From Akkermansia muciniphila (lineage in GTDB: Bacteria > Verrucomicrobiota > Verrucomicrobiia > Verrucomicrobiales > Akkermansiaceae), in the NCBI GenBank assembly GCA_945890645.1, contig CAMDCV010000042.1:1-34026 (forward strand): 34,026 bases of DNA, written 5' to 3'. A model generated the notes under the pieces. That model was not told the DNA's origin. It saw nothing but the letters and a program-made list of their open reading frames with translations, and made no database searches. Within the stretch, counting starts at the first letter, position 1. The number at the start of each line of letters is the position of its first letter. Position numbers and translations under genes: made by a program. Below, piece by piece: positions 1 to 34,026 of the stretch.

Positions 1-15
1 GACGTTCTAAATCCC

Positions 16-426
16 ATGAAAATACTGCTGTTTATCGGACTATCACTCATCGCCAGCGTCTCGGTAGCCTTCGCAGAAAAGCCCAAAACGGTATACAAGG
101 ATTGGGAGAAGGCTTGCAATGCGAGTCACATCGCAGTCACCTCTGTGGCAGGGAAGATTGTCGCGATCGATGCAATGGTTGAGCATTTTGCCGAAGGAAG
201 GCAGTGGCAATGTCATTTCAAGGAGGGGAAGATTATTTCAGCGGTGTATCGCCATTTCACTATCACACGAAAGCCCAGTGACGATGATGGCGAGTTCACG
301 ACCGAGCTGAATGAAGATCGAGTTGAGGTGTTTCACTTTCCCGATCATGACATGTCGAAGATGGAGGCAAAGCTCAAGAAGGATTTGAGCGAGGTCATTG
401 CCATAGCGAATTCCCCAGAAAAATAA
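16..426 (+). CDS. small secreted protein of unknown function
   Basis: This encodes 136 residues. The N-terminus is a clear Sec signal peptide: a Lys near the start, a hydrophobic stretch at residues 3-18, and an AFA-E cleavage site near residue 20. The mature part is charged, has two cysteines (about residues 34 and 66), and ends in a Lys/Glu-rich helix, so it should be exported to the periplasm or beyond. I recognise no family and no catalytic motif. The ATG at 16 has no good ribosome-binding site, but it is the only start that keeps the signal peptide. The gene stands alone: nothing upstream is visible and a 515-bp gap follows. That it is a real secreted gene is likely; its function is unknown. 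Confidence 0.75.
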   Translation: MKILLFIGLSLIASVSVAFAEKPKTVYKDWEKACNASHIAVTSVAGKIVAIDAMVEHFAEGRQWQCHFKEGKIISAVYRHFTITRKPSDDDGEFTTELNEDRVEVFHFPDHDMSKMEAKLKKDLSEVIAIANSPEK

Positions 427-621
427 GCAAATCCCCACCGCATTTTCTTAACATGCCGGCTGCTACTTTTTCTTTAATCGTGTTCCACAATTGATTGCTG
501 AAAATCATCAGCGACCATCACAAAATCCTTTGCTGTGACCATGCACAGGCAACCCCAACGCCGCAACATCCATAGCAGAATTGGAGCGAAAATCAAAAAA
601 CCCACATGGTCTGCGATTTAA

Positions 622-696
622 TTTCATCCAGGGGCATTCAGCGAAGAGCATTTTCAGGAATACCCCAAGATTCTCGACTTCCTCATCGCCGAGTGA
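622..696 (+). pseudogene. possible C-terminal remnant of a lost gene
   Basis: Between an in-frame TAA at 619-621 and a TGA at 694-696, the plus strand reads as a protein-like C-terminus ending EEHFQEYPKILDFLIAE. Its amphipathic aromatic/acidic character resembles the last helix of alpha/beta-hydrolase proteins. No start codon or upstream coding frame survives. The stretch is short enough to be coincidence, so the call is tentative. Confidence 0.18.
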
Positions 697-839
697 TGGA
701 AATTTATGTTGCCACGATCATATTTAAGCCTATCAGCTAACGATAAGCAATTAACCAAATAAAAGTCTGCAATCAGCCTCAGAGCTTCGTTTGAGCAAAT
801 TTCAATGCCGCCAAAAAAAGTGGCGTTCGGTGAATCCAT

Positions 840-857
840 ATGGGGTGAACACCCCAT
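840..857. promoter_or_regulatory. perfect 8-bp inverted repeat, candidate operator
   Basis: The sequence ATGGGGTGAACACCCCAT has perfect 8-bp arms around a 2-bp spacer and lies about 85 bp before the start of the DUF3494 gene. It is GC-rich inside an otherwise AT-rich stretch, and no T-run follows, so it looks more like a dimeric regulator's binding site than a terminator. The regulator is unknown. Confidence 0.45.
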
Positions 858-895
858 AGACATGATTACAGCAATTTCATAATGTGATATACCAA

Positions 896-909
896 TAATA
901 AATTTATTA
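896..909. promoter_or_regulatory. AT-only perfect palindrome in the promoter region
   Basis: TAATAAATTTATTA is a perfect 14-bp palindrome ending about 32 bp before the ATG at 942. It overlaps the area where a promoter -10 element would be expected. In such AT-rich DNA a palindrome may arise by chance. Confidence 0.25.
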
Positions 910-941
910 ATGGTATTAAATGTACAAATAAAAAAACACAT

Positions 942-1751
942 ATGAAAACAAAAAATTGCACGCTCATCAGAGCAACTACCACCAGAAGTATTGCTGCAGC
1001 GCTCGCGCTAACAGCTACATTAAGTCTCTCACAGCAGCATTCTCATGCAGCAGTGACAGTGAACCTCAATAGTGCCGCAAGTTTTGCTGCACTTGCTGGC
1101 TCAGGCATTACATTTGCCGCTCCAGTCAATTCGACATTCATCACCGGTGATATCGGGTCCTTCGCTACTACTACCATTACTGGATTGGAGAACGCTGTCA
1201 TCGATGGTGTGAATCACGCAGGAGACAGCGTAACTCAACAAGCAAAAACCGACCTCTTGACTGCCTACACTGATGCTGAGGGTCGGCAAGAGGACACGCT
1301 TTTCCCGCTCATCCATGATGTCGGCAGCTTGACCCTGGTACCGGGAGTTTATCAAGCACCTAGTTCCCTTGGCATCACTGGCGTAGTGACCCTCGACGGT
1401 GGAGGCGATTCCAACGCCGTGTGGATTTTTCAAATCGGGTCGACACTCATCACCGCGTCAGGCAGCAGCGTGAACTTAATCAACGGCGCACAAGCAAGCA
1501 ACATCTTCTGGCAAGTGGGAACTTCGGCAACACTGGGCACGGGTTCCGAGTTGGATGGCACCATCCTAGCGCAACAATCCATTACGCTGAACACCAATGC
1601 CGCATTGACAGGCCGGGCCCTAGCTCTGAATGGCGCGGTGACGTTTGACAATAACATCGTCGCGATTCCAGAAACAAGTAGTACATTGCTGTTCGCATTG
1701 GGTGTATCGCTCGCCTCACTCACCCGTAGCCGCAAGATTTACTGCGCCTGA
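942..1751 (+). CDS. DUF3494 (ice-binding-like) secreted protein with PEP-CTERM-like anchor
   Basis: The product has 269 residues. Residues 1-36 are a long signal peptide ending near HSHA-A. Residues about 40-238 match the DUF3494 pattern that I recognise: the early AASFAALAG segment, the FITGDIG turn, the VPGVY and AVWIFQIGS segments, the NIFWQVG strand, the GTILAQQSITL strand and the closing GRALALNGAVTFDNN. This family folds as a beta-solenoid and includes ice-binding proteins and adhesins. The C-terminal 28 residues (IPET, a hydrophobic helix, then RSRK) resemble a PEP-CTERM sorting signal with Thr in place of the second Pro. The protein is probably exported and held at the envelope, or processed by an exosortase encoded elsewhere. 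Actual ice binding is unproven, since the family is broader than that activity. No ribosome-binding site is evident. Confidence 0.88.
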   Translation: MKTKNCTLIRATTTRSIAAALALTATLSLSQQHSHAAVTVNLNSAASFAALAGSGITFAAPVNSTFITGDIGSFATTTITGLENAVIDGVNHAGDSVTQQAKTDLLTAYTDAEGRQEDTLFPLIHDVGSLTLVPGVYQAPSSLGITGVVTLDGGGDSNAVWIFQIGSTLITASGSSVNLINGAQASNIFWQVGTSATLGTGSELDGTILAQQSITLNTNAALTGRALALNGAVTFDNNIVAIPETSSTLLFALGVSLASLTRSRKIYCA

Positions 1752-1859
1752 TTGAGCTTGGCATTATGCCGTTATTGCCCAATTTAGGATACTCTCACTG
1801 CGGTGATGGCGCAATCTGTGCTTGCCATTTTCATTGCGCCCGTTAGGAATAGCCGCGCA

Positions 1860-3653
1860 ATGGAAATAACCACCCCCATAATCATTACTTTGTTGCTCAT
1901 TGTAGTAACCTTGTATGCATTTGTGAAAGAGATGGCGCCATCAGACCTCATTGCGCTGACGATTCTCTGCTGCACGGTGCTTTTTGGCTTGGTGGATTCC
2001 AAAAAGGTGCTGGACGTCTTCCGCAACGAGGCTCCGCTTACCATCGGCGCTTTGTTCATCATCGGCACAGCTTTGGAAAAGTCGGGCGGAGTGCGCCAAA
2101 TTTCGCGTTTGATTCAGAAAATGGCGGGCGGTGGACTGCGCTCTACTTTGCTCATTTTCTGCGGTGTTGCGGCATTTTTCAGTGCTTTCATGAACAATAC
2201 GGCCATCGTAGCCATCATGCTACCGGTCGCTCTTGGGCTGGCGCGTTCGAAGGACATTCCCGCTTCCAAATTATTAATTCCCCTCTCCTACGCATCAATC
2301 CTCGGTGGTTGCTGCACCTTGATCGGAACCTCCACAAACATCGTAGTCAGTGGCGCGCTGCAAAACTATGGATTGCAGAAAATCCAAATGTTTGAGTTAG
2401 CAGCGATCGGGGTTCCGCTGGCATGTGTCGGCATCGCCTACCTCGTCATTTTTGGGCCAAAACTGCTGCCGAATCGGAGTTCCGTGATCGGGATGCTCAA
2501 TGATCAACAGCGCACATCACCACTGTTTCACATTCTGGTGGAAAAACAATCGCCTCTGATCGGTCAACGATTACTCGATAGCCCGATTTTCAATCCCAAA
2601 TCGGGCATTCACATGATGGAAGTGCGCCGCAACGGCGAGCGTATGATGCTGCCCGTAAATCAAATTGTCATCGAGGCCAATGACCGCTTTTTGATCGGCG
2701 TGCATGGTCGTCGCAACAAAGCCGCAACCGCGGATGAGCTGCTGCCAAATATGGGTATCCAGACCTTGTCGAAAATCGAGGGCGTCGTTACCGAACTCGT
2801 GATCACCGAGGAGTCGGAGCTCATCAACCGCACTCTGGCCGCTGCTGATTTCCGCCAACGCTACAACTGCGTCGTTCTCGCTGTTCACCGCAATGGAAAA
2901 AACATCACCGAACGCCTCGCGAATACCGAACTCGACCATGGTGATACCCTGCTGGTACTGACCCCGCGCAATAACCTGAAAAGCCTGCAAGACAGTCACA
3001 ACTTCGTGCTCACGGATAGTGTCGAGTCGTCGATTCCGAGACTTTACTCAAAAGCTACTCTCACCTGGGCCATATTGCTTGCAGTTGTCGTAAGCGTAAC
3101 TGTGATCCCTGGCGTGCAAATGCACATCGCCTCGTTGATCGGGGCACTAGCCATTTTGTGGATTCGCATTATTTCCATGCGCGAGGCCTATGCGGGGGTT
3201 GATTGGCCTATCATTTTCATGCTCTATGGCATGCTGGCACTGGGCTTGGCGATGGATGAGACTGGCACCGCGGAATGGTTAGCTTTAGGATTTGTGAAAG
3301 TCGCCAAGGAAATCGCCTCGCCTGAATTACTCCCCTATTTTGCTCTCTCAGCCGTGATTTTACTTACACTGGCGCTCACGGAAGTGCTCTCTAACAATGC
3401 GACAGCCCTGATGATGGTGCCGATTGTGGTAAATCTGGCGAAGTCGCTAGAGGTAAGCGCCATGCCTTTCATTATCGGTATTTGCATCGGTGCCTCTTGC
3501 GCGTTCATGCTCCCTATGGGATATCAGACGCACATGATGGTCTATGGCCCTGGAGGCTATAAATTCAGTGACTTTGTTCGCATCGGACTACCGATGAATG
3601 TGATCACATGGATTATGGCCAGCGCGATTATCCCCCTTGTTTGGAAGTTCTAA
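1860..3653 (+). CDS. SLC13/DASS-type anion transporter with central TrkA-C domains
   Basis: From the ATG at 1860 the product has 597 residues. An upstream in-frame start at 1803 would add 19 residues without hydrophobic logic; AGGA lies about 11 bases before the 1860 ATG. Membrane helices fill residues 1-200 and about 395-597. The characteristic Asn-containing segments are visible in both halves: FMNNTA and IGTSTNIVVSG in the first, LSNNATALMM in the second. A cytoplasmic insert at about residues 210-385 looks like two RCK_C/TrkA-C ligand-binding domains, as in bacterial SLC13-like proteins. It is an inner-membrane secondary transporter, probably sodium-coupled and anion-selective. The substrate (sulfate, dicarboxylate or other) cannot be read from the sequence. 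It appears to be monocistronic, converging on the minus-strand pair after it. Confidence 0.85.
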   Translation: MEITTPIIITLLLIVVTLYAFVKEMAPSDLIALTILCCTVLFGLVDSKKVLDVFRNEAPLTIGALFIIGTALEKSGGVRQISRLIQKMAGGGLRSTLLIFCGVAAFFSAFMNNTAIVAIMLPVALGLARSKDIPASKLLIPLSYASILGGCCTLIGTSTNIVVSGALQNYGLQKIQMFELAAIGVPLACVGIAYLVIFGPKLLPNRSSVIGMLNDQQRTSPLFHILVEKQSPLIGQRLLDSPIFNPKSGIHMMEVRRNGERMMLPVNQIVIEANDRFLIGVHGRRNKAATADELLPNMGIQTLSKIEGVVTELVITEESELINRTLAAADFRQRYNCVVLAVHRNGKNITERLANTELDHGDTLLVLTPRNNLKSLQDSHNFVLTDSVESSIPRLYSKATLTWAILLAVVVSVTVIPGVQMHIASLIGALAILWIRIISMREAYAGVDWPIIFMLYGMLALGLAMDETGTAEWLALGFVKVAKEIASPELLPYFALSAVILLTLALTEVLSNNATALMMVPIVVNLAKSLEVSAMPFIIGICIGASCAFMLPMGYQTHMMVYGPGGYKFSDFVRIGLPMNVITWIMASAIIPLVWKF

Positions 3654-3680
3654 TCGCGCAAGCCATGGGATGAGCCAGCA

Positions 3681-4106
3681 TTATTTGCCAGCAGCCGCTT
3701 TGACTTTCTCTTCGAAAGCTTTGGCAGCATCACGATCCGGTGCGCCTTTTTGCTCGGCAATCACTTTTTCGCAGGCGGCATCGGTCACGACGATGCGTGG
3801 AAGTGGACCTTGAGCGGAAACAGAAGCAGGGAGTTTGTCCATGTCCTTATCACCTTTTTCGATCTCCACGACTTTCACTACCGACTTCGGTATCGCTTTT
3901 TCGATGGAGTTGTTGTTGGCGCTCACTTGCTGAACGCACTTCGGGCAACGAGGATCCCAGTAGTCTTGATAAAAGACAAAGGCGATGTTTTTGCCGGTAT
4001 CTGCAGCCGACTTTTTAGCGGCTTCGAGTTTACGCTCGGTAAATCCGGCTAGGGCCGAAGATACGCTGATGAGCGACAGTAGGGTGATTGCAATGGTGTG
4101 TTTCAT
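3681..4106 (-). CDS. secreted thioredoxin-like protein with CPKC motif
   Basis: The protein has 141 residues with a signal peptide cleaved after SSALA (residue 20). The mature start GFTERK is shared with the neighbouring gene. Residues 40-60 form the thioredoxin-like beta strand and active-site region, with C54-P-K-C57 after an FVFYQDYWDP segment. A cis-Pro-like segment (LPRIVVTD) follows near residue 105. It is probably a periplasmic disulfide or redox protein of the thioredoxin fold. It lies 37 bases downstream of its paralogue (4144-4578), so the two are probably cotranscribed. A role in handling oxidised cysteines or bound metal fits the fold, but the substrate is unknown. Confidence 0.75.
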   Translation of the reverse strand: MKHTIAITLLSLISVSSALAGFTERKLEAAKKSAADTGKNIAFVFYQDYWDPRCPKCVQQVSANNNSIEKAIPKSVVKVVEIEKGDKDMDKLPASVSAQGPLPRIVVTDAACEKVIAEQKGAPDRDAAKAFEEKVKAAAGK

Positions 4107-4143
4107 GGTTTGAATGGACGGTTGAATATTAATGAAGAGAGGG

Positions 4144-4578
4144 TTACTCAGTCACTTGAGCGCGGGCGGCATCGACTTTTTTCTCGATATCTTCCTCTTT
4201 CTCACGATTCGGTGCGCCTTGGTATTCGACGATCACTTTTTCACCCTTGGCATCCGTGATGACAACCCGTGGTGTTTTGCCCTCTCGTGTGACGCATGCA
4301 GGCAGTTTATCGAGTTCCTTGTCGCCCTTGTTGATTTCAATCACCAGAGTGCCGGCCCTTGGAATGGCTTTTTTGGCTGCGTTATTGCGAACATTCGCGG
4401 CATCAACATCGCGCGGCTCTCGGTATTGGAGGAAGTCCTCGTAAAAAATGAATGCGACCAGTTTGCCGCTTTTTTCAGCAGAGCGCATCGTGCTTTGCAT
4501 CTTGCGCTCCGTAAATCCAGCAAACGCCGGAGTGAAGCTGAGCAAACAAACGATAGCCATTGCGAGAATACGTTTCAT
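4144..4578 (-). CDS. secreted thioredoxin-fold paralogue lacking the CxxC
   Basis: This 144-residue protein is a clear tandem duplicate of the one encoded at 3681-4106. It has the same signal-peptide layout (cut after TPAFA), the same mature start GFTERK, the same VAFIFYEDF strand, and the same late segments (KGDKELDKLPA, PRVVITD, GAPNRE). At the position of the CPKC motif it reads REPRD, so both redox cysteines are gone. It therefore should not act as a thiol oxidoreductase; a chaperone-like or binding role is possible. It is the first gene of a likely two-gene unit and is divergent from the metal permease at 4680, with 101 bases between them. Confidence 0.72.
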   Translation of the reverse strand: MKRILAMAIVCLLSFTPAFAGFTERKMQSTMRSAEKSGKLVAFIFYEDFLQYREPRDVDAANVRNNAAKKAIPRAGTLVIEINKGDKELDKLPACVTREGKTPRVVITDAKGEKVIVEYQGAPNREKEEDIEKKVDAARAQVTE

Positions 4579-4679
4579 AAGAAACCTTTAGCGGCGCATG
4601 GGCACCACGTCAATCATATTCGTAGGGAGATGGGGAGAAATAAGAGTCGCGCGCCCAAAAATCGGCGGTAACCTTTTGC

Positions 4680-5810
4680 ATGTCCGATTGCTGCGGAAAA
4701 CCACCTTCTCCTCGCAAACCTGAGGCGCCGAGTTTCGACTTATTGAATGCCGATTTCAGCAAGTCACCGGCTCCTGCCGAGGCTTCGTGCTGCGGGGGCG
4801 ATACAAAAGGTCGATTTGATGGCGTTCTGTGGATCTCACTTACCCTATTTCTGGCAGGTGTCATGGCGACAATCCTACCCTTTGCTCAACCACCGTGGCT
4901 GGAAACGTTTTCTGCCACATGCATCAGTCTCGCCCAGCAATCGTGGTGGGCGATTCTGCTAGGGATCGCCCTGATGGCAGTGCTCGCGCACACGCCCAAG
5001 GAAATGATCGCTGCACTGCTCGGAAAGCCAGGCACCCTGCGGGGTATTTTGCGAGCTACGGGTGCGGGTGTATTTCTGGATTTATGCAATCACGGGATCC
5101 TGATGGTCGGTATGGGACTTTACAAACGCGGCGCATCCCTTGGGCAAACCATCGCATTTTTGATCGCGAGTCCGTGGAACTCGTTTTCTCTCACCCTTTT
5201 ACTAGCGGCCTTGATCGGATGGCAATGGATGCTCTGTTTCCTGCTGCTTTCCGCCGCAATCGGAATCGTCACCGGATACGCGGTCGAACAACTGACACGC
5301 ATCGGTTGGTTGCCAAGTAACCCTCATACGATCACTTTGCCCACGACATTTTCCTACCGCCACTCTTGGCAAAGCATGCTCCCTGCTCTGCGGCCCACGT
5401 TGCCCAATTTGCGATCGTTGTTTCATATAGGTCTTCGTGATTCTCGTATGGTGCTGCGGTGGATCGTCCTCGGCTTCGTGCTCACTGCCGCTGTGAAAGC
5501 CTTTTTGCCACCCCATTTATTGCACCAGCACTTCGGTCCTACGTTGTGGGGACTAGCACTGACTTTGCTCACCACCACGATACTAGAAGTATGCAGTGAA
5601 GGCTCAGCACCACTCGCGGCAGAACTACTGCGCAGCGCCAATGCACCAGGTAACGCGTTTACCTTTTTGATGGCTGGTGCCGCCACCGACTATACAGAAA
5701 TCATGTCGCTAAAAAGCACCACGGGGCGCTGGATTTGCGCCTTGATTTTGCCCATCCTGTCGGTGCCCCAAGTGCTCTTTCTATCGTATTTGATGAACCA
5801 ATGGCGATAA
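4680..5810 (+). CDS. SO_0444/ArsP-like heavy-metal efflux permease
   Basis: The product has 376 residues. The N-terminal 45 residues are soluble and carry two vicinal cysteine pairs (C4-C5 and C37-C38), typical of metal binding. Two blocks of membrane helices follow (about 48-225 and 255-372), separated by a soluble loop. The segment around residues 130-170 (FLDLCNHGILMVGMGLYKRG, then LIASPWNSFS) matches the COG0701/ArsP-related permeases that I know as the SO_0444 Cu/Zn efflux group; C136 and H138 may line the path. It would export a soft metal or metalloid across the inner membrane. No SD is obvious before the ATG at 4680. It is divergent from the thioredoxin-like pair and shares a 101-bp promoter region with it. 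Confidence 0.82.
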   Translation: MSDCCGKPPSPRKPEAPSFDLLNADFSKSPAPAEASCCGGDTKGRFDGVLWISLTLFLAGVMATILPFAQPPWLETFSATCISLAQQSWWAILLGIALMAVLAHTPKEMIAALLGKPGTLRGILRATGAGVFLDLCNHGILMVGMGLYKRGASLGQTIAFLIASPWNSFSLTLLLAALIGWQWMLCFLLLSAAIGIVTGYAVEQLTRIGWLPSNPHTITLPTTFSYRHSWQSMLPALRPTLPNLRSLFHIGLRDSRMVLRWIVLGFVLTAAVKAFLPPHLLHQHFGPTLWGLALTLLTTTILEVCSEGSAPLAAELLRSANAPGNAFTFLMAGAATDYTEIMSLKSTTGRWICALILPILSVPQVLFLSYLMNQWR

Positions 5811-5837
5811 ATTTTCTCTAACGAAAAACACCATTGC

Positions 5838-7853
5838 TCAGCGCGGTTCCAAAAATATTTCTTCCACGGGCGCATCAGGAAGCGCTTGCAGGAAATTTTT
5901 CCCATAACGTTTCGTGAGAATACGGTTGTCGAGAATGTGGACGTATCCGCGATCTTTTGCCGTGCGGATTAACCGCCCCACCCCTTGCCGCAATTTTAAA
6001 ATCGCCTCGGGTACGCTGTATTCCATGAATGCATTGCCGCCAGCCGCTTCGATCGCTTCGATGCGTGATTGCGTGAGCGGATGATCTGGCACAGCAAATG
6101 GCAAGCGCGTCACAATCACATTGGAGAGCGCCTCTCCGGGGACATCGACTCCGGTCCAAAAACTATCGGTGCCGAACAATACGCTGTGCACGTCTTTGCG
6201 AAACTCTTCAATCATGCGATGCCGGGTCATGCTCGCGCCTTGCACGATCAACTGCCATCCCTTTTTGCGAAAGAACGCCTCAAGTTGCGCAGCCGCATCG
6301 CGCATCGCACGATAGCTCGTAAACAAAACAAACGCTCGCCCCTCGCTCACCTCGACCGACATGCGGATCGCCTGCGCCAGGGCCTTGCTGTATTTCGCAT
6401 CGGACGGCTCAGGCATATCGCGAAAAATTTTCACTTCCATCTGATTGCGGTAATCGAATGGACTGCCAATCGTCATGCTTCGCACTTGCTCCGCGCCGAC
6501 TCGTCCCTTGAACCATTGCAAGCTCGGATCCCCAACACCCAGTGTGGCACTGGTCATAATGCAGCTTTTTTCGGGCGCAAAAAGCAAGCGCCGCAATACT
6601 TCGGCAACATTCACAGGTGCCGCATGCAACGAAAACTGCACTTCATCGCGACCTCCTCTCTCGACCCAGTACACATTTCCTTCTTGTTGCTGATCGAGAA
6701 ACACCTGCACCGTACCATGAACTTCGCGCAGCTTACGCGCGGCATCGAGCAGTTCCGCTTTACTCGATTCCCCTTCCACATCAGCCGCTAAATCTTCGAT
6801 CTCGCTCCACAATTCACGCAACGGACTGGCCAGAGAATTCTCTACCAAACCAGGACGACGCACGCGAAATTCTTTCGAGTATTCGCCAAAACGCACCGTC
6901 TCGCCGACTTGATTAAAAAAATGATCCGCTTGGTCTAGCAAGGCCTCCACGGCTTTCATCGCCGATGCCTTACGGTAGCTTTTCAGTAAGCCTTTTTTCG
7001 TGCGTGGATGATACAAACGCATCAAATCAAATTTCAATCCAGCCTGACTCAACCGCAGCCCTAATTGCGTGGCAGCCACATGCTCGACAGTATGCGCTTC
7101 ATCCAGCACGGTGAAATCGTTAGGAAACAGAAATCCTTCCATCGCCCCCGCATCGCCCGTGGCCATGTCATCCGCCGAGCCTAGCAACGCGAAAAACAAA
7201 GTATGATTCACCACCACCATTTTCGCATCAGCCGCCGCCTTCCGCGCTTCCTGAAAAAAACAATTCCCGCGTGGACCGCACATGCGCGCGGTACAAATAT
7301 GCGGGTCACTGCAAACTTGCGACCAGATTTTTTGTGATGGCGTGAAATCCAAATCACTCAACGTGCCATCGCGCGTCGCCTCCGCCCAACGTGCAATCGC
7401 CCGCAGTTCCTCATCCTCAGAGCTGGTAAAAAGATCCGCCGTTTGCTCGATCGCACGACGCAGCCGCACAGGGCAAAGGTAGTTGCCACGTCCCTTCAGT
7501 AGCACCGCCGGAAACTCATCGCGCAAGATTTTACGCACAATCGGAATGTCTTTGCGAATCAACTGCTCCTGCAGATTGATCGTATGGGTGGAAATCACCG
7601 CCTTACGCCCCGTCTCTAACGCATAGCGCGCCGCTGGCAGCAAGTAAGCAAGAGATTTGCCCACTCCTGTGCCCGCTTCCGCAAGCAGCGAATGACGCCC
7701 TAACAAGGCCTCCGCCACGGCTACTGCCAGTTGCTGCTGCTGCGGACGATACTCAAAATCATTCGAACGAGCCAACAGTCCGTCAGTCGAAAATGCGTGC
7801 TGCATTTCCTCGACCAATCCCGGCACAGCGAGCCCATCCGTTACCGATATCAT
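5838..7853 (-). CDS. dinG: DinG-family ATP-dependent DNA helicase with iron-sulfur cluster
   Basis: The protein has 671 residues, close to the usual length of DinG/XPD-like superfamily 2 helicases. Walker A lies at residues about 59-68 (AEAGTGVGKS) and the DEAH box at 251-254. Between them, C127, C187, C192 and C198 are spaced as the 4Fe-4S ligands of the family. The C-terminal half holds the helicase motifs LFTSYRAM, FGTDSFWTGVDVPG and the arginine-finger region RQGVGRLIRT. DinG unwinds DNA 5'-3' and resolves R-loops and DNA damage structures. No N-terminal exonuclease domain is fused. The gene starts 17 bases downstream of the EF-hand gene on the same strand, so readthrough is likely. The family call is firm; the exact orthologue (DinG or YoaA) is less certain. 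Confidence 0.88.
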   Translation of the reverse strand: MISVTDGLAVPGLVEEMQHAFSTDGLLARSNDFEYRPQQQQLAVAVAEALLGRHSLLAEAGTGVGKSLAYLLPAARYALETGRKAVISTHTINLQEQLIRKDIPIVRKILRDEFPAVLLKGRGNYLCPVRLRRAIEQTADLFTSSEDEELRAIARWAEATRDGTLSDLDFTPSQKIWSQVCSDPHICTARMCGPRGNCFFQEARKAAADAKMVVVNHTLFFALLGSADDMATGDAGAMEGFLFPNDFTVLDEAHTVEHVAATQLGLRLSQAGLKFDLMRLYHPRTKKGLLKSYRKASAMKAVEALLDQADHFFNQVGETVRFGEYSKEFRVRRPGLVENSLASPLRELWSEIEDLAADVEGESSKAELLDAARKLREVHGTVQVFLDQQQEGNVYWVERGGRDEVQFSLHAAPVNVAEVLRRLLFAPEKSCIMTSATLGVGDPSLQWFKGRVGAEQVRSMTIGSPFDYRNQMEVKIFRDMPEPSDAKYSKALAQAIRMSVEVSEGRAFVLFTSYRAMRDAAAQLEAFFRKKGWQLIVQGASMTRHRMIEEFRKDVHSVLFGTDSFWTGVDVPGEALSNVIVTRLPFAVPDHPLTQSRIEAIEAAGGNAFMEYSVPEAILKLRQGVGRLIRTAKDRGYVHILDNRILTKRYGKNFLQALPDAPVEEIFLEPR

Positions 7854-7870
7854 GACTGGCTCAGCGACAA

Positions 7871-8314
7871 TTACATTTCCCCGCCTGCTTGCACTTGTAA
7901 AAACTGCACTCGCGCATCGGCTTCTTTCATAGTGATGAACCCATCCTTGTCGGTGTCTGCCAATTCAAAGCGTTTTTTGACATAACCTTTTGCCTTTTGC
8001 ACAGGATAATACTCGGCAAACGTCACCATGCCATCGCGATTGCGATCATAGGCGTCGAATTTTGAACGCGTGAATTCAGGTGCGATGTCCTTGGCTTCTT
8101 GTAGTGAAATCACACCGTTTTGGTCGTAATCGATGAGTTTGAAAACCCGTAACAATTCAAATTGATGACATTCTTCTAAGCTCAATTTACCATCGCCATT
8201 TGTATCAGCCGCATGAAACTTTTCACGATCCGCCTGATGCGCGACGTCTTGGCACTGGCAAAGCAAAAGCACGACTCCAGAAAGGAAGGCTAAAGGTAAT
8301 ATTTCGTATTTCAT
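7871..8314 (-). CDS. exported four-EF-hand calcium-binding protein
   Basis: The product has 147 residues. A hydrophobic N-terminal segment (about residues 5-19) precedes CQC, which may be a poor lipobox or the end of a signal peptide. Four calcium-binding loops follow with the DxDxDG-x-I/V-x-x-x-E layout: D37-E48, D62-E73, D90-E101 and D120-E131. The protein is essentially a string of EF-hands with no enzyme domain, so it probably binds Ca2+ outside the cytoplasm. Similar small EF-hand proteins are common in Planctomycetes and Verrucomicrobia. It sits between the metal ATPase and the DinG gene, all on the minus strand, 119 bases after the ATPase stop. Confidence 0.82.
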   Translation of the reverse strand: MKYEILPLAFLSGVVLLLCQCQDVAHQADREKFHAADTNGDGKLSLEECHQFELLRVFKLIDYDQNGVISLQEAKDIAPEFTRSKFDAYDRNRDGMVTFAEYYPVQKAKGYVKKRFELADTDKDGFITMKEADARVQFLQVQAGGEM

Positions 8315-8433
8315 GATTCTTCAGCGATACTAATCGATCCCTTTAATCTCCACAAGAAGAATCCTCTGCGCGACTCAACTCCTATGACAAAAATCGGTTT
8401 TCTGTCTCGGAAGTAAGGTTTTCTATTTTTCCC

Positions 8434-10323
8434 TCACTTGAACAATAAACGCAGGGAGTTTAGCACCACTATTACGGTCGACCCCTCATGTCCGAGCACC
8501 CCGAGGGGCAAGGGAATTTGAAAACCGATCGAGCCTAAGGCTAACAATAGTAACACGCCGAGAGAAATGACGACATTCTGACGAATAATGCGTCGGCATT
8601 TTTTGCTGAGTGAAAACGCAATCAGCACTTTTTCCAACTGATCGTTCAATAAAATCACATCGGCTTGCTCTAACACCGCATCAGATCCACGCAATCCCAT
8701 GCCGATAGAAACGTCCGCCACTGCGAGCGACGGCGCGTCGTTCACCCCATCGCCCACCATCGCCACGACTTCTCCTTGATTTTTCCATTCCTGAATTGCG
8801 GCAACCTTGCCCTCCGGAGTCATGCTGGCACGCATTTCCTCCAGGCCTAATTCCTTTGCCAACAACTGCGCCGATTCAGGTCTATCCCCCGTCAACATCA
8901 CAACGTGTATCCCCATTTCTTGCAACTTTTTGATTAACGGTTTGCTTTCCAAACGTGGCGCATCACGCAGCAAGATCCGCCCCTGTATCGTTTCACTCTG
9001 CACCAATACCTCCGTCAAGCCGGGCAAAGGATCCGCAAAGTGCGACATCCAGGCACCATCCGAAAATAAACTGCGACGCCCTTGAGTGACCGTTTGGCCA
9101 TCGACCTTACCGATCACTCCTTTGCCTGCGATCGATTCCAAATCTGTGGGCATCACCGCTGCCGTGCCCTCTTTCTTATGCCACGCCAGTGCAATGGCAC
9201 GTGACAGCGGATGCGTGGACTGCTGGGACAGAGATGCCGCCAATCCATGCAAGGCATTCTCCTTTCCAGGTTGAATGGTTTCGATCGCGACGATTTGAAA
9301 CTCTCCCTCGGTTAATGTTCCCGTTTTATCCACGGCCAAGCGATTAATGGTAGCAAGATTTTCTAACGCAATGCCACCGCGAAATAAAATCCCGCGCTTG
9401 GCTGCCGCCGCGATCCCCGCCAGAATGGCACTGGGAATCGATATCACCAAGGCACAAGGCGAACTAACCACAAGCAAGGTCATAGCACGATAAAGAGCGG
9501 TCGTCGTGCCATCGGCAGCGCTCCACGCAGGTAATCCAGCACCCCAATGCCACCAAGCAAAAGCCGCCGCGCTCAGCAGCAAAATTCCTATCGTGTAGGG
9601 TGTACCAAAGCGATCGGTGAAACGTTGCGAGGGAGCCTTACTCGCCTGAGCATCGCGGATCAAACGAATGATTTTTGCGTGCGCACTTTCGGCAGGGGGA
9701 CGCAATACAGAAGCATCCACCGCGCCCCAGTTATTGATCGTGCCACCAAAAACCGTATCGCCCATTCCTTTGTCCACAGGCAATGCCTCGCCTGTTAGCA
9801 TCGACTCATCCGCAGACGATTGGCCACTCACCACCCGGCCATCCACGGGATACTGCGAGCCTGGCAAAATGCGCACGATTTGACCGACTTGCAAAACATC
9901 CACCGCCGTCTCGAACACTTCACCACCAGGCATTACGACCATCGCCACTTTCGGAGAATCGCGAAAAAGCGAACGGATTTCTCTTTCCGTGCGTGCCATG
10001 GCCATCGCTTCTAATGCACCGCTCAGAGAGAATAAAAATAACAACACGGAACCTTCCCACCAAGCACCAATGAACCCCGCACCGGCGGCTACTGCGAGCA
10101 TCAAAAAATGAATATCGAGTTTCCCCTGTCGAATTTTTTCCCAAGTATCAATCAGCGCATCCCAGCCACCAGCCGCATACGCTAACAAATAAATCACTGT
10201 CGCATGCATCGCAAGCGACGCACTGCGCTCCATGAAGATTGCGATGATAAGAAACAATCCGCACAATAATGCCGAAGCTAACAACCACTTCCACTGTCCA
10301 AGAGTTTCCTGTTCCTTTTCCAT
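8434..10323 (-). CDS. P1B-4-type heavy-metal translocating ATPase
   Basis: The protein has 629 residues. The P-type landmarks are all present: TGEA at 177-180, the membrane motif S-P-C at 288-290, the phosphorylated Asp in DKTGT at 332-336, an HP motif near residue 371, and GDGVND near residue 545. The SPC (rather than CPC) together with HEGST in the last membrane segment is the signature of subgroup P1B-4, whose members export Co2+, Fe2+ or related ions (CoaT, CtpD and PfeT types). There is no N-terminal heavy-metal domain, also usual for this group. It is divergent from the UspA gene across a region with an inverted repeat. Metal specificity is inferred from motif class only. Confidence 0.88.
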
Positions 10324-10339
10324 TCCGACACCATACTAA

Positions 10340-10362
10340 CATCGCATAATAAATTAGCGATG
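10340..10362. promoter_or_regulatory. inverted repeat between divergent ATPase and UspA genes
   Basis: CATCGC and GCGATG are perfect 6-bp arms separated by 11 bases, and TAAT/ATTA extend the symmetry with a one-base offset. The site lies 17 bases upstream of the metal ATPase start and about 97 bases before the UspA start. A metal-responsive repressor would fit, but no regulator gene is in view. Confidence 0.35.
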
Positions 10363-10458
10363 ACGAAACGCCGTTGTATGACCCGCATTTTTGCAAATGC
10401 AACGCACCAATTCGCGCGAGCTTGCCAAGTGCGAGAGATTCAGTCAGAGTGCCAACGT

Positions 10459-10905
10459 ATGAAAACGATTATCACAGCTCTCGATTTTTCCGATGCTTCG
10501 GAAGCAGTTCTCGGTTCCGCCATTGCCTTGGCAAAATCGCAACAAGCGACCTTGCATATCGTGCATGTTCTCGAACCAGAGCCCAGCTACACCGCGTATG
10601 GCATGACACCGGAAGAATTTCCTGCCATTCAGATCTTCCAACAGGAAAGTCAAAAACGTGCCGAAGCAAAACTCAATCATGCCGTTGCGGTCGCCCAAGA
10701 ACAACTGAGCGATGTTCGTGCAGAACTGATGATTGGCTCTCCCTTGCATGCAATCATTGAGTATGTGCAAAAAACGAGCGCCGATTTGGTGGTTTTGGGT
10801 ACCCACGGACATGGGGCAGTAGCCGCCTTGCTCATCGGGAGTGTCGCCGAAGGATTAGTACGCAAAGCCGTTTGCCCGACTCTAGTAATTCCCTGTAAAT
10901 CCTAG
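10459..10905 (+). CDS. universal stress protein UspA family
   Basis: I place the start at the ATG at 10459 (148 residues, MKTIITALDFS), which gives the family's usual N-terminal strand; the frame opens further upstream but that extension has no Usp character. The ATP-binding signature G-2x-G-9x-G-S is intact near the C-terminus (GTHG, then nine residues, then GS), so this is an ATP-binding type Usp. The early Asp (LDFS) is also conserved. It is a small cytoplasmic dimeric stress protein. It is divergent from the metal ATPase, which suggests a shared stress or metal response. Confidence 0.88.
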   Translation: MKTIITALDFSDASEAVLGSAIALAKSQQATLHIVHVLEPEPSYTAYGMTPEEFPAIQIFQQESQKRAEAKLNHAVAVAQEQLSDVRAELMIGSPLHAIIEYVQKTSADLVVLGTHGHGAVAALLIGSVAEGLVRKAVCPTLVIPCKS

Positions 10906-10971
10906 CTCGTAACACGGAAATCGTAGAATTTTAACATCGCCACGCTCGGCCTGTTCTGGCAAATATCGTGC

Positions 10972-12108
10972 ATGCGCCAACTGTTGTTATTGCTATCAGT
11001 ATTGATCAGTCCTTTGCTCTGCGCTGCCCCCTTCGAACGCGAAGGCAAGCACATCGTCGAACTCAAAAAGGCTTGGGATCTGTGTCCAGAAGAACAACGC
11101 AAGGGCATGGAGTTTTTGCTCACACACATGCCGGCCAAAGATGCGACCACCCTCAAGGCGGAATTTTTGTTAGAAAATGTTAGGTTAGCCTACCAAGCAC
11201 GCAATGAAATGCCATGGGGCAAAGATATTCCCGAGGAGATTTTTTTCAACGATGTCCTCCCTTATGCTGTGCTCGATGAATCACGCGACAACTGGCGTGT
11301 CGAATTTTTCCAACGCTTCAAAAAAATCGCCGGCGATGCCACAACGGCCGCGCAAGCACTGGAGCGCATCAACGCCGCAATCGAGGGTGAGCTAGGCGTC
11401 AAGTACAACCCCAAACGACGCGCGCCGAATCAAGGGCCGTTTGAATCAATACAATTGAAAATGGCCTCGTGCACGGGCCTGTCGATTTTGCTAGCCGATG
11501 CTCTGCGCTCCGTTTGCATCCCCTGTCGCATCGCTGGCACGGCGATGTGGACGACCATCGAAGGCAATCACACTTGGAACGAGGTATGGCTTCCCGAGCA
11601 CCAGAAATGGATGTTCACAGAATACAACCCCGACAAAAAAGGTCTCGATCACGGATGGTTGATCGGCTACGCAGCACGGGGTATTCCGGAGTCAGTGGCC
11701 CATGGCATTTTTAGCACATCATGGAAAAAATCAACCCATCATTTCCCTATGGTTTGGAACATGAAGGACACCAGCGTGCCAGGCATCGATGTGACCCAAC
11801 GCTACATCGATCTCGGCAGTAAAGACCTCGCTAAACCAGGAGAGTGCGAACTACGCATTGATGCTTGGCAACTCGGGGACGATGGCAAAAGCACGAGAAA
11901 AGCCATAGAGATCGAAGTGCGGCAGCAGGACGTGCTCATCGCCAAAGGAACGACACCCACTGCCACCGCCGATCTCAATCATTTTCTGACCATCCGTGTT
12001 TCACAGGGCATGCGTTACCAAGTCGTAGTCCCAGGGAAAACATTTGTCGCCATCGCCCCCAAGGACAAAGAAGAACACCTCCGCGTAAAACTAGAGCTCA
12101 AGCCCTGA
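10972..12108 (+). CDS. secreted transglutaminase-like protein
   Basis: The product has 378 residues. Residues 1-19 are a signal peptide (LLLLLSVLISPLLCAA). Residues about 125-225 hold the transglutaminase-like core: C167 in ASCTGLS, H200 in GNHTWNEVW, and then W213-x3-E217 where the family normally has Asp. The papain-like fold is therefore likely, with a Glu in place of the third catalytic residue. The C-terminal 130 residues contain a beta-rich region (about 275-378) of the type that caps many bacterial members. Possible roles are peptidase or cross-linking of surface proteins; the substrate is unknown. It stands alone, 66 bases after the UspA gene, and converges on the ribosomal cluster. 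Confidence 0.8.
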   Translation: MRQLLLLLSVLISPLLCAAPFEREGKHIVELKKAWDLCPEEQRKGMEFLLTHMPAKDATTLKAEFLLENVRLAYQARNEMPWGKDIPEEIFFNDVLPYAVLDESRDNWRVEFFQRFKKIAGDATTAAQALERINAAIEGELGVKYNPKRRAPNQGPFESIQLKMASCTGLSILLADALRSVCIPCRIAGTAMWTTIEGNHTWNEVWLPEHQKWMFTEYNPDKKGLDHGWLIGYAARGIPESVAHGIFSTSWKKSTHHFPMVWNMKDTSVPGIDVTQRYIDLGSKDLAKPGECELRIDAWQLGDDGKSTRKAIEIEVRQQDVLIAKGTTPTATADLNHFLTIRVSQGMRYQVVVPGKTFVAIAPKDKEEHLRVKLELKP

Positions 12109-12122
12109 TTCAAAATCGTGGC

Positions 12123-12139
12123 GGAGGCCTCTGGCCTCC
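12123..12139. repeat. GGAGGCC/GGCCTCC hairpin after the transglutaminase gene
   Basis: GGAGGCC and GGCCTCC form a perfect 7-bp stem with a 3-base loop, beginning 14 bases after the stop codon. No U-run follows, so it is a weak terminator at best. It may be part of a small interspersed repeat. Confidence 0.4.
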
Positions 12140-12245
12140 AAGCCCTCAAGCAACATCAAGAAAAGCCTTTCCAAAATCAGTGCATTCAGTGGGCCTCAGT
12201 GTTTCAGTGGTTAAAAATGCCGCTTCTCCACCTTCGAGCCCAAGT

Positions 12246-12258
12246 CGCCGAGACGGCG
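12246..12258. repeat. CGCCG-AGA-CGGCG hairpin in a convergent spacer
   Basis: A perfect 5-bp GC stem with an AGA loop lies within the 221-bp gap between two convergent genes. It resembles the short GC-rich palindromic repeats scattered in many genomes. No second copy occurs in this window. Confidence 0.3.
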
Positions 12259-12274
12259 GCTCTCCCCAATCAAC

Positions 12275-12304
12275 AAAAAACCCCGCGACCCGGAGGTGGC
12301 GAGG
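12275..12304 (-). terminator. intrinsic terminator of the rpsM-rpsK-rpsD operon
   Basis: On the minus strand, CCTCGC and GCGGGG pair (one G-U) around an inner ACC/GGT stem, followed directly by six T residues. It begins 26 bases after the rpsD stop codon. This is a textbook factor-independent terminator. Confidence 0.85.
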
Positions 12305-12329
12305 TTGTTTGTTCGTTGTGAAATAACGA

Positions 12330-12941
12330 TTAGCGGGAGTAAAGCTCCACGATCAACTGCTCGTTGACCATTGGATCCACATCCGAACGCTCTGGCACGC
12401 GGGATACACTGCCTTCAAGGGCGGTGCGATCAAGAGTCAACCAATCAACCAAAGGCACGGCTTGGGTGAGGTCGAGCATGCGCAGACCGATTTGCTGCGA
12501 AGAAGGCTTAGCGGAGAGTTTAATCACGTCCCCTGCTTTGCACTCGTAGCTAGCAATGTCCACCACGTGACCGTTGACGAGCACGTGGCCGTGATTGACC
12601 AACTGACGGGCAGCCTGACGGCTGTTGCCGAAACCGAGACGGTAGCAAACATTGTCGAGACGGAGTTCCAGCAATTGCAGAATGATTTCACCGGTGATAC
12701 CACGACGGCGTGCAGCCTCTTCGTAGTAGCCACGGAATTGTTTTTCAAGAACGCCGTATTGGAAACGGAGTTTTTGTTTTTCGCCGAGAGCCACCGAGTA
12801 TTCACTCTTCTTCTTACGACCTGCACGGATGCCGTGCTGACCGGGTGGGAAATTGCGGCGCTCCAACGATTTGTTGGAACCAAACAAAGGCACACCGAAG
12901 CGGCGGCTGATTCTTGTGCGGGGACCTGTATAACGTGCCAT
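12330..12941 (-). CDS. rpsD: 30S ribosomal protein S4
   Basis: This encodes 203 residues starting MARYTGPRTR, the expected S4 start; an in-frame extension upstream to 12995 overlaps the end of rpsK and is not part of the protein. The S4 core is intact, including FGNSRQAARQLVNHGHVLVNG in the S4 RNA-binding domain (about residues 100-120). S4 nucleates assembly of the small subunit body and, in enterobacteria, represses its own operon. It is the last gene of the unit rpsM-rpsK-rpsD and is followed by an intrinsic terminator, without rpoA or rplQ. Confidence 0.97.
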   Translation of the reverse strand: MARYTGPRTRISRRFGVPLFGSNKSLERRNFPPGQHGIRAGRKKKSEYSVALGEKQKLRFQYGVLEKQFRGYYEEAARRRGITGEIILQLLELRLDNVCYRLGFGNSRQAARQLVNHGHVLVNGHVVDIASYECKAGDVIKLSAKPSSQQIGLRMLDLTQAVPLVDWLTLDRTALEGSVSRVPERSDVDPMVNEQLIVELYSR

Positions 12942-12964
12942 GATCTTATGAGTAAAAGTAAATA

Positions 12965-13483
12965 TTAGACGCGACGAGCTTTTTTCGGACGGCAACCGTT
13001 GTGTGGAACGGGAGTGACATCGTCGATGGAAATGATTTCGATACCGATGGTTTGCACGGCACGCACAGCGGACTCACGACCAGAACCGGGACCCTTAACG
13101 CGCACTTCAGCTTCACGGAGACCGTGACCCATGGCTTGACGACAAGCGTCCTGGCACACCACCTGAGCGGCGTATGCGGTGCTCTTACGTGAGCCTTTGA
13201 AACCCATTTTACCAGCGCTGGACCAACCGAGCGCATTGCCCAAGGCGTCCGTCACTGAAACGAGAGTGTTGTTAAAGGTCGATGTGACGTGCACAATGCC
13301 TTTGCTGATGTTTTTCGAGCCTTTGGCCTTGTGAATTTTGATCACTGCCTCTTCGCCACCGGCGATTTCCGCAAAAATATCGCGGCGCTCATCTTTTTTC
13401 GGAGCCACCACTTCTGCGGTTGCGGCTGGCGCTTCTACGGGAGCGGCCACTTGTGGTTCAATCGTGTTGTTTTCCTCAGACAT
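12965..13483 (-). CDS. rpsK: 30S ribosomal protein S11 with N-terminal extension
   Basis: The product has 172 residues against about 129 usually. The conserved S11 body starts near residue 62 ([12 protein letters not shown]) and runs to the typical end ([18 protein letters not shown]). The extra 40 or so residues are rich in Ala, Pro, Glu and Val, acidic at first and then basic (PKKDERRD), and look disordered. S11 forms part of the platform near the mRNA exit. The ATG at 13483 is the upstream-most start and follows the rpsM stop by 16 bases. An internal start that would give a normal length is not evident, so the extension is probably real. Confidence 0.96.
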
Positions 13484-13499
13484 AGTAATGGAGATCTAA

Positions 13500-13868
13500 T
13501 TATTTCTTAACGCCCACGGTCTTCTTCTTACCTTTGCGGGTGCGGGCATTGGTGCGGGTGCGCTGACCACGAACTGGCAAGCCACGCTTGTGACGGATGC
13601 CGCGGTAGCAGTTGATGGACGTAAGACGTTTCAGCGAGACTTGACGCTCACGACGAAGGTCACCTTCGATGGCGATGCCATTGCTCTGGATCGCTTGCGC
13701 GATTTTCACGAGTTGCTCCTCGGAAAGCTGCCCCGTGCGGATGTCGGGATCAATCCCGGCTTGCTCAAGGATCTTCGTGGCTGTCGGGCGACCGATGCCA
13801 TAAATGAACGGAAGAGAAGCTTCGATGCGCTTCTCATTAGGAATTTCTATACCGAAAATGCGGGCCAT
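13500..13868 (-). CDS. rpsM: 30S ribosomal protein S13
   Basis: The protein has 122 residues starting [26 protein letters not shown], the usual S13 start. The helix-two-turn-helix region is followed by [26 protein letters not shown], which is the S13 hallmark, and a Lys-rich tail. S13 sits in the head of the small subunit and contacts the P-site tRNA and S19. It is the first gene of this unit, with a candidate promoter about 65 bases upstream; rpmJ, infA and secY, which often precede it, are not here. Confidence 0.97.
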
Positions 13869-13932
13869 GATGTTTGCGTAGATTCGCGTTTAATCGCATG
13901 CGACAGAATTGGTGAAGCGATGCGGGGCGGCG

Positions 13933-13960
13933 TTGATACCAGAGATTGAAACTCTGGCAA
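13933..13960 (-). promoter_or_regulatory. candidate promoter of rpsM-rpsK-rpsD
   Basis: On the minus strand, TTGCCA (13955-13960) and TATCAA (13933-13938) are 16 bases apart, and the spacer holds a CCAGAG/CTCTGG inverted repeat. The likely transcript starts about 60 bases before the rpsM ATG. The leader includes a TCGCATGCGA palindrome (13894-13903) that might take part in regulation. This is a sequence match only. Confidence 0.5.
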
Positions 13961-14000
13961 GCATGAAATGAAAAAAAAGTGATTTTTCTGCAAAGTTTTT

Positions 14001-14495
14001 TTATTTTGCGGTGAAATTTGCATTTTCGGCGGAAAACACGGCAAAATCAGCGTCCGACCAGAGTTGCGCCACCAGTGACTCCTGAGCTCTCTCCATCACG
14101 ATCCTTTGGCTTTCCTGATCATCAAGATGACCAGCCAAATGAAGCATCCCGTGGATGATGTAGCGCAGTATTTCGCGCAAGACCGGCTCACCATGGTCAC
14201 TCGCCTGCGCATCTGCGATGGCCGGACAAATAATCAACTCGCCATGCAAAAAAGTGATCACATCGGTTGCACCCGCGATGTCCATAAATGCCCGATGAAT
14301 TCGATCCGATTCCGCAGCGCTGACAAAAGCAATCTCAAGCGACTCGATCTCTGCCAAATGATGATCCTGGCACGCATACTGAGGAAGTCGTGACCACACG
14401 CGACAGGACGCTCGCTGCAACTCAGCAATCCAAGTACAGGGCAAGACCAATTCGTTTTGATGATCGATCAACTCGACAAATACCTCGTCTTTCAT
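14001..14495 (-). CDS. ybeY: endoribonuclease YbeY (rRNA maturation factor)
   Basis: The protein has 164 residues, normal for the family. The metal site is recognisable as HGMLHLAGHLDD (about residues 114-125): the first two His are in place, while the third ligand of the usual HGxLHLxGYDH pattern is Asp, with a His two positions earlier. Other branches, such as Bacteroidetes, also end this motif in Asp. YbeY trims 16S rRNA 3' ends and helps ribosome quality control. Its start overlaps the stop of the upstream HD-domain gene by 4 bases, the common neighbourhood of ybeY. No phoH is present here. Confidence 0.9.
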   Translation of the reverse strand: MKDEVFVELIDHQNELVLPCTWIAELQRASCRVWSRLPQYACQDHHLAEIESLEIAFVSAAESDRIHRAFMDIAGATDVITFLHGELIICPAIADAQASDHGEPVLREILRYIIHGMLHLAGHLDDQESQRIVMERAQESLVAQLWSDADFAVFSAENANFTAK

Positions 14496-16120
14496 GGCTC
14501 ACTCGTTGATGCCTCCTCCTCTTTTTTCTCTACTGCCGATTTCCCACCATTGCTTTTGCGATCAGCGATCTCTTCGGTCTTGGTGTAACTAATACGGCTG
14601 TGCATCATACTGCGTAGGGTGTTGGCGAAACTATCGCGCACCTTCGTCAACTCACGCAATGTCAGAGTGCAATCATCAAGTTGCCCATCGATCCAACGCG
14701 ACCGCACAATATCATCCACGAGCCCACGGATTTTGATAGGATTTGGTTTTTTGAGAGAGCGCGAGGCACTCTCGATCGCATCTGCCAAACTCAAGATGCC
14801 GGTCTCTTTTGATCGTGGTCTCGGCCCAGGATAACGGAAATTCTTATCGTCCACCTGCGGCAGGTCTTCGATGTTTTCCAAACCTTTGCCAACCTTGTCC
14901 TGTTCTAACGCTTTCAGTTCTTGGCATTTGCGATAGAAATAATAAACCATCGAGTCGCCATGATGTTCGAGAATGGCATCAATGATACGCGGATTGAGCT
15001 TATGCTTCAGCGCCATGTCGACGCCATCTTTGACGTGCGCGATGATGACCAAGGCACTCATGGTGGGCGTCAATGCATCGTGTGGGTTCTCCATGCCATC
15101 GGCTTGGTTCTCTATGAAATACTCAGGCTTCTTGAGCTTTCCTACATCGTGAAAATACGCACAAGCACGGCACAGTGCCGCGTTTGCACCGATTGACTCC
15201 GCCGCTGATTCAGCCAACGATGCGACGACTAAACTATGATGAAAAGTGCCCGGCGCATCGAGCTGCATTTTCTTGAGCAAGGGATGATTCAAATCGCAGA
15301 GTTCAAGCCAGCTGATGTTCGTGGTCAGGGAAAACGCGCCTTCCAGTAACGGCAATAGCCCGCTCACGATCAAAGCCGTGATGAAACCAACGCCAAAAGC
15401 TACTCCAAACAAAGTTCCGTCTGAAAGTAAGCGCTCGGCACCTAACAACACATCGCCAAAAATCACCGCAAACACCAAGGAGAGCCCGCCCGCGTAAATC
15501 CCTGCTCGCAGCAACTGCAACCGTTTCCGCACGCGACTGGTCAAGAGAACCACCGTAATTCCACAGGCGAGACTCATCAACAGATAGAGCACCACCTCTT
15601 CGGTCGGAATCAACAAACTCCCTGCAATGCTTATGAATACAGCACTGAAAGTGCCCACTCGCCTACCAAGAAGCACCGCGTGCACCATCGGCACTAAGCC
15701 AAACGGAATCAGCAACAACTTGTATTCACTGCGTAAGTGATAGATGTCGACCCAGTGAGAAATCAAAAATACCACTGTCAGTTGCAATAGAACTCCGCCT
15801 AAAAGCAACACCATGACTCCATTCTTGCGCGTCAAATCGCGATGATTCAAGTGCAGCATGATCAAGGCAGTGACGCCCAAAACCATCGCGCTAAGAGCAC
15901 TTTGCCAATTCTGTGTGGCCCATTTCCCTGTGTGTGGGTGCTGCATCACCAGCGCTGTCAAATAAGTCACAAACGAGAAACATAACAGCCAATAGACCCA
16001 GCGGGCATTTCCCAGCAATGCCCCAATGCGTTCGTCAGCATCATAGACCCGACGTTTTTTTCCCGAGGAAAGACCCTGCTGAGCCAATTTCCATCGTTTG
16101 AACGCATCCCAAAATCCCAC
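14492..16120 (-). CDS. 7TM-HD (PgpH-like) membrane phosphodiesterase
   Basis: The product has 542 residues with a GTG start. After a short basic N-terminus, membrane helices run from residue 41 to about 258, then a cytoplasmic HD domain follows: HHSLV at 294-298, HD at 324-325 (FHDVGK), H362, and H386-H387. This is the architecture of 7TMR-HD proteins such as PgpH, which hydrolyse c-di-AMP. Classical PgpH proteins have over 700 residues because of a large extracellular 7TMR-HDED domain; here only a stub of tens of residues lies between the first helices, so sensing by that domain is absent. Its stop overlaps the start of ybeY (ATGA), so the two are cotranslated. Substrate is inferred from the family. 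Confidence 0.82.
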   Translation of the reverse strand: MGFWDAFKRWKLAQQGLSSGKKRRVYDADERIGALLGNARWVYWLLCFSFVTYLTALVMQHPHTGKWATQNWQSALSAMVLGVTALIMLHLNHRDLTRKNGVMVLLLGGVLLQLTVVFLISHWVDIYHLRSEYKLLLIPFGLVPMVHAVLLGRRVGTFSAVFISIAGSLLIPTEEVVLYLLMSLACGITVVLLTSRVRKRLQLLRAGIYAGGLSLVFAVIFGDVLLGAERLLSDGTLFGVAFGVGFITALIVSGLLPLLEGAFSLTTNISWLELCDLNHPLLKKMQLDAPGTFHHSLVVASLAESAAESIGANAALCRACAYFHDVGKLKKPEYFIENQADGMENPHDALTPTMSALVIIAHVKDGVDMALKHKLNPRIIDAILEHHGDSMVYYFYRKCQELKALEQDKVGKGLENIEDLPQVDDKNFRYPGPRPRSKETGILSLADAIESASRSLKKPNPIKIRGLVDDIVRSRWIDGQLDDCTLTLRELTKVRDSFANTLRSMMHSRISYTKTEEIADRKSNGGKSAVEKKEEEASTSEP

Positions 16121-16299
16121 GGCCTTATAAAAAAAGAGTTGGTAAAACCTTCGGATTCATAGCGAAACCAGCGGCAGACGCAACCTAATGACTTGAGGTT
16201 CCGAAGACAAGCAACTTTTACAAAACAAGCGTATGTTTGCATTTGCTGGCTCCATCTGTATATGCCCTTGGCTAACCCGTATCGACGTCATTCAAGGAC

Positions 16300-16392
16300 C
16301 CTGGCAAAAATGAAGCGGTCCGATCAAAATACCTAGGAAAAACCCAAAACCTAGAGCGAAGTGATCGGACCGCCTTTTAGTCGCATTGCGAC
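16300..16392 (-). ncRNA. candidate structured small RNA or leader
   Basis: A transcript starting near 16392 would first form a small GTCGC-AAT-GCGAC hairpin, then a long bipartite stem-loop. The outer stem is 12 perfect base pairs (GCGGTCCGATCA at 16315-16326 with TGATCGGACCGC at 16362-16373) and an inner stem pairs 16333-16337 with 16350-16354. On the minus strand the stem is followed by TTCATTTTT, a plausible termination tract. No open frame fits. It could be a free small RNA, or an attenuator leader of the HD-domain/ybeY operon whose start lies about 180 bases further on. It does not show the conserved motifs of SRP RNA, RNase P RNA or tmRNA. Confidence 0.5.
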
Positions 16393-16398
16393 ACGCGT

Positions 16399-16455
16399 AA
16401 GATAGCAAAAGTGGCGCCCACGTCAAGCATTTTACTATTTTTTTTTGATTTTTTT
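16399..16455 (-). promoter_or_regulatory. strong sigma70-type promoter with UP-like A-tracts
   Basis: On the minus strand, TTGACG (16421-16426) and TATCTT (16399-16404) are 16 bases apart, with a TG just before the -10. Upstream of the -35 are two A-runs of seven and nine residues (16449-16455 and 16438-16446), like the UP elements of stable-RNA promoters. A GC-rich discriminator follows the -10. It faces the structured RNA. Confidence 0.6.
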
Positions 16456-16617
16456 CATCAGCCACTAAAAACCAAGCAAGATCAATGATTATCTGAGCCA
16501 AAAAAGTGACCCAAGCGAGTAATTCCAGGAACTACCCTAGATCTGCAGCAATGATTGACCAACATCTGCCTAAATATTGAGAAACCGAGTCGCATCGCAA
16601 AAATGCGAGCAATTTGG

Positions 16618-17784
16618 TTAGGCTAACATTTTTTGCAACTGTGTGCGCAGCACCCCCATCAGCGGATCTTCGACTCCTCGCTCTCGTCTCCCGTCGACTA
16701 CAATCGCTTCGCCAACAGTAAGAGTTACATGCATCGGACGATGAATGGTCGGCGTGCGTGTGCCCAAGGCCTCTTCATAGCGTTCTACAGTTTCAATGAT
16801 TCGCTCAGGTGTAGGATTTTGAACAATGTAGTCCGGCGGAAAATGATAGGCCATTTGCGCTACTTCCAAATCAAACAACATTTTCCAACGCATCTCACGT
16901 TCGTCTTGTTCGAGTTCCCCCGCCACCAAAGCTGGCAGCAATGCCTTGCGTAAGTTCTTCACCCGCATCACCACACTTTCCTCACTGCGACCTGCCAAAT
17001 ATAGTTGCTCCATCGGCGTAAGCACACGATCCATGAAACGGCTGAGTCTTTGCTCCACAGTTCCTTCTTGCACGACCCCGAAATATTCCACCTCTTTCAG
17101 ACCTAACAATCCATAGCCCAAGCGTGATACCCGCTCTAACAAAGTTGCATTCGCTGCCTTCCATCCAAAGCGCTGCTCCAGAGACGCGACCACGGGAAGC
17201 ACCGATGCCTGCCAATCGCCAGCGAAGCGATAGCGAATCGCTAATGGATGAATCACCACCTTCCCTCCCGTCGATGCACGAGCTTTCGCAGCACTGCGCG
17301 CGAGAAAAGAAATCCCTTCCTGCAAATGGATCACGCGATCATTCGTGCGGGTGATCACGCCTTCAGGAAAAACTACCAGCGGACGTTTCGCTTCCGTAAG
17401 TATCCCCGTAGCCGCCTTTAAAGACTCACGGTCCATGCCTTCACGGTTCATACTGAAAGCTCCCACTCGCGGAAGCAGCCAGGCCATCCATCGCGAGCGG
17501 AACAAATGAGCACTTGCCATGATATAGGGCGGCCTACCCATTTTTTGAGTCAGGGCAGAAAGTAACAGTGGATCGCAGGGACGACAATGATTCGGAGCAA
17601 TCATAATTCCATGCCCCGCCGCCATCGATTCACGAATTCGCTCTCCAAAGCAAACTTCGATCGATTCGATTCCCCAGTAACTACGCAACCTACGTCTCAT
17701 CCCCAACCCAATGATCCATGGCCAAAAACGGCTATCGCGCGGCGGTGTAAAACGATAAGCTTCTTCACTCACCAATGGCTGCAT
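16618..17784 (-). CDS. PlsC-type 1-acyl-glycerol-phosphate acyltransferase family
   Basis: From the ATG at 17784 the product has 388 residues; a GTG at 17841 would add 19 residues but would run into the tRNA promoter area. The acyltransferase block I is present as NHCRPCD (H66-x4-D71), and block III as FPEG (139-142). These form the active site that moves an acyl chain from a thioester to a glycerol-phosphate-type acceptor. The C-terminal 180 residues (about 210-388) are an extra, mostly helical, part not found in the short PlsC proteins. It probably acts in phospholipid or other lipid assembly at the inner membrane. It is monocistronic, separated by a long gap from the HD-domain gene. Confidence 0.8.
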
Positions 17785-17849
17785 GTCGTCAATGCACCAA
17801 AGCCGCGCACCCTGGTCGAGGGAAAAATGGTTGTGTCCCACAGTTTTGC

Positions 17850-17878
17850 TTGCTCAAAAGAAAAAAAGTCTCTACCTA
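17850..17878 (+). promoter_or_regulatory. candidate promoter of tRNA-Ser
   Basis: TTGCTC (17850-17855) and TACCTA (17873-17878) are separated by 17 bases that include an A-rich run. The -10 lies 22 bases before the mature tRNA 5' end. The match is moderate. Confidence 0.4.
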
Positions 17879-17900
17879 TCCCTTCGCAACAACAGCATCT

Positions 17901-17988
17901 GGAGAGGTGGTAGAGTGGTCGATTGCGCCAGTCTTGAAAACTGGAGAGCCGAAAGGTTCCGTGGGTTCGAATCCCACCCTCTCCGCCA
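17901..17988 (+). tRNA. tRNA-Ser (anticodon UGA), CCA encoded
   Basis: The acceptor stem pairs GGAGAGG (17901-17907) with CCTCTCC (17978-17984), with G as discriminator and an encoded CCA (17986-17988). The anticodon stem CCAGT/ACTGG encloses the loop CTTGAAA, giving anticodon TGA, which reads UCA serine codons. A long variable arm (GAGAGCCGAAAGGTTCC region) precedes the T arm GTGGG-TTCGAAT-CCCAC, as expected for a class II serine tRNA. Confidence 0.96.
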
Positions 17989-18031
17989 ACACCCCAGCCC
18001 AGTTCATATGGGTTGGGGTGTTGGCGTTTTA
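17986..18031 (+). terminator. terminator hairpin directly after tRNA-Ser
   Basis: A 16-bp stem with one G-U pair is formed by 17986-18001 and 18009-18024 around a 7-base loop, followed by CGTTTTAG. The first three bases of the stem are the encoded CCA of the tRNA, so the hairpin must be opened or cut before 3' maturation. Confidence 0.75.
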
Positions 18032-18140
18032 GGGTGGGACAAGAATCCTGCCCACAGGACTATGGGATTGAACGCGACCTTCGCTTGTAGCGAAGTTTGA
18101 AAAAATCGCGCAGCGCATTCTGGCATAGTTTCGCGCAGGC

Positions 18141-18164
18141 GGAACAATTCCACCCTCTCAGCCA
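18141..18164 (+). repeat. degenerate copy of the tRNA-Ser 3' end
   Basis: AATTCCACCCTCTCAGCCA (18146-18164) matches the last 19 bases of the tRNA with its CCA (17970-17988) at 17 of 19 positions. The two copies have the same orientation and are about 175 bases apart. Direct repeats of a tRNA 3' end are what integrative elements leave as attachment sites. The DNA between holds two small hairpins and no gene. Confidence 0.5.
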
Positions 18165-18183
18165 TTTTATACCACAAAGTTTT

Positions 18184-18813
18184 TTAAAACAGCAAGCCTT
18201 GGTCATCCACCGCTGGTGGCGTTACTGGCTTCAGAAAATTAGCCGCTGCTGCATACAGTAACTTTTCGGAAGATGGACCAAATGTCTCGAGTTCTCCATC
18301 GAGATACGCATCGATCTGGCTCTCTGTCAGCACCGCAGGCATCCGATCATGCACGGTCCGTATTTGATCAGTTGGTTCGGTGGTAAGCATCGAAAAACAC
18401 GGTCCGTTTTCCCCTTCTTCCCAAATCCCGGCAATCATTAGCCAACCGTCATCCTCGCGAGTAAAACGCAAGGGAGTTGCTTTTCCGCCAGCGCCTTCCA
18501 CCCATTCATAAAAAGCTAGGGCCGGAATCAAGCACCTGCGCTCACGGAAAGATTGCCGCCACATCGGAGAGTTCAACTTATCTTCTCGCGAATTGACAAT
18601 CGTCCGCGAGATCATGCCCTTCGCGCCTTTGAATTTCCTTCGAAATCCCCAACTCATGTCGCGCAGTTCCCCACTTGGCATGATCACCGGCGCAATCAAA
18701 GTAGGTCGAACAATACGTGTTTCCTTGAGTTGCAGGAGTTTTTCCGCCGTCTGAACCATCACCCGCTTCGGCAAACGAGTGCCTTTTTTACCAATTTCAT
18801 AGGCCGTGCACAC
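18184..18813 (-). CDS. SRAP/YedK (HMCES-like) DNA-protein crosslinking protein
   Basis: The protein has 209 residues from the GTG at 18813. This start is chosen because SRAP proteins need a cysteine directly after the initiator Met, and only this GTG gives Met-Cys (MCTAYEIG); the longer frame from 18828 would bury it at residue 7. The other active-site residues fall where expected: N74 and R76 (VNSRED), E103 (FYEWVEG) and H155 (VHDRMPAVL). The family forms a thiazolidine crosslink with abasic sites in single-stranded DNA and so protects them. The gene is separate from its neighbours and transcribed towards the tRNA. Confidence 0.9.
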   Translation of the reverse strand: MCTAYEIGKKGTRLPKRVMVQTAEKLLQLKETRIVRPTLIAPVIMPSGELRDMSWGFRRKFKGAKGMISRTIVNSREDKLNSPMWRQSFRERRCLIPALAFYEWVEGAGGKATPLRFTREDDGWLMIAGIWEEGENGPCFSMLTTEPTDQIRTVHDRMPAVLTESQIDAYLDGELETFGPSSEKLLYAAAANFLKPVTPPAVDDQGLLF

Positions 18814-18886
18814 GAAATAGTAACGCACGTGATGTCAGCATCGGCAAACCATAGTTTCGCCAGCCCACAAAGGAACGAAGATGGAA

Positions 18887-19927
18887 TTAACGCTTGGGAA
18901 GCATGCGTAGCTGAATCCCTTTGCCGTTTGTGTCCACGTTCAGTGCATCAAGACGTTCGCGAATCGGTGGCGGTATCGCAGCTTTGTCTTGCGGGGTGAC
19001 ATACGGACCTGACCATAACAATTGACCTTGCTGATCGAACACTTTTGCTTCGCAAGATTCGCCATCGCGGGTGATTTCAATGTTGCCCTCGTTATCCATC
19101 ATCTTAAGAGTGCTTTTCATCATCATGGGCGCACCAGGATCTGCGGGCAGGACTTGAATTCCAGGCTCACCAGGGGCTCCCGGCTGAATTTGCAATTGCA
19201 TGCGCTTCATCATTTTTTCCACTTGCTTTTGCAGTTCTGGATGTCCCTTGGCATCGAGCGGCATACCCCGCACGTCCGCACCTGCGATGGCATCATCGAT
19301 GCCAAGCGCTCTAAAATTTTTCTCGATCGCGTCGCGCAATTCTTTTGGTAAGCCTTTGATGACTTCATCGGGCATCGCGACATCTTCATCCTGCGCATCA
19401 TCGATGCCGGCAATGCCTTCCGCAGGACGAGCGCCCAGCTTCACTAATTTTTCCTGCTTCTCACCACGATGGATGAAGGAAAGTTTCACTTCGTCTCCCG
19501 CCTGATGTTTGTCCATCAATTTACTCAAACAATCATGGCATTTGACTTTATCCCCATCCAGACCTGTAATAATATCCGATTCTTGCAAACCAACTCCCGC
19601 AGCAGGACCGTTGGGGTCAAGCACACGAACCATGGCGCAGGTGCCAGCCTCTAGACCAAGGTGATTGGCCAAAGCGGCGGGAACAGGGTCGAGACCAACA
19701 CCCAGATACGCTTTCAGATTCTCCGCTTGGGGCATCACTTCGACAGGCTTCTTCAATTCATCATTGGCTTCATTGGCCGGAGCAATATCCACGGCAGCAG
19801 GTGCCGCCTCTTCCACTTTGGGTGCCTGATTGGGCGCGAGCGGCTCTATTTTCTGCGGTGCCTCCAGAGCCAGGAGTTTTGACGAGATCAATCCCGCAGC
19901 GAGTAGAGTAAAAGTAGATGCTTTCAT
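18887..19927 (-). CDS. secreted PDZ-domain protein of the sigma-factor cassette
   Basis: The product has 346 residues with a signal peptide (residues 1-20, cut near LLALEA) and a Pro/Ala/Glu-rich linker. Residues about 72-168 are a PDZ domain of the HtrA/DegP type (AYLGVGLDPV, then GPAAGVGLQESDIITGLDG). A CHDC pair at 130-133 lies within it. No serine-protease domain is present. The rest is helical and acidic, then a beta-rich end. Periplasmic PDZ proteins of this kind often bind exposed C-termini. It follows the putative anti-sigma gene by 53 bases on the same strand, so it probably belongs to the signal pathway of that sigma factor, perhaps as sensor or target. That link is inferred from position only. 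Confidence 0.78.
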   Translation of the reverse strand: MKASTFTLLAAGLISSKLLALEAPQKIEPLAPNQAPKVEEAAPAAVDIAPANEANDELKKPVEVMPQAENLKAYLGVGLDPVPAALANHLGLEAGTCAMVRVLDPNGPAAGVGLQESDIITGLDGDKVKCHDCLSKLMDKHQAGDEVKLSFIHRGEKQEKLVKLGARPAEGIAGIDDAQDEDVAMPDEVIKGLPKELRDAIEKNFRALGIDDAIAGADVRGMPLDAKGHPELQKQVEKMMKRMQLQIQPGAPGEPGIQVLPADPGAPMMMKSTLKMMDNEGNIEITRDGESCEAKVFDQQGQLLWSGPYVTPQDKAAIPPPIRERLDALNVDTNGKGIQLRMLPKR

Positions 19928-19980
19928 AGAAATAGATGACTATTTTGATGTGAGAAAATGGGTTCAAGAACGGAGCAAAG

Positions 19981-20625
19981 TCAATCGACTTTTTCCGGAA
20001 CAACAAAAAGTTCCTCGCGAGGAATGAACAGCATTCGATCAACGCCATCCTTGTCGCGAACAAGAACGCGATCTTGGTATCGAAAACGCAACACTCGTTT
20101 TGGTTTATGATCTTGCGTCCAGATGACTCCTTCATCCGCTGCGCGCTCGATGCCTGTTCCAAAACTTGTGGCGACAATGCCATCATTCAAAGAATCGGCG
20201 GATGTCACTGGTAAAATACTTTGGACAGGAGCAACGGCAATCGAATCCGACGCGGGCTTCACAGGCGTCCACATGGCGGCAAGCCCCCCAAATGCGGCAC
20301 AAGCTGCTACGGCAAGAATGCGACGAGCCGCACTACCGTTTCGCTTGGTGTTTTCTTCTTCCTTGCGAGCACCTGGGAATAGCAAGACTTTGCGGTCAAG
20401 GGCAAAAGGAACGTCACGCACGGTCAGCATAAGTTTGTCCATCGTTTGCACAGACAAAGGACGCGGTGTGAGTGATCCTAATTGCGATTCCAAAGCCAGC
20501 AACGATGAATCGAGGACATCATCGCCCATCACGGCCTGTTCAAGGCGATCAAGTGTTTGTTCACTGAGCCCGGTAGGTTTCAGTGAGCGGAGCAATAATT
20601 CCAGTTCTTTGCGATTGAGTTCCAT
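19981..20625 (-). CDS. putative membrane anti-sigma factor with duplicated motif
   Basis: I choose the ATG at 20625 (214 residues), 25 bases after the sigma gene stop; an upstream start at 20685 would overlap the sigma gene. The cytoplasmic N-terminus carries the same motif twice, SLxPxxLSxQTxDxL, at residues 14-28 and 51-65. A single membrane helix follows at about 102-119, and then a C-terminal domain of about 90 residues ending in strand-like segments (RVLRFRYQDRVLVRDKDG). The His-Cys zinc motif of classical anti-sigma proteins is absent. Its place right after an ECF sigma gene, and its cytoplasm-membrane-periplasm layout, suggest that it holds the sigma factor at the membrane. That function is inferred, not shown by a known domain. 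Confidence 0.68.
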   Translation of the reverse strand: MELNRKELELLLRSLKPTGLSEQTLDRLEQAVMGDDVLDSSLLALESQLGSLTPRPLSVQTMDKLMLTVRDVPFALDRKVLLFPGARKEEENTKRNGSAARRILAVAACAAFGGLAAMWTPVKPASDSIAVAPVQSILPVTSADSLNDGIVATSFGTGIERAADEGVIWTQDHKPKRVLRFRYQDRVLVRDKDGVDRMLFIPREELFVVPEKVD

Positions 20626-20650
20626 AGAGTGTGTAGTAGATCGAATAATG

Positions 20651-21256
20651 TTAGATAGAGAGATCGCCTTTGCACTTTGATTCAATCAGCTTGCGCTTCA
20701 GAATCTCAAGGCCATAGCGGTAACGTGAGGCAGCTGTGTTTTGGGAAATGTTGAGCATGTCACCGATTTCGGCGAATGTCTTGTCGCCCCAAATTTTGAG
20801 GACGATGACTTCAGAAAATTTTGACGGTAAATCTTTAAGTCCAATCTCCAATTGCGAGCGTGTCTCTTCATCGGATGCTTCCGACTCGAACCAAGGATCG
20901 AACTTCTGGGCGGCATCGCATTCAATTTCATCCGAGACATAATCCTCGCGACGGCGACGGCGATCATCCTTGCGACCGAGGTCGATCGATAAGCGGCGGA
21001 TGGTGGTGTAGAGGTAGGCCATCCACATTTCCTGACCACCATCGAAGGACGATGTATTGAGTTTTTCGACAAGTTTCACCAAAGCATCTTGCAACACGTC
21101 TTCGGCATCCTGCGCGTTGCGAGTCTGATTTTTGGCGAATAATAAAAGGCGCGGGCCATTGGCAGACAGCCAATCGCGCCAAGCAGTAGCAGAGGGTGAT
21201 AAACTCACGGCAGCACTCATAGGGTCATTCGTATTCATTGGGGTAGCGGTGTCCAT
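20651..21256 (-). CDS. ECF-type RNA polymerase sigma factor
   Basis: The product has 201 residues. Region 2 is recognisable at about residues 45-65 (NAQDAEDVLQDALVKLVEKL) and region 4 at about 145-190, with a helix-turn-helix (TFAEIGDMLNISQNTAASRYRYGLEILKRKL). A spacer rich in Arg and acidic residues lies between. Such group 4 sigma factors direct transcription of small regulons in response to envelope or other signals. Two later in-frame ATGs (21238 and 21220) are possible starts. It starts 21 bases after the uvrA stop and is followed by the putative anti-sigma and PDZ genes, so its own promoter may lie within uvrA, or it may be read through from uvrA. Confidence 0.9.
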   Translation of the reverse strand: MDTATPMNTNDPMSAAVSLSPSATAWRDWLSANGPRLLLFAKNQTRNAQDAEDVLQDALVKLVEKLNTSSFDGGQEMWMAYLYTTIRRLSIDLGRKDDRRRRREDYVSDEIECDAAQKFDPWFESEASDEETRSQLEIGLKDLPSKFSEVIVLKIWGDKTFAEIGDMLNISQNTAASRYRYGLEILKRKLIESKCKGDLSI

Positions 21257-21277
21257 GAGCGATTTTGTTTGTATTTT

Positions 21278-24106
21278 TCACATGCCTTTCAGCCATTGCC
21301 GCAATGCCTCACCGGTCGCGGATTCTTTTACTTTAGCCACTTCGGAGGGCGAACCCTCGGCGACAATCGCCCCGCCATGCTGGCCGCCGCCGGGACCGAG
21401 ATCGATGAGCCAATCACAAGCGGCGATGACTTCGAGGTTGTGCTCGACGACTAATACCGTGTGTCCTGCGTCGCGCAAGCGCTGAAAAGCGTGGAAGAGT
21501 TTCTGCACATCGCCGAAGTGCAGGCCGGTGGTGGGTTCATCGAAAAGATAAAACGTCTGCGCGGATGCCGGTCGGGCGAGTTCCACCGCGAGCTTGAGTC
21601 GCTGTGCCTCACCACCAGAGAGAGTATTGGCCGCTTGTCCGAGTGGCAGATAACCGAGTCCGAGATCACGCAAAATTTCTAACAATCGGTGGAGTTTCGG
21701 CACGACGCGGAAAAGCTCGGCCGCTTGATCGACACTGCACTCTAACATATCGGCAATGCTGCGACCTTTGTAGAGAACCTCTAATGTTTCACGATTAAAA
21801 CGTTTGCCCTGACATCCACTGCACGTCACCCAACCATCGGGCAGGAAATGCATTTCGATTTTGATGCGTCCGGCACCTTCGCAACGCTCACATCGACCGC
21901 CACGTACGTTAAAACTGAATCGACTCGCTTGGTAGCCGCGTTGACGTGATAGGGGTAACTTTGCAAACAAGTCGCGGATAAGATCGAAGAGGCCGGTGTA
22001 AGTGGCTGGATTCGAGCGCGGGCTTTTGCCGATGGCACTTTGATCGAGCAGAATGACCTTGCTCAACCAAGCCGCACCTTCCATGCCTGCGTGTGCGCCC
22101 GGTGTTTCGCCACTGCGAGAAAAATGCCGCGCCAAGGAACGTGCGATCACATCTTCAGCAAGAGTCGATTTCCCACTGCCGCTGGGGCCTGTGAGCCCGA
22201 TAATTTTCCCTAACGGAATTCGCACATCGATGTGGCGTAAGTTGCGCTCGCTCACTTCGCGAAATACCAAGTGCGGCGACTCAGGAGAAACGCTCTGCAC
22301 CACGGGCCATCGGCGCTTTTCCTGCAACCACTGCACAGTCGGCAAGTCGCGCAGACTCTTCAGCGGACCCGCACCGAGCACCTCGCCGCCTGCCCGACCA
22401 GCACCAGGTCCCATTTCGATCAACCAGTCCGCCGCGCGGATCACTGCTTCATCGTGCTCCACAACGACCACGGTATTGCCGATATCGCGCAGACGCAGCA
22501 GCGTCTGAATCAAGCGATGCGTATCACGAGGATGTAGGCCGATGCTTGGCTCATCTAACACATACAAGACGCCCGACAATCCACAGCCCAACTGCGAGGC
22601 CAAACGGATGCGCTGAGCCTCGCCGCCAGACAGCGTGCCGCTGCTGCGATTGAGCGCGAGATAGCCAAGTCCTACATCGAGCAAGAAACCGAGTCGTTCA
22701 GAAATGTCCGCCACCACTCGTTGCACCACCGATTTTTTTTCGGCATCGTCTTTCATACCATCGAGCCACACGCGGGCTTCATCGACAGGTAGCGCGCAAA
22801 ATTCCTGAACGCCCAACCACTTGTCCCCTGACCCACACAATTTCACGGCACGAATCGATGCCTTCAATCGCGCACCACCGCAAACACGACAAGGTCGATG
22901 CGCCATCACGCGCATCAATCGACGGCGTGCCGCCTCGGACTTCACTTCTTTCACCTTGCGCTCGGCTTCCGGACACAGGCCCTCGATTGGTTTGAGTTGC
23001 TTGCGTTTTTCAAGGCCCACTTTCCATCCGGTGTCGATCTCGCCACCCTCTAACAAAATTTTTCTTATCTCATCGGGCAGCTCCGCCCATGGTGTTTCGA
23101 GCACGATTTGTCGGGAACTCAACAAGGCTTTCGCCTCGCGAAAAAATTGCGCCTCACGCGGTCCTTTCGGTTTCCACCATCCAGTCACGGCACCAGCGAG
23201 AGCAGATTTGTTAGAGTCCCCAATCATCAACGCAGGGTCACAAAACATCTCGGTGCCTATTCCTTCACACGCCTCACAAGCACCGAGATGCGAGTTGTAG
23301 GAAAAATGTTTCGGCGAGAGTTCTCCGATCACGAATCCCGTCTCTGGATTGCGATAGCTCGTTTGAAAGGATAGCTCCTCCCAAGCATCGTGCTCGGGCG
23401 CTTGCAGGAGTGCTTTCGATTCATTGCCGCAGAGCCGCAAACAAGCCTCCACGCTGTCCGCCATGCGTGCTTCGACACCCGCGCGGATGACCAAACGATC
23501 CACCACAATCTCTAACGTTCGAATCGCATCGGGAGTGGCAATTTCATCCAGTTCCATCAACTCGCCATTCAATCGAATCCGCACAAAACCCTGCCGTCGC
23601 AAATCAGCCCACAAAGTCGAGGGATCGCCGATGGCACTTTTTTCAATCGGTGCCAGCAAGATTACCTTCGTGCCTTCCACTAACGAAAGAAGATGCGCGA
23701 CAATATCGGCGGCACTCATGCGCACGAGGCGTTGTCCCGTGACGGGATCGTGTGGCACTCCAACTGCCGCCCAGAGCACTCGTAAGTAGTCGTATATTTC
23801 AGTGGCCGTGGCAACTGTCGAGCGCGGATTCAGACCACCACTGCGTTGCTCGATGGCGATGGCCGGACAAAGCCCATCGATGCGATCGACATCCGGCTTT
23901 TCGAGTTGCTCCATGAACTGCCGCGCATAGGCCGAGAGCGATTCCACATATCGCCTTTGCCCTTCGGCATACAGTGTGTGAAATGCCAGCGATGATTTGC
24001 CACAGCCACTCGGTCCCGTGATCACGACCAGTTTCCCCTTCGGTATCTCTAACGAAACATTTCGCAAGTTGTGCTGCCGTGCACCATGAATCGAGATTAC
24101 TTCCAC
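21278..24106 (-). CDS. uvrA: excinuclease ABC subunit A
   Basis: The protein has 942 residues, the usual UvrA length. Both ATP-binding modules are complete: Walker A at 31-39 (GPSGCGKSS) and again as GPSGSGKST in the second half, and two ABC signatures, LSGGEAQRIRLASQ and LSGGEAQRLKLAVE. The zinc modules are visible as CEACEGIG, CRVCGGARL and CERCEGAGRIKIEMHF...CSGC. UvrA dimers find bulky DNA damage and load UvrB. The segment after LRVLWAAVGVP lacks the cysteines or CP pattern often seen there, a minor divergence. It begins 39 bases after the epimerase stop. In this gene nearly all Leu TTA codons occur as G-TTA-G, noted under findings. Confidence 0.95.
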   Translation of the reverse strand: MEVISIHGARQHNLRNVSLEIPKGKLVVITGPSGCGKSSLAFHTLYAEGQRRYVESLSAYARQFMEQLEKPDVDRIDGLCPAIAIEQRSGGLNPRSTVATATEIYDYLRVLWAAVGVPHDPVTGQRLVRMSAADIVAHLLSLVEGTKVILLAPIEKSAIGDPSTLWADLRRQGFVRIRLNGELMELDEIATPDAIRTLEIVVDRLVIRAGVEARMADSVEACLRLCGNESKALLQAPEHDAWEELSFQTSYRNPETGFVIGELSPKHFSYNSHLGACEACEGIGTEMFCDPALMIGDSNKSALAGAVTGWWKPKGPREAQFFREAKALLSSRQIVLETPWAELPDEIRKILLEGGEIDTGWKVGLEKRKQLKPIEGLCPEAERKVKEVKSEAARRRLMRVMAHRPCRVCGGARLKASIRAVKLCGSGDKWLGVQEFCALPVDEARVWLDGMKDDAEKKSVVQRVVADISERLGFLLDVGLGYLALNRSSGTLSGGEAQRIRLASQLGCGLSGVLYVLDEPSIGLHPRDTHRLIQTLLRLRDIGNTVVVVEHDEAVIRAADWLIEMGPGAGRAGGEVLGAGPLKSLRDLPTVQWLQEKRRWPVVQSVSPESPHLVFREVSERNLRHIDVRIPLGKIIGLTGPSGSGKSTLAEDVIARSLARHFSRSGETPGAHAGMEGAAWLSKVILLDQSAIGKSPRSNPATYTGLFDLIRDLFAKLPLSRQRGYQASRFSFNVRGGRCERCEGAGRIKIEMHFLPDGWVTCSGCQGKRFNRETLEVLYKGRSIADMLECSVDQAAELFRVVPKLHRLLEILRDLGLGYLPLGQAANTLSGGEAQRLKLAVELARPASAQTFYLFDEPTTGLHFGDVQKLFHAFQRLRDAGHTVLVVEHNLEVIAACDWLIDLGPGGGQHGGAIVAEGSPSEVAKVKESATGEALRQWLKGM

Positions 24107-24145
24107 AAACCCAGTAAAACGCCGATTCCCCTCCCCTGCAATCCA

Positions 24146-25039
24146 CTATTTCTGGCAAAGCTCTTCCAGCGCCTGCTCGAGCGTCGGATAGGAAAACACA
24201 AAGCCCGCCTGCTGCCAAACCCTGGGCATCACGCGCTGTCCACCTAACAGAAAATCACCAAACTCGCCAAAGATCGTGCGCAGCACAAAAGCCGGTGCCA
24301 CCCAAGGTGCGGGCCTATGCAAGGCCTTCGCCAATTTTTTCGTAAAATCACGATTCGTCTCCGGCGCTGGAGCTACTCCATTCACCACGCCTGTGATCGT
24401 TTGTTTATCCAAAGAGAACAACATCCCCGCCACGAGGTCATCAATGTGAATCCACGGCATCCATTGATCTCCCGAGCCCAACCTTGCGCCAGCGCCTAAC
24501 AGAAATACGCGTCGTAAACGATCCCACGCCATCCCGCCCCGACCTATCACCATGCCAATGCGCACCATCACGCAGCGTACCCCTAAAGCCGAAACGCCCT
24601 CCGTCGCGGCTTCCCAATCGACGCACAACTGCGCCAAGTAGCCACTTCCCGGTGCCGACGTCTCATCCAGAACTTCGTCCTGTCTATCACCATAAAACCC
24701 CACCGCCGAAGCATTCACCCACACCGGTGGTCGCTCGTGGATGGGCATTTCCTGAATCGCGGCAACAATTCCCTTAGTCATCCCGACCCGACTTTGCTCG
24801 AACTTGATTCGATTTTCCGCTGTCCAGCGCTGATCCACCCGCTCGCCCGCGAGATTGATCAATCCATCAATACCGGTAAAATCCCACGGTCCCGAACTTC
24901 GCCACTCGACCACTCCCGTTACGTTACCACCGCCACTGCGGCTAAAGCCCACTACCTCATCGCCACGCGCCTGCAAGGCCGCCGCCACATAGCGGCCGAC
25001 AAAGCCTGTCACTCCGATCACCCCGATCCGTTTTTTCAT
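24146..25039 (-). CDS. TIGR01777-type NAD-dependent epimerase (YfcH-like)
   Basis: The product has 297 residues. The Rossmann fold opens with IGVTGFVGRYVA, the GxxGxxG dinucleotide-binding loop, at about residues 7-19. The middle has the family's NLAGERVDQRWT and NASAVGFYGD segments. The C-terminal GVVNGVAP..TNRDFTKKLAKALHRPAP and VMPRVWQQAGFVFSYPTLEQALEEL are typical of the TIGR01777/SulA-like group. These are atypical short-chain dehydrogenases of unknown substrate. It sits just upstream of uvrA on the same strand and starts about 98 bases from a divergent gene. Confidence 0.9.
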   Translation of the reverse strand: MKKRIGVIGVTGFVGRYVAAALQARGDEVVGFSRSGGGNVTGVVEWRSSGPWDFTGIDGLINLAGERVDQRWTAENRIKFEQSRVGMTKGIVAAIQEMPIHERPPVWVNASAVGFYGDRQDEVLDETSAPGSGYLAQLCVDWEAATEGVSALGVRCVMVRIGMVIGRGGMAWDRLRRVFLLGAGARLGSGDQWMPWIHIDDLVAGMLFSLDKQTITGVVNGVAPAPETNRDFTKKLAKALHRPAPWVAPAFVLRTIFGEFGDFLLGGQRVMPRVWQQAGFVFSYPTLEQALEELCQK

Positions 25040-25137
25040 CCGCCCTTGATGGCATCGATTCAGAAAATTGCAATGCTTCGGTGACGCTAGTTTTTCGCTG
25101 GTATGTCGTCAGCAACTCCGCTAATACTTCCCCTGTG

Positions 25138-25818
25138 ATGAAACATCGTACCCTCCTAGCGCTGCTGTGCTTGATTTTACAAACCCTCTGCCAAGCCGAG
25201 CACGTCATTGTCTCAGGCGGGCCATCTCTTAAGCGCTGGGAAAACTATCGCGTTCCTGAAGATCAACACGACAAATGGTGGGCGAATTTTATTCGCGGCG
25301 GCACTATGCGTATGGATGAAATCCGCAAAGTTTACGGAGGCAGTGCCTCCATTGTTTGGATCGTCTATCGCCCCGGATATGAAATGCGTGGTCGCGAGGA
25401 CGGACAAAATTACATCGGCATGATCAATGGCCAAGCGAGCAAGCGCCGTGCAACACTGATCTGGATCAATAGCGGTAGCGATCTCATTCGCGCACTCAAT
25501 TCACGCAAGCGCGGCAGCGTCCAGACCTTTGACTTTTTTGGTCACTCGAACAAACACTGTTTCTGCCTCGACTACGGCACGGAGATCATTGCCACCTCAA
25601 CGCAATGGCTCCATGAGACCGAGCTCGGGCGCATCAATTCTTCGATCTTTGCTCGCAATGCCTATTGCAAATCATGGGGCTGCCATACCGGTGAAAGCAT
25701 GTCCGCCTATTGGAAGGCCAAACTCGGCGTTCCCCTCGAAGGAGCGCGTGGCAAGACCGACTACCGCTCCCTTTCGCAAGGCAAGTTCCCCGCCGTCTCC
25801 GGTGGTTGGGCACGCTGA
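25138..25818 (+). CDS. secreted protein with caspase-fold-like His/Cys pattern
   Basis: The protein has 226 residues from the ATG at 25138; the frame is open further upstream but this start gives a clean signal peptide (residues 1-20, cut after CQA). The rest shows alternating strands and helices. Two segments stand out: FDFFGHSN with H136 after a hydrophobic strand, and SWGCHTGES with C182 after another. A His followed by a small residue, and a Cys before a T-G turn, is the catalytic layout of clan CD peptidases such as caspases and CHAT domains (compare ACxTG). This is an inference from pattern; I do not recognise a named family. It precedes bioB by 17 bases and may be cotranscribed with it. 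Confidence 0.62.
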   Translation: MKHRTLLALLCLILQTLCQAEHVIVSGGPSLKRWENYRVPEDQHDKWWANFIRGGTMRMDEIRKVYGGSASIVWIVYRPGYEMRGREDGQNYIGMINGQASKRRATLIWINSGSDLIRALNSRKRGSVQTFDFFGHSNKHCFCLDYGTEIIATSTQWLHETELGRINSSIFARNAYCKSWGCHTGESMSAYWKAKLGVPLEGARGKTDYRSLSQGKFPAVSGGWAR

Positions 25819-25835
25819 ACTCATTCTCTTCTCTC

Positions 25836-26831
25836 ATGACTTACGACCAACTCACCGCACTCTATCGCTTGCCTCTGTTTGATCTCGTCGATCGCTCACG
25901 CGCCGTACATAAGGAAAACTGGCCCACCCAAGAAGTGCAGCTTTGCACCTTACTCTCGATCAAAACGGGTGGCTGCTCGGAAGATTGCTCGTATTGCGCG
26001 CAATCCGCCCGCTACAACTCCGGTGTCGAAGTGGAACGACTCATGGCAAAAGAGGCCGTGATGGAGCGTGCGCTGCAAGCCCGTGCCACCGGTTCGACGC
26101 GGTTCTGCATGGGTGCCGCGTGGCGCGGTGTGCGCATGGGCACGCAACGCTTCGAACAAGTCCTCGATATCGTCGGCGATGTCGCCAAGCTCGGCATGGA
26201 AGTCTGCGTCACCCTCGGTGAACTCGGTGCCGAAGAAGCTGCCGCTCTGAAAAAAGCCGGAGTCACCGCCTACAATCACAACGTCGATACCTCACCAGAG
26301 CACTATCCGAACATCGTCAGCACACACACATTTGAAGACCGCCTGCGCACCATCCGCCACGCCCAAGATGCCGGTATGTCGGTCTGTTGCGGAGGCATTC
26401 TCGGACTCGGCGAAACCATCGAGGATCGACTGAAAATGTTGGAAGTCATTTCCGAGTTCAATCCGCAACCGGAATCGATTCCGATCAATGCGCTCATGCC
26501 CATGCCCGGCACTCCTTTATCAGAAAATCCGCAAGTCGATCCTCTCGATCTCGTGCGCATGATCGCCGTCACTCGCATCGCCGTGCCAAAAGCGAAAGTC
26601 CGCCTCTCGGCCGGCCGCACGATGCTCAGCGAAGAGGCTCAATCGTTGTGCTTCTATGCTGGTGCGAATTCGATTTTCTACGGCGATAAACTACTCACCG
26701 CGAAAAATCCCGCCGTGGAAAAAGACCGCGCATTGCTGACAAAACTTGGCCTAGGAGCGCAGCTCCCCAATCCCGATCTAACGGCACCCGCCTGCGATAC
26801 CAGTAAGGAAGCATCGCCCTCCTGCTGCTAA
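25836..26831 (+). CDS. bioB: biotin synthase
   Basis: From the ATG at 25836 the product has 331 residues, normal for BioB; a longer frame upstream overlaps the preceding gene. The radical-SAM cluster motif is C47-x3-C51-x2-C54 (GGCSEDCSYCAQS). Further family segments follow: GSTRFCMGAAWR, YNHNVDTSPEHYPNI, CCGGILGLGET, PINALMPMPGTPL and RLSAGRTMLSEEAQ. The enzyme inserts sulfur into dethiobiotin, the last step of biotin synthesis. The protein ends in a Ser-Cys-Cys tail. No other bio genes are in the window. A terminator hairpin lies just beyond its stop. Confidence 0.96.
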   Translation: MTYDQLTALYRLPLFDLVDRSRAVHKENWPTQEVQLCTLLSIKTGGCSEDCSYCAQSARYNSGVEVERLMAKEAVMERALQARATGSTRFCMGAAWRGVRMGTQRFEQVLDIVGDVAKLGMEVCVTLGELGAEEAAALKKAGVTAYNHNVDTSPEHYPNIVSTHTFEDRLRTIRHAQDAGMSVCCGGILGLGETIEDRLKMLEVISEFNPQPESIPINALMPMPGTPLSENPQVDPLDLVRMIAVTRIAVPKAKVRLSAGRTMLSEEAQSLCFYAGANSIFYGDKLLTAKNPAVEKDRALLTKLGLGAQLPNPDLTAPACDTSKEASPSCC

Positions 26832-26865
26832 AAAATGGGCTTGGCACTTTTCAAGCGCCAAGCCC
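26831..26865 (-). terminator. bidirectional hairpin terminator between bioB and the oxidoreductase gene
   Basis: GGGCTTGGC (26837-26845) pairs perfectly with GCCAAGCCC (26857-26865) around an 11-base loop. On the minus strand it is followed by ATTTTTTAG, a good terminator for the gene ending at 26912. On the plus strand it is followed by TTCAT, a weaker end for bioB. Confidence 0.82.
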
Positions 26866-26911
26866 CTTCATATCGTAAATTTGGCTAGGCGCATGGGAAG
26901 CGCCGCCACGA

Positions 26912-27997
26912 TTAGGCCACGGTGACTGGCTTGCCGGACTTTGCGGAGGCGTAGATGGCATCGATCACTTGCATCAGTCGCAGCGCTTGCTCGGGAGTAT
27001 TGAGCGGTGCTTCTTTGCCATTGATGGCGTGGATGAAATTCGCGGCACTGGCGCTGCGTCCCATGTCTTCGCAAGCAGGCGTGACGATGCTGCGATTCAC
27101 GCTGTTGCCGTTTTCTTGCACGTAGAGTTCGCAAGTGTCGATGGCGGTTTCGTCGAGGCCATCGATGCCGAACAGACGCTCGACCTTGCCACCGGCTTTG
27201 GTGCCTTGGAACACGACGCTAACTTCCTCGCGCTTGATCATTTCCGCCCACGAAACTTGCAGACTGAGCACCTGACCTGTTTTGAAAGTGACAAATCCAT
27301 GCGCGGCGTTTTCGACATCGGTCACGCCACCGACGCGGTCGGGAATGCCCCAAGGGCCTTTGAACTGCTTGTCCTGAATGAAGTCGGAAAAGGTCTGACC
27401 GAGAACGTGTTTCGGCTCGGGATAACCCATGAAATACATCGCAAGATCGACCATGTGCAACAAGTCAATCAAGGGACCGCCACCAGAAAGATCTTTCGTC
27501 GTGAACCATCCACCGAAGCCCGGAATACCAGTGCGACGGATCCATTTCGCTTGCGCGGAATTAATCGTGCCGACATCGCCATTCTTGATGTAGTTCATCA
27601 TCGCTTGGGACTCGGGGCGTGCGCGGTTATTGAAGTTGAAGAGCACTTTTTTGCGTGCTTTCTTGGCAGCAGCGATGATCTCTTTCACTTCCTTCGCATT
27701 CAACGCGGGCGGCTTTTCGGAAAAGACGTGCTTGCCCGCTTTGAGGCATTGGATCGCGAGCGGCTTGTGAAATTTGTTCGGCACGATGATGCTCACCGCG
27801 TCGATTTTTTTGCACTCCTTGAGCATGGCATCGACCGACTCATACGAGTTCGGAATCCCCCACTTCTCCGCCGCTTTCGCAGCGGCACCGGGCGCGGCAT
27901 CCGCGACGGCGACAATTTCTGCTCCTGCCTGACGAAAGCCTGCCGCATGATACTGCAACATGCCGCCGGCGCCGATGACTCCTACTTTGATGGCCAT
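26912..27997 (-). CDS. Gfo/Idh/MocA-family oxidoreductase
   Basis: The product has 361 residues. The N-terminal Rossmann fold opens with VGVIGAGGMLQYHAAGF, and the family's EKPPALNAKEV (the EKP motif with the catalytic Lys) occurs at about residues 93-103. The C-terminal half is the usual beta-sheet substrate domain. Such enzymes oxidise or reduce sugars or inositols with NAD(P). It has no signal peptide or Tat motif, so it works in the cytoplasm. Its start lies 20 bases after the stop of the sugar isomerase gene; the two are surely one operon and probably act on the same substrate. The substrate itself is not evident. Confidence 0.92.
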   Translation of the reverse strand: MAIKVGVIGAGGMLQYHAAGFRQAGAEIVAVADAAPGAAAKAAEKWGIPNSYESVDAMLKECKKIDAVSIIVPNKFHKPLAIQCLKAGKHVFSEKPPALNAKEVKEIIAAAKKARKKVLFNFNNRARPESQAMMNYIKNGDVGTINSAQAKWIRRTGIPGFGGWFTTKDLSGGGPLIDLLHMVDLAMYFMGYPEPKHVLGQTFSDFIQDKQFKGPWGIPDRVGGVTDVENAAHGFVTFKTGQVLSLQVSWAEMIKREEVSVVFQGTKAGGKVERLFGIDGLDETAIDTCELYVQENGNSVNRSIVTPACEDMGRSASAANFIHAINGKEAPLNTPEQALRLMQVIDAIYASAKSGKPVTVA

Positions 27998-28017
27998 AAT
28001 AAGTTGATTGGTGAGGT

Positions 28018-29070
28018 TTATTGGTTGGATTTGTCAAACGCGGCATCGAATGCCACTTGGTTGACGGGGAAATCGAGCTTGCGCACATAGGCACAGCTTT
28101 CAGTCGCACCGTGGAAACGATCCATGCGACCGTCTTCCCACTCGACGCTGAGCGGACCGGTGTAGCCGATGTCGTTAAGGGCCACGATCACATCCTCAAA
28201 TCGGATATCGCCACGACCCACGCTGCGGAAGTCCCAGAAACGGCGTGCATCGCAGAAATCCGTGTGTCCACCGAACACGCCAACACTGCCATCGCCATGA
28301 CCCCACCACACGTCCTTCATGTGAGCGTGATGGATTTGCGCGGAGAAATTGCGGATGAATTTCACGTAGTCAACGCCTTGATACCCGAGGTGCGAAGGAT
28401 CGTAGTTGAAGCCGAAACGCTTGTGATTTTTCACGGCATCGAGTGCGCGTTGTGCCGAAACGATATCGAACGCAATTTCGGTTGGGTGAACTTCCAGAGC
28501 GAAATAGACATCCTCTTTTTCAAACACATCAAGGATAGGCCCGAAGCGATTGGCGAAATCGTCATAGCCTTTTTGCAGGTAGGCCTGATTCGTCGGCGGG
28601 AATGCGTAGAGCGCGCCCCAGATGCTCGAACCAGTGAAGCCATTGACCACGGCTTTACCCGAACCAGCAGGTTTGCCTGCCATGTAGGATTTTCCGGCGT
28701 CGAGGAACTTGCGGCAAGCGCGACCGGTATCGGCCAACTCGGCAGCAGCGCGCTGACGCACGCCTTCGGCTTCGCCATCGCCCCACACGTGTGGAGGCAA
28801 GATGCACTGGTGCCGTTCATCGATGAGATCGCACACAGCCTGACCGACCAAGTGCGCGGAGATCGCGTAGCACGCGAGGTCGTGCTTTTTCAAAAGCTCC
28901 CAGCGCCCTTCCACATAACCCGGTTCGTTCAGTGCGGCTTGCACATCGAAATGATCGCCCCAACAGGCGAGTTCGACGCCATCATAACCCATTTGTTTCA
29001 CACGTGGGAGAAGTTCTGCAAGTGGGATGTCTGCCCACTGCCCGGTAAATAGAGTCACAGGTCTTGCCAT
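28018..29070 (-). CDS. sugar phosphate isomerase/epimerase (xylose-isomerase-like TIM barrel)
   Basis: From the ATG at 29070 ([10 protein letters not shown]) the protein has 350 residues; an upstream in-frame start at 29103 would add 11 residues with no visible role. The AP-endonuclease-2/xylose isomerase-like barrel is clear: [15 protein letters not shown] near the start, then [34 protein letters not shown] and LSVEWED, which supply the Glu, Asp, His and Glu metal ligands of the family. It probably isomerises or epimerises a sugar or sugar acid, in series with the oxidoreductase encoded just downstream. Confidence 0.9.
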
Positions 29071-29148
29071 AAGTTGAGTTGATTGGGCGCACATGATGAA
29101 CAAGATTCCCCCGCCTGACTACTGAAAATTTTGTCACGCTGGGGAAAA

Positions 29149-29907
29149 TCACCATTCTCTCCCATCACACGAAGACACGGGCACCACCCCGCGTATCGCC
29201 GAGGTGAGAAACATTTCTTCCGCTCTAGCAAATTGCTCGCGTGTGATGATGGACTCGTGAATTACTCGGTCGGATTCAAGAATGACCTCCCGCATCACCC
29301 CGGGCAAACAACCAGAGGCTAAGGCAGGCGTGTGCCACACTCCCTCGATTCGCACGAAAACATTCGCGTTGCAGGCTTCACAGAGTTCGTCGCGAGTATT
29401 GAAAAATAGGCCCTCGTCCGCGCCCTGCGCCCGAGCCCATTGCAGAGCCACGAGATTTTCCGCGTAAGAAGTGGTCTTCAGCCCTGCCAAAGCACTGCGT
29501 TCATTGCGCGTCCACGGCAAAGTCACCACCGTGCATGTAGGCGCCGTGGCGGCGAGTGCTTGCGCCGTCATCCAGACCATCGCCCCATCTCCAGGTGCCT
29601 GCTGCGCGAGAGTTCCCTCGCCCGCCGTGACCGTCAAACGCAGCCGAGCCCGACCGCTCGCACAGGAGTTTTTTTCACACAAGTCCCGCGCGATCTCCGA
29701 AAAATCATAGCCCGAAACATCACACAAGCCCATGCGTTCGATCGCACCTTGGAGCCGCCGCACATGTTTTACCCGATGTTGGATCACCCCATCAATCGCC
29801 AACATCGTTTCAAAAGCTCCCATGCCATGCAACAACCCACGGTCTGAAGAAGAAAGGCAAAAAAGCATTTCCTCAACCCATTCCCCCTTGCTCCAAATCA
29901 TCGGCAT
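29149..29907 (-). CDS. class IV aminotransferase, PabC/aminodeoxychorismate lyase-like
   Basis: The product has 252 residues, short as in PabC rather than the roughly 300 of branched-chain aminotransferases. The fold-type IV pattern is visible: RGLLHGMGAFETM near residues 23-35, the PLP-binding K144 in LKTTSYAENLVALQWA, E177 in DELCEACNANVF, and a closing TSAIRGVVPV segment. It is PLP dependent. A role in making p-aminobenzoate for folate is likely but not certain, because D-amino acid transaminases share the motifs. The gene is followed by 78 bases before the isomerase gene, with no clear terminator. Confidence 0.82.
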   Translation of the reverse strand: MPMIWSKGEWVEEMLFCLSSSDRGLLHGMGAFETMLAIDGVIQHRVKHVRRLQGAIERMGLCDVSGYDFSEIARDLCEKNSCASGRARLRLTVTAGEGTLAQQAPGDGAMVWMTAQALAATAPTCTVVTLPWTRNERSALAGLKTTSYAENLVALQWARAQGADEGLFFNTRDELCEACNANVFVRIEGVWHTPALASGCLPGVMREVILESDRVIHESIITREQFARAEEMFLTSAIRGVVPVSSCDGREW

Positions 29908-29986
29908 ACGTTCTTCCTACACAAGTTTTAAGATACCTTCAATGCCCGTTCTATGCGTGATCCCATACTCACAAAATCGAACGTTC

Positions 29987-32900
29987 TCACCCGGCGGTCG
30001 AGTAAACACTCTCACCGCTCTCTGGGTATTTTTCGAGCACGTGCTGGAACAAAACACCGCACTTCTGCTCAAACAACTCGGTGGTGTATTTCTCGGGCAA
30101 TCCAGAATCGAGCATTTTTTCAATCTCCACTCGCACTGCCGCGCGTGTCGTTCGCTTGGTACGCCATGCCAGCACGAGCTTTTCGGTTTTCAGTTTGGCC
30201 AATAGATCTTTGCAAACTTTTTTGATGGCCTCGGTTTCTATTGGAGTGAGGTCGGGACCAGGGCGTGTGAGAATGTCGAAGACGGCCAACTCTTCCTCGC
30301 TGATGTTTTCCCGCAAGTGCCGCTGCTCTTCTTCATTCAATTCTTGGGTAAATGTCACGAGTTCGGCAAACAACTGCTCGATGCTGAGCGCACCATTATT
30401 GTAGTCCTCGATCATTTTCTGGAAGCGGTCGAGGAAATCGAAGCGGCTGGCGTTCAGGCGGATCAGGTTGTCCAGCTTGCGTTCGATCAAGGCCCGCAGT
30501 TGCTGCGCCTCGATGTTCTTTGTCTTACTGCGCTCAAACTTCTTCGCCAACACCTCAAAGTCGATCATACTCAGATCAATCGTTTTCGCTGGCGCACCCG
30601 GTTGAATGAATGGTACTGCGACGATTGCATCATCGAGCACCTCAGAGATTGCACTCATCACCTCAGTGATATTGACCGGAACTTTCTGCGCACGCACAGC
30701 TTTCGCTAGCTCTGCGATGAGCTGCGCTCTTGGCGCGAGCAAAGGTATTACGGGATCGGGCATCACCGCTTTGTAGAGCCTTGCCACATCATTTGCTTGG
30801 CCGAGGAAGGAATCCCTCACTTCATCTGTCCGCAGCAATTGATTCACCGCCGGAATGAAAAGCTTGTTGGTCGAAGTCGGAATCGCATCCAGATCCACAT
30901 TTTGTTTACGGCAGAACTCGGACACTTGCTCCAGCGCGATTTTTAGTGCCTCCACTAGCTCCGTTTTATCCTTCACTGGCATCTCGCCGCCGCCGCTGCC
31001 TGTGCCGTAGATGGCCAAGGCATTTTCCAACTCTTGGAATACATTGGCGTAATCCACAATCAGGCCGTTCACCTTGTCGCCATATACGCGGTTGGCGCGG
31101 GCGATGGTTTGCATCAGCGTGTGGCCGCGCATCGGCTTGTCCAGATAGAGCGTGGAGCAGCTCGGCGCATCGAAGCCCGTGAGCCACATCGCGCAGACGA
31201 AGACTAGGCGAAATTCATCTTTTGGATTCTTGAACTTCTCCTCTAGATCCTCTTTCACCATCCGCTCGCGGTGCGGCAAGATGTCGAAGCCCTTATCCTT
31301 CATCTCGGAAATTTCATTTTGCCCCGGCGATACTACCACCGCCATGTCCGTCTCTTGCAGGTTTTTCAATCGGGCTCTTAGCCTTTCATGATCAGGATGA
31401 GTCACCGAGAGAGTTTCCAATGCCTTCAGCACTCTTGCTTTTTCCGCTTCCCACTCGCTGCGGACTTTTTCATACATTTTGATGGTCGTCAGCTTGTCGA
31501 TGGAAACCACCATCGCTTTGCCCTGATAGCCTCGATTGAGGAAATGATGCACGATGTCTTTTGCCACCACCTCCAATCGATCATCGCGGGTGATCAGATG
31601 ATAGCGCTGCCCTAAGACTTTGCGCAGTTTCTCTTCTTGGTCGTCATCCAGTCCGGCATCGTCGATGGTTTGATAAATTTCCTCGTTGAGCGCGGGATTG
31701 GCGATCTGCAATTCCGGCGTGCGATTTTCATAATACAAGGGCACCGTGGCACCATCCTCGACCGATTGCTGGAAGTTGTAGATGCTGACATATTCGCCGA
31801 ACACCTCACGCGTGCGCTCTTCCCCCGCGATCAACGGCGTGCCGGTAAAAGCCACGAACTTCGCTTTCGGCAATGCCGTGCGCAGGTTCATCGCCAGCGT
31901 GTCGTATTGGCTGCGGTGCGCCTCGTCCGTCAGCACGATGATGTCATCCCGCTCCGACAGCACCGGGTGCAGCGTCCCCGGCTCCGTGCGGAACTTGTGG
32001 ATCAGCGTGAATACATAGCGGTGATCCGCCCGCAATAGGTCCCGCAGATCCTCCGTACTCTTCGCTTGGCACAGTTCCGTCGCTGCGCCGCAGGTGGAAA
32101 AGGTGCGGTAAATCTGCGTGTCCAACTCCTTGCGGTCGGTGATCACCACAAAGGTCCAGTTCCCCTTGAGCTTGCGGAACACCTTCTCCGCAAAGAACAC
32201 CATCGAGTAACTTTTCCCCGATCCCTGCGTGTGCCAGAAAACCCCGATCCGTCCATCGGTGCATACTTTCAGTGCTTCCACAGCGCGGTTTACTCCGAGA
32301 AACTGATGGTTCCTGGCCACCAGTTTGCTGACCGCCCCTTTCGATTCAGAAAAGCGGGAAAAATTTTCGACCAGATCCAGCAAGCGCCCTTTCTCGCAAG
32401 TCCCGCGCAGCAGCGTCTCCAAAGAAATGCCCGCCACGTCCTCCTCGCTCGCCGCCTTCTTCCAATCGCCGAAATGCTCCCACTTCGCCGTCAGGCTGCC
32501 GAGCTTGCTCTGCACGCCATTCGAGACAATCAGCAAGGCATTGTAATGAAACAACTGTGGGATCGACTCCTTGTAGTCGCATAGGTTCTTGTCGTAGCCC
32601 TCGCGCACGTTCACGCCCGGCTTCTTCAGCTCGATCAATACGAGCGGCAGGCCGTTGACGAAGCCCACCAGATCTGGCCGCTTCAGATACAACTCACCCG
32701 CCACCCAGAACTGCGAGCCCAGCAAAAAATCATTGTTCTCAGGCACATCCCAATCGACCACCCGAACCATCTCCACCCGCTGCCCGCCGTGCTCTGGATC
32801 GGAAAAAGAAACCTTCACGCCCTGCTTGAGCAGCTTATCGATTTCTCGATTCGCTTCCACGAGACTGAGGGCAGTGCGATCCCGGCAAATCTCCTCCACT

Positions 32901-33124
32901 GCTCCCTCAATCGCCTCCGAAGGTAGATCTGGATTCAGTCGTTGGAGCGCGGACTTCAGTCCGCTCGTCAGCACCACCTCCCGCTTTCCATCCCGCCCCA
33001 GATCACTCGTGCCGCCATCCCATTCTCCATAACAATTCACCACATCCCAGCCTAACACATGCTGCATGAGCTGGATCGCCGGTTGCTCGACGAGGTGGTC
33101 TTCGGTGTAGCTTCTCTCACTCAT
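29987..33124 (-). CDS. hsdR: type I restriction enzyme subunit R
   Basis: The protein has 1045 residues, normal for HsdR. The N-terminal endonuclease domain has the PD-(D/E)xK pattern with D151 and E165-L-K167 (RPDLVGFVNGLPLVLIELKK region). The motor follows: Walker A at about 298-305 (HTQGSGKS), DEAH at 400-403, FTGTP at 426-430, and later LTGFDAPSCSTLYLDKPMRGH and ARANRVYGDK. The C-terminal 200 residues are the helical domain that binds the methylase core. HsdR translocates DNA and cuts it when complexed with HsdM and HsdS, which must lie outside the window. Its ATG overlaps the stop of the upstream nucleotidyltransferase gene by 4 bases. No obvious terminator follows. Confidence 0.95.
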   Translation of the reverse strand: MSERSYTEDHLVEQPAIQLMQHVLGWDVVNCYGEWDGGTSDLGRDGKREVVLTSGLKSALQRLNPDLPSEAIEGAVEEICRDRTALSLVEANREIDKLLKQGVKVSFSDPEHGGQRVEMVRVVDWDVPENNDFLLGSQFWVAGELYLKRPDLVGFVNGLPLVLIELKKPGVNVREGYDKNLCDYKESIPQLFHYNALLIVSNGVQSKLGSLTAKWEHFGDWKKAASEEDVAGISLETLLRGTCEKGRLLDLVENFSRFSESKGAVSKLVARNHQFLGVNRAVEALKVCTDGRIGVFWHTQGSGKSYSMVFFAEKVFRKLKGNWTFVVITDRKELDTQIYRTFSTCGAATELCQAKSTEDLRDLLRADHRYVFTLIHKFRTEPGTLHPVLSERDDIIVLTDEAHRSQYDTLAMNLRTALPKAKFVAFTGTPLIAGEERTREVFGEYVSIYNFQQSVEDGATVPLYYENRTPELQIANPALNEEIYQTIDDAGLDDDQEEKLRKVLGQRYHLITRDDRLEVVAKDIVHHFLNRGYQGKAMVVSIDKLTTIKMYEKVRSEWEAEKARVLKALETLSVTHPDHERLRARLKNLQETDMAVVVSPGQNEISEMKDKGFDILPHRERMVKEDLEEKFKNPKDEFRLVFVCAMWLTGFDAPSCSTLYLDKPMRGHTLMQTIARANRVYGDKVNGLIVDYANVFQELENALAIYGTGSGGGEMPVKDKTELVEALKIALEQVSEFCRKQNVDLDAIPTSTNKLFIPAVNQLLRTDEVRDSFLGQANDVARLYKAVMPDPVIPLLAPRAQLIAELAKAVRAQKVPVNITEVMSAISEVLDDAIVAVPFIQPGAPAKTIDLSMIDFEVLAKKFERSKTKNIEAQQLRALIERKLDNLIRLNASRFDFLDRFQKMIEDYNNGALSIEQLFAELVTFTQELNEEEQRHLRENISEEELAVFDILTRPGPDLTPIETEAIKKVCKDLLAKLKTEKLVLAWRTKRTTRAAVRVEIEKMLDSGLPEKYTTELFEQKCGVLFQHVLEKYPESGESVYSTAG

Positions 33125-33918
33125 TTTGGCTTAATATGGTTTTCGATCTCAGCGAGAAACTGCTGCACCAGCTCAAATGCTCGCCGAGCTTGTTCTTTCC
33201 TGACCTCCTCATCTGCTTCGTTATGAAACTCCACGACTTGTACCGGGCCGTAGGATCCAACGCTTTCAAATTTCTCCCTCATAATCTGCACAGCACGCGT
33301 CACATCGGAACCGGCTGCCATTTGTAAGCTCCACGCTTTTGCAAGTTGCGTAATGCCGCCCTCAAAATGATCCAGGCAATAACAAATATCGTATGCATCT
33401 TTCGGCTTATCGCGCCCATTCAGAGCGAAGGCTTTCATTACTAGAAAATCAGGCACTGACGCCACTTGCAGAGTAACAGTGTTAGTGGATCCATTCACCA
33501 TCATGCCTTTGAGCTTTTTGGTCAACGGACTATGGAACGCTGCTGCACATCCATCAGCCTTTAGTACGCGGAATCCCTCCAACAGCTTGGGCTTGTTTTT
33601 CGTCGTCTTGACCTCGCTGGGTGCCAGAAAATCCAGTTCCACTTTCACAGGCACCTCGCCATCGCCCAAATCCACCTCAGTCACATACTGAAAATCCTTC
33701 TCTCCCTGAACATATCGCTTCGTGGCAAGCAGCAGTTTTAGCATTTCCGCATATCGCCCCTGATTCAACTTGGTCACATCGAGTGCCAGATCCACATCGA
33801 TACTACCGACGTGCGCATCGCCTGTGTCACCGATCACCAAATCCGGCACCCAGCCACCTACCAGCACCAAACAATCTACGTAAGGCTTGCTGAAAAAGTT
33901 TAAAACCGATTTCAGCAT
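33121..33918 (-). CDS. AbiEii-like nucleotidyltransferase coupled to hsdR
   Basis: From the ATG at 33918 the protein has 265 residues; the frame stays open with no stop to the window edge, so the true start may lie further right. The polymerase-beta-like nucleotidyltransferase core is clear: G21-G22, then G38-S39-I40-D41-V42-D43, and a third Asp at D96 (VKVELDFLA). K162 and the KPKDAYDI segment (171-178) match the AbiEii/AbiGii-type pattern with its late Lys and Asp. That family includes toxins that modify tRNA or other targets. Here it is translationally coupled to hsdR (ATGA overlap), so it most likely works with the restriction system. Catalytic residues look intact; the partner antitoxin, if any, is not visible. 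Confidence 0.82.
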   Translation of the reverse strand: MLKSVLNFFSKPYVDCLVLVGGWVPDLVIGDTGDAHVGSIDVDLALDVTKLNQGRYAEMLKLLLATKRYVQGEKDFQYVTEVDLGDGEVPVKVELDFLAPSEVKTTKNKPKLLEGFRVLKADGCAAAFHSPLTKKLKGMMVNGSTNTVTLQVASVPDFLVMKAFALNGRDKPKDAYDICYCLDHFEGGITQLAKAWSLQMAAGSDVTRAVQIMREKFESVGSYGPVQVVEFHNEADEEVRKEQARRAFELVQQFLAEIENHIKPK

Positions 33919-34026
33919 AGTGAGCAATTTAGATTTTTCTGGCTCTGCGGCCTGGGTGACGTTGATGGAAATGATTCGTGTGCATACTCTTTCTTTGCTT
34001 GGGCGCTGGGTGGCATCGCCCAGCTG

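Follow-up and report, generated by a model that had tools for sequence, protein, structure and literature searches.

Does the structured element in a gene-free gap of an Akkermansia muciniphila genome represent a small RNA gene in its own right, or is it a regulatory part of the operon that lies beside it? The gap is found within a stretch of 34,026 nucleotides (contig CAMDCV010000042.1, the whole of which is called here the window), between a 7TM-HD gene (14492-16120) and an acyltransferase gene (16618-17841). The original prediction had described A-tracts, TTGACG, a 16-nt spacer, an extended -10, a GC-rich discriminator, stems and a T-rich tract on the minus strand, and all of them are indeed present there. 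The 7TM-HD gene is the next gene downstream of the RNA, on the same strand and about 190 bp away, and the YbeY gene comes after it. The neighborhood also contains the genes of ribosomal proteins S13, S11 and S4, located after ybeY on the same strand (12330-13868, minus), and a tRNA-Ser (TGA) gene (17901-17988, plus) between the acyltransferase and the SRAP genes. The elements of the putative RNA gene are the following.

16427-16457, minus strand: A-tract, a UP-element-like stretch upstream of the -35, with 21 A among the 30 nt that precede TTGAC
16421-16426, minus strand: -35 hexamer TTGACG; all 10 core copies of the genus have TTGAC at -48 to -51 relative to the core
16399-16407, minus strand: extended -10, TGC TATCTT, with the hexamer TATCTT at 16404-16399 and a spacer of 16 nt to the -35
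16306-16392, minus strand: predicted sRNA transcript of ca. 87 nt, as deduced from the -10 spacing, the 5' motif GTCG/GTCA and the U-tail
16380-16392, minus strand: 5' mini-hairpin GUCGC-AAU-GCGAC, a predicted fold with one compensatory change in the genus
16362-16374, minus strand: 5' arm of the outer stem, GGCGGTCCGATCA, from fold and covariation
16350-16354, minus strand: 5' arm of the inner stem, CTAGG, from fold and covariation
16338-16349, minus strand: apical loop of 12 nt, UUUUGGGUUUUU, the exposed and strongly conserved unpaired part
16333-16337, minus strand: 3' arm of the inner stem, CCTAG, from fold and covariation
16314-16326, minus strand: 3' arm of the outer stem, TGATCGGACCGCT, from fold and covariation
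16306-16314, minus strand: U-rich tail, TTCATTTTT, which together with the stem makes an intrinsic-terminator-like end

Transcription would start at 16392, the G of GTCGC, at the standard spacing from the -10 TATCTT and after the GC-rich discriminator, and the predicted RNA would extend to ca. 16306, with the tail UUCAUUUUU. The fold energy was -38.5 versus a shuffle mean of -21.2 (sd 3.1), i.e., a z score of -5.5, and none of 200 shuffles was as low. A stem of 12 bp had been proposed; the stem itself stands, and its length has to be corrected to 13–14 bp (16374-16362 with 16326-16314). An internal loop separates it from the inner stem of 5 bp (16354-16350 with 16337-16333), which we found as predicted. 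By itself the promoter match is weak (three in the region versus 1.1 expected in shuffles, not significant), and no terminator was called by a generic scan that permits only loops of 3–8 nt, smaller than the one in this hairpin. The case for the RNA rests on its conservation (10/10 genomes of the genus) and on covariation. A sigma54-like GG-N10-GC site with three mismatches overlaps the sigma70 promoter of the window (16404-16419, minus strand); since it was not seen in any of the other nine core copies of the genus, the match is probably due to chance.

When the gap was compared by blastn to 38 genomes (its own included) 12 of them matched, the ten of the genus and two of the 28 others, and the conserved block extended from the promoter to the U-tail. 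A covariance analysis had been suggested as a check, and the compensatory changes in the stems are present. Already in a free MAFFT alignment of 15 copies (A1), nine of the 20 pairs had kept double changes. With 69 copies in a covariance-model alignment, 96.2% of the pair cells were paired and 18 of the 20 pairs changed on both sides; the covariance-model alignments (A3, A5) are fitted to the structure of the model, the same stems being found in A1. This level of pairing was reached by 0 of 500 shuffles, and when the partner was slid by 1–3 columns as a control pairing fell to 23–52%. In a broader sample, of 49 copies drawn from several families, 94.5% of the cells were paired and 17/20 pairs had changes on both sides. 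In the 5' hairpin, a compensatory change to GUCAC..GUGAC was found in two of the 11 copies of the genus, and the innermost pair was lost in three of them. As far as comparison of sequences can establish it, the structure and its conservation are real.

The unpaired parts were followed over 108 distinct copies (114 collected minus six duplicates) picked from the best-scoring or multi-copy genomes. In the 15 copies of A1, ten of the 12 positions of the apical loop were invariant and the other two were at least 90% conserved, and a loop motif GTT-N(0-4)-GGG(GG)-TTT was present in 105 of the 108 copies. Distant members have kept the G-run, such as GGUUUUGGGGGUUUUUUUCC in family f4 and CUUCGGGGGGAGG in one f21 copy. 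In the sigma54-type copies of f19 the run reaches up to 8 G, and one of the five reads GGAGGG, while a second type of f19 copy (e.g., GUUUCAUGGUUUUUCC) has only two G's in the loop. At the 3' end, the 9-nt window contained a mean of 6.1 T over the 108 copies, against a mirrored A count of 3.2 on the other side, i.e., the U-tail is one-sided. Upstream of the core, GTCG or GTCA was found in 90/108 copies, and the 5' part took the form of a GUC-GNRA-GAC mini-hairpin in 30, of GUCGCGACA in 36 and of a longer hairpin in 13, with 29 copies showing none of these.

The gene context of the element is far from constant. The ten core copies of the genus are found in five contexts, as judged from blastp clusters of the neighboring ORFs: beside the acyltransferase (the window, L155 and L160), beside a tRNA synthetase/hexapeptide/Lon-domain group (L156, L159 and L162), beside an SMC and LGT pair (L157 and L158), and two contexts seen once each (L161 and L163). 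A Pfam search at four loci of the genus identified Lon-domain, LGT, SMC, Lactamase_B and MPAB genes as neighbors. When small ORFs overlapping the RNA were disregarded, the nearest downstream gene was convergent in 8/10 genomes; the two exceptions, oriented like the RNA, were 7TM-HD in the window and a Lactamase_B-fold gene in L161. That the element is a 5' leader or attenuator of the downstream 7TM-HD/ybeY operon, as the original prediction had offered and as the order of the two genes on the same strand in the window would suggest, is refuted for the family as a whole by these convergent genes and by the absence of 7TM-HD or YbeY relatives from the stretches fetched around the RNA in the other nine genomes of the genus, and it has become a very improbable explanation. 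By its sequence, the element carries its own promoter and terminator signals with no constant neighbor gene, as is general for trans-acting sRNAs.

The promoters are of more than one type. Every core copy of the genus (10/10) has 16–22 A in the 30 nt before TTGAC. Among the 106 copies with 75 nt of upstream sequence, 41 have TTGAC at -46 to -51 (shuffles for -53 to -44, mean 1.0, maximum 4), 22 carry a sigma54 -24/-12 site with no more than two mismatches (shuffles, mean 0.26, maximum 3) and 43 have neither type, by criteria based on the consensus strings of sigma54 and TTGAC that were fixed after some sequences had been seen and with shuffles that were single-base. Because the copies came from hand-picked genomes, these shares are not population estimates. 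Eighteen of the 22 sigma54 sites are located at -36 to -46, and the other four, at -71/-72, all belong to family f2, which has a longer 5' part. At 20 further loci from six families we found seven more sigma54 sites (at most two mismatches), all at -36/-37 and all in two distant families: five belong to a single type of f19 copy and the other two to the pair of f21 copies. These seven come from genomes outside the 106-copy set. The DNA-binding domain of sigma54 was detected in 37/38 relatives. Within the own family, sigma70-like and sigma54-like promoters alike are followed by the GTCG motif, and we read the fixed promoter distances as the best stand-in that sequence can provide for a mapped start. 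Some copies with neither promoter type have other upstream signatures in common (L227 and L254; L236, L237 and L251; L241, L244 and L245), namely a GAGATG..CATCTC palindrome, CCAATCGCCAA and TCGATA..GCGTAT, which may be recognized by other sigma factors or by regulators.

From two to four copies can stand side by side, separated by 161–861 bp from start to start (L155, L156, L159, L166, L167, L168 and L169). The four copies of L167 have upstream sequence in common, so some copies are recent duplicates. Such duplicates, together with the several copies per genome and with a stem and U-tract located at gene ends and often between convergent genes, would fit an element that yields no RNA of its own, either a conserved intrinsic terminator or a REP-like palindromic repeat. 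Against this, promoter-like sites of two kinds are found at set distances upstream, the 5' motif is conserved, the U-tract is one-sided, the apical loop has been kept beyond the requirements of a terminator and, outside L167 and the counterparts across genomes, the upstream flanks of the paralogues differ when inspected by eye. We consider this explanation improbable.

The reading that we prefer, with a probability of about 0.67, is that the window contains a free-standing sRNA gene of ca. 87 nt, the core copy of a family, the loop of which acts in trans on one common partner. A sigma70-type promoter of its own would drive transcription of the RNA on the minus strand, and its hairpin and U-tract would terminate it. 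It would have the shape of a rod, with a tiny 5' hairpin followed by a long terminator hairpin that exposes U's around a run of G's. The loop would be the working part, and the single partner on which it acts could be an RNA-binding protein, titrated or guided by the RNA, or a set of RNAs that pair with the loop. Paralogues with a similar loop behind sigma70-, sigma54- and other promoters would feed different signals into the same response. The alternative of an unannotated small RNA in the original prediction is strongly supported by the compensatory stem changes, the promoter at a fixed distance and the one-sided U-tail; transcription, action in trans and the role of the loop as binding site are what we infer from this pattern. 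Several observations count against the preferred reading, namely the 43 of 106 copies with neither promoter type, the 29 of 108 that fit none of the 5' hairpin forms, the second f19 copy type with its two loop G's, the lack of a variable seed in the 5' part and the lack of enrichment of the loop complement (see below).

The distribution of the family was followed at several taxonomic ranks. Model R1 (E ≤ 0.001) matched 93 of 189 genomes and 24 of 43 genera of the own order, five of the 93 (G028, G042, G062, G088 and G179) by matches of 34–41 bases only. Within the own family, model R2 (E ≤ 1e-4) matched 71/145 genomes and 9/16 genera, with up to 11 copies in one genome (G122). In a sample of the phylum, R2 matched 21/387 genomes, 16 of them in the own order and five outside it at E values of 2.4e-6 to 8e-5; two of these five look real (L182 and L184) and three are plain GC hairpins (L183, L185 and L186). 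A class sample searched with R3 gave 56/384 genomes and 21/171 genera, including outside the own order 11 f19 genomes, two f21 genomes and five others (G386, G528, G694, G716 and G770) with matches of 33–48 bases only. These tallies are slightly inflated by the short matches and plain hairpins counted in. All of the 12 f19 and two f21 copies that we inspected showed the stem, capped by a loop that contains G or U. The 20 genomes listed for genus g3, which belongs to the same family, gave no match to R2 or R3, and the two R1 matches in its member G088 (41 and 38 bases) were not confirmed by these models; absences are soft, as the searches over more than 40 genomes use stricter filters.

The records with names that a pattern scan retrieved were Akkermansiaceae MAGs, Luteolibacter and Haloferula. 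Spread to other phyla was considered and rejected: 29 of the 93 genome-contig stretches that fit the pattern have a perfect helix of at least 12 bp around the loop and all 29 carry Verrucomicrobiota-type names, L059 (11-bp helix) had no R3 match at E ≤ 1, and the other 63 have helices of 10 bp or less. A phage origin was likewise discarded, the best R3 score among the 14 IMG/VR stretches that matched the pattern being 17.2 bits (E 0.02). Thirteen of them (L141-L147, L149-L154) contain a different, A+T-rich element with TATACCCGATTGCGTATA-like blocks and the same TTTTGGGTTTTTC word, and five have helices of 11–15 bp; this phage-contig element resembles the RNA model only weakly and may at most be distantly linked to the family. 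Of the extra matches in the own genome, two weak ones proved to be plain terminators (L017 and L018), and a third, L016, is the antisense of the RNA itself. As far as we have searched, the RNA family is confined to Verrucomicrobiae.

That the RNA belongs to no known family, as had been stated, was borne out by comparison with Rfam 15. The only gathering-level match in the whole window was a tRNA outside the RNA, and at E ≤ 5 the gap gave two snoRNA matches (E 0.55 and 2), both of them outside the RNA. A search at E ≤ 1 of 33 loci, including paralogues and distant homologues, gave no gathering-level match on the RNA; a MIR848 match at E 1 on the opposite strand of the RNA in L227 scored 21.9 bits versus a gathering threshold of 90. 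6S RNA (RF00013), which is alike in being a small structured RNA driven by a promoter, was rejected as an identity: the only match of the genome to it lies on another contig (G000:C15:16576-16758, 49.1 bits), and its model is 187 nt long versus ca. 87 nt here, with another fold. GlmY and GlmZ follow a decoy logic through a binding protein and have sigma54/sigma70 promoters; the decoy logic is alike, with no sequence or structural likeness shown. We found no study of such an sRNA in Verrucomicrobia in the open-licence literature, and the main text of two genome-scale RNA discovery papers (PMC11109978, PMC8632094) does not mention the phylum. This is apparently a real sRNA family, undescribed so far.

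The nearest known systems, in logic and not in sequence, are the Qrr and Yfr2 sRNAs. The Qrr sRNAs of Vibrionaceae are described as several largely redundant copies with sigma54 sites and little other upstream likeness, having four stem-loops and acting through Hfq (PMC8043402). Sigma54 sites on several paralogues are common to both systems (here in 22/106 plus 7/20 copies). However, the Qrr sRNAs belong to another phylum and have four stem-loops where we find a mini-hairpin and one terminator hairpin, with Hfq not detected, and they carry sigma54 sites whereas the core copy in the genus of the window is of sigma70 type. Yfr2 of cyanobacteria is a multi-copy RNA (nine in one Synechococcus) at unconserved loci with conserved motifs, one of which sits in a stem-loop (PMC6778093). 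Several copies at unconserved loci and a conserved unpaired motif are features of both, by analogy and not by likeness of the motifs themselves; Yfr2 is also from another phylum, and our RNA has no Rfam match and no complementary partner sRNA that we could find.

In copies of the common type the 5' part is short and hardly varies, which leaves no classical variable seed. Apart from the loop, nearly all of the RNA forms a rod, and paralogues keep the loop and change promoters, which favors a common partner that reads the loop; the apical loop is likely the functional site. Hfq was found in none of the 38 relatives (0/38), in a search the control of which was positive in 5/14 genomes. One way to read this result would take the hairpin with its U/G-run loop as a docking module, a handle for an RNA chaperone through which one RNA-binding protein would serve an sRNA regulon. 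The handle would replace the Hfq-binding 3' end where Hfq is not detected and would be joined to differing 5' domains (the short GUCG form, the type B form of G003, G006, G007 and G009, and longer forms in genus g7 and in f2) and to different sigma factors. We regard this reading as unlikely.

A better supported, still tentative alternative is a base-pairing sRNA of Qrr or Yfr2 type, with the loop pairing with short C/A-rich mRNA sites or with another sRNA. By analogy with those systems, the multiple copies, some with sigma54 sites, the unconserved loci and the single conserved unpaired motif would be expected of it. Against it are the negative search for Hfq in the relatives and the results for the complement of the loop. 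The 12-nt complement had 31 matches in ten genomes of the genus versus 26 for the reversed control pattern, i.e., there was no enrichment, so that full-length pairing of the loop with a conserved target is not supported. Twelve of the 31 were the RNA genes themselves, and among the other 19 sites, 18 read by eye showed nothing resembling a conserved partner sRNA; one recurring site (L202, L209) looks coding. Short-seed pairing and protein binding remain as modes of interaction with the partner.

Protein titration, in the logic of CsrB or 6S RNA, is the alternative that we rate highest, as a serious candidate that nevertheless falls short of even odds. The loop would bind a global RNA-binding protein and the output of the paralogues would set its free level. 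A constant rod with a near-constant loop and little else variable would suit such a role, and so would many copies under different promoters. The motif recognized by CsrA-type proteins is GGA, and the loop is without it; moreover, 6S RNA is encoded separately in the same genome.

Returning to the free-standing sRNA with a loop acting in trans, a covariation-backed RNA family in which effector loops of one kind are combined with promoters of sigma70, sigma54 and other types would offer a direct handle for experiments. The loop could be used as bait for the RNA-binding protein or the set of targets, and the promoters of the copies could be read as a list of incoming signals. As neither R2 nor R3 recovered the family from the 20 g3 genomes listed, the loss of the circuit can be studied as well.

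Two further paralogues deserve mention. Type B, a second and diverged one in the genus of the window, is a neighbor of the core copy in three genomes, whereas in G006 the two are on separate contigs; its copies are located at L155 7195-7264, L165 5878-5947, L156 6547-6618 and L159 6750-6820, and ACGGTCCGTAGTTG is common to the upstream region of two of the four. The other, in genus g7, which holds Haloferula (L029, L259, L260, L264 and L265), has the same hairpin after a longer and different 5' domain, where a hairpin such as GGGAG..CUCCC stands directly before the core.
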